DNA of 64,000 nt from an uncultured Pleomorphomonas sp. (GTDB lineage: Bacteria; Pseudomonadota; Alphaproteobacteria; Rhizobiales; Pleomorphomonadaceae). Where the stretch lies: NCBI GenBank assembly GCA_937868725.1, contig CALMMQ010000053.1:1-64000 (forward strand), in the 5' to 3' direction. This document shows, in pieces, positions 1-64,000 of the stretch (positions are counted from its first letter, which is position 1; each line of letters starts with the position of its first letter). The position numbers and the translations under genes were made by a program. The notes beneath the pieces are model-generated. The model was not told where the DNA came from. It saw only the letters and a list, made by a program, of their open reading frames with translations, and made no database searches.

Positions 1-53
1 TACTGGCCGGGTTTTGCTCCGCCCAATGGCCGGGTTTTACGCCGCCGTTGACA
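1..53. mobile_element. Probable end of an IS21-family insertion sequence (partial)
   Basis: Two direct copies of TGGCCGGGTTTT lie at 4-15 and 27-38, and the segment stops at CCGCCGTTGACA, ending at 53. Tandem sub-repeats near a terminus that reads TGTCAACGGCGG on the other strand are typical of IS21-type elements. The transposase genes would lie to the left, outside the window. No target duplication can be checked here, so the call rests on the end pattern alone. Confidence 0.45.
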
Positions 54-301
54 GAAAACTGGGGCAAGAATCAGGCACGCGTCGATTCCGTACACACGTA
101 AAGGTTGATCAATAGAAAAATCGACTTGGACTCAACTATTTACCTGGGGAATAAAGATCGCCGCCGATCGTCAAGAATGAGCGAACAAAGCGTCGCCGGC
201 CGCCTCGCCGACGGCCGTTGCCACAAAGTCGCCACCTCAATCTCCGGACAATTAACGAGGCAAGGCGCGCCGGACCGGCCGCCGCCCCGGCGCGCGGCAT
301 G
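54..301. other. Non-coding stretch between the IS-like end and the gpt terminator
   Basis: No supported gene is seen. Short open frames here lack a convincing ribosome binding site or recognisable product. Its right side runs into the terminator of the minus-strand gpt gene. Confidence 0.5.
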
Positions 302-332
302 AAAAATCCCGCCGGAGAGGCTCCGGCGGGAT
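302..332 (-). terminator. Rho-independent terminator of gpt
   Basis: A perfect 12-bp stem (306-317 with 321-332, AGG loop) is followed on the minus strand by a run of five T residues. It lies 30 bases past the gpt stop codon. Confidence 0.85.
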
Positions 333-361
333 CGCGTGGCTTGGGGCGTGACAGGCGCGGT

Positions 362-877
362 TCAACCGCCCTTGGCGATCGGCGGCTGGAAAGCGAAGCC
401 GAGATCCCAGGGGAAGTAGATCCAGGTGTCCTGGCTCACTTCGGTGATGAAGGTGTCGACCAGCGGTCGCCCCTTGGGCTTGGCGTAGACGGTGGCGAAA
501 TGCGCCTTCGGCAGCATCTCGCGCACCACGCGCGCCGTCTTGCCGGTGTCGACGAGGTCGTCGATGATCAGCACGCCGGCGCCATCGCCGCCGCCCAGCG
601 CCATGACCTCGGGGCTCACGGCCTTGATGATCTTGGTTTCACCCTGCTCCTGGTACTCGTGATAGGAGGCGATGCCGACCGTCTCGATGACGCGGATGTT
701 GAGCTCGCGCGCCACGATGGCCGCCGGCACCAGACCGCCGCGGGTGATGCAGACAATGGCCTGCCAGTCGCCGTGGCCGGCCAGGCGCCAGACCAGCGCC
801 CGCGCGTCGCGATGGAACTGATCCCAGGAAACCGGAAACGCCTTGGGCGCCAGCGGTTGGGTGTCACCGGTCGTCAT
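362..877 (-). CDS. gpt: Xanthine-guanine phosphoribosyltransferase
   Basis: This 171-residue cytosolic purine-salvage enzyme should transfer phosphoribose from PRPP to xanthine and guanine, giving XMP and GMP. The PRPP-binding loop reads [17 protein letters not shown] in the second half of the protein. An early [16 protein letters not shown] segment matches the N-terminal part of the Gpt fold. The ATG at 877 is preferred over the in-frame ATG at 943 because it has a purine-rich AGAGGTAG upstream and gives the usual family length. The longer form would overlap the end of the cinA-like gene. A terminator follows, so the gene is probably the last of its transcript. Confidence 0.93.
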
Positions 878-939
878 GGTGAGTTCTACCTCTTGCAAGA
901 ATGAAGTGGTCTTCGTCAAAGCCAATTTTCCGGCCGATT

Positions 940-1704
940 TCAATAGTCGGTCTGCGTACCATCCCCCGATTTCGCCACAAGATCGGCCAGCATGGCCTCG
1001 ACGGCCACCCGGGCGGCGGCCAGCGCCACCGCATCGCGCGAGCGGATGACCAGCTTGGTCGAAAAGGCGCGGGCGGCCAACACCGGGTAGCTGCCGATCG
1101 ACACGTCGGGATGGGCCTTGGCGATGTCGCCGAGCGCCGCGCCGATCACCCCCTCGCCGAACGGGCAGTCGAGCGTCTCGGAAATCACCTTGACGCCGGT
1201 GTCGAGCAGCGGCTCGATGTTGATCAGCATCGCCTGCATGATCTTCGGCACGCCGGCCATGACGAAGACATTGCCGACGCGGAAGCCCGGTGCCTTGGAC
1301 ACCGGGTTGGCGATCAGCGTGCCGCCCTCGGGAATGCGTGCCATGCGCAGCCGCGCCTCGGTGAGCTCGCCGGGGCTGGCATAGTGTTGGCGCAAGATCG
1401 CCACCGCGTCAGGATGATGGACAACGGCGACGCCGAACGCCGCGCCGATGGCGTCGGCGGTGATGTCGTCATGGGTCGGCCCGATGCCACCGGTGGTGAA
1501 AACGTAGGTATAGCGCTGGCGCAACAGGTTGACCGCCTCGACGATCATGTCCTGATCGTCGGGCACGACGCGCACCTCCCTGAGATCGATGCCGATCTCG
1601 GTCAGGAAAGCGGCGATGTGGCCGGAGTTGGTGTCGCGGGTACGGCCCGACAGGATCTCGTCACCAATGACGAGAACCGCCGCCGTCAGGGAAGCCTTGA
1701 GCAT
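940..1704 (-). CDS. CinA-type competence/damage-inducible protein, molybdopterin-binding (MoCF) domain only
   Basis: The 254-residue product begins [19 protein letters not shown], the start of the MoCF_biosynth fold shared by CinA and molybdenum cofactor enzymes. It also carries [18 protein letters not shown], the core motif of the family. The C-terminal nicotinamide-nucleotide amidase domain of full-length CinA is absent, which is usual for the short alphaproteobacterial form. The ATG at 1704 puts the conserved beta strand at the N-terminus; upstream in-frame codons look non-conserved. Its substrate is uncertain, with ADP-ribose pyrophosphatase-like activity proposed for relatives. It lies just upstream of gpt on the same strand. 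Confidence 0.88.
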
Positions 1705-1895
1705 GATGTTGTGAGTCCTGGATTGATACGGCTGCGATATGCGAGACGATTCTGGCAATTTGTCGGAAATTCCGATGGAAAACACAATGGGCAGCCATTA
1801 TCCGTGGCGCCCCTGACTGGCTTGCCGTGGGATTGACGCAATCTCCGACGATACAGTCGCGAAATCAGGCTAGCTGGGGCTGACCGCCGTTTCTC

Positions 1896-4484
1896 ATGAC
1901 CATTGATTCCGATTATAAAGACACACCTGTCTCCGAACGCCTGGGATTCGTGCGACGCTATCGCTCGGCCATCGTCGCCGTCGTGGCACTGGCCATCGTC
2001 ACGCTGGCCATTCTGGCGCTGAGCCGCATCCTGGCCGAGGTCTCCTACGACGATCTCGTCGCGGCCATCGAGGATACCAGCTGGAAGCAGATCGGCCTCG
2101 CCCTGCTGTTCACGGCCGGCAGTTTTCTCGCGCTGTCGATCTACGACGTCGAGGCGTTGCGCTTTGCCGGTACCAAGCTGCCCTACCCGCTGGTGGCACT
2201 GGCCAGCTTCTGCGCCTACTCGGTCGGCAACATCGCCGGTTTCGGACCCTTGACCGGCGGCGCCATCCGCTTCCGCTTCTACGCCCCGCTCGGCCTGTCC
2301 ATGGAAGCCATCGCCAAGGTGGTCGCCTACGTGGCGGCGGCCTTCGGCATCGGCCTTGCCTGCATCACCGGCATCGGCCTGATCATCGCCGATTACGAAC
2401 TGTCCAAGATGGTCGGCCTGCCGCCGCTGGTGGTGAAAGCCGTCGCCGTTGCCATCCTCGGTTCCATCGCCGCCCTGCTCGCCGTGTCGGCGCTGGTGCA
2501 GAAGCCGCTCAGCGTCTTCGGCCATGACATCACGCTGCCGCGGCCACGCGAGATCATCGTCCAGCTGTTCGCCACCGGCGTCGACGTCGTCTGCGCCGCC
2601 GGCGTGCTCTGGGTGCTGCTGCCCCCCGGCATCGATTTCCCGGCCCTGCTCGCCATCTATGCCGTCGCCATCGGCATCGGCGTGCTCAGCCACGTACCCG
2701 GCGGCGTAGGCGTCTTCGAAACGCTGATCCTTGGCGGCCTCGGCAGCCAGCTGCCACTCGATGGCGTCATCTCGGCGCTGGTGCTCTATCGCGTCATCTA
2801 TTTCGTCGTGCCGCTGATCGTCTCGGCGCTGGTGCTGCTGGTCGGCGAGACGCGCCGCGTCACCTCGGCCAATCCGGCGCTGGCCCGCGCCGTTGGCGGC
2901 GTCGTGCCGACGACGCTCGGCACGCTGACCATCGTGCTCGGCGCCATGCTGGTCTTCTCCGGCGTGACGCCAGCCCCCGACGACAGCCTCGACGTCCTCG
3001 ACCAGTTGCTGCCGCTGCCGCTCGTCGAGAGTGCCCACTTCGTCGGTTCGGTCATCGGTCTGTTCCTGATGGTCATCGGCCGCGGCCTCGTCCACCGCCT
3101 CGACGGTGCCCGCCTGATGGCCATGGTGCTGGCCGCCCTGTCGATCCCGTTGGCTCTCATCAAGTCGGCCGCCATCGGCGAAGCCATCCTGCTGGCCATC
3201 CTGCTCGTCGGTCTCGGCTTCAGCCGCCGGCTGTTCACCCGCCGCGCCTCGCTCTTGGCCGACCGGCTGTCGCCCAACTGGTGGCTCTCCATCGCCATCA
3301 TCCTGGCGCTCGCCCTCGGCATCCTGTTCTTCGTCTACAAGGAAGTGCCCTACAGCCATGACCTGTGGTGGCAGTTCGAGATTTCCGCCACGGCACCGCG
3401 CTCGCTGCGCGCCGCCCTCGGCATCGGTCTCGGTGCCGCGGCCATTGCCACCTGGCTGCTGATGCGGCCGCCCACCGGCCGCATCGAACAGCCGGGCCCC
3501 GAGGACCTTTCCCGCGCCATTGCCATCGTCGACCGCCAGGCGACCAGCGAGGGCAACCTCGTCCGCATGGGCGACAAGACGCTGATGTTCTCCGACAACG
3601 GCGACGCCTTCCTGATGTACGCCAAGCAGGGCCGCTCGTGGATCGCCCTGTTCGACCCCATCGGCGAGCCGGAGGCGTGCGTGGAACTGGTCTGGCGCTT
3701 CGTCGAGCTGTCGCGCCAGCACGGCGGCCGGGCGGTGTTCTATCAGGTGGCCGCCGACAACCTGTCGACCTACATCGACGTCGGCCTGTCGGCCTTCAAG
3801 CTCGGCGAGGAAGCGGTCGTCGACCTCGCGGTGTTCGACCTCAAGGGCACCAAGAAGGGCAACCTGCGCAACGCCATGAACAAGGCCGAGCGCGAGGGCA
3901 TCGTCTTCGAGATCATTCCGGTCGAGGGTGTGCCGGCGGTCTACGACGAGCTCGAAGCCGTCTCGCGCGCCTGGCTCGGCGAGCGCAACGCCCGTGAAAA
4001 GACCTTTTCGCTCGGCGCCTTCGAACGCGACTATGTGCTGCAGCAGCCAGTGGCGGTGCTGAAGAAGGAAGGCCGGATCTACGCCTTTGCCAACCTGCTC
4101 GAAACAGCCAGCAAGTCGCAGGTGGCCATCGATCTGATGCGCTTCCTGCCGACCGCCCCCAACGGCACGATGGAGCTGCTGTTCACCCGCATGCTGCTGC
4201 ACTTCAAGGCAGCCGGTTACAAGTCGTTCTCGCTCGGCATGGCGCCGCTCTCCGGCCTCTCCGATAATCCGGTGGCGCCGCTCTGGCACATGCTCGGCCG
4301 CGCCGCCTACGATCACGGCGAAAAATTCTACAATTTCCATGGCCTGCGGGCCTTCAAAGCCAAATTCGATCCAGACTGGCGTCCGCGCTACATGGTGGTC
4401 GCCGGTGGTCTCAACCCCCTGCTGGCGCTGGCCGACGTAACGTTTGTCATCGGCGGTGGTCTCAAGGGAGTCGTCTCCAAATGA
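1896..4484 (+). CDS. mprF: Bifunctional lysylphosphatidylglycerol flippase/synthetase MprF (LpiA)
   Basis: The 862-residue inner-membrane protein has an N-terminal region of many hydrophobic segments (roughly residues 25-530), the flippase domain. A soluble C-terminal DUF2156-type GNAT-fold domain (about 540-850) transfers lysine from Lys-tRNA to phosphatidylglycerol. In rhizobia and Agrobacterium this protein is called LpiA, and it adds positive charge to the membrane under acid or cationic-peptide stress. The stop codon overlaps the start of acvB by four bases (ATGA), so the two are translationally coupled. The ATG at 1896 has only a weak ribosome binding site. Confidence 0.95.
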   Translation: MTIDSDYKDTPVSERLGFVRRYRSAIVAVVALAIVTLAILALSRILAEVSYDDLVAAIEDTSWKQIGLALLFTAGSFLALSIYDVEALRFAGTKLPYPLVALASFCAYSVGNIAGFGPLTGGAIRFRFYAPLGLSMEAIAKVVAYVAAAFGIGLACITGIGLIIADYELSKMVGLPPLVVKAVAVAILGSIAALLAVSALVQKPLSVFGHDITLPRPREIIVQLFATGVDVVCAAGVLWVLLPPGIDFPALLAIYAVAIGIGVLSHVPGGVGVFETLILGGLGSQLPLDGVISALVLYRVIYFVVPLIVSALVLLVGETRRVTSANPALARAVGGVVPTTLGTLTIVLGAMLVFSGVTPAPDDSLDVLDQLLPLPLVESAHFVGSVIGLFLMVIGRGLVHRLDGARLMAMVLAALSIPLALIKSAAIGEAILLAILLVGLGFSRRLFTRRASLLADRLSPNWWLSIAIILALALGILFFVYKEVPYSHDLWWQFEISATAPRSLRAALGIGLGAAAIATWLLMRPPTGRIEQPGPEDLSRAIAIVDRQATSEGNLVRMGDKTLMFSDNGDAFLMYAKQGRSWIALFDPIGEPEACVELVWRFVELSRQHGGRAVFYQVAADNLSTYIDVGLSAFKLGEEAVVDLAVFDLKGTKKGNLRNAMNKAEREGIVFEIIPVEGVPAVYDELEAVSRAWLGERNAREKTFSLGAFERDYVLQQPVAVLKKEGRIYAFANLLETASKSQVAIDLMRFLPTAPNGTMELLFTRMLLHFKAAGYKSFSLGMAPLSGLSDNPVAPLWHMLGRAAYDHGEKFYNFHGLRAFKAKFDPDWRPRYMVVAGGLNPLLALADVTFVIGGGLKGVVSK

Positions 4485-5854
4485 AGTTGAAAATCGTTGC
4501 GGCGGCCGCGGTTGCTGTCGTCGGCGCCGGGCTCGCCTATGCCGTGACCGTGCTGCCGCGCCTGCCGCTGCCCACCTCCGACACGCTGGTGGTCGCGGAA
4601 ATGCTGAAGCCCTGGGGCCAGCCCAAGGGGGCGGTGTTCCTGATGTCCGGCCCCGACGGTTACACCTTCTCCGACATGATCGCCGCCCGCCGCCTGGTGC
4701 TGGCCGGCAGCCTCGTCGTCGCCATCGATACGCCGGCGACGCTGGCCAAGGGGTCGGCCGCCTCCTCTGACTGCACCTATTTCACCTCCGACGTCGAGCA
4801 GGTGAACCAGGACCTGCAGCGTCTGCTCGATCTGCCGCGCTACTACTCGCCGGTCATCGCCGGCTCCGGCCTCGGCGGTACCTTCGCCATGGCCATCGCG
4901 GCCCAGACGCCAGACGCCACCATCGAGCGGACCATTGCCGTCGATCCCGGCGCCGTGCTGCCCATGGAACGCGAAATGTGTTCGTCGGCCGACCACCAGA
5001 AGTCGCCGGACGGCAAGGGCTGGATCTATGGCCTGCAGCCCGGTTCGCTGCCCGATCCCATCGACATCTACGAGACGGCCAAGGCCGATCCGGCCGGCGT
5101 CGGCCACATCAAGGATCTGATCGGTCAGGGTTTCGCGGTCAACGTCGTCAAATCCGACGCCTCGGCCGCATCCGTGCTCAACGACGCCGTCCGCGCCACG
5201 CTGAAGCCGATCAACGACGCCGACAACCCGCTGGCCGATCTGCCGATCACTCCGGTGCCGGCGGTCGCGACCCACGATACCATGGCGATCATCATCTCCG
5301 GTGACGGCGGCTGGCGCGACATCGACGCCGAGATCGGTGCCTATCTCGCCAAGGATGGCGTGCCGACGGTCGGCATCGATTCCCTGCGCTACTTCTGGCA
5401 CGAACTGACGCCGGAAAAATCAGCCGCCGACGTCGCCCGCATCATCGACGTCTACACCAAGAAGTGGAAGGTGCATAAGGTGGCGCTGGTTGGATATTCG
5501 TTCGGCGCCGACGTGCTGCCGGCCATCTATGCGGCCATGACGCCGGAGCAGCGGGCGCCGGTGTCGCTGATGTCGCTGCTGGCCTATTCGGGCGAACGCC
5601 AGTTCGAGATCCAGGTCAGCGGCATCCTCGGCGGCGGCCCCAACTTCGACGGCCCGTCGACCATCCCCGACCTCGAGAAGACGGCGCCGCCGGCCATCGT
5701 CCAGTGCGTCTACGGCACCGAGGACACCGAGTCGGCTTGCCTGCGCGTTCACCTGCCCGGCGCCCAGTTCGTGGCGCGTCCCGGCGGTCACCACTTCGAC
5801 GACGTCTACGAGCCGGTGGCCCAGGCCATTCTCGACCGCATCAAGCAGCCGTAG
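4481..5854 (+). CDS. acvB: AcvB/VirJ-family periplasmic protein, predicted lysyl-phosphatidylglycerol hydrolase
   Basis: The 457-residue protein starts with a secretion signal (KLKIVAAAAVAVVGAGLAYA) and so acts in the periplasm. It has the two-part architecture of AcvB. The C-terminal VirJ-like alpha/beta-hydrolase domain (about 255-457) carries the nucleophile motif GYSFG and a late GGHHFDD that can supply the histidine. The N-terminal half holds a related GSGLGG turn. In Agrobacterium AcvB removes lysyl-phosphatidylglycerol made by LpiA, so the pair probably sets the level of this lipid. The start overlaps the mprF stop by four bases. Confidence 0.93.
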   Translation: MKLKIVAAAAVAVVGAGLAYAVTVLPRLPLPTSDTLVVAEMLKPWGQPKGAVFLMSGPDGYTFSDMIAARRLVLAGSLVVAIDTPATLAKGSAASSDCTYFTSDVEQVNQDLQRLLDLPRYYSPVIAGSGLGGTFAMAIAAQTPDATIERTIAVDPGAVLPMEREMCSSADHQKSPDGKGWIYGLQPGSLPDPIDIYETAKADPAGVGHIKDLIGQGFAVNVVKSDASAASVLNDAVRATLKPINDADNPLADLPITPVPAVATHDTMAIIISGDGGWRDIDAEIGAYLAKDGVPTVGIDSLRYFWHELTPEKSAADVARIIDVYTKKWKVHKVALVGYSFGADVLPAIYAAMTPEQRAPVSLMSLLAYSGERQFEIQVSGILGGGPNFDGPSTIPDLEKTAPPAIVQCVYGTEDTESACLRVHLPGAQFVARPGGHHFDDVYEPVAQAILDRIKQP

Positions 5855-5884
5855 GCCGCTGCCCCGCCGATCGGAGACAGTCCC

Positions 5885-6574
5885 GTGAGATTTGCCACGC
5901 CACTTGTCGCCGGTCGGCTCGAACGCCGCTACAAGCGCTTTCTCGCCGACGTGATGCTCGACGACGGCCGGACGGTGACGGCCCACGTCGCCAATTCCGG
6001 TTCCATGCTCGGCCTCGCCCGCCCCGGCGCCCGCGTGCTGCTGCGGCCGGCCGGCGGACCGGGACGCAAGCTCGACTGGAGCTGGGAGCTCGTCGAGCAC
6101 CAGGGTGCCCTCGTTGCCGTCAACACCGGCCTTGCCAACGCCATCGTCGCCGACGCCATCGCCGCCGGTGGCGTGCCGGAGCTGGCCGGGTACCCGACAC
6201 TGCGCCGCGAGGTGAAATACGGCGAGAAGAGCCGCGTCGACATCCTGCTCGAAGCGCCCGATCGGCCAGCCTGCTACGTCGAGGTCAAGTCGGTGACACT
6301 GTGCCGCCAACTGGGCCTGGCCGAATTCCCCGACGCGGTGACGGCGCGCGGCGCCCGCCACCTCGCCGAGCTCGCCGCCATGATCGCCGCCGGCCGGCGT
6401 TCCGTGCTGGTCTACCTGGTGATGCGCGGCGACTGCCAGCGCTTTTCGGTGGCCGCCGGCATCGATCCAGCCTATGCCCAAGCCATGGCACAGGCAACGG
6501 CCGCCGGGCTCGAAGTACTGGTGCTGGCCTGCCGTGTCGACGCCGGCGCCATCGAGGTCGATCATCGTTTCTGA
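5885..6574 (+). CDS. sfsA: SfsA family DNA/RNA nuclease
   Basis: The 229-residue product matches SfsA over its whole length. Visible motifs are VANSGSMLGLARPG near the N-terminus, EVKYGEKSRVDILL in the middle and CYVEVKSVTLC with the nuclease-like acidic and lysine residues. The gene starts with GTG at 5885. SfsA was first linked to sugar-fermentation regulation in Escherichia coli, and the fold is that of a metal-dependent nuclease. It lies 30 bases after acvB and 99 bases before map on the same strand, so co-transcription is possible. Confidence 0.94.
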   Translation: MRFATPLVAGRLERRYKRFLADVMLDDGRTVTAHVANSGSMLGLARPGARVLLRPAGGPGRKLDWSWELVEHQGALVAVNTGLANAIVADAIAAGGVPELAGYPTLRREVKYGEKSRVDILLEAPDRPACYVEVKSVTLCRQLGLAEFPDAVTARGARHLAELAAMIAAGRRSVLVYLVMRGDCQRFSVAAGIDPAYAQAMAQATAAGLEVLVLACRVDAGAIEVDHRF

Positions 6575-6673
6575 AGGAAACCTGCCTTGAACGATGTACT
6601 TCAAATGGCAGTTAGGTATATGAGGGAACGACGAGCGCGCCCCTCCCGACGCGCAACCAGGATCCGGGAACCT

Positions 6674-7504
6674 ATGACCAACTACGTCGAAGCCGCCGTC
6701 GCGCCCTTGCGCAACACCGGAGACATCCGCCTCTACACCAAGGATGACTTTGCCGGCATGCGGCGTGCCTGCCAGGTCACGGCCGGTTGCCTCGACGAAC
6801 TGGTGGACATCGTCAAGCCCGGCGTCACCACCCAGGCCATCGACGATTTCGTCTACGCCTATGGCATCGACCACGGCGCCCTGCCGGCCACCGTCTACTA
6901 TCGCGGCTACACCAAATCGGTGTGCACCTCGATCAACCACGTCGTCTGCCACGGCATTCCCGACGACAAGCCGCTGCGCGAAGGCGACATCGTCAACATC
7001 GACGTCACCTACATCCTCGACGGCTGGCACGGCGATTCCAGCCGCATGTACGGTGTCGGTGCCATCAAGCGGGCGGCCGAACGGCTGATCGACGTCACCC
7101 ATGAATCGCTGATGCGCGGCATCGCCGCCATCCGCCCAGGCGCCACCACCGGCGACATCGGCGAGGCCATCCAGGCCTACGTCGAGCGCGAGCGCTGCTC
7201 GGTGGTGCGTGATTTCTGCGGTCACGGCGTCGGCAAGCTGTTCCACGACACGCCGAACATCCTGCACTACGGCCGCCGTGGCGAGGGCCCGCAGCTGCGA
7301 CCCGGCATGATCTTCACCATCGAACCGATGGTCAATCTCGGCCGGCCGCACGTCAAGGTCCTGTCGGACGGCTGGACCGCCGTCACGCGCGACCGTTCGC
7401 TGTCGGCCCAGTTCGAACATGCCGTCGGCATCACCGACACCGGCTGCGAGATTTTCACCACCAGCCCCAAGGGCCTGTTCAAGCCGCCGCTCAAGGTGGC
7501 CTGA
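6674..7504 (+). CDS. map: Type I methionine aminopeptidase
   Basis: This cytosolic metalloprotease removes the initiator methionine from new proteins. The metal ligands are all visible: the two aspartates in NIDVTYILDGWHGDSS, the histidine in FCGHGVGKLFHD, and the glutamates in TIEPMVN and FEHAVGITD. The ATG at 6674 gives a normal 276-residue enzyme. An in-frame TTG at 6587 would add 29 basic residues and is considered less likely. The gene follows sfsA. Confidence 0.95.
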   Translation: MTNYVEAAVAPLRNTGDIRLYTKDDFAGMRRACQVTAGCLDELVDIVKPGVTTQAIDDFVYAYGIDHGALPATVYYRGYTKSVCTSINHVVCHGIPDDKPLREGDIVNIDVTYILDGWHGDSSRMYGVGAIKRAAERLIDVTHESLMRGIAAIRPGATTGDIGEAIQAYVERERCSVVRDFCGHGVGKLFHDTPNILHYGRRGEGPQLRPGMIFTIEPMVNLGRPHVKVLSDGWTAVTRDRSLSAQFEHAVGITDTGCEIFTTSPKGLFKPPLKVA

Positions 7505-7660
7505 CCGGCGGTCGCGTTTCGACACCGCCCGGACGCCAATCCGCCACAGGTCGGCCTTCGCGAACTCGCATTTCGGCTTCATCATCCGACCCGAACAATC
7601 CACGGGTGTCGGCCACCGTCGCGGTGCGCCGACCGCCCTGTTATCCCTGGGGGGACTACC

Positions 7661-9667
7661 TTGAAGCATCTGCCGCTCGTCGCCACCCTGTGTCTCGCCG
7701 CCTCGCCGCTCGCCTACGTCGCCACCGCCCAGGCGGGCGACGACATCGGCGACGTGCTGCTGTCGTCGGGCGGTCTCGCCCAGATCGTCAAGCACGTCGA
7801 GGTGGCCAGCGGCCAGACCGAGATCAGCCTCGACATTCCCCTCGACCAGGCCGACGACATTCTGAAGAGCCTCGTCGTCAGCGATCCGGCCGGCGCCGTC
7901 GCCTCCGTCACCATCGCCGGCACCAATGCCGTCGCCGAAGCCTTCCGCCACATGCCGTTCACGCGTGCCGACCTTGCCTCGACGGCCGCCATCGCCGCTG
8001 CCATGACCGGCCACCGCGCCACCGTCGACGACGGCGCCGGCCACATCGAAAGCGGCGCCATCCTCGGCGTCGCCACCGTCCAGCACGCCACCGCCGGCCA
8101 GCCGATCAATCTGCCCGCCGTGACGCTGCAGCGCGCCGACGGCTCGTTTGCCGAGGTGCTGTTGCCGCCCGGCGCCTCCATTCTGTTCTCCGACCCCGAC
8201 ATCCAGGCGCGCATCGAGACGGCGATCGCCGCCATCCGCACCGCCGCCAACCAGAACTTCCGCACCATCCGCATTGCCACGACGGCCGGCGACCAGCGCA
8301 CGGTCGACCTCTCCTACGTCGTGGCGGCGCCGGTCTGGAAGGCCACCTATCGCGTCGTGCCCGGCGACGCGGGCAAGTACCGTGTCCAGGGCTGGGCGGT
8401 GCTGGAGAACGGTACCGGCGACGACTGGACCAACGTCCGCCTGACGCTGTCGTCCTCCAACCCGGTGGCACTCAAGCAGCGTCTCTCCGACATGTACTGG
8501 CGCGATCGTCGCGAAGTGCCGATCATGCTGCCCGGCGGCGCCGTCCAGCCGTTGCTCGACCACCCCGGCGATGCCGAGCCGGAGATGCTGGGCATGGCGG
8601 CTCCGGCGGCGCCGATGATGGCCATGGCCGATACCGCCGCGCCGGGGGGACGGATGATGAAGGCCGGCGCGCCGGCACTGATGCCGGCCCCGGCCCGCGG
8701 CCCGGCGGCGGTGGCCAGCGAGGGCGACGTCGGCATCACCTTCACCCTGCCGCAACCGGTGACGCTGACCGCCGGCGCCACCCTGACCGTACCGATCATC
8801 GACGCCGACTTCGATGCCGACCTCGTCTCCATGTGGCGGGCCGACGCCGGCAGCGACCATCCGCAGGCTGCCATCTTCCTGGCCAACGGATCGGGCCAGT
8901 CGGTGCCGCCGGGCATCTTCACCATCTTCGGCCGCGACGGCTACGTCGGCGACGCTCAGGTGGCCGGCATTCCGCCCGGCGAGAAGCGCTTTGCCGCCTT
9001 TGCCGCCGATGCCAAGACGCGGATCGCCAGCGAACGTTCGGATGCCGCCACGCTCACCGGCCTCAAGGCCCGCGACGGCGTGCTGACCCTGACGCGCGCT
9101 CTCTCCTGGACCACCGTCTACCACCTGACCGCGCCGAGCGATGCCGACCGGACGATCATGATCGACCATGACCGCGTCGATGGCGCCAGCGTCAGCAGCA
9201 ATGGCGAGGTCGTCTCGACCGATCCGGCAACGCTGCGCCTGCGCCTGCCGGTGGCCGCCGGCCAGTCCGCCGATCTCACGGTCACCGAGAAGAAAACCGA
9301 GGCCGAGACGGTGGCCATCGGCGACAGCGAGCCCGATCAGCTGCTCGTCTACGCCTCGACGGCCGGCATCGAGCCGGCCATGGCCGACAAGCTCAAGCTC
9401 GTCGCCGCTCTCAAGGGCAAGGTTGCCGGCCTCGCGCGGGCTGTCGACAAGGCCGAGCAGTCGCTGGCGCGCTTCAACGACGAGCAGGAGCGCCTGCGGG
9501 CCAACCTCAAAGCCGTGCCGGAAACCAGCGATCTCGCCAAGACCTACATGAGCAAGCTCGACCGCAGCGAGAAGGCCATCGACAAGACCGAGGCCGAGCG
9601 CGCCGCCGCCCAGGGCGATCTCGAGAAGGCGCAGGCCGACCTCGGCACCGCCATCACCCGGCTCTGA
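7661..9667 (+). CDS. Exported DUF4139 domain protein of unknown function
   Basis: The 668-residue product has a Sec-type signal (KHLPLVATLCLAASPLAYVATAQA) and should be periplasmic. The central region (about 215-520) fits DUF4139, with WKATYRVVPGD followed by WAVLENGTGDDWTNVRLTLS. An Ala/Pro/Met-rich linker lies near 308-350. The last 100 residues (about 565-665) are charged and probably form a coiled coil. Translation begins at TTG 7661 behind a GGGGGA ribosome binding site. Some relatives are annotated as mucoidy inhibitor MuiA-like, but no biochemical role is established. It stands alone between map and radC. Confidence 0.85.
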   Translation: MKHLPLVATLCLAASPLAYVATAQAGDDIGDVLLSSGGLAQIVKHVEVASGQTEISLDIPLDQADDILKSLVVSDPAGAVASVTIAGTNAVAEAFRHMPFTRADLASTAAIAAAMTGHRATVDDGAGHIESGAILGVATVQHATAGQPINLPAVTLQRADGSFAEVLLPPGASILFSDPDIQARIETAIAAIRTAANQNFRTIRIATTAGDQRTVDLSYVVAAPVWKATYRVVPGDAGKYRVQGWAVLENGTGDDWTNVRLTLSSSNPVALKQRLSDMYWRDRREVPIMLPGGAVQPLLDHPGDAEPEMLGMAAPAAPMMAMADTAAPGGRMMKAGAPALMPAPARGPAAVASEGDVGITFTLPQPVTLTAGATLTVPIIDADFDADLVSMWRADAGSDHPQAAIFLANGSGQSVPPGIFTIFGRDGYVGDAQVAGIPPGEKRFAAFAADAKTRIASERSDAATLTGLKARDGVLTLTRALSWTTVYHLTAPSDADRTIMIDHDRVDGASVSSNGEVVSTDPATLRLRLPVAAGQSADLTVTEKKTEAETVAIGDSEPDQLLVYASTAGIEPAMADKLKLVAALKGKVAGLARAVDKAEQSLARFNDEQERLRANLKAVPETSDLAKTYMSKLDRSEKAIDKTEAERAAAQGDLEKAQADLGTAITRL

Positions 9668-9688
9668 GCGAAAGCCCGCCGTTGCGGC

Positions 9689-9750
9689 AGAGTGCTTTCC
9701 GACCTGACTGATTCGTCGGGTCGATGAGAAATCGCTCCAGAGTCAAAGGC
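9689..9750 (+). repeat. Palindromic dispersed repeat, copy 1
   Basis: This is one of three near-identical 60-bp copies in the window (others at 10601 and 39138). The core arms CGACCTGAC and GTCGGGTCG pair with one G-T wobble. The outer flanks (GTGCTTT and AAATCGCTC) are also roughly inverted. It lies between the DUF4139 gene and radC. Confidence 0.85.
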
Positions 9751-9891
9751 TGCTCTCGGACGGCGGGCCACGCAACCACTGGAGGTCGGCCGGACGATTC
9801 GATACGCTGGCAGCCAATCGGAATCGCCGGCCCTGCCGGGCGGCGCCGATCAGGCGCGGGCCGCGCCCATCATGACGACGGCGGAACCGAC

Positions 9892-10593
9892 ATGGGCGAA
9901 CTCGACGAAGACAAGGCCAACCTGCCCCACTACACCGGCCACCGCGAGCGTCTGCGCGAGCGCTTTCGCTCGGCCGGCGCCGAGGCCCTGGCCGACTACG
10001 AGATCCTGGAACTGGTGCTGTTCCGCTCCATTCCCCGTCAGGACGTCAAACCGCTGGCCAAGGATCTGATGGCCGCCTTCGGCTCGCTGGCCGAAGTGCT
10101 CGGCGCCTCCGAAGCCCGCCTTCGAACGGTCAAGGGTATCGGCGAGGCCACCGTGCTCGACCTCAAGGTGGTGCAGGCCGCCTCCCAGCGCCTTGCCCGC
10201 TCGAGCCTCGTCAAGCGTCCGGTGCTCAGTTCGTGGTCGGCCGTCATCGACTATTGCCGCGCCGCCATGGCCTTCGAGGACCGCGAACAGTTCCGCGTCA
10301 TCTTCCTCGACAAGAGGAACCAGATCATCGCCGACGAAGTGCAGCAGACCGGCACCGTCGATCACACGCCCGTCTACCCGCGCGAAGTGGTGCGCCGAGC
10401 ATTGGAATTATCTGCTACAGCCTTGATTTTAATCCACAATCATCCGTCAGGGGACCCGACCCCTTCGCGCGCCGACATCGCCATGACCAAGCAGGTCGTC
10501 GATGCCGCCACCTCGCTCGGCATCGCCGTGCACGACCACATCATCATCGGTCGCGACGGTCACGCCAGCCTCAAGGGACTGCAGCTGATGTGA
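9892..10593 (+). CDS. radC: RadC family JAB1/MPN protein
   Basis: The 233-residue product has an N-terminal helix-hairpin-helix region ([14 protein letters not shown]) and a C-terminal JAMM metalloprotease-like domain with [16 protein letters not shown]. Its role is unknown; the historical link with DNA repair has not held. The ATG at 9892 gives the family length, while in-frame upstream codons back to 9724 run into the repeat. Codons around 10400-10455, encoding the JAMM motif, are unusually A+T-rich for this genome. The gene is flanked on both sides by direct copies of the palindromic repeat. Confidence 0.93.
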
Positions 10594-10600
10594 GTGCCCT

Positions 10601-10660
10601 AGCGCTTTCCGACCTGACTGAACCGTCAGGTCGACAAGAAATCGCTCCAGAGTCAAAGGC
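10601..10660 (+). repeat. Palindromic dispersed repeat, copy 2
   Basis: This copy is in the same orientation as copy 1, 910 bp further on. Its inner arms CGACCTGAC and GTCAGGTCG form a perfect 9-bp stem. It begins seven bases after the radC stop codon. Confidence 0.88.
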
Positions 10661-10677
10661 TTGAGCAGCCGCTTATC

Positions 10678-10700
10678 GATCAGGTTGGTGCAACCTGATC
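10678..10700 (-). terminator. Stem-loop after the regulator gene
   Basis: A perfect 10-bp inverted repeat (GATCAGGTTG, loop GTG, CAACCTGATC) lies 10 bases past the stop of the minus-strand regulator. There is no T-run, so it may be a weak terminator or an extension of repeat copy 2 rather than a classical terminator. Confidence 0.4.
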
Positions 10701-10710
10701 GGCGGCGGCT

Positions 10711-11409
10711 CTAGGCCGCCGTCCCGTCGTCGCCGTTGAGACGGTGGAGATGACGGTAGATGGTCGTCTGCGAGCAGCCGAGACGATCGGCCACCTGCTT
10801 GACGGCGCCCTTGAGGCGGAAGATGCCCTTGGCTTCGAGCTCGGCGACCAGCGCCCGCTTGTCGCGGTGGCCGAGGCGGTCGGCGACCGGCCGGGCGGCC
10901 AGCACTTCGTCGAGCACGTCGTCGGTCATTTCCGGCAGCGAGTTGTGGAAGCTCTCGCTTTCCCCCGGCGGCGTACCCTGCACCGCCGCCCGCTTTTCGT
11001 CGTAGGCGAAGTTGGTCTCGACGAAGATGTCGGGGTGGCGCAGCTTCAGGATGCGGTCGGCCAGTTCGCGATAGCGGCTGTCATCGAAGTTGATGCACAG
11101 CAACCCGACCAGCTGGCCGTGCTCGTCCTTGACGCCGAAGGTCGACGATCTCAGCAGTTTGGTACCAGCGATGCCGGCATAGTTCAGCCGATAGTCGCCG
11201 GTCTCGTAGGAATGATTGACGATCGACTGCAGCGCCACCGAGGTGAGCGGCGCGCCGATGGTGCGGCCGCTGACATGGCCGTTGGCGATGGCGATGATCG
11301 ACCGCTCCGGGTCGGTGAGATCATGCAGCACCACCTCGTAGTCGGGACCGAGCATGGCCCCGAGAAACTCGGTCAGCTTCATGTATCCCCGCATCCAAGG
11401 CGCCGGCAT
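10711..11409 (-). CDS. YheO/DauR-type transcriptional regulator (PAS-like sensor plus HTH)
   Basis: The 232-residue protein has an N-terminal YheO PAS-like domain (LGPDYEVVLHDLTDPERSII through GLLCINFDDSRYREL) and a C-terminal helix-turn-helix (VKQVADRLGCSQTTIYRHLH). Relatives such as DauR control amino acid catabolic genes next to them. The ATG at 11409 is chosen because GGGGGAC lies just upstream; in-frame codons back to 11721 look non-conserved. It is divergent from tnaA, so it is the obvious candidate regulator of the tryptophanase and permease genes. Its ligand cannot be read from sequence, though a tryptophan-related signal would fit. Confidence 0.85.
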   Translation of the reverse strand: MPAPWMRGYMKLTEFLGAMLGPDYEVVLHDLTDPERSIIAIANGHVSGRTIGAPLTSVALQSIVNHSYETGDYRLNYAGIAGTKLLRSSTFGVKDEHGQLVGLLCINFDDSRYRELADRILKLRHPDIFVETNFAYDEKRAAVQGTPPGESESFHNSLPEMTDDVLDEVLAARPVADRLGHRDKRALVAELEAKGIFRLKGAVKQVADRLGCSQTTIYRHLHRLNGDDGTAA

Positions 11410-11714
11410 TCCGTCCCCCGCAGGGAACCGGCCTTCGGTTCCCGACCTCAAGCTGTCGCGATTCCCCCGCTGCTTGTCAACCGGGGCCACCACCGAACGC
11501 ACAACCGGCGCGCGCTTGCCAGTCACCGTTTCGCTAAGCGGCAACCACGCCGCCGTGCCGCCATCGGCTATCGTCTCGGCGCCGCTGCGTTTTTCACCAA
11601 AACCCGATGCAACTTCGTCAGGCGGCAGAAAATGAAAAGTTTTTCCCATTTGCCAGCTCATGCACAGCCATAACGCCCATTCTGTCGCATAAATACCGAC
11701 ATAATGCAAATTTA

Positions 11715-11774
11715 TTGACATAGCCGGGCATTTTTGATCAAATTGTTACCGTGAGAATGGTGAACCCGCTCACA
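11715..11774 (+). promoter_or_regulatory. Candidate tnaA promoter and CRP-like operator
   Basis: TTGACA at 11715-11720 is followed after 17 bases by TCAAAT at 11738-11743, a fair sigma-70 pair. At 11759-11774 GGTGA, six bases, TCACA matches the CRP consensus TGTGA-N6-TCACA at nine of ten positions. The site centre is about 100 bases ahead of the tnaA start. If the sigma-70 pair is the true promoter, CRP would sit downstream of it and the role would need another start site. Confidence 0.45.
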
Positions 11775-11866
11775 TGTGGAGAAAAATTAGCAGATTCCTA
11801 GAGACGCTGTCCGCCTGTCGCTCGCGACGACCGGGGTGCCCAAAGGTCTGTAGGAGGTAACGGACA

Positions 11867-13294
11867 ATGGCTATCAAGTATTTCCCCGAACCGTTCCGCA
11901 TCAAGGTCGTGGAACCGTTGCGCATGCTGACGGCGGAAGAACGCGCCGCCAAGATCGCCGAGGCGCACTACAACGTGTTCTACCTGAGGGGCGAGGACTG
12001 CTACATCGATCTCTTGACCGACAGCGGCACCAACGCCATGAGCCAGGAGCAATGGGCCGGCATCATGCGTGGTGACGAGGCCTATGCCGGCGCCTCGAGC
12101 TATTACAAGCTCCTCGACGCGGGCAAGGACATCTTCCAGTACGGCTACATCCAGCCCGTGCATCAGGGCCGCGCCGCCGAGAAGGTGATGTTCCCGCTGC
12201 TGCTCGGCAAGGGCAAGTTCGCCATCTCCAACATGTTCTTCGACACCACGCGCGCTCACGTCGAGCTGACCGGCGCCCGCTGCATCGACTGCGTCGTCGA
12301 AGCGGCCAAGGACCCGGCGCGCCGCGTGCCGTTCAAAGGCAACATGGATGTCGCCCGCCTCAAGAAGCTGATCGCCGAGCATGGCGCCGACAACATCGGC
12401 ATGATCGTCATGACGATCACCAACAACTCGGCCGGCGGCCAGCCGGTGTCGATGCAGAACATGCGCGAGGTGGCCGAGGTCGCCCGGGCCAATGGCATCC
12501 TGCTCAACATCGATGCCGCCCGCTACGCCGAGAACGCCTTCTTCGTCCAGCGCGACGAGCCGGGCTACGCCCAGAAGTCGATCAAGGACATCATCCGCGA
12601 GATGTTCTCCTATGCCGACACCTTCACCATGTCGGCCAAGAAGGACACCATCGTCAACATCGGCGGTCTGCTCGGCGTCAAGGATGGCAACTCGCCGCTG
12701 ATCCTCAAGATCAAGGCGGCCTGCATCTCCTACGAAGGCTTCTTCACCTACGGTGGCCTCGCCGGTCGCGACCTCGAAGCCCTGGCCATCGGCCTCTACG
12801 AAGGCATCGACAACGACTACCTGCGCTACCGCATCGGCCAGATCGAGTACCTGGCCTCCCGCCTCGACGATGCCGGCATCGGCTATCAGTCGCCGGTGGG
12901 CGGCCACGGCGTGTTCGTCGACGCCCGCGCCATGTTCCCGCACATCCCCTACAACGAGTATCCCGGTCAGGTTCTGGCCATCGAGCTCTACAAGGAAGCG
13001 GGCATCCGGTCCTGCGACATCGGCTCGTACATGCTCGGCAACGACCCCGACACCGGCACCCAGCTCAAGGCCGATTTCGAGTTCACGCGCCTGGCCATTC
13101 CGCGCCGCGTCTACACCCAGGCCCACATCGACATCATGGCCGAAGCCCTGATCGAGATCAAGAAACGCGCCCACACCATCAAGCGCGGCTATCGCATCAC
13201 CTGGGAGCCGCCAATCCTGCGCCACTTCCAGGCCCATCTTGAGCCGATCGCCAAGGAAGCGGCCGGCAAGGTCTACCCGGCCGCCGCCCAGTGA
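11867..13294 (+). CDS. tnaA: Tryptophanase (beta-eliminating lyase family)
   Basis: The 475-residue PLP enzyme belongs to the tryptophanase/tyrosine phenol-lyase family. The PLP lysine is in [10 protein letters not shown], and [21 protein letters not shown] and PTHQGR-like PVHQGR are family landmarks. Two features favour tryptophanase. The segment LRHFQAH keeps the histidine that tryptophanase has where tyrosine phenol-lyase has phenylalanine. [13 protein letters not shown] resembles the tryptophanase GIRAVEIGSFLLG rather than the arginine-bearing lyase form. It should convert tryptophan to indole, pyruvate and ammonia. A strong AGGAGG precedes the ATG. The permease downstream probably supplies substrate. 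Confidence 0.88.
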
Positions 13295-13373
13295 GGCCGC
13301 GGCACTGAAAACGGCAACATCGGCGCCGGCGGACCATGGAGGGGTTCGGCGGCGCCAACGCCAGGGGGATAGA

Positions 13374-13407
13374 CCGGATGGCAGGCCGCAGCGCCTGTGC
13401 TATCCGG
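13374..13407 (+). other. Intercistronic stem-loop ahead of the permease ribosome binding site
   Basis: CCGGAT at 13374-13379 pairs with ATCCGG at 13402-13407, and GGCAGG pairs imperfectly with CCTGTGC inside. The hairpin ends seven bases before the GGGAGGA ribosome binding site of the permease gene. It could stabilise or tune the downstream message. It lacks a T-run. Confidence 0.45.
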
Positions 13408-13424
13408 TTGCACGGGAGGAAATC

Positions 13425-14792
13425 ATGTCTTCAGACACGCAGTCGCATCTCGCGCGCGGCCTAAAGAACCGCCACATCCAGATGATCGCCCTCGGCGGGG
13501 CGATCGGCACCGGCCTGTTCTACGGTTCGGCCGCCTCGATCCAGCTCGTCGGTCCGGGCATCATCGTGTCCTACATCGTCGGCGGCTTCGTCATGTATCT
13601 CATCATGCGCATGCTGGGTGAGATGTCGACCGAAGAGCCGGTGGCCGGTGCCTTCAGCCACTTCGCCTACAAGTACTGGGGCGAGTTCGCCGGCTTCCTG
13701 GCCGGCTGGAACTACTGGTTCCTGTACATCCTCGTATCCATGGCCGAACTGACGGTGGTCGGCATCTACGTCGCCTACTGGTTCCCCGACTTTCCGGCCT
13801 GGGCAACTTCGCTCATCGTGCTCGTCACCATCACCGTCCTCAACCTCATCAACGTCCGCATGTACGGCGAGATGGAGTTCTGGTTCGCCCTCATCAAGGT
13901 GCTGGCGGTGATCGGCATGATCGTCCTCGGGCTGGTGCTGATCGTCTTCGGCCTCGGCGGCGAAGCCACCGGCATCTCCAACCTGTGGAGCCATGGCGGG
14001 TTCTTCCCCAACGGCATCTGGGGCCTGCTGCTGTCGCTGGTCGTCGTCATGTTCTCGTTCGGCGGCACCGAGCTGATCGGTATCACCGCCGGCGAAGCCG
14101 ACGATCCCAAGAAGTCGATCCCGCAGGCCATCAAGCAGGTGATGTGGCGAATTCTGATCTTCTACATCGGCGCCCTGACCGTGATGATGATCATCTTCCC
14201 GTGGAACCAGGTCGGCATGGAAGGCAGCCCCTTCGTCACCATCTTCTCCAAGCTGGGCATCGGTTCGGCCGCCAACATCCTCAACTTTGTCGTGCTGACC
14301 GCCGCCATCTCGGTCTACAACTCCGGCATCTACTCCAACGGCCGCATGCTCTACAGCCTCGCCGAGCAGGGTAACGCCCCCAAGCTGTTCACCAAGCTTG
14401 GCGCCAACAAGGTTCCCTACGTGGCGGTGTTGTTCTCCTCGGCCTGCACGCTGGTCGTGGTCGTCATCAACTACCTGATCCCGGAAGGCGCCTTCATGCA
14501 GGTGATGGCCGTCGCCACCACCGCCGCCACCATCACCTGGGTGATGATCGTGCTGGTGCACATGAAGTTCCGCAAGGCCCACGCCGCCGACGCCGGCAAG
14601 CTCACCTTCCCGGCGCCGTTCTACCCGATCGCCAACTACTTCTGCATCGCCTTCATGGCCGTGATCATCCTGATGATGACGCAGATGGACTCCATGCGCG
14701 ACGCCGTCTACGTGCTGCCCATCTGGCTGGTGGTGCTCTACATCGGCTTCACCGTGCGCAAGCGCGTCCAGGCCAAGGCGGCCACCGCCTGA
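13425..14792 (+). CDS. Amino acid permease, AAT (APC superfamily) type
   Basis: The 455-residue inner-membrane protein has about twelve hydrophobic segments. It starts with the typical RGLKNRHIQMIALGGAIGTGLFYGSA of AAT-family permeases; the glycine-rich unwound part of helix 1 reads GGAIGTGLF. The ATG at 13425 follows GGGAGGA. Its position 130 bases after tnaA suggests uptake of tryptophan or other aromatic amino acids, as with AroP/PheP-type permeases. This specificity is inferred from context. A strong terminator follows. Confidence 0.9.
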   Translation: MSSDTQSHLARGLKNRHIQMIALGGAIGTGLFYGSAASIQLVGPGIIVSYIVGGFVMYLIMRMLGEMSTEEPVAGAFSHFAYKYWGEFAGFLAGWNYWFLYILVSMAELTVVGIYVAYWFPDFPAWATSLIVLVTITVLNLINVRMYGEMEFWFALIKVLAVIGMIVLGLVLIVFGLGGEATGISNLWSHGGFFPNGIWGLLLSLVVVMFSFGGTELIGITAGEADDPKKSIPQAIKQVMWRILIFYIGALTVMMIIFPWNQVGMEGSPFVTIFSKLGIGSAANILNFVVLTAAISVYNSGIYSNGRMLYSLAEQGNAPKLFTKLGANKVPYVAVLFSSACTLVVVVINYLIPEGAFMQVMAVATTAATITWVMIVLVHMKFRKAHAADAGKLTFPAPFYPIANYFCIAFMAVIILMMTQMDSMRDAVYVLPIWLVVLYIGFTVRKRVQAKAATA

Positions 14793-14818
14793 GCAGCGCC
14801 AGCATCGGCAAGACCAGC

Positions 14819-14848
14819 GCCCCCGGCACCGCCGGGGGCTTTTCTGTT
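14819..14848 (+). terminator. Rho-independent terminator of the tnaA-permease operon
   Basis: GCCCCCGGC, loop ACC, GCCGGGGGC forms a perfect 9-bp stem at 14819-14839, followed by TTTTCTGTT. Confidence 0.92.
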
Positions 14849-15527
14849 ACGAGGCCGGCACGAAGAACACCTCGACGCGCCGGTTGCGATAGGCGCTGAG
14901 CGAGGCACCATCCGGCACCAGCGGCTCGCTGTGACTACGATTGCTGACGCGGATGCGACCAGGCGCCACGCCCGAACGGATCAGCAACGCCTTGACGTTG
15001 CGGGCGCGCACCATGCCGAGGCCGTCCGCTTCGCCGTCCGAAGTGTGACCGACCACCTCAATGGCTCGCTGCGGGAAGCGGTCGACGATCCTGGCCACCG
15101 AGCCGAGGCGCAGGGCGGCAGCGTTCTCCGGCATGACGCTGTCCTCGGCGAAGCGGATGTCCTCGGCCGAGTTCAGCACCAGATTGTTCTCACGCACCGA
15201 CACCGACAGGCCGGCCGACTGGAATTCGGCCAAAAGCTGGCGATCGCGCTCGTCGGCCAGCGATCCTTCGGCAGCGCCGAGTATGCCGCCGGCCAGGGCG
15301 CAGGCGGTACTGATCTTGGCGATGTCGGCGGCATTGGCGCCGTTCAGAAAGGCAAGCACGCCGCACTCGAACCCAGTGACTCCCGCCCCCTTCAGCGCCC
15401 CCTTGCTGGTCTCCGACATCTTCGGCGCCCGCGTGGCCGGATCGACCGTCTGGCAGGCCGGCACAAGCAACAGCAGCACCATCAGGCCAGGCGCCAGACG
15501 GGCGCGGGCCGAACCCAGATACGACAT
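14847..15527 (-). CDS. OmpA-domain lipoprotein
   Basis: The 226-residue product has a signal sequence ending in LLLLVPAC, a plausible lipobox. A glycine-rich stretch resembling a glycine-zipper (about residues 55-95) follows. The C-terminal OmpA-like peptidoglycan-binding domain (about 120-226) has IEVVGHTSDGEADGLGMVRA and YRNRRVEVFF. It should anchor an outer-membrane lipoprotein to the cell wall. The ATG at 15527 is preceded by AAGGAGG. It is the most downstream gene of the minus-strand envelope cluster, 111 bases after its neighbour, and may belong to the same functional group. Confidence 0.87.
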   Translation of the reverse strand: MSYLGSARARLAPGLMVLLLLVPACQTVDPATRAPKMSETSKGALKGAGVTGFECGVLAFLNGANAADIAKISTACALAGGILGAAEGSLADERDRQLLAEFQSAGLSVSVRENNLVLNSAEDIRFAEDSVMPENAAALRLGSVARIVDRFPQRAIEVVGHTSDGEADGLGMVRARNVKALLIRSGVAPGRIRVSNRSHSEPLVPDGASLSAYRNRRVEVFFVPAS

Positions 15528-15638
15528 GACATCCTCCTTGCGACAGACAACAACGGGTCTTCCGAGCCGGAGCATCCGGATCGGCTGCGCGCCACTTTCC
15601 CCGGCGGGGGACTCAGGTTTCGGTCGGCAGCGCCGGCC

Positions 15639-16385
15639 TCAACGCCGACAAGCGATCGACTGGCCAAGTAGCTGCCCGGCCTGCTGGATCAGCGGATCGT
15701 CAGGGTCGAGGCGTCGAGCGTTGCAGTCGTTGACAACGGCGACCGCGACGCGGTCGTCGCGTCGCCCGGTGTCGGTCATGCCGGCGAGCCAGAACAGCGC
15801 GTGACTGGCGCAGCCGGCATCGTCGGCGCGCGTGGCGATGCTGAGCCGATCGTCGTCGCTGAGCTGCCCGATTTTGGCGGCACAACTCGGATCACTGCCG
15901 GCATAGCCTGACAAGCCCGAACACAGACTGACGGTCGCAGCGCATTTGGCCGTCTCGTAGCACTGGCGCGCCAGCTTCAGAACATTGCCGCTTTGCCGGA
16001 ATTCCGACGATGCCCCTGGGCACGTCGCGGCGAGATCTGCCATGGTCGGCGGCAAAGTTGGAGGCGCGATGTACAGATCGACAGTCGTCGGACCGAAAGC
16101 CGATGCTCCACCATCGTTCGCCGGCTTCTGGGTGCTGGCGCCCGCCAGCTTGGTACCCAACCCCAGAGAAAGCCAGACAGCCAGAACCGCTGCGCCCACC
16201 ACCGCATACATGGGGACGAGCAGCACCTTGGAAGTCGGCACATTTCGCCGCTTCACCCAGGCCGAAGCCAGAAGCCAGAGCAACAAGCCCACCGCGAACA
16301 CCACCAGACAATACAAGGCGAAGCCAAGCGCGCTGCCGAAGGTCGTCAGGAGGAAACTGTCGTTGATGTTGATCGTCACTGGCAT
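15639..16385 (-). CDS. Unknown membrane protein with cysteine-rich periplasmic domain
   Basis: I do not recognise this 248-residue protein. Two hydrophobic helices lie near residues 17-43 and 55-77, separated by a short basic loop (VKRRNVPTSK). The rest is a soluble domain with eight cysteines (for example LARQCYETAKCAATVSLC). With the loop cytoplasmic, this domain should face the periplasm and be disulfide bonded. It starts two bases after the upstream lipoprotein gene, so the genes are almost certainly co-transcribed. Confidence 0.75.
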   Translation of the reverse strand: MPVTININDSFLLTTFGSALGFALYCLVVFAVGLLLWLLASAWVKRRNVPTSKVLLVPMYAVVGAAVLAVWLSLGLGTKLAGASTQKPANDGGASAFGPTTVDLYIAPPTLPPTMADLAATCPGASSEFRQSGNVLKLARQCYETAKCAATVSLCSGLSGYAGSDPSCAAKIGQLSDDDRLSIATRADDAGCASHALFWLAGMTDTGRRDDRVAVAVVNDCNARRLDPDDPLIQQAGQLLGQSIACRR

Positions 16386-16387
16386 GA

Positions 16388-16903
16388 TTAGAACCCGTAC
16401 TCGGGAAAACTCTGGTGGACCATGTGTCGCAGCCTGGCCATCTGGTCTTCGGTGGCCTTGAGCTGGCGTTCGACGTCGGCTTCAGTGGCGTCCAGCGAAC
16501 AGAGCGGCACGGTCGTCGCCGCCAGCCGCGTGAGCCGCGTCTGGAGGTCGGCAACCCGGCCGTCGAGACGCATCGCCTCGGCGCCGCAGCTGTCGCCGCG
16601 CATGGCCAGCAGGCCGAGGCGCTGACGCAAGGGCGACACCGTCGCGTCGGCGGCGTAGTAGCGCACCTGCGACAGATTGCAGCCGTCGGTATGGCGCAAG
16701 ACGTCGAGCCAGCTCGACACCGCCGCGCGCGTCTCGCCGGCCATGGCATCGCCGCCACAGGTCGCCAGCAGCGGCCGGGGCGCCACGCCGATCTGGCGAT
16801 AGCTGCCACCGAGTTGCGCCCGCCCCACCGGTTCGGGCGGCGGCGTCGAAACGCAGGCGGCGAGTGCCACCGCCAGTGCGGCAAGGGCGACTGGGCGCGC
16901 CAT
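16388..16903 (-). CDS. Unknown small lipoprotein
   Basis: The 171-residue product begins ARPVALAALAVALAAC, a lipoprotein signal with the lipobox ALAAC. The mature part has four further cysteines and an alpha-helical, charged C-terminal half (DATEADVERQLKATEDQMAR). No family is recognised. The ATG at 16903 overlaps the stop of the upstream gene by one base (TGATG), which argues for translational coupling. An alternative ATG at 16912 would add three residues. Confidence 0.72.
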   Translation of the reverse strand: MARPVALAALAVALAACVSTPPPEPVGRAQLGGSYRQIGVAPRPLLATCGGDAMAGETRAAVSSWLDVLRHTDGCNLSQVRYYAADATVSPLRQRLGLLAMRGDSCGAEAMRLDGRVADLQTRLTRLAATTVPLCSLDATEADVERQLKATEDQMARLRHMVHQSFPEYGF

Positions 16904-18033
16904 CACGGCCAATCCTTGGCAAGGCCACGCACCAGCCGCAGGAAGGCGGCGAGATCATCGGGCCCGTCGAAAGCTACGGAGCGCACCTCCACCTGCCGCT
17001 TGGGATCGACGAGCACGGCAACGCGCGTGCGGCCGGTGAGCGGCGGCGTTGCTTTGGCGCAATCGGCCTTGAAGGCGGCCCGATTGATGGCCGGTCGGCT
17101 GGCCGGTTCGGCCGGGCTGGCCCTGTCCATCGCTCCGCGCAAATCATCCGCCGGCGCAGCCGGCAAAGTGTTGGCGTCGCCCGCGGCCGCCTTCGTTGCG
17201 GCGTGTGCCGTCTCCAGCCGCTGACGCGTCGCCTCGACAGCCGCGTCGACGCACGCCTCGATGTCGGCGCCCACGTTCTGACTGTCGACGCGCAGACGCG
17301 CCGGGTCGAACGTGGCCAGCGCCTGCACGGCGGCGATGTCGCCTGCGGACGCGCCCGACAGCTCGACGTAGGCGATGAGCGCCGGCTTGCGCGACGCCGT
17401 CTTGCCGGCACCGGCGAGGTAGGCGGCCAGCACGCTGTCGCCGGCCGCCGAGCGATGAGTGAACGGGGTGATGGCCCAGTCGAGCCGCTGCGCCGGTACG
17501 TCGGCCACGAGCTCGAACGCCGACAGCTTGCCCGGTGACGCGTCGTACCAGCGATGCGCCAACGTCCGGTCGGCCGCCGCCAACGGCACCAGTTCGGCCG
17601 CGACAGCATCGCCGACAAGCGGTGTCACGTAAGCTGTCCACAGTGCCGCCCGCAGTGGCGCCAGCGCGTTGTCGACGGCCTTGCCGGTCTCGACCGTCAT
17701 CTCGGCGCCGATGGCGTCGAAGGTCGACTTGAGGATTTGCGCCTGCCCGACCGCCATCATCTCCGGATCGGCCCGGGCCGAGGCCAGCTTGTCCATGGCC
17801 GCCGCCACCAGCAAACGCGGCCCGAGATAGGCGCCGTCCACCTGCCCCTTGAACGCCTTGGCCACCGGCAACGCCGGCGCGCGTTCGGCCAGCGACTGGA
17901 TCAGCGCCCGGTCGAGCGCCACCATGGGGCTGGCAGCAAGCGCCGCGCCAGCCCACAGGGCCAAGCCCACGGCGAAGCCGGCAACCAACGCCAGTTGGTG
18001 ACGACTAATAGCGGCTGTTCTTGAGGTCATCAT
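16903..18033 (-). CDS. Unknown exported protein
   Basis: This 376-residue protein has an N-terminal signal (LALVAGFAVGLALWAGAALAASP) and no later membrane helix, so it should be periplasmic. It is rich in alanine and likely mostly helical. Residues about 265-310 form an Ala/Pro-rich linker. The final 60 residues (RTRVAVLVDPKRQVEVRSVAF) look like a small separate beta-containing domain. No known family is recognised. Its start overlaps the upstream gene by up to 29 bases. Confidence 0.7.
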   Translation of the reverse strand: MMTSRTAAISRHQLALVAGFAVGLALWAGAALAASPMVALDRALIQSLAERAPALPVAKAFKGQVDGAYLGPRLLVAAAMDKLASARADPEMMAVGQAQILKSTFDAIGAEMTVETGKAVDNALAPLRAALWTAYVTPLVGDAVAAELVPLAAADRTLAHRWYDASPGKLSAFELVADVPAQRLDWAITPFTHRSAAGDSVLAAYLAGAGKTASRKPALIAYVELSGASAGDIAAVQALATFDPARLRVDSQNVGADIEACVDAAVEATRQRLETAHAATKAAAGDANTLPAAPADDLRGAMDRASPAEPASRPAINRAAFKADCAKATPPLTGRTRVAVLVDPKRQVEVRSVAFDGPDDLAAFLRLVRGLAKDWP

Positions 18034-18553
18034 TGTAGCCTGCCAGAGATCTTTCCAAATCTGTCATGCCGTTGCTAGCAGCAAGATTACGGCTCTCAGC
18101 CTCGAGCGACACCTCAAGTCCAGATACCGTTCGTTTGATCTCGTCGACCTTCCTTTTGATCTCTCCGATTTTTTCAACCATGTAGCGGAACCGTCGAATC
18201 ATCGGCTCCAGACCGCCACGGCAATGCTGCAAGGCTGTAGTGAACCGCCATTGTGCTTCAGGCGGCACATTCTTCATCTCTTCTTCGAGATCGGCACACT
18301 TGCGGTCACGCTCAGCCAGAACCGCCCCGGTGCTGTCAACCTGGCGCAGAAAAATATCCGCTTGTTGCAGGACATGATGGCCACTGTTGATCTGCGCGCC
18401 GATACTATTGATGCTTTCGCGGGTTTCATCCGTCATCTTGCGATAGTCGGGCAGCATCTCATCGACGATGTTGGCGGCGGCGGCCGGACCGGCCGACAGC
18501 GCGGCCACCACTACCGCTGGCACCAGAGCACGATGCAGGGACTTGAAGCTCAT
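18005..18553 (-). CDS. Unknown exported helical protein
   Basis: The 182-residue product has a clear Sec signal (LVPAVVVAALSAGPAAAANI). The mature part is nearly all helical with a likely coiled coil (MVEKIGEIKRKVDEIKRTVSGLEVSLEAESR) and two cysteines. The ATG at 18553 overlaps the upstream stop by four bases (ATGA) and is preferred over the longer in-frame extension to 18700. No family is recognised. It pairs with the similar upstream gene. Confidence 0.75.
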   Translation of the reverse strand: MSFKSLHRALVPAVVVAALSAGPAAAANIVDEMLPDYRKMTDETRESINSIGAQINSGHHVLQQADIFLRQVDSTGAVLAERDRKCADLEEEMKNVPPEAQWRFTTALQHCRGGLEPMIRRFRYMVEKIGEIKRKVDEIKRTVSGLEVSLEAESRNLAASNGMTDLERSLAGYNDDLKNSRY

Positions 18554-19065
18554 TTGCGGCCCTCCGGGCTGGCAGGACCGCAGGCTTCGACCAGCACGGC
18601 CCGGCTGTCGGTCAGTTCGGCTCGGCGGGCCCCGAGATCGTCGCGGCGCTGGCTGCAGATCTGCAGCGCCTCGGTATCGTCCTTGGCCACGGAGGCGCAC
18701 AGCGCGTCGGCCTCCTTCGCCATCTCATCGAGATGCAACAGCGTCTTGTCGATGTCGGCGATCTCCTTGGTGGCCGCCGCGCAGTCCTTGCGGAAGTCGC
18801 CGTGACGGATGCGGGCGATGCGCAGATCGATCTGGAAGGCCAGCCGCTTCATATCCTCGATGGTGCTCAGCAGTTCCTCGATCTTGGCGTAGAGATCGGC
18901 GTTGCGCGTCGCGCTTTCCTGCTGCAGCTGGCGCACGGCATCGAACTCCGAGCCGGTCGCCGCCGATTGGGCCGCCGCCGGCCAGGCCAGCGCCAGGCAG
19001 CACAACCCGCCAGCCCCGAACAGCCGCGCCAGCATCGTTGGCACGGACAAGCACTTTGAAATCAC
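18550..19065 (-). CDS. Unknown exported coiled-coil protein, first gene of the envelope operon
   Basis: The 171-residue product starts at GTG 19065 behind GGGGGA and has a signal sequence ending near WPAAAQSA. The mature protein is helical and charged, with four cysteines (KDCAAA, ALCASV, QICSQ, EACGP). Its style resembles the next gene, and the two may interact or share origin. No family is recognised. It heads a five-gene chain with overlaps or tiny gaps down to 15639. Confidence 0.73.
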   Translation of the reverse strand: MISKCLSVPTMLARLFGAGGLCCLALAWPAAAQSAATGSEFDAVRQLQQESATRNADLYAKIEELLSTIEDMKRLAFQIDLRIARIRHGDFRKDCAAATKEIADIDKTLLHLDEMAKEADALCASVAKDDTEALQICSQRRDDLGARRAELTDSRAVLVEACGPASPEGRK

Positions 19066-19542
19066 GGTGAGAGTCCCCCGAACGTCACAACCTGATACAA
19101 TTGGTAGTACAAATAAGTTTGTCTACTTTTGGTAGAGTAGCGACGAGCTTGGGGGATTTCAACCACGGCGATGCGAAACGCGACCAACAAGTATTAATGC
19201 GTAATCAATGCTCGTCGAATCGCCGGCCGCCGTAGCTGGCCGCCGTCCGTCGGCAGCCGCCGCCGATGCGGGAAAAGGCCGATCGGCCGGCCCGGCGCTC
19301 CTCTCAGCGATCGATTCTCGCCTTGCGTGTCCACATAAGTTGACCAACAAGTCAGCATTTGCCCCGATGCGTTCGGACCGGCAAGCGCCGGCTGGCTTTG
19401 CGCGTCTGAAATCGTACCAATTGCTCAATAAATTCGCAAAATTCCAGGGTGCTTGCTCAAGGACCGTTCTTGCTCTTCCGCGGTATTTGCCGCTTAATTC
19501 ATCAAATATCGCAAGGGTGAACAACCAGCCGGAGTTACGGTA
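19066..19542. other. Divergent intergenic region, no gene seen
   Basis: This 477-base gap separates the minus-strand envelope operon from the plus-strand Anbu operon and should hold both promoters. The part nearest the envelope operon (19080-19140) is A+T-richer than its surroundings. I see no convincing terminator, RNA gene or operator. Confidence 0.5.
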
Positions 19543-21021
19543 TTGCCTGCATTCGACGAGATGCACGGAACGGAAGGGGCGATCCGCTCCGCCTACAGAA
19601 CCATCAAATCCTGGCTCGACGCAAGCGACCCGGACAACCTCAAGCAGTTGCAGAAGGAAGCCGAGTTTCTGTTCCGGCGCGTCGGCATCACCTTCGCCGT
19701 CTACGGCGACGCAGAGGCCGAAGAGCGCATCATCCCCTTCGACATCGTGCCGCGCGTGCTGATGAACAGTGAGTGGACGCTGCTCAACCGTGGCCTGACC
19801 CAGCGCGTCACGGCGCTGAACCGCTTCCTCGCCGACGTCTACGGCGCCGGCGACATCGTCCGGGCCGGCATCGTCCCCGAAGACCTCGTCTATCAGAACC
19901 CGTCGTTCCGCCCCGAGATGGTCGGCGTCAAGCTGCCGAGCGACGTCTACGTCCAGATCGCCGGTATCGACGTCGTGCGCGTCGACGACAAGGACTTCTA
20001 TGTCCTCGAAGACAATGCCCGCACGCCCTCCGGCGTCTCCTACATGCTGGAGAACCGCGACGTGCAGATGCGGCTGTTCCCCGATCTCTTCGCCGAAACA
20101 CGCATTCAGCCGGTCGAGAACTACCCCGACGAGCTTCTGGCCTCGCTGATGTCGCTGGCCCCCAAATCGGCCCCCAAGGACCCGACGGTGGTGCTGATGA
20201 CGCCGGGCCCGCTCAACTCGGCCTATTACGAGCACTCGTTCCTGGCCGACAAGCTCGGCGTCGAACTGGTCGAGGGGCGCGATCTGTTCGTGCTCGACGA
20301 CGTCGTCTACATGCGCACCACCCACGGGCCGCAGCGCGTCGACGTTATCTATCGCCGCATCGACGACGACTTCATCGACCCCATGGTGTTCCGCCCCGAC
20401 TCGGTGCTCGGCGTCCCCGGCCTCGTCTCGGCCTACCGGGCCGGCAACGTCACCCTCGCCAACGCCATCGGCACCGGCGTCGCCGACGACAAGGCCATCT
20501 ACACCTACATGCCGGACATCGTGAAGTTCTACCTCGGCGAGGAACCGATCCTCAAGAACGTGCCGACCTGGCGCTGCCGCGAGCCGGACGCCCTCAAGTA
20601 CGTGCTCGAGCACCTGCCCGAACTGGTGGTCAAGGAAGTGGCCGGCTCGGGCGGCTATGGCATGCTGGTCGGCCCCAAGTCGACCAGGGAGCAGATCGAG
20701 ACCTTCCGCCGCAAGCTCGAAAGCCATCCCGACGGCTTCATCGCCCAGCCGACGCTGGCGCTGTCCACCTCGCCCACCTTCGTCAAGGAGGGCGTGGCGC
20801 CCCGCCACGTCGACCTCAGACCCTTCGTGCTGACCGGCGCCGACAAAGTGCGCATCGTGCCCGGCGGTCTCACCCGCGTCGCCCTCAAGGAAGGTTCGCT
20901 AGTGGTCAATTCCAGCCAGGGCGGCGGCACCAAGGACACCTGGGTCATCGCCGACCCGACGGAGGACGCCACGGCCGGCGCCCCGCACTCCGCCCCGTCG
21001 CAGTCGCAGTCTCAAGGATGA
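19543..21021 (+). CDS. Circularly permuted type-2 ATP-grasp protein, Anbu operon
   Basis: The 492-residue protein matches the circularly permuted ATP-grasp family throughout. The motifs RHVDLRPFVLTG, VPGGLTRVALKEGSLVVNSS and GGGTKDTWV are intact. Such enzymes form peptide or amide bonds with ATP, but the substrate here is unknown. Translation probably begins at TTG 19543, eight bases after GGAG; an in-frame ATG lies at 19561. It is the first of four genes in the standard Anbu order, with gaps of four bases to the next two genes. Confidence 0.92.
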   Translation: MPAFDEMHGTEGAIRSAYRTIKSWLDASDPDNLKQLQKEAEFLFRRVGITFAVYGDAEAEERIIPFDIVPRVLMNSEWTLLNRGLTQRVTALNRFLADVYGAGDIVRAGIVPEDLVYQNPSFRPEMVGVKLPSDVYVQIAGIDVVRVDDKDFYVLEDNARTPSGVSYMLENRDVQMRLFPDLFAETRIQPVENYPDELLASLMSLAPKSAPKDPTVVLMTPGPLNSAYYEHSFLADKLGVELVEGRDLFVLDDVVYMRTTHGPQRVDVIYRRIDDDFIDPMVFRPDSVLGVPGLVSAYRAGNVTLANAIGTGVADDKAIYTYMPDIVKFYLGEEPILKNVPTWRCREPDALKYVLEHLPELVVKEVAGSGGYGMLVGPKSTREQIETFRRKLESHPDGFIAQPTLALSTSPTFVKEGVAPRHVDLRPFVLTGADKVRIVPGGLTRVALKEGSLVVNSSQGGGTKDTWVIADPTEDATAGAPHSAPSQSQSQG

Positions 21022-21025
21022 CGCC

Positions 21026-21967
21026 ATGTTAAGCCGCCACGCCGACAACCTTTACTGGCTCGCCCGCTACGTCGAGCGCGCCGAGAACACCGCGCGGCTG
21101 ATCGAAGCGGCGACGCGCCTGTCCGCCACGCCCGTGCCCGGCTCCGACGGCCGCAACGAGTGGGAGATGGCCGTCGATGGCACCGGCACGCTGGCCAACT
21201 TCCGCGAGGCCTACGACAGCCCGACGCCGCGCAACGTCATCGACCATCTGGTGGTATCGGCCGCCAACCCCTCCTCCATCCGCTCCTGTCTCGACGTCGC
21301 CCGCACCAACGCCCGCTCGGTGCGCACGGCACTGACCATGGACATGTGGGAGACCATCAACTCCGGCTGGATGGAGACGCGCTCGGTCACCACCGCCAAC
21401 CTGACGCGGCAGGAGCTCTCCGACTACCTCGCCAAGGTCAAGGAAATCTCGCTGCGCTTCGACGGTTCGGCCTACCGCACCATGCTGCGCAACGACGCCT
21501 ACTACTTCCTGCGCCTCGGCACCTACATCGAGCGGGCCGACTTCACCGCCCGCGTGCTGGCGCTCAAGGCCCACGTCCTCGACCCCAAGCGGCCGTCGTC
21601 GGGGGGCTCGTTCGACTATTTCCAGTGGTCCTGGATCCTGCGTTCGGTGTCGGCGCTCACCTCCTACCACTGGGTTTATCGCGACAACCTCAAGCCCAAT
21701 CTGGTGGCTGAGTTCCTCATCCTCAGGGCCGAGATGCCACGCTCGCTGGTGTCGTGCTACGAGAACGTGTCGCTGTTTCTCGACAGCCTGTCGCGCGACT
21801 ATGGCCGCCAGGGCCCCAGCCAGCGCCAGGCCCGCACCATGCTGAGCCAGCTGCAGGGCACCACGCTCGACGAGCTGTTCGGCGTCGGTCTCGGCACCTA
21901 TCTCGACGGCTTCATGGCCGACAACGCCAATCTCGGCGGCATGATCGCCGATCAGTACCTGGGGTGA
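21026..21967 (+). CDS. Alpha-E domain protein, Anbu operon
   Basis: The 313-residue all-helical protein starts LSRHADNLYWLARYVERAENTARL, the signature of the alpha-E family (DUF403). It contains the repeated LRNDAYYFLRLGTYIERADFTARVL element. It has no known catalytic residues and is always found with ATP-grasp and transglutaminase partners. The gene begins four bases after the ATP-grasp stop and ends four bases before the transglutaminase-like gene. Confidence 0.93.
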   Translation: MLSRHADNLYWLARYVERAENTARLIEAATRLSATPVPGSDGRNEWEMAVDGTGTLANFREAYDSPTPRNVIDHLVVSAANPSSIRSCLDVARTNARSVRTALTMDMWETINSGWMETRSVTTANLTRQELSDYLAKVKEISLRFDGSAYRTMLRNDAYYFLRLGTYIERADFTARVLALKAHVLDPKRPSSGGSFDYFQWSWILRSVSALTSYHWVYRDNLKPNLVAEFLILRAEMPRSLVSCYENVSLFLDSLSRDYGRQGPSQRQARTMLSQLQGTTLDELFGVGLGTYLDGFMADNANLGGMIADQYLG

Positions 21968-21971
21968 CGGT

Positions 21972-22802
21972 ATGCGTCTCAGAATCCGCCACACCCTGAC
22001 CGCTCGTTTCGACGAGCCCGTCAGCCTCGTCCAGCGCTCGCTGCGCATGAGCCCGCGCACCTTCAACGGCCAGTACGTGCGCGCCTGGCGCATCGAAGTC
22101 GACCACGACTGCCGCCAGAACCGTTCGACCGACGCCTTCGGCAACACCACCCACGAGTTCACGCTCACCGGCGCCATCCGCGCCGTATCCATCGTGGCGG
22201 CCGGCGAAGTGGAGGTCGACGACACCGCCGGCGTGCTCAAGGGCACGCTCGGCGACCGCATGCCGCCAGCCGTCTACCTGCGCGAGACGCCGGCCACCGC
22301 CCTCGACGCCGACATCCGCGCGCTGGCCCGCGCCGCCCGCACCGGCAGCGACGGCAACGACCTCGACGCCTGCCACCGGCTGATGCACCTCATGCACGAG
22401 CGCATCGAACCGCAACCCGCCAGCCTCGACGAGCGCGTCAACGTCGGTGGCGCCACCGCCGCCGCATGCCTTGCCGCCGGCCAGGGCACACCGACGGCTA
22501 TCGCCCATCTGTTTGTCGCCGCTGCCCGCAGCCTGCTGATTCCGGCTCGCTACGTCTCCGGCTACATCTGTCGTGGCAGCGACCGCGACGCCGGCGATGC
22601 CGCCCATGCCTGGGCCGAAGCGCTCATTCCCGGCCTCGGCTGGGTCGGCTTCGATGCCGAGAACGACACCTGCCCAACCGACGCCTACATCCGTGTCGCC
22701 AGCGCCCTCGACCAATCGGGCGGGGCTTTCGTGCGCGGTGCCGACCGCGGCGGTCCGCCGACGCTGGAGGTCGCCATCACGGCCGAGCCGCTGGCCGTCT
22801 GA
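21972..22802 (+). CDS. Transglutaminase-like protein lacking the catalytic cysteine, Anbu operon
   Basis: The 276-residue protein has the bacterial transglutaminase N-terminal beta domain and core fold. The stretch AHLFVAAARSLLIPARYVSG, the histidine in HAWAEAL and the acidic residue in GWVGFDAEND are present. Where active relatives read GVCQDFAH, this protein reads GTPTAIAH, so the nucleophilic cysteine is replaced by proline. The nearest cysteine is eight residues earlier (AAACLAAG) and not in register. It may act as a binding subunit rather than a protease. Position and spacing place it in the Anbu operon. Confidence 0.9.
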   Translation: MRLRIRHTLTARFDEPVSLVQRSLRMSPRTFNGQYVRAWRIEVDHDCRQNRSTDAFGNTTHEFTLTGAIRAVSIVAAGEVEVDDTAGVLKGTLGDRMPPAVYLRETPATALDADIRALARAARTGSDGNDLDACHRLMHLMHERIEPQPASLDERVNVGGATAAACLAAGQGTPTAIAHLFVAAARSLLIPARYVSGYICRGSDRDAGDAAHAWAEALIPGLGWVGFDAENDTCPTDAYIRVASALDQSGGAFVRGADRGGPPTLEVAITAEPLAV

Positions 22803-22965
22803 CCGCGAGGCGGCGGCGCTGATCGCTGCAAACCCGAAGCTGTCCACGACCATACGCGGGTTGCCGTCTGGTCAAGAGCGTTTCGGCATGTTCTAACTGC
22901 TGCCGGTGGCGCGCCGTCAAGTGACGGCGCCGCTGGGCGAAAGACGAACCGGGCTGGAGGCAGGT

Positions 22966-23706
22966 ATGACTTATTGCGTTGGTATCCTCGTCAAGGAAGG
23001 CTTGACGATGATCGCCGATACCCGCACCAACGCCGGCCTCGACAACGTGTCGCAATACAAGAAGCTGCACATCTTCGAGCGTCCCGGCGACCGCATGGTG
23101 GCCGTCGCCACCGCCGGCAATCTGGCCATCACCCAGGCGGTGCTGTCGCTGCTCAATGAGGGCATCGAGGACAAGGAGACCGGCCGCAGCGAGACCATCT
23201 GGACGCAGCCGTCGATGTTCAAGACGGCGCAACTGGTCGGCCGCGCCATCCGCGAGGTCTACCGCATCGACGGCGAAGCGCTCGAACAGTCCAACGCCGG
23301 TTTCGAGGTGACCATGCTGGTCGGCGGTCAGGTGGCCAAGGGCCGCCTGCGCCTGTTCATGATCTACCGCCAGGGCAACTTCATCGAGGCCACCGAGGAC
23401 ACGCCGTTCCTGCAGATCGGCGAGCACAAGTACGGCAAGCCGATCCTCGACCGCGCCATCACCTTCACCACCGACCTGGTGCAGTCGACCAAGCTGGCGC
23501 TGATCTCGATGGATTCGACCATGCGGTCCAACCTCGGCGTCGGCATGCCCATCGACCTGGTGACGGTCAAGCGCGACGCCATCGCCCACGACATCCTGCA
23601 CCGCATCGAGCCGGGTGAACCCTATTTCCACGACCTGCGCGAGCGCTGGAGCGCCGCCCTGCGCGCCGCCCACCGCGCCATCCCCGACCCGCCCTACAAG
23701 CCGTGA
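22966..23706 (+). CDS. Anbu (BPH-like) ancestral proteasome beta-type peptidase
   Basis: The 246-residue cytosolic protein begins MTYCVGILVKEG, with threonine exposed after removal of methionine as in proteasome and HslV beta subunits. The conserved aspartate in IADTRTNAG and lysine in QYKKLH lie at the expected distances (17 and 32 from Thr1). The ATG at 22966 is chosen because it puts Thr at the N-terminus and has GGAGG upstream. Anbu forms open ring or helical assemblies in relatives, and its substrate is unknown. It follows the transglutaminase-like gene by 163 bases. Confidence 0.94.
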   Translation: MTYCVGILVKEGLTMIADTRTNAGLDNVSQYKKLHIFERPGDRMVAVATAGNLAITQAVLSLLNEGIEDKETGRSETIWTQPSMFKTAQLVGRAIREVYRIDGEALEQSNAGFEVTMLVGGQVAKGRLRLFMIYRQGNFIEATEDTPFLQIGEHKYGKPILDRAITFTTDLVQSTKLALISMDSTMRSNLGVGMPIDLVTVKRDAIAHDILHRIEPGEPYFHDLRERWSAALRAAHRAIPDPPYKP

Positions 23707-23796
23707 GGGAGTGGGGCAACAGCGTTTTGAGGCCCAGACCTGTGCCCGCTGGGACGCAAATGTCGCGTTCGTTCCTCCAGATCCGGACGATCCCCC

Positions 23797-24594
23797 TCAC
23801 CGCGCCGCCACGGCCACCCCGTCGGGATTGACGACGCTGGCGGCGAGGAAGACGCGGAATTCTTCTTCGGAGCCGTGGAAGACGTTGCGGTCGGCGTTGC
23901 CGCGGATGCCCCGCACCGCGCCGGTCGAGGTGTATTGCCAGAAGTGCCAGCGGCGGTTGCCATACTTCTCGTGCGGTTCGGCCGCCACCGACCGCACCCA
24001 CAGGGGATAGCTCTCGAAGGCCCCGACCAGCCGGTCGCGGTAGAAATCGACCGAGGTGTAGATGACCGGCCGCTTGCCGTAATAGGCTTGCACCGTGTCG
24101 AGGAAGGTCTGGATGTCGGCGTGGAGTTCGTCGGCCGGCGGCCGCTTGGTGCAGGTCGGCGAGGTCGGCGTCCACTCGATGTCGAGCACCGGCGGCAGGG
24201 CGTTCGCATCACGAGGCACGTTGCGAATGTACCAGGCCGCCTGCTCGGCGCCGGTGCGGCAATGGTACCAGAAGTGATAGGCGCCGCGCAGCACGCCGGC
24301 CCGGGCCGCGCCGTCGAAGTTGTCGCGGAAGCGCTCGTCCACCCGGTCGCCACCCTCGGTGGCCTTGATCCAGGCGAAGCGGATGTTGTCGTGCGCCACC
24401 GCCGGCCAGTCGACCGCCGCCTGGAAGTACGACACGTCGATGCCCTCGATGGCCTTGGCCGACGGCTGGCGGATCTCGAAGGTCGAGCGCGTCGGCGCGT
24501 GCCGTACCGGCTCGTCGTAGTCGAGCGACGAACAGCCGGCCAGAACCAGCGCCAGCAACCCCATCGCGCCCCGGCGCATCGTAGAAAGATCCAT
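23797..24594 (-). CDS. GH25 family muramidase lipoprotein
   Basis: The 265-residue product carries a lipoprotein signal (GLLALVLAGC). The glycoside hydrolase 25 domain spans about residues 45-250. GIDVSYFQ supplies the first catalytic-site aspartate and VLDIEW the DxE pair. AYHFWYHCRTGAEQAAWY is another hallmark. It should cleave the glycan strands of peptidoglycan or bind them from the outer membrane. The ATG at 24594 follows a G-rich stretch, with later in-frame ATGs possible. Confidence 0.9.
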   Translation of the reverse strand: MDLSTMRRGAMGLLALVLAGCSSLDYDEPVRHAPTRSTFEIRQPSAKAIEGIDVSYFQAAVDWPAVAHDNIRFAWIKATEGGDRVDERFRDNFDGAARAGVLRGAYHFWYHCRTGAEQAAWYIRNVPRDANALPPVLDIEWTPTSPTCTKRPPADELHADIQTFLDTVQAYYGKRPVIYTSVDFYRDRLVGAFESYPLWVRSVAAEPHEKYGNRRWHFWQYTSTGAVRGIRGNADRNVFHGSEEEFRVFLAASVVNPDGVAVAAR

Positions 24595-24671
24595 CACCGC
24601 CCCGACTGTCATTGTCCCGGCGGTATGGAATCACGAAACGGGGTGATTTGGCCAGAGGCCACAACCGCCGA

Positions 24672-25154
24672 TCAGAACGGCAGGTAGCCGTGCGCCCCGG
24701 CGACGGCGACGAAGATGGTCGGCAGTGACACCAGGCCGATGAAGCGTTGCCGGCCGACCATGCCCTCGAACACCGCCTCCGACCGCCCCTCCGCCCAGCG
24801 CTCGTTGCGCCGGTGCATGTAGAGCGGACCATAGCCGAAGCGCATGAACGCCTCGAAGGCCCAGACCAACACCATGGCGTGCAGATACCAGGAATGCGGG
24901 TCAAGAAAGCGCCACCACATGTCCATGGCCTGGATGAGGTAGACGCCGGTGATGCCGACGAGGACGATGTACCAGCGCATCCACTTGCCGAACGGGCTGT
25001 GCATGGCCTTGAACAGCTTGAGCCGCTCGCCCGGCGGCGCATGGCGGATGATGGCCGGGTGCAGAATGAAGGTGACGAAGAAGATGCCGCCGATCCACAG
25101 CGTGACGATCAGCACGTGGATGGCGCGGGCAACGGCGGGAATATCTGGCGGCAT
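24672..25154 (-). CDS. CopD-like integral membrane protein
   Basis: The roughly 160-residue product has four hydrophobic segments and histidines in or next to helices (RAIHVLIVTLWIGGIFF, HPAIIRHAPP, SWYLHAMVLVW). This pattern fits the CopD/DUF2269-type family of putative metal or haem membrane proteins. Substrate is unknown. The ATG at 25154 follows GAGGTCG; an in-frame ATG at 25199 would add a hydrophilic 15 residues. It is 77 bases upstream of the GH25 gene on the same strand. Confidence 0.75.
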   Translation of the reverse strand: MPPDIPAVARAIHVLIVTLWIGGIFFVTFILHPAIIRHAPPGERLKLFKAMHSPFGKWMRWYIVLVGITGVYLIQAMDMWWRFLDPHSWYLHAMVLVWAFEAFMRFGYGPLYMHRRNERWAEGRSEAVFEGMVGRQRFIGLVSLPTIFVAVAGAHGYLPF

Positions 25155-25341
25155 GGGCGACCTCGACGCTGGCCCATCGGCAGGGGACGGGTCCATCATG
25201 TTCGACTTTAGTCGTAGTCGAAGCTAGCAAGGGAAATTGCGTAGGCGTGGATGCCGACAAATTTGGAATGGCTTTGCTGCCCCCGAACGGCTGCCGCTGG
25301 TATCCTTGCGCCGATCACATCTGCCAACGGACGGAACATCC

Positions 25342-26391
25342 ATGCCAGCCCCCATCGCCCCGGACATCGTCGGCGCCATCGGCAACACCCCGCTCATCCG
25401 CCTGCGCGCCGCCTCCGAGGCCACCGGCTGCGACATTCTCGGCAAGGCCGAGTTCCTCAACCCCGGCCAGTCGGTCAAGGACCGGGCCGCCCTGTTCATC
25501 ATCCGCGACGCGCTGGCCCGCGGCGCGCTGCGGCCGGGCGGCACCATCGTCGAGGGCACGGCCGGCAACACCGGCATCGGCCTCGCCCTGGTCGGCAACG
25601 CCATGGGCTTCCGCACCGTCATCGTCATTCCCGAAACCCAGAGCGCCGAGAAGAAGGACGCGCTGCGCCTGCTCGGCGCCGAGCTCGTGGAAGTGCCGGC
25701 TGCCCCCTACCGCAACCCCAACAATTACATCCACGTGTCCGAGCGGCTGGCGGCGCGCCTGGCCGCCACCGAACCCAACGGCGCCCTCTGGGCCAACCAG
25801 TTCGACAATATCGCCAACCGCCAGGCTCACATCGACGGCACCGGGCCGGAAATCTGGCAGCAGACCGGCGGCCGCGTCGACGGCTTCACCTGCGCCGTCG
25901 GCTCCGGCGGCACGCTGGCCGGCGTCGCCATCGCCCTCAAGGGGCGCAATCCGGCCATCCGCATCGCCGCCGCCGATCCCCTCGGCGCCGCCATCTACAG
26001 CTGGGTGAAAACGGGCGAGCTCGCCGCCCATGGCAGCTCGGTCACCGAGGGCATCGGCCAGAACCGCGTCACCGCCAATCTCAGGGACGCCCCCATCGAC
26101 GATGCCTACGAAATCGCCGACGCCGAGGCGCTGACCATCCTGTTCGATCTCGTCGAGCACGAAGGTCTGTGCCTGGGGGGCTCCTCCGGCATCAACGTCG
26201 CCGGTGCCATCCGTCTCGCCCGCGACCTCGGGCCGGGGCACACCGTCGTCACCGTGCTCTGCGACTACGGCACGCGCTACCAGAGCAAGCTCTACAATCC
26301 GGCCTTCCTGGCCGCCAAGGGCCTGCCGGCCCCGCGCTGGCTGGCCGAGCCGCGCCGGACGCTGGAGGCGCCGTTCGTCGCCGTGCCGTGA
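25342..26391 (+). CDS. cysK: Cysteine synthase A (O-acetylserine sulfhydrylase)
   Basis: The 349-residue PLP enzyme makes cysteine from O-acetylserine and sulfide. The PLP lysine lies in NPGQSVKDRAA. The substrate loop is EGTAGNTGIGLAL, and the phosphate-binding loop is VGSGGTLAGV. It is about 30 residues longer than the E. coli enzyme because of inserted and C-terminal segments, as in many alphaproteobacterial CysK proteins. The ATG at 25342 starts directly before the conserved IGNTPLIRL region. It is convergent with nadE, with only six bases between stops. Confidence 0.92.
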   Translation: MPAPIAPDIVGAIGNTPLIRLRAASEATGCDILGKAEFLNPGQSVKDRAALFIIRDALARGALRPGGTIVEGTAGNTGIGLALVGNAMGFRTVIVIPETQSAEKKDALRLLGAELVEVPAAPYRNPNNYIHVSERLAARLAATEPNGALWANQFDNIANRQAHIDGTGPEIWQQTGGRVDGFTCAVGSGGTLAGVAIALKGRNPAIRIAAADPLGAAIYSWVKTGELAAHGSSVTEGIGQNRVTANLRDAPIDDAYEIADAEALTILFDLVEHEGLCLGGSSGINVAGAIRLARDLGPGHTVVTVLCDYGTRYQSKLYNPAFLAAKGLPAPRWLAEPRRTLEAPFVAVP

Positions 26392-26397
26392 GGCGCC

Positions 26398-28077
26398 CTA
26401 TCCCCGGTCGCGGAAGCGATTGGTGATCGGGTAGCGGCGATCGCGGCCGAAGTTCTTGGTGGTGATCTTGACGCCGGGCGCCGCCTGCCGGCGCTTGTAC
26501 TCGGCGATGTAGAGCAGATGCTCGATGCGTCGCACCGTCGCCTCGTCGAACCCCTGAGCGATCAAGTCGGCCACCGTCGTTTCCTTCTCGACGAGGCCGT
26601 TCAGAATGGCGTCGAGCACCGGATAAGGCGGCAGGCTGTCCTGGTCGGTCTGGTTCTCGCGCAGTTCAGCCGTCGGTGCCTTGGTGATGATGCGCTCCGG
26701 AATGACCTCGCCGCCCGGCCCCTTGAGGCCGTCGGGCTGGTGATCGTTGCGCCAGCGGGCCAGCGCATAGACCTCCATCTTGTAGAGATCCTTGATCGGA
26801 TTGAAGCCGCCGTTCATGTCGCCATAGAGCGTGCAGTAGCCGACGCTCATCTCGCTCTTGTTGCCGGTGGTCAGCACCATCGAGCCGAACTTGTTGGAGA
26901 CGGCCATCAGGATGGTGCCACGGGCGCGCGACTGCAGGTTCTCTTCCGTAGTGTCGGACTTGGTGCCCTCGAACATCGGCCCCAACGCCTTGAGGAAGCC
27001 CTCGACCGGCTCGGAGATCGGGACAACGTCGTAGGCGACGCCCAGCGCCGCCGCGCACCGGGCGGCGTCCTCAAGGCTGTCCATCGACGTATAGCGATAA
27101 GGCAGCATCAGGCAGCGCACCTTGTCCGGACCGAAGGCGTCCACCGCCATGGCCGCGACCACGGCCGAATCGATGCCGCCGGACAGGCCGAGCACGACAC
27201 CGGGGAAGCGGTTCTTCTCGACATAGTCGCGCAGGCCGAGCACGCAGGCCCGCCAGTTGGCCTCCAGCACGTCGGGATAGGCCGACACCGCCGCCGGCGC
27301 GATGCGCCAGCCCTTGTCGCCCGTCTCGAGGCTGACAAGCGTCACGCCCTCGCGGAAGGCCGGCAGCTGGAAGGCCAGGCTGCGGTCGGCGTTGAGACCA
27401 AAGCTGGCGCCATCGAACACCAGTTCGTCCTGACCGCTGACGGTGTTGAGGTAAACGAGTGGCAGGCCGGTTTCGACCACGCGCGCCACCGCCGCCTCCA
27501 TGCGCTCGTCATAGGCGGTCCAGCGATAGGGCGAACCGTTGATGACGACGAACAGCTCGGCGCCAGCCTCGGCCAGCGAGCGGGTGACGGCTTCGGTCCA
27601 GATGTCTTCGCAGATCGGCAACCCCAGCTTGATGCCGCGGAAGGTGATGGGGCCGGTCACCGGCCCCGGCACGAAGACGCGTTTCTCGTCGAACACCGAG
27701 TAGTTCGGCAGATCGATCTTGTAGCGCAGGCCGGCGATGGCGCCGCCGTCCAGCAGGGCCGCCGCGTTGTGCAGGCTGCCGCCCGCGTCCACCCAAGGCG
27801 TGCCGATCAGCACCGCCGGACCGCCGTCCGCCGTCTCACCGGCCAGCGTCTCGATCGCCCGCCGGCAATCGCGCTGCACCGCCGGCTTCAGGACCAGGTC
27901 CTCAGGCGTGTAGCCGACGATGAACAGTTCCGGCAGCACGAGAAGATCGGCGCCGAGACGGGCCGCCTCAAGACGGGCGGCACGGGCCTTGTCGAGGTTG
28001 CCGGCGATATCGCCCATGATCGGGTTGATCTGGGCCAGCGCCAGGCGGAGGGTGGTGAGAGAGAGCTTGTCTGTCAT
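26398..28077 (-). CDS. nadE: Glutamine-dependent NAD+ synthetase
   Basis: The 559-residue enzyme makes NAD from deamido-NAD, ATP and glutamine. The N-terminal nitrilase-type amidase domain has its glutamate (LPELFIVGYTPEDL), lysine (RYKIDLPNYSVF) and cysteine (GLPICEDIW). The C-terminal synthetase domain has the ATP pyrophosphatase loop LGLSGGIDSAVVAA and GNKSEMSVGY. Both active sites look intact. It shares its strand with the downstream-lying region but has no close co-directional neighbour. Confidence 0.96.
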   Translation of the reverse strand: MTDKLSLTTLRLALAQINPIMGDIAGNLDKARAARLEAARLGADLLVLPELFIVGYTPEDLVLKPAVQRDCRRAIETLAGETADGGPAVLIGTPWVDAGGSLHNAAALLDGGAIAGLRYKIDLPNYSVFDEKRVFVPGPVTGPITFRGIKLGLPICEDIWTEAVTRSLAEAGAELFVVINGSPYRWTAYDERMEAAVARVVETGLPLVYLNTVSGQDELVFDGASFGLNADRSLAFQLPAFREGVTLVSLETGDKGWRIAPAAVSAYPDVLEANWRACVLGLRDYVEKNRFPGVVLGLSGGIDSAVVAAMAVDAFGPDKVRCLMLPYRYTSMDSLEDAARCAAALGVAYDVVPISEPVEGFLKALGPMFEGTKSDTTEENLQSRARGTILMAVSNKFGSMVLTTGNKSEMSVGYCTLYGDMNGGFNPIKDLYKMEVYALARWRNDHQPDGLKGPGGEVIPERIITKAPTAELRENQTDQDSLPPYPVLDAILNGLVEKETTVADLIAQGFDEATVRRIEHLLYIAEYKRRQAAPGVKITTKNFGRDRRYPITNRFRDRG

Positions 28078-28122
28078 GGCCCTCCCGATTTAACCCGTCC
28101 GTCGAACGCCGGCAACTCCCGT

Positions 28123-28785
28123 TCATTTCTGCGACTTGGGCGGCACGTTGAGGCGCGGAACGCGGATGCGCGTGCCCGTCTCCACCGGTTCGCTGCCGCT
28201 CGGCGGGCGCTGCAGCGGCCGCAGCCGACCCGGCCGGCGTTCGTAGAGCAGGTTCTGACCGACGAAGCGCGACAGGCGCTCGTAGAGCACGCGCGCCGAA
28301 ACCGGCTTCAGGATGAGCGAGTTGGCGCCGAGATCGGCCGCTTCCAGCATGCGCCGCCGGCTGTTGTAGGCGGTAACCAGGATCACCGCCAGCGTCGACA
28401 CGCGCAGATCGGGGTGGCACCGGATGCGGTCGACGAGGCTGGCGCCGTTGCCACCGGTGCCGAGATTCCAGTCGATCAGCATCAGGTCGGGCCGCTCGGT
28501 CTCGATGAGGCGCCAGGCCTCGCTTTCGGTGCTGGCATCAAGCACGGTACGGACGCCGAAGGCAGCCAGCATGGTCAGCGCGATCTTGCGAAAATACGGG
28601 CTGTCATCAACAACCGCGATTCTCAGCGCGTCGAGCCCCACATAGTAGCCAAGATCGAACCGTTCATCCCGTTCCAACGTCGTAGACTCGCTCGCATGCC
28701 CGAAGGCACAGGTCGACCGGCGGCAAATTGGAAACGCCTCGGAGCGCTCCCCCCGGCGCTCTCTCCGCAATGACGCAACTGCCAT
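28123..28785 (-). CDS. Single-domain response regulator with N-terminal extension
   Basis: A receiver domain occupies roughly residues 53-180. It starts LRIAVVDDSPYFRKI, has the phosphorylated aspartate in LMLIDWNLG, and keeps the threonine and lysine sites (VTAYN, LKPVSA). No output domain follows, only a basic proline-rich tail. The start is uncertain: the ATG at 28785 gives 220 residues, while a GTG at 28641 would begin just before the receiver domain. No histidine kinase gene is nearby, so the partner is unknown. Confidence 0.82.
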   Translation of the reverse strand: MAVASLRRERRGERSEAFPICRRSTCAFGHASESTTLERDERFDLGYYVGLDALRIAVVDDSPYFRKIALTMLAAFGVRTVLDASTESEAWRLIETERPDLMLIDWNLGTGGNGASLVDRIRCHPDLRVSTLAVILVTAYNSRRRMLEAADLGANSLILKPVSARVLYERLSRFVGQNLLYERRPGRLRPLQRPPSGSEPVETGTRIRVPRLNVPPKSQK

Positions 28786-28956
28786 GTTCAAAAGAACGGT
28801 GACAGGCCCTCCGGCTTGTTGGCCGGCCGCGGTCACCGAGCAGTACACAAGACGGCAAGCGAACCGATCACGGTTGTCGATTCCTTGCCCTGAACTTGAA
28901 TATCGGACGGAGCTTCGAAAGATTGGGTTAAGATCTCAGCCTGTTGCAGGGCAGAA

Positions 28957-28992
28957 ACAAACAACAAAAGGGGCGCCCAAAAGAGCGCCCCT
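28957..28992 (-). terminator. Rho-independent terminator of ndk
   Basis: AGGGGCGC and GCGCCCCT form an 8-bp stem at 28969-28992. On the minus strand it is followed by TTTGTTGTTTGTTT, about 36 bases past the ndk stop. Confidence 0.88.
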
Positions 28993-29028
28993 CATGCAAT
29001 ACAAGTAGAAGCTGTGTTAGCTGAAGAA

Positions 29029-29451
29029 TCAGCCGACGATTTCGATGGCCGAGAACCAGTAGGCGATTTCGGCGGCAGCCGTTTCCGGCGCGTCGGAACC
29101 GTGGACCGAGTTCTCACCCATCGACAGGGCGAATTCCTTGCGGATGGTGCCCGGCTCGGCCTTGGCCGGATTGGTGGCGCCCATCACTTCGCGGTTCTTG
29201 AGAATGGCGTTCTCGCCCTCGAGCACCTGCACGATGGTCGGCGCCGACGACATGAAGTCGCAGAGTTCATCGAAGAACGGCTTGCCCTGGTGAACGGCAT
29301 AGAAGCCTTCGGCCTGCTTGCGCGTCATCCAGACGCGCTTGGAGGCGACGACCCGCAGACCGGCGGCCTCGAGCTTGGCGGTGATCGCGCCAGTAAGGTT
29401 GCGCCTGGTCGCGTCCGGCTTGATCATCGAGAAAGTACGTTCGATCGCCAT
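29029..29451 (-). CDS. ndk: Nucleoside diphosphate kinase
   Basis: The 140-residue enzyme balances nucleoside triphosphate pools by ping-pong phosphate transfer. The catalytic histidine is in [12 protein letters not shown], and [15 protein letters not shown] opens the protein as in all family members. Length and sequence are standard. It has its own terminator, so it is probably monocistronic. Confidence 0.97.
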
Positions 29452-29605
29452 CTTGTCACTGCCTTCTTGGCTGAGAATCCAGCCGGCGCGGTGGGATGCC
29501 GCCCAGCCTTCGGGGATGCCGGCTTATACCGTCGCCCAAAGGCGACCGCAAGTCGGACACCTACCACGTCTTGCCGGAAATCCGCCGTTTGCCTCGCCGG
29601 CCGAC

Positions 29606-29633
29606 GAAAAACCCGGCGACCTCGGCCGCCGGG
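29606..29633 (-). terminator. Rho-independent terminator of the ialB gene
   Basis: CCCGGCG and CGCCGGG form a 7-bp stem (29612-29618 with 29627-29633). On the minus strand a TTTTT run follows, about 30 bases after the stop at 29665. Confidence 0.8.
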
Positions 29634-29664
29634 CTGAAACGTGTCCGTCGAACGGCGCCAGCCC

Positions 29665-30351
29665 TTACTGGCTCGGCGTCGCAGCGCTCGAAGCGGCGTT
29701 CTGAGCGTCCAGCAGCTTCTGCTGGGCTTCCTTGGCCTTGCGCTGCACTTCGGCGGCCAGCGCGTCGTGCTGACGCTGCAGCGCGGCGGTGTCGATGGCC
29801 GGGCCGGCGTAGGCGGTGGTGAAGCCGGTGAGCTCGAGCGGGAAGTTCAGCGCCTTGGCCTGCTGGTTCTGGGCCGTGACGATCAGCGCCTTGCCCTTCT
29901 TCATGGCGGCGATGAAGTCGTCGGCGATGGGAATCTCGGCAAAGCAGGCATTCGGCATGCAGATGGTGAACTTGCCAGGCACCTGATTGTTCTGGTCGAC
30001 CTGAACGCGGATGCCGGGCTGGATCAGCATGCCGACCGGGGTCTGGACGAGCAGGATGCGACGCGACTCGCCGTCAACCTCGCGCACGCCGGCCGAAGCC
30101 AGGAACTGGCCCGAGTCGGTACGCAGTTCGCGCACGGTGAGGCAGATCTGCTTCTTGTTCTTGGCGTCCTGGCCGCAGATCTTGTTCCACGGATTGTTGG
30201 AAGCAGCGGCATCGCCGGAGGCGGCCGGAGCGGCGGCGGCCGCCGCCGGAGCGGCAGCGGGCGTCGGCGCGTTCTGGGCATATGCGACGGAACCGACAGC
30301 GAGAAGCGCCGCCGCCGAAACCACCATCCTCAGGGAGAAAAGCGTCGCCAT
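29665..30351 (-). CDS. Invasion-associated locus B (IalB) family protein
   Basis: The 228-residue protein has a secretion signal ending at VAYAQ, then a low-complexity Ala/Pro linker (about 27-50). The IalB domain (about 52-190) carries cysteines in WNKICGQD, KQICLTV and the pair in FTICMPNACFAEI. The last 40 residues are Ala/Gln-rich and probably helical. IalB proteins are periplasmic and common in Hyphomicrobiales, and were named from Bartonella; a role in host entry should not be assumed here. AGAGGA precedes the ATG. Confidence 0.92.
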   Translation of the reverse strand: MATLFSLRMVVSAAALLAVGSVAYAQNAPTPAAAPAAAAAAPAASGDAAASNNPWNKICGQDAKNKKQICLTVRELRTDSGQFLASAGVREVDGESRRILLVQTPVGMLIQPGIRVQVDQNNQVPGKFTICMPNACFAEIPIADDFIAAMKKGKALIVTAQNQQAKALNFPLELTGFTTAYAGPAIDTAALQRQHDALAAEVQRKAKEAQQKLLDAQNAASSAATPSQ

Positions 30352-30716
30352 TACTCAATCCTCTGCGTTCGTCAAAGACCGGTGCCCACCGTCTGGCGCT
30401 ACCGGACCGACTTGTCAACTATACAAGCGCGAAAACGCCCGGCGGCCGCCCTGGGCCGATCCGGTTGCGTGGTCAGTGTTGCAACCGAGCCTGCGCTCCG
30501 CGTCGAAACCGATCGTTCCTCCATTGGCCTTCAATTTGGGCAAGATGTTGTCTCAACCGCCGCTGACGCCCGAGTTTGCGACCGAACCGCCCAAGGTTTG
30601 TCGCCACATGTCGTGTGGACAGAGCCGCCTTGCCGGCCGTCATCTGCCAAGTTTGAAGGCAACACCGGATGGCACGTGCTATCTTTACCAGAGATTCGCT
30701 TTCCATGAGGATGGGC
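30352..30716. other. Divergent intergenic region, no gene seen
   Basis: The gap of about 350 bases between ialB and the solute-binding protein gene should contain both promoters. I see no RNA gene, hairpin with T-run or obvious operator in it. Confidence 0.45.
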
Positions 30717-32534
30717 ATGCCCACAGAGATTTCGCGCCGGACGTTTTGCACGCTCGCCACCGCGGCGCTGCTGCTGCCGGTCGGCAAGGCGCGCGCCGCC
30801 GCCTCGATCGGCATCGCCATGCATGGCGAACCGGCGCTGGCCGCCGGCTTCGATCATCTGCCTTACGCCAACCCCAACGCCCCCAAGGGCGGCACGCTGT
30901 CGCTTGGCTTCCCCGGCGCCTTCGACAGCCTCAACCCGTTCATCGTCAAGGGCAATGCCCCGCGCGGCCTTGCCGACACGCTCTACGGCAACAACGTCTG
31001 GGACACCCTGCTCTACCGCAGCGCCGACGAACCGTTCTCGCTCTACGGCCTGTTGGCCGAAAGCGTCGACATGCCCGACGACCGCACCTACGTCGAGTTC
31101 ACCCTCAACGCCGCCGCCAAGTTCTCCGACGGCCAGCCGGTGACGGTCGAAGACGTGCTGTTCACCATCGATCTGCTCAAGGGCAAGGGCCGGCCGGTCT
31201 ACAAGCGCCGCTTCGAGAAGGTGGCGGCCGTCGACCAGACCGGCGAGCGCGCCATCCGCTTCACGTTCGCCGGCGGCGCCGACCGCGAGCTGCCGCTGCT
31301 GATCGGTGGCTTCACGCCCATTCTGCCCAAGCACGCCACCGATATCGCCACCTTCGACCAGTCGACCATGCAGCCGATGATCGGTTCCGGTCCCTACACC
31401 ATCGTCGGCGTCGACGCCGGTCGCCAGGTGGTGCTGAAGCGCAACCCCGACTATTGGGGCAAGGACTTGCCGATCAAGCGCGGCCTCAACAATTTCGACG
31501 AGATCCACATCGAGTACTTCAAGGACGCCACCGCCTATTTCGAGGCTTTCAAGACCGGCGCCTTCGATCTCAACCTCGAGACCGATCCCGGCCACTGGGC
31601 CAACGCTTACGATTTCCCGGCCGCCAAGGATGGCCGCGTCGTGCTCGAAAAAATCAAGACCGGCGTGCCCAAGGGCATGAGTGGCTTCGTCTTCAACACC
31701 CGCCGCGACTTCTTCAAGGACCAGCGGGTGCGCGAGGCGCTGATCCGCCTGTTCGACTTCGAGGCCGTCAATCGCAACCTCTACTTCGGCGCCTTTGCCC
31801 GCTCGGCCTCATTCTTCCAGGGCTCGATGCTGAGCGCGGTCGGCAAGCCGGCCAGCGAGGCCGAGAAGGCGCTGCTCGCCCCCTTTGCCGCCTCCCTGCG
31901 CGAGGATGTCATGGCCGGCACCTATCTGCCGCCGGCCAGCGACGGCACCGGTCGCGATCGCAAGGCGCTGCGCGCCGCCCTCGACCTCCTCGGCGCCGCC
32001 GGCTGGAAACTGCAGGGAACGACGCTGGTCAATGCCGATGGCAAGCCGTTCGCCTTCGAGTTCATGTGCAAGACGGCCGACGAGGAGAAGCTGGCGCTGG
32101 CCTATCAGGGCACGCTGAAACTGGTCGGCATCACCATGACGGTGCGCACCGTCGATTCCACCCAGTACTACGACCGTCAGAAATCGTTCGATTTCGACAT
32201 GCTGCAGATGCTTTGGACGGCTTCGCTGTCGCCGGGCAACGAGCAGATCAATCGCTGGTCGATCAAGGCTGCCACCACCGAAGGCACCTTCAACTATGCT
32301 GGCGCCGCCGATCCCGGCATCGACGCCATGATCGACGCCATGCTGGCCGCCCGCAGCGAGGACGAGTTCGAAACCGCCGTTCGCGCCCTCGACCGCATCC
32401 TGATTTCCGGCCTCTACTGCGTGCCGCTGTTCCACCTGCCCGAGGACCTGGTGGCGCGGTGGAAACGCGTGGCGCGGCCGGAGGTGACGGCAATCGCCGG
32501 GCTGCAGCCGGAAACCTGGTGGGCCTCCGTCTGA
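30717..32534 (+). CDS. Family 5 extracellular solute-binding protein (YejA/oligopeptide type)
   Basis: The roughly 605-residue protein is a periplasmic receptor for peptides or similar solutes. A twin-arginine-like signal (SRRTFCTLATAALLLP) ends near ARA. HGEPALAAGFDHLPYANPNAPKGG is the YejA-type opening, and GSGPYTIVGVDAGRQVVLKRNPDYWG is a family 5 hallmark. Start codon is uncertain: the ATG at 30717 has GAGG six bases upstream, and ATGs at 30669, 30705 and 30711 are in frame. No permease or ATPase genes follow, so it may serve a transporter encoded elsewhere. Confidence 0.9.
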   Translation: MPTEISRRTFCTLATAALLLPVGKARAAASIGIAMHGEPALAAGFDHLPYANPNAPKGGTLSLGFPGAFDSLNPFIVKGNAPRGLADTLYGNNVWDTLLYRSADEPFSLYGLLAESVDMPDDRTYVEFTLNAAAKFSDGQPVTVEDVLFTIDLLKGKGRPVYKRRFEKVAAVDQTGERAIRFTFAGGADRELPLLIGGFTPILPKHATDIATFDQSTMQPMIGSGPYTIVGVDAGRQVVLKRNPDYWGKDLPIKRGLNNFDEIHIEYFKDATAYFEAFKTGAFDLNLETDPGHWANAYDFPAAKDGRVVLEKIKTGVPKGMSGFVFNTRRDFFKDQRVREALIRLFDFEAVNRNLYFGAFARSASFFQGSMLSAVGKPASEAEKALLAPFAASLREDVMAGTYLPPASDGTGRDRKALRAALDLLGAAGWKLQGTTLVNADGKPFAFEFMCKTADEEKLALAYQGTLKLVGITMTVRTVDSTQYYDRQKSFDFDMLQMLWTASLSPGNEQINRWSIKAATTEGTFNYAGAADPGIDAMIDAMLAARSEDEFETAVRALDRILISGLYCVPLFHLPEDLVARWKRVARPEVTAIAGLQPETWWASV

Positions 32535-32565
32535 CGGAGGGTGAGGACAACCGAGGACTAGACCG

Positions 32566-34209
32566 ATGATTCTGACGTCCGCCGATCGCGCTAGGGAGCA
32601 TGTCGCCTCCGGAGCCTGGAATCACGTGACGCTGAACCAGCTGTTCAAGCGCAACGCCGTCGATTTCGCCGGCGACGTGGTGTTCGAGGATGTCGGACCC
32701 GGCGCCGTGCCGGGGCTGGCCTCGTCGCTGACCTACACCGAAGCCGACCGGCGCATCGAGGGGCTGGCCGCCTTCTTCGCCAACATCGGCCTCAAGCCCG
32801 ACATGGTGCTTGGCATGCATCTGCCGCCATGCGCCGATGCCGCCATCATCCTGCTCGCCGCCCTCCGGGCCGGCCTCGTCGTCTGTCCGCTGCCGGTCTA
32901 CTGGACCAAATCCGAGGTCGAGGCCGCCATCGAGGCGGCGTCGATCAAGGGCGTCGTCACCGCCTCGGAGATCGAGGGCGAGGCGGCCGGCGAGCTGATC
33001 CGCGACGTTGCCGCCGACACCTTCGCCATCCGCTTCGTCTTCGCCGTCGGCGCCGGCCTGCCGGACGGCCTCATTGATCTCGCCGAGGTGCTGGCCGAGG
33101 TCGACGCCTTCGGCCCGGTGCCCGAAGTGATCAGGCGCGGCGAAGCCTCCGAACACGTGGCGCTGCTGTCGCTGGCCAAGACGCCCGACGACCGGCTGGC
33201 GGTGGTGCCCTACAACCACGACCAGATTCTGGCCATCGCCCTCGGACACCTGATGGAAGCCGGCATGCAGCGCGGCGAAACCATCCTGTCGACCATGCAT
33301 CCGGCCAGCCTTGCCACCGTCGCCGGCGCCCTCGCCGCCGGCCTGATCTCGTCGAGCCGCCTCGCTTTCCACCACGGCACCTCGCTGGCCGGTCTCGCCG
33401 ACGCCGCCCGCTCGGCCGGCGCCAGCCGCGTCGTGCTGCCCGAGCCGTTGGGGCCGGCGCTGGCCGCCGTGCTGCCCGACACCGTGGCGCTGTCGCTGGT
33501 CGGCACCGGCCTCGGCCGCACCCGGCCCGAGGCGATGGCCAAGGAGCGCACCACCGTCGATCTTGTCACCCTCGGTGGTCTCTGCCTCATCCCGCGCGCC
33601 CGCGATGCCGCCGGGCAAGCCGTCGAGCTGGCCTCCGGCCCGGCCCGCGTCGGCGGCGACAGCGCGCCCGTGCTTTATGAGGCCCGCATCAAGCCGCGCA
33701 GCGCCGCCGGCGACCGCCGGACGCAGCTGACCGAGGGCGAACTGCTGCTCGGCGGTGCCATCATCGCCGATGCGCCCTGGCCGGAACCGCAGGCCGGGCG
33801 GGCCGGCGCCATGCTCGGCGTCACCTCCGACGGCTTCCTGCGCACCGGTCTGCACGTCGAGATGAACGGCGAGCGGCTGACCATCACCGGCTCGCTGATC
33901 GAGACCATCCAGCTGGCCGGCACCACCGTGTCGCCGGCCCGTCTCGACGCGCTGTTCCGGCGTCATCCCGATTTCGCCGATGCCGCCGTCTTCCCCATTG
34001 CCGCCGGCCCGGTGGGCAACCGCCTCGGTCTCGCCGTGGTACCGCGCTCAGACGTCGTGCCGAGCCTGACCGAGCTTGTTGCCTGGCTCGACGGCGAACA
34101 GGCCGGGGCCCTCGACCGACCGGTGGTGGTGATGGCAGTGAGCGAGATTCCACGCGCCGCCGACGGCAGCGTTGCCCGCGACGCGCTGGTCTTCCGGGCG
34201 GCGGCCTGA
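32566..34209 (+). CDS. Degenerate AMP-binding (acyl-CoA synthetase-like) protein
   Basis: The 547-residue protein follows the adenylate-forming enzyme fold throughout: an N-terminal LTYTEADRRIEGLAAFFANIGLKPD region and a C-terminal subdomain from about residue 430. The catalytic motifs are lost. The phosphate-binding loop TSGTTGxPKG is replaced by LAKTPDDRLAV. TGD is replaced by TGL (FLRTGLHVE). The C-terminal lysine of the GK motif is valine (AADGSVARDAL). It probably binds a ligand or partner rather than activating acids. It begins 31 bases after the solute-binding protein gene, suggesting co-transcription, and is convergent with recO. Confidence 0.85.
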   Translation: MILTSADRAREHVASGAWNHVTLNQLFKRNAVDFAGDVVFEDVGPGAVPGLASSLTYTEADRRIEGLAAFFANIGLKPDMVLGMHLPPCADAAIILLAALRAGLVVCPLPVYWTKSEVEAAIEAASIKGVVTASEIEGEAAGELIRDVAADTFAIRFVFAVGAGLPDGLIDLAEVLAEVDAFGPVPEVIRRGEASEHVALLSLAKTPDDRLAVVPYNHDQILAIALGHLMEAGMQRGETILSTMHPASLATVAGALAAGLISSSRLAFHHGTSLAGLADAARSAGASRVVLPEPLGPALAAVLPDTVALSLVGTGLGRTRPEAMAKERTTVDLVTLGGLCLIPRARDAAGQAVELASGPARVGGDSAPVLYEARIKPRSAAGDRRTQLTEGELLLGGAIIADAPWPEPQAGRAGAMLGVTSDGFLRTGLHVEMNGERLTITGSLIETIQLAGTTVSPARLDALFRRHPDFADAAVFPIAAGPVGNRLGLAVVPRSDVVPSLTELVAWLDGEQAGALDRPVVVMAVSEIPRAADGSVARDALVFRAAA

Positions 34210-34210
34210 G

Positions 34211-34945
34211 TCACGGCCGCGCCGACAGCTGCGCCAGCTTCTCCATGAGCTGGCCACGCGCCGTCGGCAACGGCTGGGCTCGCGGCTCGGCCACGTGGCG
34301 ATCGAGAAAATAGCCGGTGAGCTTCAGCCCGTCGATCACCTCGGCGACGTCGGGCGCCGTCTCGGCGTCTTGGCGCAGGAACGGCGGTAGCTTGAGGAGA
34401 CGGGCCGCGTAGGGCGTGCCGGCCTCGCGGCAGACCGCCCGCGCCGACTTCGGGCTGACGTAGACGAGATCGTCGCGGCGCCCGGTGGCGGCGCAGGTCG
34501 AGAGGTCGAGGCCGAAGCCGAGTTCGTCGAGCAGCATCACCTCGAAGCGGGCGATCAACGCCCCGGCCGTCAGCGCGTCACCGAGATTGTCAAGCAATGC
34601 TTCGGCGGCGCGATAGAGGCCGGGATGGGCCTCCCGCTCGGCGAGATAGCGCAGAAGACCGGCGACGATCTGTACGCCGTAGAGACCGGCGACTCCCTCC
34701 ATCAGCCGCGCTGCCCGCGCGGTGTGAAGCTCGACGGTGCAGAAGCCGAGATGCGTCTCGAGCCGGGCCTTCCAGTTGACGAGCAGCGTGTTGCCCGGCT
34801 GCAGCGTCGGCTGCAGCCGCCGCGACCGGGCGCCCTTGAGCAGACCGAGGTGGCGGCCGAACTCCGGCGTCATCACCTCGATCACCGCCGAGCTTTCCCC
34901 GTGCGGCTTGAGCCCGAGCAGCAGCGCTTCCGATTCCCATTGCAC
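34211..34945 (-). CDS. recO: DNA repair protein RecO
   Basis: The 244-residue protein helps load RecA in the RecFOR recombination pathway. The N-terminal OB-fold part reads SEALLLGLKPHGESSAVIEVMT. The C-terminal part carries the cysteine-bearing LDLSTCAATGRRDDLVYVSP. It starts at GTG 34945, four bases after the recX stop, and ends one base from the stop of the convergent AMP-binding gene. Its gene order (rlmE-recX-recO) indicates one transcript. Confidence 0.94.
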   Translation of the reverse strand: MQWESEALLLGLKPHGESSAVIEVMTPEFGRHLGLLKGARSRRLQPTLQPGNTLLVNWKARLETHLGFCTVELHTARAARLMEGVAGLYGVQIVAGLLRYLAEREAHPGLYRAAEALLDNLGDALTAGALIARFEVMLLDELGFGLDLSTCAATGRRDDLVYVSPKSARAVCREAGTPYAARLLKLPPFLRQDAETAPDVAEVIDGLKLTGYFLDRHVAEPRAQPLPTARGQLMEKLAQLSARP

Positions 34946-34949
34946 CGGC

Positions 34950-35528
34950 CTACCCCCCTGCGAGCCGCTCCTCGGCCTCCTCCAGCCCCATGCCGATCAC
35001 TTGCCGGGCCAACGAATAGGCAAAGCCCTGGCGGACGAGCACACCGATGTCGCGGTCGCGCCCGGCCCGGTCATCGCTCCTGGGCTCGACCCGCCACGGT
35101 CCCAGCCGGCGGCGGCGGGCAAGACGCAGCGCCGCTTCCGCCTCGTCGATGTCGGCGGCGGCGAGCGCGGCCGCCGCCGTTTCGGCGTCGACCCCCTTGG
35201 CGCGCAGACCGAGGGCGATCTTGCGCCGTGAACCGCCTTTCCGCCGCAGCGAGGCGGTGCGCCCGTCGGCAAACGCCCGGTCATCGAGCAGCCCCAGTGC
35301 TGCAACGTCGGCGACCACCGCCGCGACCAGTCCGGCCGCGTCGACGCTGTCGGCCTCGATCAGCCCCATGTCGGCCCAGCGGCCGAGCTTGCGCCGCAGC
35401 ACGCCGGCAAAATGCGCCTGCGAGGCGGCATAGCGGTTGAGATAGGCAAAGGCTGACTTGCGCAGCCGTTCGCGCAACCGGTCGGCGGCGATCGGCTTGA
35501 TGGGGCGTCCGGCCGGCGCCTCGCTCAC
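34950..35528 (-). CDS. recX: RecX family regulatory protein
   Basis: The 192-residue helical protein fits RecX, a modulator of RecA filaments. [20 protein letters not shown] and the repeated three-helix pattern with [30 protein letters not shown] are the landmarks. It starts with GTG at 35528, overlapping the rlmE stop by three bases (GTGA). Linkage to recO rather than recA is notable but occurs in related genomes. Confidence 0.88.
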
Positions 35529-36277
35529 GTCTCGGCGGCGCCCGCCTCAGCCGGCGCGGCGGCGCGTCCCTTGAAGCCCTTGGCGACGACGTACATCTCG
35601 ACGCTTTCCTGCCGGCTCGACGGCGGCTTGAAATGGAACACCTGGGCGAAGTTCTGCTTCAGCGTCGCCAGCAGTTCGTTTTCGGTGCCGCCACGGAACA
35701 CCTTGGCGACGAAGGCTCCCCCCGGCCGCAGCACGTCGATGGCGAAATCGGCGGCCACCTCACAGAGATAGGTGGTGCGCAAATGGTCGGTCTTGTGGTG
35801 GCCGGTGGTCGGCGCCGCCATGTCCGACAGCACCAGATCCGGCGGATGGCCGCCCAGCGCCTCCTTCAGCGCCGCCGGCGCGTCATCGTCGAGAAAGTCC
35901 TTCTGGAACAGCGTCACGCCGGGGATGCTGCCCATCTCGAGGTAGTCGATGCCGACCACCAGCGGGTTGGCCGGGCTGGAGCCGACCTTGCGCGAGGACA
36001 CCTGGCACCAGCCGCCAGGCGCCGCCCCGAGGTCGACGACCCGGTAGCCCGACTTCAGCAGGTGATACTTTTCGTCGATCTCGATCAGCTTGAAGGCGGC
36101 GCGCGACCGCCAGCCTTCCTTCTTGGCCTTGACGACATAGGGGTCATTGAGCTGGCGCTGCAGCCAGCGGACCGACGACGCCGTGCGGCCGCGCGCCGTC
36201 TTGACGCGCACCTTGAGGCCGGTGTCGGCCCGCCCCTTGCCCTTGCCGCCGTCCTTGGACTTGCCTTCGTCAGCCAT
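35525..36277 (-). CDS. rlmE: 23S rRNA (uridine-2'-O)-methyltransferase RlmE (RrmJ/FtsJ)
   Basis: The 250-residue enzyme methylates the A-loop uridine of 23S rRNA using S-adenosylmethionine. The SAM-binding motif [15 protein letters not shown] follows [15 protein letters not shown]. The catalytic aspartate is in [17 protein letters not shown] and a catalytic lysine in [10 protein letters not shown] lysine-rich N-terminal tail (about 1-40) is added to the E. coli-length core. The ATG at 36277 overlaps the end of the Ppx/GppA gene by eight bases. Confidence 0.95.
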
Positions 36278-37835
36278 GTTCGATCCTCGCCTGGCCGGGG
36301 CGACGGCGCCAGACGCCATCATGGGCCATCAGTTCCACCAGAATGCCTTCCCGAAGACCGCGATCGGCGACGCGCAGCCGCTGGCACGGCCATTTGCGCC
36401 GGATGGCATCGAGAATGGCACAGCCGGCCAGCACCAGATCGGCGCGATCGGCGCCGATGCACGGGTTGGCCACGCGCTGATCATAACCCATGTCGAGCAA
36501 CGTGCCGATCATGTCGTCGACCTGCACGCCGTCCAGCCAGACGCCGTCGACGCGGCGGCGATCGTAGCGCTTGAGGCCGAGATGAATGCCGGCCAGCGTC
36601 GTCACCGTGCCCGACGTGCCGAGCATGTGCGCCCGGCCGCTGGCCACCAGCTCGGCGGCGCCTTCCATGCCGTCGAAGGAGGCGAGCAGACCGCCCACCT
36701 CATCGACCATGCCCTCGTAGACCTCGCGCGTCACCACGTGGCCGCCGTGGCGCTCGGACAGCGTCACCACACCAACCGGCAGCGACGTCCAGGCCTTGAT
36801 GAAGCGCGTCAGCGCAAAGCCGCGCGCTTCACCGCGCTGGCGGAGATCGAGCCAGACCAGTTCCGACGAACCGCCACCGATGTCGAACAGCAGCGCTCCT
36901 TCCGAGCGCGAATCGATCAGCGTGGCGCAGCCGGCGACGGCGAGACGCGCCTCGGTCTCGCGGCTGACGATCTCCAGCTTGAGGCCGGTCTCCTGGCGAA
37001 CACGGTCGAGGAAGGCCTGACCGTTGTCGGCCTGCCGGCAGGCCTCGGTGGCGATGAGGCGCATGCGCCGCACCTTGAGATCGGCGAGCTTGCCGCGACA
37101 GACGTTGAGCGCCTCGACCGCCCGCTCCATCGCCGCCTCGCTGAGCCGGCCGGTGCGACTGATGCCCTCACCCAGCCGGACGATGCGCGAATAGGCGTCG
37201 ACGACGCGGAAACCGCGATCCTGCGGTTCGGCCACCAAGAGACGGCAATTGTTGGTGCCAAGATCGAGCGCAGCGTAGAGCGGCCCGTCGCCACGGGCAT
37301 GGCCCGCCCGGCGCGGCGCCGCCGTTTCGCCACCGCGGCCGTGGTGGCGTGGCGATCGCGTCAGCGCCACATCGCCGCAGTTCTGGGCCGGCGCCTCAGT
37401 GGCGCGCGCACCGCCCCGCCGGCGCTCGCCCTGGCCGTCGGCGGTATCCTTGCCGCCGCCCTGGCCTTCGCGCCCAGGCTTGCGCATACCGCGCAACGCC
37501 CCCTTGGCCGGGCCGCGATGGCGGCGCTTGCGCGGACCGTCTTCCGGATTGCGTTTGCCATTGGGCGTCGTCGCCAACTGGCTCGACGCTTCGCTTGTAA
37601 CAGCTTTTACCGGCAGCGGGGACGCTCCCCGCTCCGGTCCCCGGTCTTCACCGGTCGGCGCATTTCCCACCTGCGGCCTGTCTGTGGCGGCGGCCGAACC
37701 GGCACGACGCCGACGGCGCCGACGCGCCGCCCGTTTCGACAGGCTGCCGGGCGTCTCGGACCGAGCACCATGGCCCTGCCCGCTCTGCCCTGCCGTGAGG
37801 TCTGCGCGGTCGCCTTCGTCGCCCGCGTCGCTCAC
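36270..37835 (-). CDS. Ppx/GppA phosphatase family protein with basic N-terminal extension
   Basis: The core (about residues 185-515) is an exopolyphosphatase/guanosine pentaphosphatase. The ASKHA phosphate loops are visible as [18 protein letters not shown] and [18 protein letters not shown], with the glutamate in ATEACRQ. Before it lies a disordered extension of about 180 residues, rich in Arg, Gly and Pro, including a run of eight arginines ([12 protein letters not shown]-like). The GTG at 37835 follows GGAGAAATG; an in-frame ATG at 37940 is less likely. Overlap with rlmE couples it to an rRNA enzyme, and the tail may bind RNA. Confidence 0.9.
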
Positions 37836-38062
37836 ACCATTTCTCCAGCGCGCCGCGAGCACACGAGGACGTCGAACGATCTTGAGATCGGCGACCACCC
37901 CGGCCTCCCATCCGTGCCAGCTTCCGAAAGGACCGACCACGGGGGCTCAAGCGACAATGCGCGTTTGTTTGTTGTCGCGGCGAAGATAGCAGGGCACGTC
38001 GGCAAACGCAAAGGCGATGGGGCGCTGAGGCGGGAAAATCGCACCGCGCCCCCGGTCGCCGA

Positions 38063-38290
38063 TCAGGAGCCGGCCTTGATCCAGCCGCCGGCCAGTCGGT
38101 TGACCGTGGGGATGACCACGAAGACCATGGCGGCGACGATCATCGGCACGGCCAGTGCCGTCCGCGCCGGCAAAGCCCATTGGCCGGTGAACGGTGCGAG
38201 CGCCCCGAGAACGGCCGTCACCAGCGGGTAAGCGGCGAGCATCAGGCAGAGGGTGAAGCGCAGACGGGCTGAAAGACGCAAATTCGACAT
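38063..38290 (-). CDS. Small two-helix membrane protein, probable TetR target
   Basis: The 75-residue product has two hydrophobic segments (about residues 11-34 and 42-64). GRAMA-like upstream residues are excluded by choosing the ATG at 38290, which has GAGAGGATC before it. It resembles DUF2798-type small membrane proteins (LMLAAYPLVTAVL and NRLAGGWIKAG), though this is only a resemblance. It is divergent from a TetR gene across two operator-like palindromes, so it is the likely regulated gene. Confidence 0.78.
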   Translation of the reverse strand: MSNLRLSARLRFTLCLMLAAYPLVTAVLGALAPFTGQWALPARTALAVPMIVAAMVFVVIPTVNRLAGGWIKAGS

Positions 38291-38372
38291 GGGATCCTCT
38301 CGGCATGACCGGCGGTGAGCCATTGCCCGGCCCGGTGGCCGCCGCTTTGGCAACATCCAGGCTCGGCAATAA

Positions 38373-38418
38373 AACGAAACGGTTCGTTTCGTTCTTCGTT
38401 ATCTAAACGGACCGTTTC
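38373..38418. promoter_or_regulatory. Double TetR-type operator
   Basis: A perfect 9-bp inverted repeat, AACGAAACG and CGTTTCGTT around GTT, lies at 38373-38393. A second, AAACGG-A-CCGTTT, lies at 38405-38417. Both contain AAACGGNYCGTTTC (38377-38390 and 38405-38418), starts 28 bp apart. They lie between divergent genes encoding the TetR regulator and the small membrane protein. Confidence 0.82.
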
Positions 38419-38506
38419 GATTTGTCAACAACCCTGCTAGAAATGGATCGCGCCGAAGGAGTCGGCCAATCTTCCCCGCCCTGTGCGGCCAACGAGGACC
38501 AAGCTC

Positions 38507-39127
38507 TTGTCAGACAAGCCCGACGACCAGCCTTCCCGCGTTTCCGCCGGGCCACAGCGCAATGACGAGACCCACAAGGCCATTCTCGACGCCGCCGAAG
38601 AGCTGTTGACGCTCGGCGGCGCCGCCGCCGTCACCTACGAGGCGGTGGCCCGGCGGGCGCGTGCCGGCAAACCGACGCTCTATCGCTGGTGGCCCAACAA
38701 GTTCCTGCTGTTGGTCGAGGTCTACGATCGTCGCAAGAAGGCCAGAATGAGCGCGCCCGACACCGGCTCGCTCATTGGCGACCTCGGGGCCTTTCTGGCC
38801 GAGCTCTGGGCGTTCTGGCGTCAGGGATCGGGCGAAGCCTTCACGGCGATGATCGTCGCCGCTCAGTCGTCCGACGAGGCGCGCGCCGCCCTCAACGGCT
38901 ATTTCGCCAACGAACTCGGCAGTCCCCTGGTCGGCATCATCGAGCGGGCGCGCCAGCGTGGCGAGATGGCGCCGACGCAGTCGGCCGCCAGCGTGCGCGA
39001 GGCGGTGTTCGCCGCCTGCTGGTTCCGCCTGCTCACCGGCCGCCTCGTCGACGCCGACATTCCCGCCCTTGTCACCACCATGGTCGACGGCCTGGCCAGC
39101 CGTCCGGAACGGCAAGACCCTATTTGA
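38507..39127 (+). CDS. TetR/AcrR family transcriptional regulator
   Basis: The roughly 206-residue repressor has an N-terminal helix-turn-helix (AILDAAEELLTLGGAAAVTYEAVARRARAGKPTLYRWWPNK compressed over about residues 24-66). The C-terminal ligand domain is of TetR_C_16/AcrR type. TTG 38507 is preferred because GAGGA lies eight bases upstream; a GTG at 38483 is in frame. It should bind the double palindrome in front of it and control itself and the divergent small membrane protein. Confidence 0.88.
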   Translation: MSDKPDDQPSRVSAGPQRNDETHKAILDAAEELLTLGGAAAVTYEAVARRARAGKPTLYRWWPNKFLLLVEVYDRRKKARMSAPDTGSLIGDLGAFLAELWAFWRQGSGEAFTAMIVAAQSSDEARAALNGYFANELGSPLVGIIERARQRGEMAPTQSAASVREAVFAACWFRLLTGRLVDADIPALVTTMVDGLASRPERQDPI

Positions 39128-39137
39128 CAGCTTCAAG

Positions 39138-39196
39138 AGCGCTTTCCGACCTGATGGAATCATCAGGTCGATAAGAAATCGCTCCAGAGTCAAAGC
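39138..39196 (+). repeat. Palindromic dispersed repeat, copy 3
   Basis: This copy has the best inner stem: CGACCTGATG, loop GAAT, CATCAGGTCG, 10 bp perfect. The outer flanks GAGCG and CGCTC also pair. It begins 10 bases after the TetR stop codon. Confidence 0.88.
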
Positions 39197-39274
39197 AACA
39201 TATTGAATCTAGTTCAGTTTACGACGCCGATACTTGATCCGTCGCTTGCCATTAACGTGAATCAAGTGGCGGTG

Positions 39275-40366
39275 TCACTGCACTAGGCTGTCGCCCCGCC
39301 AGCGGCAGGGGGCGTAGGCGGCATCCGTCCAGTCCCCCTTGGCGTCGAAGCCGACCGGGCCGATGACCGTGGCAAGCTGGCCCTTGCGCAACGTCTTGCC
39401 GGCCGCCGTCGCCGTCGCCCCGCCCTTCAGCGCCGCCGTCGCCGCCTCAAGCGCGGCGTGGGCGGTGAACAGCATGTCCGTCGGCTGCAGGCCGCGATCT
39501 TCGAGGCTGACCAGCAGATCGACCGCCTCGGGTCGGTTGCGGTCGACGCGCGGCAGCATGAACACCGGCTGTTCGGCCAGCGAGCCGGCCAACGCCCGGA
39601 ACTCTTCCAGCCCCAGCGCCTCGGTACCAACCACGCTGACATCGAGACCGCGCGCCTTGAGTTCGGCGACGATCACCGCCGCGTCGGCCTGCAACGCGCC
39701 AAGCACCACCGCCGTGACGGCGGCATCCTGAATGTGGCCGATCAGCTTGTTCTGGCTGCGCTCGCCCGGCGTGAAGCTCTCGGTCATGGCCACCGCGCCA
39801 CCGGCGGCGGCGAAACGCTTGGCCGCCGCCTCGACGAGGCTTTGACCATAGACACCGCCATCGTGGACGAAGGCCACGCGCTTGCCGGCGAAATGGCTGG
39901 CGAGATAGTCGCCAATCGCCGGTCCTTCAAGATCGGACCGGATGGCGAGGCGCAGCACCGACGGGCCGATCCCCTCGTCGGTCAGGCGCGGATTGCTGGC
40001 CCCGACGGCGATGAACAGCACGTTGTTGTCGGCATAGACACGGGCGGCCGGCAATGCCGCTGCCGTGCAGGGATGGCCGATGACCAGGCGCACGCCCTTG
40101 CCGACCAGCTGGTTGGCAACAGCCGTGGCCGTCTCGCCGTCGCACTTGTCGTCGACGACCACGGCCTTGAGCTTCTGGCCGTCGAGCCCGCCACGGGCAT
40201 TGACGGCGGCGATGGCGATGTCGACACCGGCGGCAATGTCGCGCCCAGCGTTGGCAAAGCTGCCGGCCATCGGGCCGGCGACGCCGACCAGCACGTCGGC
40301 CCGCGCCGGCAGACTGGCCCCCAAGAGGCCGGCGACCAGCGCCAGAGCAATTCCCATCAACCGCAT
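39275..40366 (-). CDS. Second branched-chain amino acid-type ABC substrate-binding protein
   Basis: The roughly 363-residue periplasmic protein has a signal sequence (GIALALVAGLLGASLPARA). The type I periplasmic-binding fold follows, starting DVLVGVAGPMAGSFANAG. It resembles the adjacent LivK in overall layout but has diverged in the ligand region, so its ligand may differ. Start is uncertain among ATGs at 40366, 40381 and 40420. It is the last gene of the liv cluster, separated from livK by a strong hairpin that may reduce its expression. Confidence 0.88.
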   Translation of the reverse strand: MRLMGIALALVAGLLGASLPARADVLVGVAGPMAGSFANAGRDIAAGVDIAIAAVNARGGLDGQKLKAVVVDDKCDGETATAVANQLVGKGVRLVIGHPCTAAALPAARVYADNNVLFIAVGASNPRLTDEGIGPSVLRLAIRSDLEGPAIGDYLASHFAGKRVAFVHDGGVYGQSLVEAAAKRFAAAGGAVAMTESFTPGERSQNKLIGHIQDAAVTAVVLGALQADAAVIVAELKARGLDVSVVGTEALGLEEFRALAGSLAEQPVFMLPRVDRNRPEAVDLLVSLEDRGLQPTDMLFTAHAALEAATAALKGGATATAAGKTLRKGQLATVIGPVGFDAKGDWTDAAYAPCRWRGDSLVQ

Positions 40367-40442
40367 GACATCAGCCCGCATCCGCGCCGACAGCCAAGCG
40401 CCGGCGGCGCTGATCTCCATAGCAGTTCGGCACCGAAAGCGA

Positions 40443-40470
40443 AACGCCGCCGGCGCGAACCGGCGGCGTT
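40443..40470 (-). terminator. Intercistronic hairpin after livK
   Basis: AACGCCGCCGG, loop CGCGAA, CCGGCGGCGTT forms a perfect 11-bp stem 32 bases past the livK stop. On the minus strand only a weak pyrimidine tract (TCGCTTTC) follows. It may be a partial terminator or protect the livK message end. Confidence 0.65.
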
Positions 40471-40502
40471 CCCAGCGATGAGCGATACGCTCGCCGTCCG
40501 GA

Positions 40503-41621
40503 TTACTTCAGCATCTTGTAGCTGATCTTGCCTTCCGGCGTCTTGTACCACTGGTACATGGTGTAGTCGGCGTCCTTGCGGTCGCCCTTGGTGTCATAGG
40601 CCAGCGGGCCGATGACGCTCGAGATCGTCTCGCCCTTGTGGATGGCCTCGGCCACCGCCTGGGGGTCGACCGAGCCGGCCGACTTGGCACCGGCGGCAAC
40701 GATCTGCACGGCGGCGTAGGCGTAGAGCGTGTAGGCTTCCGGCTCGAAGCCGCTGGCCCGGAACGCCTTGACGGCGTCGAGAGCGGCCGGGTTCTCGCGC
40801 GGATCGGGACCGAAGGTCATCAGCGTGCCTTCGACGGCCGGGCCGCCGATGGCCGAGAACTCGTCGGAGGCGATGCCGTCACCCGACATCAGCACGGCCT
40901 TGAGGCCGGCGTCCGCCGACTGACGCACGATCAGGCCGCCTTCGGTGTGCAGGCCGCCCCAGTAGATGACCTCGACGCCGGCCTGCTTCATCTTGGAGAT
41001 GAGGGCCGAGAAGTCCTTGTCGCCGACGTTGACGCCTTCGTACAGCACTTCGGTGACGCCGGCAGCGTTGAGCGCCTTCTTGGTCTCGTCGGCCAGGCCC
41101 TGGCCGTACGTGGTCTTGTCGTGCAGCACGGCGACCTTCTTGCCGCTGAGCTTCTCGGCAATGTACTTGCCGGCGACGGCGCCCTGCTGGTCGTCACGAC
41201 CGCAGACGCGGAAGGTGTTCCACAGGCCACGCTCGGTGTACTTGGGATTGGTCGAGGCCGGCGTCACTTCCAGGATGCCGTTCTCGGCGTAGACTTCCGA
41301 GGCCGGGATCGACACCGACGAGTTGAAGTGACCGATGACGAACTTGACGCCGTCACCGACGAACTTGTTGGCCACCGACACGCCCTGCTTGGGGTCGGAC
41401 ACGTCGTCGCCGAGCTCGATGACGATCTTTTCGCCGTTGATGCCGCCAGCCTTGTTGATGTCGGCGGCTGCCTGCTCGGCGCCCTTCTGCAGCTGGGCGC
41501 CGAAAGCGGCGTTCGGGCCGGTGAGCGGGCCGGCGACGCCGATCAGCACGTCGGCCGAGGCAACGGAGGCAAACGCGAGGGTGGCGGCGATGGCGGCACC
41601 CGACAAGAGAAGCTTCTTCAT
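40503..41621 (-). CDS. livK: Branched-chain amino acid ABC transporter substrate-binding protein
   Basis: The 372-residue periplasmic receptor has a clean Sec signal (KKLLLSGAAIAATLAFASVASA). The mature protein begins DVLIGVAGPLTGPNAAFGAQ, the LivK/LivJ pattern. VFVIGHFNSS-like FVIGHFNSSVSIPASEVYAE supplies the ligand pocket. It delivers leucine, isoleucine, valine or related amino acids to LivHMGF encoded upstream. A 218-base gap to the previous gene suggests it may also have its own promoter. Confidence 0.93.
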   Translation of the reverse strand: MKKLLLSGAAIAATLAFASVASADVLIGVAGPLTGPNAAFGAQLQKGAEQAAADINKAGGINGEKIVIELGDDVSDPKQGVSVANKFVGDGVKFVIGHFNSSVSIPASEVYAENGILEVTPASTNPKYTERGLWNTFRVCGRDDQQGAVAGKYIAEKLSGKKVAVLHDKTTYGQGLADETKKALNAAGVTEVLYEGVNVGDKDFSALISKMKQAGVEVIYWGGLHTEGGLIVRQSADAGLKAVLMSGDGIASDEFSAIGGPAVEGTLMTFGPDPRENPAALDAVKAFRASGFEPEAYTLYAYAAVQIVAAGAKSAGSVDPQAVAEAIHKGETISSVIGPLAYDTKGDRKDADYTMYQWYKTPEGKISYKMLK

Positions 41622-41839
41622 GATGTGTGCTCTCCCATTATCTTTTGCTGGAAGTGGAGTTCAACCCGAACCCCGTGGGTCTCGAGACGGCGGCTGGCAT
41701 TTTTTATCCCTGTGTGCCGAACCACCGACCCTGGTCTCAAGAGCGGCGACCGCTACTGCACGGCCCTCGCTCCAGCTCCTTGCGGCTCCGACGCCCGCCC
41801 GGCGGCCCATGTCTGGCCAGCCGCGCGGACGCGTCTGCA

Positions 41840-42187
41840 TCAGGACTTCGGCTTCCAGCTGAACGGTCCGGCGGCCTGGTAAATCCAGTAGTATTGCCGG
41901 ATCATCAGTCTGGTCTTGGTAAAGCGAAAGCCGAGGTAGCCGATGATTTCAAGAACAATCGTATCGGCAATATAATAGTGCGGCGACAAAAGCGTCCCGC
42001 CGAAGATGGAGAAATGAATGAACCGGATGCCCAGTCCGAGAATCAGCACATAGGCGACCATGACGATTTCCGGACGCCAGGTCTTGGCGCAGGCTCGTCC
42101 AGTCATCCAGGCGCCGACACCGCCGAGGATCAGCGTGACGAAAACGAACACCAGGCTCGAATCCGCTTCGTAGAGAATGCCCTGCAT
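41840..42187 (-). CDS. DUF6867 family small membrane protein of the liv operon
   Basis: The 115-residue product has about three hydrophobic helices (VFVFVTLILGGVGAWM, IVMVAYVLILGLGIRF, and one around YIADTIVLEIIGYLGF). It ends in an aromatic, basic tail (RQYYWIYQAAGPFSWKPKS). This family recurs between livF and livK in Hyphomicrobiales, but its function is unknown. It may be an accessory membrane subunit of the transporter. The ATG at 42187 lies 11 bases after livF. Confidence 0.8.
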   Translation of the reverse strand: MQGILYEADSSLVFVFVTLILGGVGAWMTGRACAKTWRPEIVMVAYVLILGLGIRFIHFSIFGGTLLSPHYYIADTIVLEIIGYLGFRFTKTRLMIRQYYWIYQAAGPFSWKPKS

Positions 42188-42198
42188 CGATGCCTCCC

Positions 42199-42936
42199 TC
42201 AGTGAGCGCCGCCCTCGAGATACGCCGCGCGCACCTCGGGGTTTTCCAGCAGTTCGCGCCCGGCGCCGCTCATGGTGATGACGCCGTTGACCATGACGTA
42301 GCCGCGATGGGCCAGCTTCAGGGCGTGGAAGGCGTTCTGTTCCACCAGGAACACCGTCAGCCCCTGCTGCTTGTTGAGCTCGCGGATGGCATCGAAGATC
42401 TGCTTGACGATCAGCGGGGCGAGACCGAGCGACGGTTCGTCCAGCATCAGGAGCTTGGGCCGCGCCATCAGAGCGCGGGCGATGGCGAGCATCTGCTGCT
42501 CGCCGCCCGACAACGTGCCGCCGCGCTGGTGCAGACGTTCCTTGAGGCGCGGAAACAGGTCGAACATGTAGACGACATCGTCGTCGTAGTAGTCGAGATT
42601 GTCGAGCGAGGCGCCCATCTGCAGGTTCTCGAGCACAGTCATGCGCGGGAAGATGCGCCGCCCCTCGGGCGACTGGGCGATGCGCAGGCGGGCGATCTCG
42701 TGCGTCGGCAGCTGGGTGATGTCCTGGCCGTCGTAGGTGATCGTGCCCTTGCGGGCCCGCGGATTGCCGAAGATGGTCATCATCAGCGTCGACTTGCCGG
42801 CGCCGTTGGCGCCGATCAGCGTGACGATTTCGCCCTTGTGCACGTCGAGGTCGACGCCCTTGAGCGCGATGATGTTGCCGTAATAGGTCTCGACGCCCCT
42901 GACCTTCAGCAAGGGCTCGCCGGTCTTGTCGATCAT
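42199..42936 (-). CDS. livF: Branched-chain amino acid ABC transporter ATPase LivF
   Basis: The 245-residue ATPase has Walker A GANGAGKSTL, signature LSGGEQQMLAIARALM and Walker B LLMLDEPSLGL. It energises the Liv importer with LivG. The start overlaps the livG stop by four bases (ATGA). Confidence 0.95.
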   Translation of the reverse strand: MIDKTGEPLLKVRGVETYYGNIIALKGVDLDVHKGEIVTLIGANGAGKSTLMMTIFGNPRARKGTITYDGQDITQLPTHEIARLRIAQSPEGRRIFPRMTVLENLQMGASLDNLDYYDDDVVYMFDLFPRLKERLHQRGGTLSGGEQQMLAIARALMARPKLLMLDEPSLGLAPLIVKQIFDAIRELNKQQGLTVFLVEQNAFHALKLAHRGYVMVNGVITMSGAGRELLENPEVRAAYLEGGAH

Positions 42937-43817
42937 TGCTGGCTCCCCTGCGCCTTGTTCTGCTCGTCGAGCTGATGCTCGACGGCGACGACTTCCTCGT
43001 CATCGACACCGAGGTAGGCGGCGACGACGCGTGGATCGTTCTTGGTTTCCATCGGGGTGCCGTCGGAGATCTTGGTGCCGTACTCCAGCACCACGACATG
43101 ATCGGAGATTTCCATGACGACCGACATGTCGTGCTCGATGAGCAGGATCGACGTCTTGTCCTCCTGCCGGATGCCCAGCAGCAGTTCGTTGAGATCGGCC
43201 GACTCGCGCGGATTGAGGCCGGCGGCCGGCTCGTCGAGGCAGAGCAGTTCCGGACCGGTGCACATGGCGCGGGCGATCTCCAGACGGCGCTGGGCGCCGT
43301 ACGGCAGGTCGCCGGCCGGGTCATCGGCACGATCGATCAGCTTGATCTTCTCGAGCCAGTAGCGCGCCCGTTCGATGGCCTCGTGTTCCTTGGCATGGTA
43401 GCCGCCGATGCCGAGCACGCCCAGAATGGTCATGCCCGAGGCGATCATCAGCGGATTGTGCTGGGCCACCAGCAGGTTTTCCAGCAGCGTCATGCCCGAG
43501 AACAGGCGGATGTTCTGGAAAGTGCGTGCCACCTTGGCCTTGCGCGACACCATGTAGTCGGGCATGCGCTCGAGCAGATGGGTGGCGCCACCGGCGCGGC
43601 GCAGCGTCATCATGCCGGTGGTCGGCTTGTAGAAACCGGTGATGCAGTTGAACACCGTCGTCTTGCCGGCACCGTTCGGACCGATCAGGGCGGTGATGTC
43701 GCCGCGTCCGACCGAGAAGCTGAGGTCGTTGATGGCCACCAGACCGCCGAAGCGCATGGTCAGGTGTTCGACCGTCAGCACGGGATCCTTGTCCCAGGGC
43801 TTGATAATCGGACTCAT
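42933..43817 (-). CDS. livG: Branched-chain amino acid ABC transporter ATPase LivG
   Basis: The 294-residue ATPase has Walker A GPNGAGKTTVFNC, the LivG-typical signature LPYGAQRRLEIARAM and Walker B LLCLDEPAAGLNP. The ATG at 43817 is preferred since it avoids overlap with livM; an ATG at 43829 is possible. The C-terminal 30 residues (VAVEHQLDEQNKAQGSQQ) extend past the usual end. Confidence 0.95.
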   Translation of the reverse strand: MSPIIKPWDKDPVLTVEHLTMRFGGLVAINDLSFSVGRGDITALIGPNGAGKTTVFNCITGFYKPTTGMMTLRRAGGATHLLERMPDYMVSRKAKVARTFQNIRLFSGMTLLENLLVAQHNPLMIASGMTILGVLGIGGYHAKEHEAIERARYWLEKIKLIDRADDPAGDLPYGAQRRLEIARAMCTGPELLCLDEPAAGLNPRESADLNELLLGIRQEDKTSILLIEHDMSVVMEISDHVVVLEYGTKISDGTPMETKNDPRVVAAYLGVDDEEVVAVEHQLDEQNKAQGSQQ

Positions 43818-43818
43818 G

Positions 43819-45225
43819 TCAGCCTTCACCTTCCTTCACGAGATCGCCGGAGATCGACTTCTTCTTGAACAGGAAGGCCGTCGGATAGCGCTTTGAAATG
43901 AATCCCCTCGGCTTCCACACCATGATGCCGACCATGGCAACGCCAAACAGCAGCATGCGAAACTGGTCGGGGTTGAAGCCGTCGCCAAAGAACATCTTCA
44001 GGAAGTCGAGTTCGCGCAGGAGCTCGGTACCGCCAATCATGACGATGGCGGCCAGCGCCACGCCGATCTGCGAGCCCATGCCGCCGAGGACGACGATGGC
44101 CACGATCACCGACGACTCCATGAAGACGAAGGATTCCGGGCTGACGAAGCCCTGACGGGCGGCGAAGAACGAGCCGGCGAAGCCGCCGAACATGGCGCCG
44201 ATGGCGAAGGCCGTCAGCTTGGTGTTGGTGGTGTTGATGCCGAGCGAGCGGCAGGCCACTTCGTCCTCGCGCAAGGCTTCCCAGGCGCGACCGATGGGCA
44301 GCCGGCGCAGCCGCGTCGTCACGAAAGCGGTGAGCAGCGCCAGCATGAGGATGACGTAGTAGAGGAAGATCTTGTAGTAGGCCGACGACATCGCCAGATG
44401 GAAGACCTTGGCGAAGTTGTTCGGGGCGCCGACATCGAAGGAGTAGATGCCGAACATCGTCACCTTGGGGATCGACGAAATGCCGGCCGAGCCGCCGGAG
44501 AAATCGCGCCAGTTGATCAGCACCAGGCGGATGATCTCGCCGAAGGCCATGGTGACGATGGCCAGATAGTCGCCCGACAGGCGCAGCACCGGGAAGCCGA
44601 GGATGACGCCCCAGAGCGCGGCGAGAATGCCGGCGATGGGCAGCAGCAACCAAAACGACAGATGGAAGTTGATGGCCAGCAGCGAGTAGGAATAGGCGCC
44701 CACCGCGTAGAATGCCACGTAGCCGAGGTCGAGCAGACCGGCGAGGCCGATGACGATGTTGAGGCCCCAGCCCAGCATCACGTAGATCAGGATCTGGACG
44801 CCGAAGTTGTCCACCCACTTGATCGACCCGTTGATGCCGACCAGCGAAATGATGATCGCCGGGTAGAGGAACAGGAACAGCAGGCCACCGCGGGCGGCGA
44901 AGCGCGAGCGGCGGACGCCGGCTTCGAGCTGCACCGCCGTCGGCACGGCCTTGACCTTGGCCGTCCGGGCGGCGGCGCGGCGGGAGATCCAGGGGTAGAC
45001 GAAGGCCGACAGCAGGAAGCGGCCGACGCCGATGATGGCGACGTAGATCATCGCCAACGGCATCTCGTTGGTGAGGATCAACTCGTGCGACATGTTCTGG
45101 TCGGTGCGGAGGCCGACCAGCGGACCGAGCAGCGCAAAGGCGATGACGGCTGCGATGAGGCCATCCTTGATGGCCTTGCCGAAGTCCACGCCGGACTTGG
45201 CAGTAGCGGATTGCGCGTGGGACAT
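43819..45225 (-). CDS. livM: Branched-chain amino acid ABC transporter permease LivM
   Basis: The 468-residue permease is longer than most LivM proteins because of an N-terminal region with extra hydrophobic segments (about residues 18-130). The core carries [25 protein letters not shown] and the EAA-like loop [24 protein letters not shown]. It pairs with LivH to form the membrane channel. It lies four bases after livH. Confidence 0.95.
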
Positions 45226-45229
45226 CGGC

Positions 45230-46147
<918 letters not shown>

Positions 46148-46566
46148 AGAATTTGAGACCCCCTGCAGTCGCCCGATATGACAGGGTTATGCCCCTGCTT
46201 CATTTCTAGGCGTTATGGATTCCATTAGCAGGCTCGATCGATCATGACAATCGAGCTGAACCAGTTTCCCGCATTTGCCTGGATTCCCTCTTGATGCCGC
46301 CTCTGCGTGCCGAGGCGTTGTTGACTTCGTTAAAGATTCTCGCCCAAGACCCTCGACCCATGAGATTTTTCGAGCCTCGAAGCGGACCTGCCCGTCGAGA
46401 TGCAAGAACCTTGCCGAACGGCGCGACAGCCGCCGATCGGCATTGGCGACCGGCCGTTCCCGGCACCACTGCTCATCAATAAGGCGATGTCACAAATCCG
46501 CCTTTGTGCTAGGTGGAGGACTGAGGCGGGCACTACCGCCCGCCAACCGCCAGCCGAGGCCGTTCC
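46148..46566. other. Divergent intergenic region between livH and the flavin reductase gene
   Basis: No gene is supported in this 419-base stretch. It should hold the liv operon promoter and the promoter of the plus-strand flavin reductase gene. I see no clear operator or attenuator. Confidence 0.45.
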
Positions 46567-47121
46567 ATGACCGTGACGCCGACCGATGCCAGTCTTCCCG
46601 CCCTGCCGCAGGCCGCGCGCGACGACGGCGTCAGCAGCCGCGAATTTCGCGACTGCATCGCCCGCCTGCCCTCAGGCGTGCACATCGTCACCACGGCCGG
46701 TGAGGCCGGCAGCTCCGGGTTCACAGCCACCGCCGTCGCCTCCGTGTCCGACGATCCGCCGATGGTGCTGGTCTGCCTCAACCGCAAGAGCCCGCAGAAC
46801 CCGATCATCCGGCAAAATGCCTGTTTCGCAGTCAACCTGCTGCCGCGCTACGCCGTCGAATTGGCCAACATCTTCGCAGGTCGGACCGGACTGCACTTTG
46901 GCGAGCGCTTTGCCCATGGCGCGTGGTCGACACTCGCCACCGGCTCGCCGGTGCTGCAGGATGCCGTCATGACCCTCGACTGCCGTGTGACCGAGTTCCA
47001 CGAAATGGGGACCCACACCGTGTTCTACGGTCTGGTCAAGGCAGCGACCAGCCAGCCGGTCGACCCCAACGGCGCCCGCGAAGTGCTCGTCTATCATGAC
47101 CGTCACTATTCGGAGGTCTGA
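46567..47121 (+). CDS. Flavin reductase family protein
   Basis: The 184-residue protein has the split-barrel flavin reductase-like fold. FRDCIARLPSGVHIVTTAGE, GFTATAVASVSDDPPMVLVCLNRKS and CFAVNLLP are family landmarks shared with HpaC and RutF. It should supply reduced FMN or FAD to a partner oxygenase, but no oxygenase is nearby. The gene precedes a membrane protein gene and purB on the same strand. Confidence 0.88.
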   Translation: MTVTPTDASLPALPQAARDDGVSSREFRDCIARLPSGVHIVTTAGEAGSSGFTATAVASVSDDPPMVLVCLNRKSPQNPIIRQNACFAVNLLPRYAVELANIFAGRTGLHFGERFAHGAWSTLATGSPVLQDAVMTLDCRVTEFHEMGTHTVFYGLVKAATSQPVDPNGAREVLVYHDRHYSEV

Positions 47122-47142
47122 CCGGTCGGGCGGAGGCCGGCC

Positions 47143-47610
47143 ATGAACCGGCCCGTCCGCGCCATCCTGTTCGCCCTCGGCAATGGCGCCACCATCGCCG
47201 CCCTGACGACAGCGGCGCTGATGCTGCGCGACATGGCTTTCGGCACCCGCGCCTTGACCCTCGTCGCCGCCTTCGCCGCCGGCGGCGGTCTCGGTGGCCT
47301 GCTGGCGCCCTCGCTCGCCGATGGCCTTGCCGCCGGACGGGCGCCGCTCAAGCGCTTTGCCGCCATGCTGGTCGCCCTGCCGCTCCTGACGCTTGCCGGC
47401 ATCGAGGCCTGTCTGCTGCTGCTTTCCACCGGCTGCCTGACCACCTTCGAAGAGCCGGTGCTCAGCGGCGACTGGCTGATGGCCGTCGGCTTTGCCGGTG
47501 CCACCAACGGCTTCGTGCTGTTCGCCGTCGGCCTGCCGCTGGTACTGCCGGCCGGCATCGTGCCGCTTTTTGCCGCCGCTATCGTCTTTGCACGCCTGCC
47601 GCGCGGTTGA
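47143..47610 (+). CDS. Unknown four-helix membrane protein
   Basis: The 155-residue product has about four hydrophobic helices with a glycine-rich first loop (AAFAAGGGLGGLLAPS). Two cysteines occur in IEACLLLLSTGCL. No family is recognised. It sits 21 bases after the flavin reductase gene and 58 bases before purB, so it is probably co-transcribed with the former. Confidence 0.68.
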   Translation: MNRPVRAILFALGNGATIAALTTAALMLRDMAFGTRALTLVAAFAAGGGLGGLLAPSLADGLAAGRAPLKRFAAMLVALPLLTLAGIEACLLLLSTGCLTTFEEPVLSGDWLMAVGFAGATNGFVLFAVGLPLVLPAGIVPLFAAAIVFARLPRG

Positions 47611-47668
47611 GCGGCCGCCGCGATCCTGCTACATCGACGCCGCAACGACGCCCACGAAAGGCCTAGCC

Positions 47669-48994
<1,326 letters not shown>

Positions 48995-49016
48995 GCGCTT
49001 CGAGCTGAATCAGAAC

Positions 49017-49046
49017 GTCAGGTTGAATTAGCCGCTTCAACCTGAC
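49017..49046 (+). other. Stem-loop downstream of purB
   Basis: GTCAGGTTGAA and TTCAACCTGAC form a perfect 11-bp stem with an 8-base loop, 22 bases after the purB stop. There is no T-run. It shares the CAGGTTG/CAACCTG core with the hairpin at 10678 and may be a degenerate member of the palindromic repeat family. Confidence 0.6.
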
Positions 49047-49124
49047 GCTCGCCCCTTCATCGGCCACTGACGGATGATGGCGCCAAGAGATTGGCACGGC
49101 GCGCATTTAGCGCCGCGCCGAGGC

Positions 49125-49355
49125 TCACCGTGAGCCGCAGATCGTCTCGCACGGTACGCCGTCGTTGTCGCCATCGAGCGAAGCCACGCCGCACGTCTCG
49201 AGATAGAACCGCGCCTCCTCGCACGACTGCATCTGGCGGCAGAGGTGCTTGCCGGCGCAGCTGAAGCCGGCAGGCGAAGCATTGCGGGAGGCCGCAACGG
49301 CGGCGGTGGCAGCGGCAAGAACGAACAGGCAGGCGGCAACAACGGTAAGGCGCAT
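49125..49355 (-). CDS. Excalibur calcium-binding domain protein, secreted
   Basis: The 76-residue product has a signal peptide (RLTVVAACLFVLAAATAAVAAS) and a short excalibur domain. Its cysteines (FSCAGKHLCRQMQSC) and the calcium-loop motif DGDNDGVPCETIC are complete. It should be exported and bind calcium. The ATG at 49355 is preceded by GGAGGAGAC, and the in-frame extension to 49403 is not needed. Confidence 0.85.
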   Translation of the reverse strand: MRLTVVAACLFVLAAATAAVAASRNASPAGFSCAGKHLCRQMQSCEEARFYLETCGVASLDGDNDGVPCETICGSR

Positions 49356-49476
49356 GATGACAAGTCTCCTCCGCGCATCATCCCTCCGCACTGCCGGCAG
49401 CACAACGAACCGCCAGCAACCATGAGCTGCACGCCACCGCCTTGCTTTTGGCCCGAATCCCGGTCAAGTTCCCGCC

Positions 49477-50022
49477 ATGAAAACTTCCGAATGCGACATC
49501 CTCATCGTTCCCGGCTGGCACAACTCCGGCCCTGACCACTGGCAAAGCCGCTGGCAGAGCCGACTGCCGACCGCCCGCCGCGTCGAGCAGAAGGATTGGG
49601 TCCGCCCCGAGCGCGACGCCTGGGTGTCGGCGCTGGGGCTGGCCGTCGGCAAGGCCACTCGCCCGGTGGTGCTGGTGGCCCACTCCCTCGGCGTCGTCAC
49701 CGCCATCCACGCCGCCCCCTACGTCGGCCGGGCGGTCCGGGCCGCCTTCCTCGTCGGTCTGCCCGACGTCGACCGGCCGGGCGTCGCCCCCGAGCTCGAA
49801 AGCTTCCGCGGCCTTACCACCGACCCGCTGCCCTTCCCCTCGATGCTGGTGGCCAGCCGCGACGATCCCTATTGCGCCTTCGAACGTGCCGACGAGTTCG
49901 CCGCCGCCTGGGGCGCCGATTTCCTCGACGCCGGTTTTGCCGGTCACATCAACGACGCCGCCGGCTATGGACCGTGGCCGGAGGGCCTGACGCGCTTTGC
50001 CACGCTGCTCAAGCGCATCTGA
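49477..50022 (+). CDS. RBBP9/YdeN-type alpha/beta hydrolase
   Basis: The 181-residue serine hydrolase opens with ILIVPGWHNSGPDHWQSRW, the family signature. The nucleophile is in VAHSLGVV, the aspartate in SRDDPY and the histidine in GHINDAAGYGPW. Substrate is unknown. A terminator follows directly, so it is probably monocistronic. Confidence 0.9.
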   Translation: MKTSECDILIVPGWHNSGPDHWQSRWQSRLPTARRVEQKDWVRPERDAWVSALGLAVGKATRPVVLVAHSLGVVTAIHAAPYVGRAVRAAFLVGLPDVDRPGVAPELESFRGLTTDPLPFPSMLVASRDDPYCAFERADEFAAAWGADFLDAGFAGHINDAAGYGPWPEGLTRFATLLKRI

Positions 50023-50030
50023 ACGACGCG

Positions 50031-50064
50031 TCCGGATTCACAGCTTGCGAATCCGGATGTTTTT
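50031..50064 (+). terminator. Rho-independent terminator of the hydrolase gene
   Basis: TCCGGATTC and GAATCCGGA form a perfect 9-bp stem (50031-50039 with 50049-50057), followed by TGTTTTT. Confidence 0.88.
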
Positions 50065-50147
50065 CCATTTCAGATCAATGTGTTGAAGCGGAAACACGAC
50101 TCTACGGCAAAGTCTCATCGCCCGACGCCGCCAGGTCGAAAACCGCC

Positions 50148-50912
50148 TCAGGCGTCCGCTGATTCAGCCAGCGCCTTGCGCACGGCCCCGGCCAGAAGCG
50201 CCACGTCCTGCGACACGTTGACGAAGTCGTAGCCGAGGGCGCGATAGCGCCGCACGTGGGCGGGCGAGCCGCCATAAATGGCTGCCACCTTGCTCGCGGC
50301 CCGCGCCCGGCGCGCCACCAGCTCGATGGCTGCCACGTTGTCGGCCCGGTCGACGTCGAGGCTGTCGCCGCCCGACAGGGCTATCGACAGGTCGGACGGT
50401 CCGACGTAGACGCCGTCGATGCCCGGTACTGCCAGGATCTCGTCGAGATTGTCGAGCGCCGCCCGCGTCTCGATCATGGCCAGTGCCAGCGTCTGGTCGT
50501 TGGCCGCCAGCCGGTAGGCCTCGGCCGTGCCGTGGCGCAGCGGCCGCACCGGTCCCCATGAGCGGGTGCCGAGCGGCGGATACTTGGCAAAGCCGGCGAA
50601 GATCCGAGCCTCCTCGGCCGTCTCGATCATCGGCGCAATCACCGCCTCGGCGCCCCAGTCGAGCAGCCGCGAGGCCATCTCGAAAGACCCCACCGGCACC
50701 CGCGCCACGGCATGGCCGCCAGCGCCGATGATGGCGTCGATGATGGCGATGGCGTCCTTGGGCGTGATCATGCCGTGCTGCAGGTCGAGCACCAGCGCCT
50801 CGAAACCGGCGGCGACCATGGTGGCGGCCAGCATCGGCTCCGGCAGCGTCAGCCAGCCGGCCTTGATGGGGGTGTCGGCGTCAAGGGCCGTACGTAGCGT
50901 TGAGGCGGTCAT
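50148..50912 (-). CDS. HpcH/HpaI family aldolase
   Basis: The 254-residue enzyme is a metal-dependent class II aldolase acting on 2-keto-3-deoxy or 4-hydroxy-2-ketoacids. VLDLQHGMI, the arginine of VARVPVG, the metal ligands in AMIETRAAL and GPSDLSIAL are all visible. The physiological substrate cannot be read from sequence. The ATG at 50912 has GGGAGGAA upstream and gives the usual length. It has no obvious pathway partner nearby. Confidence 0.9.
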   Translation of the reverse strand: MTASTLRTALDADTPIKAGWLTLPEPMLAATMVAAGFEALVLDLQHGMITPKDAIAIIDAIIGAGGHAVARVPVGSFEMASRLLDWGAEAVIAPMIETAEEARIFAGFAKYPPLGTRSWGPVRPLRHGTAEAYRLAANDQTLALAMIETRAALDNLDEILAVPGIDGVYVGPSDLSIALSGGDSLDVDRADNVAAIELVARRARAASKVAAIYGGSPAHVRRYRALGYDFVNVSQDVALLAGAVRKALAESADA

Positions 50913-51084
50913 GGCGCCTGTTCCTCCCGAAGCGACACCGGGCCGCTGCCGGCGTCGGTCCTCGGACGACAGAACGGCGCGACGCCGGTTGCACAAACCG
51001 ACGCCACGCCGTTCGCAATGTCAAGCGGCGAAGTCGTTCAGGCGGCCGACTTCAGTTCGCAATGCCGCCGTACTCGCTCGCCGC

Positions 51085-51207
51085 CTAATCATGCGCCGTT
51101 TCGGCCGGCAGGTCGATCCGTTCCGCCACCCACAGCCCGAGGTCCTTGCCGCCGGCCACGTTGGCAAGAAAACGTCGCTCTTCGTTATGGGCGAACCAAT
51201 ACGCGTT
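51085..51207 (-). pseudogene. Remnant of a second DUF1476 (ATPase zeta-like) gene
   Basis: Forty codons read FAHNEERRF, then KDLGLWVAER, and end at a TAG (51085-51087). They align without gaps to FARDEDLKF and KLLGLWAAEK of the intact DUF1476 gene at 51470, with 11 of about 27 residues identical. No ATG, GTG or TTG in frame precedes the segment before an upstream TGA, and the C-terminal half is missing. This looks like a decayed copy. Confidence 0.45.
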
Positions 51208-51229
51208 GACGCTACCGTATAGACGAGAA

Positions 51230-51380
51230 TAAGCTATTCCGTTACCCCATAGCGCGAAATAATCTCGAATTCAGTCCAGAACGAAAACACATAATTTCGC
51301 TATTTCGATCAAAATTAATTAATAAAACAACTTCTATCGATTCAATATTGGGGCAAATATCAACAAATATGCATGATATA
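51230..51380. other. A+T-rich non-coding stretch
   Basis: This segment is markedly richer in A and T than the rest of the window (for example AAAATTAATTAATAAAAC near 51310). No gene is supported on either strand. It lies just past the decayed DUF1476-like segment. Confidence 0.6.
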
Positions 51381-51469
51381 CAATGTTATTACCATGCATG
51401 CCGGATTGGAGCCGTGCCGACGCCAAGCCCGGTCGGTGCCACAGTGAGAGCGGAAATAATCGCTTCAGT

Positions 51470-51853
51470 TCAAACGCCTTGCCGGACCTGTGCTTCGGCC
51501 ACGACCATCAGCGAGCCCATCAGTGAACGGATTTCCTGATCGGGCACGGCGATGCCCTTTGCAGCAAGATCGCCGGTCACCTTGCTCAGCACATCGCCCT
51601 GGCCGGGCGCCGCCAGATCGGCAACCACCACCGCCTTGGCATAATCGGAGGCGGCATCGCCCGACATGCCGAGCTTCTCCGCCGCCCACAGGCCGAGCAG
51701 CTTGTTGCGCCGCGCCTTGGTCCGGAACTTAAGATCTTCGTCGCGGGCAAACTGGATTTCAAAAGCCTGCTCGCGATCACGGAACACGGTTGTGTAGTGA
51801 TCGTCTGAAAGACCGGATGCGGTCGGCAGTGAGCGGCTCCAGTTGGCTGACAT
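51470..51853 (-). CDS. DUF1476 protein, ATPase inhibitory zeta-subunit type
   Basis: The 127-residue helical protein matches DUF1476 (FRDREQAFEIQFARDEDLKF, ARRNKLLGLWAAEKLG, DQEIRSLMGSLMVVA). In alphaproteobacteria this family includes the zeta subunit that inhibits ATP hydrolysis by F1FO-ATPase. Members usually start close to the DDREKAFE motif, so the first 20 residues here are an extension. The extended start is supported by the strong GGGAGGGGG before the ATG at 51853. It is divergent from purC, a common arrangement in related genomes. Confidence 0.88.
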   Translation of the reverse strand: MSANWSRSLPTASGLSDDHYTTVFRDREQAFEIQFARDEDLKFRTKARRNKLLGLWAAEKLGMSGDAASDYAKAVVVADLAAPGQGDVLSKVTGDLAAKGIAVPDQEIRSLMGSLMVVAEAQVRQGV

Positions 51854-52398
51854 GACCCCCTCCCGAGACTGACCGGGAACGTCAACAGGCCTACAGAAAC
51901 AATATGGTATCCATGAAGAAATAATTCAACTTGGCTTACAGTCTACTTGGCTGAGCAGTTCTGACATCAGCACTCGGACGGACAGCCAACGATAGCGGAA
52001 GCATTGCCGCCGCAAGCTCTCGCCGGCCGAGCGCCGGCTGGCGACCGTCATCACCCTGACATTTGCTCAGACGAGAGTCGGCGATGACGACACCCCACAT
52101 GGCGAACGACGCGCGACGACTCGTCCATGGCCGCCCGAGAATTTGACCTTGCGCGGGATTGTTATCCTGATGTCGATCAGGTACTGTCCATATCGGCGAG
52201 GAGCGGGCGGACGTCAGTTCGGCCCGCTATATGTGTTTGGGCAAACGCCGCGAGTGGAGAGCCGTTCATCATGGGCCGTTGCTTGCATCCGCTCTGCCCG
52301 AACCCTGCGTCGAGGCGACCTCAGGGCGTCGTTACAAGTCATCGGACCCGGAGTCCCGCTGCCTCATGGATTTCATCAACAGACCACGGTATATCCCA
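51854..52398. other. Divergent intergenic region between the DUF1476 gene and purC
   Basis: No gene is supported in this 545-base region. It should hold the promoters of the DUF1476 gene and the purCSQ group. I could not identify a known riboswitch or purine operator by eye. Confidence 0.45.
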
Positions 52399-53163
52399 AT
52401 GAACCGTCGCCGGCGTATCTACGAAGGTAAGGCCAAGATTTTGTACGAAGGGCCGGAGCCCGGCACGCTGATCCAGCACTTCAAGGATGACGCTACCGCG
52501 TTCAATGCCAAGAAGCACGAAATCATCGACGGCAAGGGTGTCCTGAACAACCGAATCTCGGAATACATCTTCACCCATCTCAACAACATGGGTATTCCGA
52601 CGCATTTCATCCGCCGCCTCAACATGCGCGAGCAGTTGATCCGCGAAGTGGAGATCATTCCGCTCGAAGTGGTGGTGCGCAACGTCGCCGCCGGTTCGAT
52701 CGCCACCCGTCTCGGCATCGAGGAAGGCACGCAGCTGCCGCGCTCGATCATCGAGTTCTACTTCAAGTCCGACGAACTCGGCGACCCCATGGTGTCCGAA
52801 GAGCACATCACGGCCTTCGGCTGGGCGGCACCGCAGGAAATCGACGACATCATGGCGCTGGCCATCCGTGTCAACGACTTCCTGGCCGGCCTGTTCCTTG
52901 GCGTCGGCATCCGTCTCGTCGACTTCAAGATGGAATGCGGCCGCATGTGGGAAGGCGACATGATGCGCATCGTCGTCGCCGACGAGATCAGCCCCGACAG
53001 CTGCCGGCTGTGGGACATCGCCACCGGCGACCGTCTGGACAAGGACCGCTTCCGCAAGGACATGGGCGGTCTCGTCGAGAGCTATACCGAAGTGGCCCGC
53101 CGCCTCGGCATCCTCAACGAGTCCGAGCAATCGCGCGGCACCGGCCCGACGCTGGTCAAGTAG
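52399..53163 (+). CDS. purC: Phosphoribosylaminoimidazole-succinocarboxamide synthase
   Basis: The 254-residue enzyme joins aspartate to CAIR with ATP to form [23 protein letters not shown], the SAICAR synthetase signature region [14 protein letters not shown] and VDFKMECGR are present. The ATG at 52399 gives [12 protein letters not shown], the exact rhizobial N-terminus and length; an ATG at 52366 would add eleven residues. It leads the group purC-purS-small protein-purQ. Confidence 0.96.
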
Positions 53164-53202
53164 GTCGATCCGCTCGGCCGCGCCGTCGGCGCCTGTGGCT
53201 AC

Positions 53203-53227
53203 CCCATCCCGTCCTTGGCGGGATGGG
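53203..53227 (+). other. Stem-loop between purC and purS
   Basis: CCCATCCCG, seven-base loop, CGGGATGGG forms a perfect 9-bp stem. It is followed by CGAAAAAC rather than T residues, so it is not a classical terminator on this strand. It may protect the purC message or limit read-through to purS. Confidence 0.55.
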
Positions 53228-53308
53228 CGAAAAACCCAACAAAGCGGCTTGTGAATCGTGAGTTGCCGGGGTATTTCCCCGGCATTCTTTTCTTGAAGGA
53301 TGATGACG

Positions 53309-53551
53309 ATGAAGGTCCGTGTCACCATCACGCTGAAGGCTGGCGTGCTCGACCCCCAGGGCAAGGCCATCGAAGGCGCCCTCAAAGGACTGGGTTTTGC
53401 CGGCGTCGAAGCGGCTCGCCAGGGCAAGATCGTCGACCTCGTGCTTGCCGAGACCGACGTCGCCAAGGCCAAGGCCGCCGTTGCCGACATGTGCGAGAAG
53501 CTGCTCGCCAACACGGTGATCGAGAACTACCACATCGACATCCTGGGCTGA
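53309..53551 (+). CDS. purS: Phosphoribosylformylglycinamidine synthase subunit PurS
   Basis: The 80-residue protein bridges PurL and PurQ in the three-part FGAM synthase. KVRVTITLKAGVLDPQGKAIEGALKGLGF is the PurS pattern. GAAGG lies nine bases before the ATG at 53309; two further in-frame ATGs at 53300 and 53303 are too close to it. Confidence 0.95.
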   Translation: MKVRVTITLKAGVLDPQGKAIEGALKGLGFAGVEAARQGKIVDLVLAETDVAKAKAAVADMCEKLLANTVIENYHIDILG

Positions 53552-53557
53552 GCCGTC

Positions 53558-53671
53558 ATGCCCGGCGACGATACGGCCAAGATCATCCGCTTCATGATGA
53601 TCAAGGCCGCCGTTTTCATCGGCATACCGATCGTCTGCGCCGCCGCGGCGGTCTATTTTACGCTCTACTGA
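53558..53671 (+). CDS. Small single-helix membrane protein between purS and purQ
   Basis: A 37-residue frame reads PGDDTAKIIRFMMIKAAV and continues with one hydrophobic helix (about residues 15-36). It starts six bases after the purS stop and ends 21 bases before purQ, filling the gap exactly. A hydrophilic head with one membrane span suggests a small inner-membrane protein. I recall small membrane genes at this position in other rhizobia but cannot verify this. Function is unknown. Confidence 0.6.
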   Translation: MPGDDTAKIIRFMMIKAAVFIGIPIVCAAAAVYFTLY

Positions 53672-53692
53672 CCCCACTCGGAGACCATTGCC

Positions 53693-54364
53693 ATGCGCTC
53701 GGCCGTCGTCCTGTTTCCCGGATCCAACCGCGACCACGACATGGTCAAGGCGCTCCACGCGGTCACCGGCAGCCTGCCGACGGTGGTCTGGCACCAGGAC
53801 GCCACGCTGCCTGACGTCGACCTGATCGTGCTGCCCGGCGGCTTCTCCTATGGCGACTACCTGCGCTGCGGCGCCATCGCCGCCCGCTCGCCGGCCATGC
53901 TCGACGTTGCCCGCAAGGCCAAGGCGGGCGTCCGCGTCCTCGGTGTCTGCAACGGCTTCCAGATCCTGACCGAAGCCGGCCTGCTGCCGGGTGCGCTGAT
54001 GCGCAACGCCCATCTGCGTTTCGTCTGCAAGCAGGTGAAGCTCGAAGTGGTCAACAACAGCACCGACTTCACCCGCGCCTACGCCAAGGGCCAGGTGATC
54101 GACTGCCCGGTCGCCCACCACGACGGCAACTATTTCGCCGATGCCGAAACGCTGGCTCGTCTCGAAGGTGAAGGGCGCGTCGCCTTCCGCTACGCCCTTG
54201 GCACCAACCCCAACGGCTCGATCAACGACATCGCCGGCATTCTCAACAAGGCTGGCAACGTGCTCGGCATGATGCCGCACCCGGAAAACCTGATCGAGGC
54301 GCTGCACGGCGGCCTCGACGGTCGCGGCCTCTTCGAAAGCGTCGCCCAGGCCATCGCCGCCTGA
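53693..54364 (+). CDS. purQ: Phosphoribosylformylglycinamidine synthase subunit PurQ (glutaminase)
   Basis: The 223-residue class I glutamine amidotransferase supplies ammonia to PurL. The nucleophile is in GVCNGFQIL and the histidine and glutamate in [10 protein letters not shown]. An [14 protein letters not shown] loop is typical. It works with PurS and PurL encoded on the same strand. Confidence 0.97.
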
Positions 54365-54425
54365 GCGCCAACGCGCGCCTCCGGAGCTCAGCGGGGCGCG
54401 TCCGCTCCGCCCGGAGGATCACGAC

Positions 54426-55031
54426 ATGGCTGAACGCCTGCTCTCGGTCGGCATCATCCTGTTCGATGGCGTCGAGGAACTCGATTTCGTCGGCCCCTGG
54501 GAAGTGCTGACCATGGCCGGCAAGGTTGGCCAGTTGCCGATCGCCGCCCATCTCGTCGCCGCCACGCTCACCCCCATCACCTGTGCCAAGGGCTTGCGCG
54601 TGCTGCCGCAGGTCAGCTTTGCCGACGACCTTCCTCTCGATATCATCGTCGTTCCCGGCGGCCAGGGCACGCGAACCGGCGTGCACGACGCCGCGCTCGT
54701 CCGCTTCATCGCCGATCGCGGCCGTTCGGCCAGCTGGATCACCTCGGTATGCACCGGTTCGGCGCTGCTCGGCGCCGCCGGCCTCATCGGTCATCGCCGC
54801 GCCACCACCCATTGGGCGGCCATGGATTTCCTCGCCGCCCACGCCCCCGAAGCAACGATCGTCCGCGACGCCCGCGTCGTCGAGGACGGCAACCTCATCA
54901 CGGCGGCCGGCGTATCGGCCGGCATCGACATGGCGCTGACGCTGATCGGCCGGCTGTTCGGCCCCGCCGCCGCCCGCGCCGTGCAAAAGGGCATGGAATA
55001 TTATCCCGAGCCACCGTTCACCACGCCCTGA
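54426..55031 (+). CDS. DJ-1/PfpI family protein
   Basis: The 201-residue protein has the class I amidotransferase-like fold. IILFDGVEELDFVGPWEVL opens it, and the nucleophile elbow is VCTGSALLGAAGLIGHRRATTHW. This layout resembles isonitrile hydratase (InhA) and the sensor domain of GlxA-type regulators, but no DNA-binding domain is present. Substrate is unknown. GGAGGATC precedes the ATG. It lies between purQ and the BLUF gene, apparently inserted in the purine cluster. Confidence 0.87.
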   Translation: MAERLLSVGIILFDGVEELDFVGPWEVLTMAGKVGQLPIAAHLVAATLTPITCAKGLRVLPQVSFADDLPLDIIVVPGGQGTRTGVHDAALVRFIADRGRSASWITSVCTGSALLGAAGLIGHRRATTHWAAMDFLAAHAPEATIVRDARVVEDGNLITAAGVSAGIDMALTLIGRLFGPAAARAVQKGMEYYPEPPFTTP

Positions 55032-55288
55032 GGCGGGGGGACGGAACGACAGCCAGCGGCGCCAGTAGAGTTGGCCCTGAGCGCCAGATATCGGCACTTC
55101 TACCTGGACGAGCGATCTTTCCGAATTGGTAGGCCCCTGTAGAAAACTGCCAGTGCGCTTAAGCAAAATTTACCATGGAATTCCGAAAGGACAGCCATTT
55201 ACTGCGCTGCGGTCGGAAATACTTATTTAAGCCATTGCAACCTATAACCGTTGAGCGTCACATACGCCCTCAGAGGCAGGACGATATC

Positions 55289-55846
55289 ATGACACTCTCT
55301 CGCTTGGTGTTTTACAGCCGTACCAACCTCAAGATCGGCGAATCCGCTGGAATGATCCGCGGCTTGCTTCAGTCTTGCAGCGAGTACAGTCCCGTCTCCG
55401 GTCTGACCGGTGGGCTTGTCTTCAACGAAAAGTTCTTCATGCAGGTCATGGAAGGCTCTCGCGAGCAGGTGTCGCGGCATCTGGCGACGCTGTTCGTCGA
55501 TCCCCGTCATGAAGGGCTCACCGTCCTGAGCATCGAGGAAATCGTCAGACGCGAGTTCGAAGGCTGGGCTGTCGGCTACGCCGGCCATACCATCGACGCC
55601 GAGCGCCTGTACCTGCGCTACTGCCCCACCGTCGACGTCAACCCGACGCTGATGTCGGCGCGCGGCCTGTTCGAGTTCATCCGCGACTTCTGCGCCCTCG
55701 AGACGCTGTACGTCCAGCGCGTCGCCGTCGGCGAAACCCGGCCCGCCGCGCCGACCGCCCCGACGCCCTCGCCGACCCCGCGCGTCGTGCCGGCCCAGCC
55801 ATCGGTCGAGACCATCAAGATCGTCAACACCAAGGTGGCCGGCTGA
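55289..55846 (+). CDS. BLUF-domain protein with altered flavin-site residues
   Basis: The 185-residue protein has a BLUF fold (about residues 1-95) followed by a linker and a proline-rich tail (about 155-175). FMQVMEG keeps the glutamine of the flavin switch, and REFEGWAVG matches the late strand. Aligned with PixD (RLIYSS), this protein reads RLVFYS, so the light-critical tyrosine is phenylalanine (F8). The asparagine of the NPANGITG segment is serine (SPVSGLTG). Photoactivity is therefore doubtful. The ATG at 55289 starts TLSRLVFYS as in relatives. Confidence 0.87.
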   Translation: MTLSRLVFYSRTNLKIGESAGMIRGLLQSCSEYSPVSGLTGGLVFNEKFFMQVMEGSREQVSRHLATLFVDPRHEGLTVLSIEEIVRREFEGWAVGYAGHTIDAERLYLRYCPTVDVNPTLMSARGLFEFIRDFCALETLYVQRVAVGETRPAAPTAPTPSPTPRVVPAQPSVETIKIVNTKVAG

Positions 55847-55993
55847 TCGCCCCCGGCGTCAGCCCGCCGACCATCGCTCCTGCCGGTCAAAGATTGTGCG
55901 GGATGCGATTTTTCCGCCAGTCTTCCTTGCGATTCCGGGGCATCCGGTCTATCCCCTGCGACGATAGCTCAGCCGCCGCCGAGGGGATTGCCC

Positions 55994-58201
55994 GTGTTCC
56001 AGAACATCGTCGAAATCACGCCCGACCTCATCGCTCGCCATGGGCTCAAGCCCGATGAGTACGAGCGCATCCTCGGCCTGATCGGCCGCACACCGACCAT
56101 GACCGAGCTTGGCATCTTCTCGGCCATGTGGAACGAGCACTGCTCGTACAAATCATCGAAGAAGTGGCTGAAGACGCTGCCCACCAAGGGCGACAAGGTC
56201 ATCATCGGACCGGGCGAGAACGCCGGCGTCATCGACATCGGCGACGGCGACGTCGCCGTCTTCAAGATGGAAAGCCACAACCACCCGTCCTACATCGAAC
56301 CCTACCAGGGCGCCACCACCGGCGTCGGCGGCATTCTGCGCGACGTCTTCACCATGGGCGCCCGGCCGATCGCCGCCATGAACTCGCTGTCGTTCGGCGA
56401 GCCCGAGCATGCCAAGACCCGCCATCTGGTGGCTGGCGTCGTCGCCGGTGTCGGCGGCTACGGCAACTCGTTCGGCGTGCCGACGGTGGGCGGCGAAGTG
56501 CGCTTCCACGCCCGCTACAACGGCAACTGCCTCGTCAACGCTTTCGCCCTGGGCATCGCCAAGGCCGACGGCATCTTCCTCTCCGAAGCCAAGGGCGTCG
56601 GCCTGCCCGTCGTCTACCTCGGCGCCAAGACCGGCCGCGACGGCGTCGGTGGCGCCACCATGGCCTCGGCCGAGTTCGACGATACCATCGAGGAGAAGCG
56701 TCCGACGGTGCAGGTCGGCGACCCGTTCACCGAAAAGCGCCTGCTGGAGGCCTGCCTCGAGCTGATGCAGACCGGCGCCGTCATCGCCATTCAGGACATG
56801 GGCGCCGCCGGCCTCACCTGTTCGGCCGTCGAAATGGGCGCCAAGGGCAACCTTGGCATCCGCCTCGACCTCGACAAGGTGCCGCAGCGCGAAACCGACA
56901 TGACGCCCTACGAAATGATGCTGTCGGAAAGCCAGGAACGCATGCTGATGGTGCTCGAGCCCTCGCGCGAGAAGGAGGCCGAGGCCGTCTTCCGCAAGTG
57001 GGAGCTCGATTTCGCCGTCTGCGGCGTCACCACCGACGACCTGCGCTTCCGCATCATCTGGAAGGGTCAGGAAGTGGCCGACCTGCCGATCAAGGAACTC
57101 GGCGATCAGGCGCCCGAATACGATCGCCCCTGGGTCGAGCCGAAGAAGGCACCGGCCATCGACGAGAGCACCATCCCGGCCGTCAACAACGTCGCCGAGG
57201 CGCTGGTCAAGATCGTCGGCAGCCCCGACATGAGCTCGCGTGCCTGGGTCTACGAACAGTACGACTGCCTCGTCCAGGGCAACTCGGCGCAGGTGCCGGG
57301 CGGTGACGCCGGTGTCGTCCGCGTCGAGGGTACGAACAAGGCGCTCGCCATGTCGGCCGACGTGACGCCGCGCTACTGCGAGGCCGACCCCTACGAGGGC
57401 GGCAAGCAAGCGGTGGCCGAGAGCTGGCGCAACATCACCGCCGTCGGCGCCAGCCCGATCGCCATCACCGACAATCTCAATTTCGGCAATCCGGAAAAGC
57501 CGGAGATCATGGGTCAGTTCGTCCGCGCCCTCAAGGGCATGGCCGAAGCCTGCATCGCCTTCGACTACCCGATCGTCTCCGGCAACGTCTCGCTCTACAA
57601 CGAGACCAACGGCGAAGGCATCCTGCCCTCCCCGACCATCGTCGGGGTCGGCCTGATGCCGGACGTCACCGCCATGGCCACCGTCGCCTTCAAGGCCGAC
57701 GGCGAGACCATCCTGCTGGTCGGCGGTCACGGCCAGCATCTCGGCCAGTCGATCTACCTCGCCGAGCTGTTCGGCCGCGAGGAGGGGCTGCCGCCGGTCG
57801 TCGATCTCGCCATCGAGAAGCGCAATGGCGACTTCGTCCGCGGCCTGATCGTGGCCAAGCGCCTCGTCACCTGCCACGACGTGTCCGACGGCGGCATCGC
57901 GCTCGCCCTGGCCGAAATGGCCATGGCCGGCCAGCGCGGCGCCACCATCGACCTCGGTGCCGGCCCGGCCCACGTCGCCGCCTTTGCCGAGGATCAGGCC
58001 CGCTACGTCATCGCCCTGCCCGCCGGCGAAGCCGACAAGGTGGCGGCGGAGGCGAAGGCTGCCGGCGTTCCGGTCGTCCGCCTCGGCACCGTCGGCGGCG
58101 ACAAGCTCGACTTCGGCGCCGCTGGCGCCGTGGCGGTCAGCGACCTCAAGGCCGCCTTCGACAACTGGTTCCCGGCCTTCATGGCCGGCAAGGCCGCCTG
58201 A
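55994..58201 (+). CDS. purL: Phosphoribosylformylglycinamidine synthase subunit PurL
   Basis: The 735-residue small-type PurL uses ATP and ammonia from PurQ to convert FGAR to [43 protein letters not shown] and GQGDMGAAGL-like [13 protein letters not shown] are its hallmarks. It lacks the glutaminase domain of the large form, consistent with separate PurS and PurQ. GTG 55994 is preferred because GAGGGG lies seven bases upstream; TTG 55988 is too near to it. Confidence 0.96.
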
Positions 58202-58273
58202 GCGGCAGCAACTGAAAACCGGCAACCGAGCGTCTCGCGCCCGGTTGAAGAGCGCAAGGCGGGAGTTGTCGAC

Positions 58274-58504
58274 ATGGCCATGCAGGCAAGCGATATCGAG
58301 GCAATGATCAAGGCGGCGTTGCCCGACGCGCAGGTTGAAATCCGCGATCTCGCCGGCGACGGCGATCACTATTCGGCCACCGTCATTTCCGAGGCCTTCC
58401 GCGGCCTGACGCGGCTCAAGCAGCACCAGTTGGTCTACGCCGCGCTGCAGGGCAAGATGGGCGGCGAGCTGCACGCCTTGGCGCTGCAGACCCAGACGCC
58501 CTGA
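58274..58504 (+). CDS. BolA/IbaG family protein
   Basis: The 76-residue protein has the BolA fold, with VEIRDLAGDGDHYSATVISEAF and a conserved histidine in KQHQLVYAAL. BolA proteins pair with CGFS monothiol glutaredoxins to handle iron-sulfur clusters. The next gene encodes such a glutaredoxin, so the two products probably form a complex. GGGAG lies upstream of the ATG. Confidence 0.94.
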   Translation: MAMQASDIEAMIKAALPDAQVEIRDLAGDGDHYSATVISEAFRGLTRLKQHQLVYAALQGKMGGELHALALQTQTP

Positions 58505-58670
58505 CCCCCTCGCTCCGCCGCTACCGAAAGGCTGTCATCCGGATTTGGTGATTCCACTTTTCGGATCGATCCAGTATATGTACGTAGAGCCGTGGTTGGG
58601 GCCGCCCCTGGCGCCCCACCGGACAACGACGCGAACGCCGGAGCCTTGACCTCCGGATGACGAGGAAACG

Positions 58671-59009
58671 ATGACCGACATCAAGGCCGTGATCGACAAC
58701 GAAGTGAAGACCAACGACATTGTCCTGTTCATGAAGGGTACGCCGGACTTTCCGATGTGCGGCTTCTCCGGCCAGGTGGTGCAGATCCTCGGCTACCTCG
58801 GCGTCGAGTTCAAGGGCATCAACGTGCTCGACAACCCCGAACTGCGCGAAGGCATCAAGGTCTATTCCAACTGGCCGACGCTGCCCCAGCTCTACGTCAA
58901 GGGCGAGTTCGTCGGCGGTTGCGACATCGTCCGCGAGATGTTCCAGGCCGGCGAGCTGCAGGCGCACATCAAGGCCGCCGGCATCGCCGTCCGCGAAGCG
59001 GCCGAGTAA
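58671..59009 (+). CDS. grxD: Monothiol glutaredoxin (Grx4 type)
   Basis: The 112-residue protein has the CGFS active site ([18 protein letters not shown]) and the glutathione-binding [19 protein letters not shown]. It should carry [2Fe-2S] clusters and partner with the BolA protein encoded 166 bases upstream. Sequence and length are standard. Confidence 0.96.
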
Positions 59010-59027
59010 TCCAGCCTCGCGGTCCGA

Positions 59028-60371
59028 CTACCGCACATCGAGGGCAAGCCCGAGCGAGAACTCGCCGGTCTTGCCGTTCCACGCCTGTCTGAGACCACCG
59101 ACGCTGCGGGCAGCGTTGGCGAAGCGGATGGCGTAGGCCGGATTGCCAGCCAGGCGGGCGTCGACATCCGGCGCCGCCGCCCACAACTGGTAGCGGCCAA
59201 CGGCCAGGGTTGAGGGCACCGTCAGGGCAAAACCGAAGCTGCGGCTGGTCCCCGGTCCCAGCGTTCGGAGATCCGCGCCCGTCACCGTTGTCACCAACTG
59301 CCCGCCGCTGTCGCGCAGGCGCAGCAACAGCGGCCGGCGATTGACCGGCGCCGCCCAGCCGACGTTCCGGAGCGACAGCCTCACCGTTGCCGTGCCGCCG
59401 CGCGCCACACGCACCGAAGCCGACGCCGCCGACAGCTGCAGCCGATAGCCCATCGACCGGCTGACGTCGTCGAGGCAGCCACCGGCCCGCCACGCATCGA
59501 TGAAGCCCTGATACCAGTCGCGCCCGAGATAGCTCAGATGAAAGCGCCGCCCCTCGCTCAGGATGTCGGCGCAGCTGGTGCGGGCGCCAACCGTGCTGGC
59601 GTCGAAAAAGCACGTCTCGCCGCCGAACGGCGCCGCGGCCGTCAGCCTGGCCACGTAGTGCTTCTGGGCGGCGCGCTGGCTGGCATCATCGGCATACGTG
59701 CCCCAGTCGGTAGTGCTGGCCAGGAAGCAATCATTGAACAGGCCAATGCGGGGCGCTGCCGGGATCGCCGCCACGGTCGGATACCAGAGACTGATCTGGG
59801 CCGGCGTCCGCCATTGCAACTGCCGCCCGGCCGGCAGGGCGTCGAGCAGCGCGTCGCCAATGCGTTTTTCCGCCGCCCGACTGGTCAGATGGTTCGAAGA
59901 TGTATGCCCCTCGCCCCAGGCGCCGATGAACCCCATCTGCCAGACGAACACCACATCGGCGTTGGCCGCCACCACCGGCTTGAGGGCGGCGATGTGGCGC
60001 AGCACCTGGGCAAGCGGCGCGTCGAGGCCGACACCGTCGGTGAGGCCATCGTTGTAGGCAAAGCGCAGGATCAGCTTCAGCCCCTTGGTGCGCGCCAGCG
60101 CCATCTGGCCGGCCAGCCGATCGAGTAGCGACGGCGGCAGATCGGCATGGCGGTAGTCGTCGAGCCGCACCATGGCGTGGGCGAGCGTGCCATAGCGAGC
60201 CGTATCGTCGAGCTCGTCCGGGGTGGCGGCGAGAAAGTCGCTGTTGGGCTGGCGCCAGAAGCCGCGCTCGGGATTGTGGAAATCGGCGACGGTCGAACGG
60301 AACGTCACCGTCGCCGCCTGCGACGGTGACGCCATCGACACGGCCAGCATCACGGCAATCAGCCAGCGCAT
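59028..60371 (-). CDS. Exported DUF4874/DUF4832-type protein, glycosidase-like
   Basis: The 447-residue protein has a Sec signal (RWLIAVMLAVSMASPSQA). The first domain (about 25-150) resembles DUF4874, with FHNPERGFWRQ and LKLILRFAYND; VWQMGFIGAWGEGH is a barrel-like catalytic-loop candidate. The C-terminal part (from about 330) looks like an Ig-like beta domain (ARGGTATVRLSLRNVGWAAP). Related proteins are thought to act on polysaccharides, but activity is unproven. GGGGAGG precedes the ATG at 60371, so the extension to 60560 is not used. Confidence 0.82.
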   Translation of the reverse strand: MRWLIAVMLAVSMASPSQAATVTFRSTVADFHNPERGFWRQPNSDFLAATPDELDDTARYGTLAHAMVRLDDYRHADLPPSLLDRLAGQMALARTKGLKLILRFAYNDGLTDGVGLDAPLAQVLRHIAALKPVVAANADVVFVWQMGFIGAWGEGHTSSNHLTSRAAEKRIGDALLDALPAGRQLQWRTPAQISLWYPTVAAIPAAPRIGLFNDCFLASTTDWGTYADDASQRAAQKHYVARLTAAAPFGGETCFFDASTVGARTSCADILSEGRRFHLSYLGRDWYQGFIDAWRAGGCLDDVSRSMGYRLQLSAASASVRVARGGTATVRLSLRNVGWAAPVNRRPLLLRLRDSGGQLVTTVTGADLRTLGPGTSRSFGFALTVPSTLAVGRYQLWAAAPDVDARLAGNPAYAIRFANAARSVGGLRQAWNGKTGEFSLGLALDVR

Positions 60372-60547
60372 GGCATCCTCCCCACGGGCGACAACGGCCC
60401 GCGCTTCAGCGCCATGCTGACACCAGCGGTCTTGCCGGTCAGTTAAGCCTCGGCCGGTCACGAAGCGATCAAGCGCTTCGGCCCGGCTTGCCGGTCGGGG
60501 TGGCCGCGTGCCACTCTCGGTCACCAACAACTGAATCGGATTGTGCC

Positions 60548-61663
60548 ATGTCCTCGGCAACGCGCCGCCTCGACGCCGTCATCGACCGCTATGTCGGTGA
60601 CAAGATCGTCGGTACCAACGTCATTTTCAGCCTGGGGGGCGAAGTCGTCTACGCCCGCGCCGCCGGCTTCCTCGACCGCGAAGGCGGTCGCGTCATGGCG
60701 CCGCGCACGCTGTTCCGCCTGTCGTCGGTCACCAAGCCCTATGTCGCCGTGACGGCGCTGACGCTGATGGAAGCCGGCCGCCTCAAGCTCGACGCCGCGG
60801 TGACCGACTACCTGCCGACCTTTCGCCCGCGCCTTGCCGACGGCCGCGCACCGACCATCACCATCGCTCAATTGCTGACGCACACGTCGGGCCTGACTTA
60901 CGATCTCGGCCTCACCGTCCCCCTCGACCAGCCACCGTCCGGCGGCATCGATCGCTCGCACCTGACGCTCGCCGAGAATATTGACCGCATCGCCAACGTG
61001 CCGCTGGCCTTCGCGCCCGGCACCGGCTGGGCCTACTCCCTCGCCATCGACGTGCTCGGCGGCGTGATGGAAGCCATTGAAGGCAAGAGCCTGCCCAGTA
61101 TCGTTGCCGAGCGCGTTCTGGCCCCGCTCGGCCTCGGCGACACCGGCTTCTGGCCCGCCGACCCCACCCGGCTGTCGGTCGCCTACGCCGACGGCACACC
61201 GCCGCACCCGATGGCCGATCCCGAACGCATCTTCAATCCCGACGGCAGCTCGATCGTCTTTTCGCCCTCGCGCGCCTTCGACCGCAACGCCTTCCCCTCG
61301 GGCGGCGCCGGCATGATCGGCTCGGCGGAAGATTTCTTCACCTTCATCGAAACGCTGCGGTGTGGCGGGGCGCCGCTGCTGTCGCCAGCCACCATGCCGC
61401 TGCTGACCGATAGCCACACCGCCGGCCTTGACACCGGCATGCCCGGCTACGGCTTCTCGCATGGCTGGTCGGTGATCGAGGACCCGGTGGCGGCGGCAAC
61501 GACGATGAGCGCCGGAGGGTGGAACTGGGGTGGAGTCTACGGCCATCAATGGTACGTCGACCCCGCCCGGCAAGCGACCCTCCTCGTCTTCTCCAACACG
61601 GCCGTGGAAGGCTGCACCGGCCGCTATCCACTGGACGTGCGCGACGCCGCCTTCGCGGCCTGA
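60548..61663 (+). CDS. Serine hydrolase of the beta-lactamase class C/esterase family
   Basis: The 371-residue product has no signal peptide and should be cytosolic. The nucleophile motif SxxK is SSVTK in FRLSSVTKPY. The second motif reads WAYSLAIDVLGG. A late GGWNWGGVYGHQWYVDP can supply the third motif. Such proteins are esterases, amidases or transpeptidase-like enzymes, with substrate not predictable. It precedes the OpgC gene by 109 bases on the same strand. Confidence 0.88.
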   Translation: MSSATRRLDAVIDRYVGDKIVGTNVIFSLGGEVVYARAAGFLDREGGRVMAPRTLFRLSSVTKPYVAVTALTLMEAGRLKLDAAVTDYLPTFRPRLADGRAPTITIAQLLTHTSGLTYDLGLTVPLDQPPSGGIDRSHLTLAENIDRIANVPLAFAPGTGWAYSLAIDVLGGVMEAIEGKSLPSIVAERVLAPLGLGDTGFWPADPTRLSVAYADGTPPHPMADPERIFNPDGSSIVFSPSRAFDRNAFPSGGAGMIGSAEDFFTFIETLRCGGAPLLSPATMPLLTDSHTAGLDTGMPGYGFSHGWSVIEDPVAAATTMSAGGWNWGGVYGHQWYVDPARQATLLVFSNTAVEGCTGRYPLDVRDAAFAA

Positions 61664-61772
61664 CGCCCGCCACTGCCCCGCGAGCTGCACGCAGGCGTGT
61701 ACAAGCACGCCTGCCAGGCTATGCTATGGTCATTGCCCGACAGAATCGGCGCCAACAGCAATGACGAGAGCA

Positions 61773-62966
61773 ATGAACGCCAGCCTTACCCAGACCAGGC
61801 CAAGCTTCCGAGATCACAGGCTCGACTTTTTCAGAGGCCTTTGCCTGCTGATGATCTATGTGAACCATGTTCCTGGCACGATGTTCGAGAACTTCACCTC
61901 CAGGAACTTCGGTCTTTCTGATGCGGCTGAGGGTTTTGTTTTCATGTCAGGCTGCGCCGTTGCGCTTGCCTATGGTGCAAAACTGGAAAATGGCTTGGGT
62001 CTGGCGGCAATCTACAAGGGTTTGACGCGGTCCTGGCAACTTTATCTCGTCCACCTTCTCACATCGGTGTGGGCCATCGCCGTCGTCGCCGGGGCGGTTG
62101 TCTTCCTCGGTGCCGACGAAGTGCTGCGCGACAACTCGTTCAGCCTGCTCCGTGACAAGCCCTATCCGGTCATCTTCGGCATCGCCACGCTCGGCCATCA
62201 GTTCGGCTACGTCAACATCCTGCCGCTCTACACGGTGCTGATGCTGGCGGCGCCGTTCGCCGTGCGCCTCGGCCAGCTGGCGCCGTTGCGTCTGCTCGCC
62301 GGGTCGGTGACGCTGTGGGCGGTGACGGCCCTGTGGCAGGTCAATCTGCCCAATTATCCCCAGAGCGGCGGCTGGCTGTTCAACCCGTTCGCCTGGCAAC
62401 TGGTTTTCACGCTGGGCATCGTCACCGGCCTGGCGCTACGCCAGGGCAAGCGCGTCGTCCCTGTCCAGCCCTGGCTGGTGGCTTTGGCGCTGGCTTGGAT
62501 CGTCTTCTGCGGCTTCTGGGTCAGGCATCCGGCGCTGAACCAGAGCATGCAGGGCCTCATCGCCCACCTGTCGGACAGCGGCGTGCCCTCTATCCTTGTC
62601 GCCCTCGACAAGACCTACGTGTCGGTGCCGCGTTTGCTGCACTTCCTGGCCCTGGTCTATCTGCTGTCGGTCACCAGCCTCGTCCGTACCCTGGCGTCGT
62701 CCGACATCGCCAGCCCCGTGCGCGTCATCGGCCGCCACAGCCTGCCGGTGTTCGCCTTCAGCACCGTCTGCGCCATCGTGGCCCAGGCCACCAAGGACGT
62801 CCACCCCGGCGGCCTCGGTCAGGATGCGCTGCTGATCGCCGGCGGCCTTGTCGCTCAATGGGCCTTCGCGGCGACGCTCGACTATTGCCGCCAGCCGGCG
62901 ATCACCGCCCCGCGCGCGGCGGCAAGCCCGGCCCTTCCCGTTGGCATCGGTTCCGCCCGTCCCTGA
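61773..62966 (+). CDS. opgC: OpgC-domain membrane acyltransferase
   Basis: The 397-residue inner-membrane protein has about ten hydrophobic helices. DHRLDFFRGLCLLMIYVNHVPGTMFENFTSRNFG is the OpgC opening, with a conserved aspartate and histidine. In relatives OpgC succinylates osmoregulated periplasmic glucans. The ATG at 61773 has GAGAG upstream. The neighbouring serine hydrolase could act on related esters, but this is inferred. No opgG or opgH is in the window. Confidence 0.86.
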   Translation: MNASLTQTRPSFRDHRLDFFRGLCLLMIYVNHVPGTMFENFTSRNFGLSDAAEGFVFMSGCAVALAYGAKLENGLGLAAIYKGLTRSWQLYLVHLLTSVWAIAVVAGAVVFLGADEVLRDNSFSLLRDKPYPVIFGIATLGHQFGYVNILPLYTVLMLAAPFAVRLGQLAPLRLLAGSVTLWAVTALWQVNLPNYPQSGGWLFNPFAWQLVFTLGIVTGLALRQGKRVVPVQPWLVALALAWIVFCGFWVRHPALNQSMQGLIAHLSDSGVPSILVALDKTYVSVPRLLHFLALVYLLSVTSLVRTLASSDIASPVRVIGRHSLPVFAFSTVCAIVAQATKDVHPGGLGQDALLIAGGLVAQWAFAATLDYCRQPAITAPRAAASPALPVGIGSARP

Positions 62967-62979
62967 CGGGACCCGACCC

Positions 62980-63020
62980 CACAAAAGCGAAAGGCCGCCC
63001 CGAACCAACGGGACGGCCTT
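62980..63020 (-). terminator. Terminator of rpsD
   Basis: AAGGCCGCCCC and GGGACGGCCTT form a stem of about ten pairs at 62991-63020. On the minus strand a T-rich CTTTCGCTTTTG follows. It lies in the convergent gap between opgC and rpsD and may stop both transcripts. Confidence 0.82.
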
Positions 63021-63044
63021 CCAGAAACGTGACGGCGAAACCGA

Positions 63045-63662
63045 TCAGCGCGAATAGTATTCGACGACCAGGTTCGGCTCCATCTTGACGGCGTAGGGAA
63101 CGTCGGCCAGGGCCGGCACACGGACCAGCTTGGCGACCTTCTTGGCCGAATCGACTTCGATGTAGTCGGGAACGTCGCGCTCGGCGAGCTCGACGGACTC
63201 GAGCACCAGGGCCATTTCCTTCGACTTCTGGCGAACTTCGATCACGTCGCCGACCTTGCAGCGGTACGAGCCGATGTTGACCTTCTTGCCGTTGACCATG
63301 ACGTGGCCATGGTTGACGAACTGGCGGGCGGCGAACGGCGTCGGCACGAACTTGGCGCGGTAGACAACGGCGTCAAGGCGCGTCTCGAGCAGGCCGATCA
63401 GAGCCTCGGAGGTGTCGCCCTTGAGACGGGAGGCTTCCTCGTAAATGCGGAAGAACTGCTTCTCGCTGAGATCACCGTAGTAGCCCTTGAGCTTCTGCTT
63501 GGCGCGGAGCTGCAGACCGTAGTCGGAGGTCTTGCCCTTGCGGCGCTGGCCGTGCTGGCCGGGGCCGTACTCACGCTTGTTGACAGGGCTCTTCGGGCGG
63601 CCCCACAGGTTCTCACCCATGCGGCGGTCGATCTTGTACTTGGCACTATGGCGCTTGGACAT
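63045..63662 (-). CDS. rpsD: 30S ribosomal protein S4
   Basis: The 205-residue primary rRNA-binding protein starts [20 protein letters not shown], as in other alphaproteobacteria. The S4 RNA-binding domain contains [33 protein letters not shown]. Length is normal and no residue is odd. It is transcribed alone here, away from the alpha operon, as is usual in this class. Confidence 0.98.
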
Positions 63663-64000
63663 CGCGTATCCTGTTTATTGGCTTGGTTCTTGACAAGGAC
63701 ACGCACCCTCCTCTGCCTCCATCCGGTCGCCCTCAGGCGCCCATCGCGGAAACCGACAGGGCAGTTGGCGCGCAGCCTTCCACCCACGGGACACGTGAAC
63801 GACAACACCGGCCCGCCGTTGCCGACGAACCCGCGCAGTCGAGCGGTCAATAGTGGAGCCGGGCGCCGATGTCAAACCCAATCGGGCCATTTGCCGGCTT
63901 TCCGGCGCTCAAACGCTGGCTGGCGCCGTTTTCCGCCAACGCCGGGCCGTAGCGCCACCGCCGCAACGGTGGATGAAGCGACGCAAAGATTCAATTGCCA
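63663..64000. other. Upstream region of rpsD, no gene seen
   Basis: The 338 bases to the window edge contain no supported gene. The part next to rpsD should hold its promoter and leader. A possible S4 autoregulatory structure was not recognised by eye. Confidence 0.4.

Follow-up and report, generated by a model that had tools for sequence, protein, structure and literature searches.

Recurrent loss of the catalytic cysteine in the transglutaminase-like protein of the Anbu operon in Pleomorphomonas and related genomes

Genes for an ATP-grasp protein, an alpha-E protein, a transglutaminase-like protein (TG) and the proteasome/HslV homologue Anbu form a known operon, and the accessible portions of two reports (PMC6376114, PMC5666114) describe the hypotheses on its function as experimentally unconfirmed. 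With Anbu as bait, a pull-down in Yersinia bercovieri yielded no specific interaction among the co-expressed operon proteins, according to excerpts of the former (PMC6376114); available text of the latter reports upregulation of Anbu in Pseudomonas putida under nitrogen limitation (PMC5666114). In Burkholderia cenocepacia, a cluster of DUF404/407, DUF403, TG and large TG genes is NtrC-dependent (PMC5491218, accessible part). Both cluster types may serve nitrogen-limited cells, which fits a shared pathway without proving it. We found no report of cysteine loss in the TG of an Anbu operon in the accessible text of the open-access literature searched; Iyer 2009, cited by others for the operon scheme, lies outside that literature.

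RloB, from the rlo operon of Pseudomonas aeruginosa, is an inactive TG whose gene lies beside ATP-grasp and peptidase genes, and mutations in RloB rescue peptidase mutants; it has seven transmembrane helices, a TG domain predicted to be periplasmic and an aspartic peptidase (PMC12239564, available portions), whereas the TG described here has two TG-type domains and a proteasome homologue as its neighbour. The TG domain of budding yeast Cyk3 also keeps His and Asp while missing the catalytic Cys, and stimulates the chitin synthase Chs2, but Cyk3 is a eukaryotic cytokinesis protein with an unrelated gene context (PMC4758748, in excerpt). RloB sets a precedent for an inactive TG encoded next to an ATP-grasp protein and a peptidase, and the Cys-less TG of the Anbu operon can be regarded as a variant of that arrangement.

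We analyzed a stretch of 64,000 nucleotides from an uncultured Pleomorphomonas sp. (contig CALMMQ010000053.1; hereafter the window), which carries an Anbu operon with ATP-grasp, alpha-E, TG and Anbu genes in this order on one strand:

19543..21021, forward strand: circularly permuted ATP-grasp protein, first gene (PF14403, 553 bits; PF04174, 514.8 bits); start codon as in the list of open reading frames (ORFs), the true start may be internal
21026..21967, forward strand: alpha-E protein, second gene (PF04168, 301.5 bits)
21972..22802, forward strand: TG-like protein without catalytic Cys, third gene, 276 aa, ATG start
22467..22469, forward strand: codon of Cys166 (AAACLAAG), candidate rescue cysteine, not conserved
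22491..22493, forward strand: codon of Pro174, CCG, in the column of the nucleophile (motif GTPTAIAHLF)
22605..22607, forward strand: His212 codon CAT, triad histidine kept
22653..22655, forward strand: Asp228 codon GAT, triad aspartate kept
22671..22673, forward strand: codon of Cys234 (CPTD motif), kept in most, not all, Cys-less relatives
22966..23706, forward strand: fourth gene, encoding the proteasome/HslV homologue Anbu, start MTYCVGI (PF00227, 23.7 bits, scored on the longer ORF from 22906)

Just downstream, a glycosyl hydrolase family 25 protein is encoded at 23797-24612 on the reverse strand, and two upstream ORFs (16903-18033 and 18550-19065, reverse strand) had no Pfam match at E 0.001. 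The sigma-54 promoter pattern, with one mismatch allowed, gave 3 hits in the window vs 2.8 expected, none of them just upstream of the operon on the operon strand.

The TG ORF (21972-22802) matched the Pfam families Bact_transglu_N (68.2 bits) and Transglut_core (61.9 bits), with domains at residues 3-81 and 124-229 and cut-offs of 23 (PF01841) and 27 (PF08379); by sequence profile (PF01841 with PF08379), and also by fold, it belongs to the TG-like superfamily. NCBIfam returned no family for it at E 0.001, and the other fold matches from VIA-align (human TGs, LapG, TgpA) were informative only as to the shared TG fold. Outside the two Pfam domains of this 276-aa protein the model contains strands and short helices and would leave no room for the seven fused transmembrane helices of the RloB type. 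The modeled helix of residues 174-187 starts at Pro174, and the catalytic Cys with which the core helix opens in an active Cys-His-Asp transglutaminase/protease is absent, while His and Asp of the triad are present. The sequence-only reading had claimed that proline replaces the nucleophile and that the histidine and acidic positions are kept; the codons at the Cys column (CCG, Pro174), at His212 and at Asp228 bear this out. Its further claim, that the three other operon genes look intact, agreed with the ATP-grasp (553 bits) and alpha-E (301.5 bits) matches and with the catalytic Thr1, Asp17 and Lys32 present in Anbu. TGs of Anbu operons with intact triads (e.g., the Brevundimonas and Paracoccus loci) are alike in gene order, downstream Anbu and TG profile, whereas the window TG has Pro for Cys and differs as well at the neighbouring motif residues V and Q and at further conserved columns. 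The putative cysteine protease 3isr from Cytophaga hutchinsonii, 18% identical to the window TG, keeps the Cys in GVCRDFAHL. An assembly error is an unlikely source of the missing Cys, because the loss is common to 19 other genomes of family f1, which we take to be Pleomorphomonadaceae.

The window TG was searched in 100 relatives (match in 73), in 397 genomes of the order (match in 282 at 1e-28), in two families (matches in 14/14 and 35/61 genomes) and in named genomes (80 of 135 loci kept). Sampling part of the matching genomes, dropping duplicate sequences and leaving out second-cluster loci L331-L334, we obtained 250 distinct TGs of the window type, of which 85 had no Cys at the Cys column and 165 were Cys/His/Asp (CHD). 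The Cys-less states were AHD (34), PHD (17), PAD (11), SHD (6), VHD, THD and GHD (3 each), SRD (2), and one each of PWD, ADD, PDD, TCD, YHD and a fragment carrying P but lacking the His column. Since so many different letters replace Cys (Ala, Pro, Ser, Gly, Val, Thr, Tyr), the site has drifted. His was missing in 17 Cys-less rows vs 0/165 intact rows, and kept in 67/84 readable Cys-less rows; Asp was replaced in 0/250 rows, one row being gapped there. This pattern of loss fits an order in which Cys would have gone first and His later.

The sequence-only reading had set against its own proposal a change shared by all close relatives together with retained activity; the sharing is real, as all 20 f1 genomes examined, the window included, were without Cys (4 PHD, 11 PAD, 1 fragment with P, 1 PWD, 2 SRD, 1 AHD). 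Among 13 other genomes of the window's genus, 11 had Ala at the His column, G007 had His, and G011 was unreadable; the nearest named loci to the window TG are Pleomorphomonas, and several same-genus genomes carry a TG gene identical to those of these named loci. Cys was likewise absent from all eight Kaistia-group loci, of which six are titled Kaistia, one Mesorhizobium and one Bosea MAG. In another family, f6, insertions in the motif loop make the residue assigned to the Cys column a nominal one; even so, the f6 Cys-less TGs had no Cys anywhere in the motif stretch. Two full-length TGs (G389 and G218; L311 and L313) with the motif GVGQDLAH contain zero cysteines and keep most other motif residues; they are close to single-site losses and lend themselves to comparison with near relatives whose TG is intact. 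In L160 and L161 (G039 and G084), Cys and His were both replaced (A/D/D and P/D/D), and the match to the window TG split in two pieces inside one ORF of ~340 aa, as though a stretch of low similarity separated them.

Cysteine loss happened repeatedly, and the gene was kept. A midpoint-rooted TG tree built with the motif columns removed contained 12 clades purely of Cys-less rows and required at least 10 changes. A FastTree phylogeny of ATP-grasp plus alpha-E from 98 genomes (those scored and having both genes; FastTree warned of long branches) required at least 9 changes in Cys state, and an IQ-TREE phylogeny of 56 of these genomes at least 7. On the 56-genome partner-gene tree, AU tests rejected the hypothesis that the Cys-less rows form one clade (p 3.0e-6), and likewise a grouping of family f1 with the Kaistia group (p 4e-4), with the weakness that the tested groups were named once the first trees had been seen.

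We then compared selection on the TG genes, using a Nei-Gojobori count over pairs with dS 0.1-1.5 in these GC-rich genes. Median dN/dS was 0.109 for the Pleomorphomonas TGs without Cys and His, 0.225 for the Kaistia group, 0.077 and 0.178 for two Cys-less groups of three, and 0.407 for the f6 Cys-less TGs; the intact sets gave 0.243, 0.268 and 0.470. The Cys-less TG genes stay under purifying selection. In every group, intact ones included, the TG median exceeded those of alpha-E and ATP-grasp, and the ratio of TG dN to alpha-E dN was 1.9-2.5 in the three larger Cys-less groups, 1.5-2.6 in the intact groups and 4.7-5 in the two smallest Cys-less groups, in which some relaxation is possible. 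Column conservation was compared for the 55 of 85 Cys-less TGs that scored above 250 bits. Intact TGs have 48 columns conserved at 95% or more, and 14 of these dropped under 70% in Cys-less TGs (residues 9, 11, 13, 22, 82, 173-175, 194, 210, 245, 253, 263 and 267), whereas other columns, including R186, R193, G197, W214, E216, W224, D228, R241 and D247, stayed at ≥98% (weighted). Release of one set of columns with another held is what would be expected of a protein that loses catalysis and keeps a binding face, and the released residues probably line the active-site cleft. In the same test, the partners had 0/57 (Anbu), 3/59 (alpha-E) and 5/188 (ATP-grasp) columns under 70%, or 8/304 together, and none of the three partners is TG-like.

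Thr1, Asp17 and Lys32 of Anbu were found in 41/41 readable rows from Cys-less genomes. In a forty-second row (G015:C43:14662-15392), where the TG is S/R/D, the Anbu match is divided into two pieces that overlap and contains a single TGA; the gene is perhaps broken, or this is a draft error. A separate observation concerns G409 of f6, in which Anbu starts MSYCVG with Ser for Thr1, the single exception in 124 intact-TG rows. Within the window's genus, Anbu was kept in 13/13 other genomes at 88-93% identity, while the window TG was 56-59% identical to most TGs of the genus; in 12 of the 13 (all but G007) Anbu stood apart from the TG gene, at 19-44 kb in six same-contig genomes and on separate contigs in six. 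In these 12 (G001-G006, G008-G013), Anbu (91-93% identical to window Anbu) has parted from the ATP-grasp, alpha-E and TG genes, and the TG His was also lost (11 read, G011 unreadable). Outside f6, Anbu occurred in 51/51 Cys-less genomes. In f6 it occurred in 7/61 genomes, which are exactly those carrying an intact TG, and in 0/28 Cys-less ones; ATP-grasp and alpha-E lay beside the TG wherever enough flank was read, apart from L265 (alpha-E only). The f6 Cys-less TGs group in a clade of their own and are possibly not orthologues of the operon TG. Anbu can thus be kept without an active TG, and a Cys-less TG without Anbu.

The genome of the window has two more Transglut_core proteins, both on contig C101. 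A 306-aa TG there adjoins an ATP-grasp-alpha-E fusion of 846 aa (471 and 200 bits), and the cluster includes a TG-DUF2126 protein whose DUF2126 domain (a putative amidoligase in Pfam) scored 1295 bits. In 25 Cys-less genomes with one or both of these TG domains read, 30/30 second-cluster TG domains have the complete Cys-His-Asp triad. G004 has a DUF2126 match without profile positions 266-325 and an intact DUF2126-side TG motif, and a close small TG paralogue was looked for and not found in that genome; full compensation by the second cluster is thus not universal.

Loss of the nucleophile could mean that the TG gene is a decaying relic heading to pseudogene status, which we judge quite unlikely. 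The low TG identity within the genus beside the high identity of Anbu, the conserved columns lost, the raised TG dN relative to alpha-E in the two small groups and a TG gene in two frames in the draft genome G011 all speak for decay; against it stand a dN/dS of 0.06-0.24 across the 11 Pleomorphomonas genomes without Cys and His, presence of the gene in 20/20 family genomes, and the ≥98% conservation of R186, R193, W214, E216, W224, R241 and D247 among Cys-less rows. There is also little probability that the protein is still an enzyme, with Cys234, or a Ser/Thr at or beside position 174, as the nucleophile acting with His212 and Asp228. Cys234 lies six residues C-terminal of Asp228 and is enriched in Cys-less TGs (weighted conservation 0.94 vs 0.70 in intact ones, uncorrected for kinship, which lessens its weight), and the retention of His in most readable Cys-less rows would suit such an enzyme. 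Yet Cys234, found in 78/85 Cys-less rows, is another residue in six and a gap in one, two Cys-less TGs contain no cysteine at all, residues 173-175 vary, and His itself is gone in 17 rows. The adjacent Pro235 (residues 234-235, window positions 22671-22676) had a weighted conservation of 0.92 in Cys-less vs 0.65 in intact rows, again uncorrected for kinship. The sequence-only reading had asked whether a cysteine such as that of AAACLAAG can reach the site; Cys166 was present in 1/19 family rows and 4/85 Cys-less rows, and we rejected it as a conserved solution. A search of the Cys-less TG rows for a general substitute cysteine found none.

A further alternative touches the link to the second cluster, namely that co-occurrence of DUF2126 and Cys loss only marks shared lineages or genome types, the second cluster being unrelated; this seems to us rather unlikely. 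Scoring of DUF2126 covered the 100 relatives, the 61 genomes of f6 and the 397 of the order, with G408 and 70 loci not assigned to a genome set aside (6 Cys-less and 65 intact in all). Among the 179 genomes of known TG state, it was present in 79/79 Cys-less vs 53/100 intact ones (Fisher p 2e-15, kinship uncorrected). For shared lineages speak the commonness of DUF2126 in the order (221/397 genomes), the uneven sampling, with f6 sampled deeper after Cys-less TGs turned up there, and an independent-pairs test that was not significant (median p 0.25 and 0.5), with few informative pairs, of which a mean of 2.9/7 and 1.8/8 agreed and none disagreed. What tells against them is that the cluster was missing in 0/79 Cys-less vs 47/100 intact genomes, that placing an equal number of losses at random on the two trees reproduced the all-DUF2126 outcome in 27 and 35 of 20000 draws, and that f6 itself is split, its seven genomes with intact TG and Anbu including six without DUF2126, and its 28 Cys-less genomes having DUF2126 and no Anbu.

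On balance, we consider it somewhat probable that the Cys-less TG is a folded, catalytically dead subunit kept for binding, its chemistry being dispensable or supplied in trans. Inactivity is here deduced from the missing nucleophile; the bound substrate or partner and any compensation in trans are likewise inferred. The TG would have lost its cysteine chemistry and retained its fold, and what would keep the dead protein in place is its continued ability to bind a substrate or partner for the amide-ligase part of the pathway (ATP-grasp/alpha-E). The second, Anbu-less cluster (TG paralogue, ATP-grasp-alpha-E fusion and TG-DUF2126 protein), which keeps intact TG sites, may have made the operon TG redundant or replaced it. 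This reading draws on the recurrence of Cys loss, the drift of the site, loss of His only in Cys-less rows, purifying selection, intact partner genes, the lack of a general substitute cysteine, the DUF2126 co-occurrence, the intact second-cluster triads and the retention of Anbu outside f6. Counted against it are the non-significant pairs test, the raised TG dN in two small groups, the f6 TGs without Anbu, the G004 cluster and the Anbu pull-down in Yersinia bercovieri. The sequence-only reading had suggested either a non-enzymatic binding role or a shift of activity to a partner. Family-wide and recurrent Cys loss, purifying selection and the lack of a general substitute cysteine favor the former; the latter is unsupported inside the operon, where nearly all conserved partner columns are retained and no partner is TG-like, and is plausible elsewhere in the genome, in the second TG cluster with its intact triads.

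We also put forward, tentatively and as possible rather than probable, that the Anbu operon and the DUF2126 cluster each supply half of a single pathway. In genomes that have the second cluster, the Anbu-side TG would then be free to give up catalysis and become a dedicated non-catalytic subunit of the ATP-grasp/alpha-E ligase, with the chemistry supplied in trans; if this is true, the dead subunits, some of them cysteine-free, would mark the substrate-binding face. Repeated loss of the cysteine in a gene under selection suggests that the lasting job of the operon can be done without that reaction in cis, and speaks against models that assign the making or cutting of a tag for Anbu to the TG of the operon itself. 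The link to the second cluster points to a concrete partner for the Cys-less TG.
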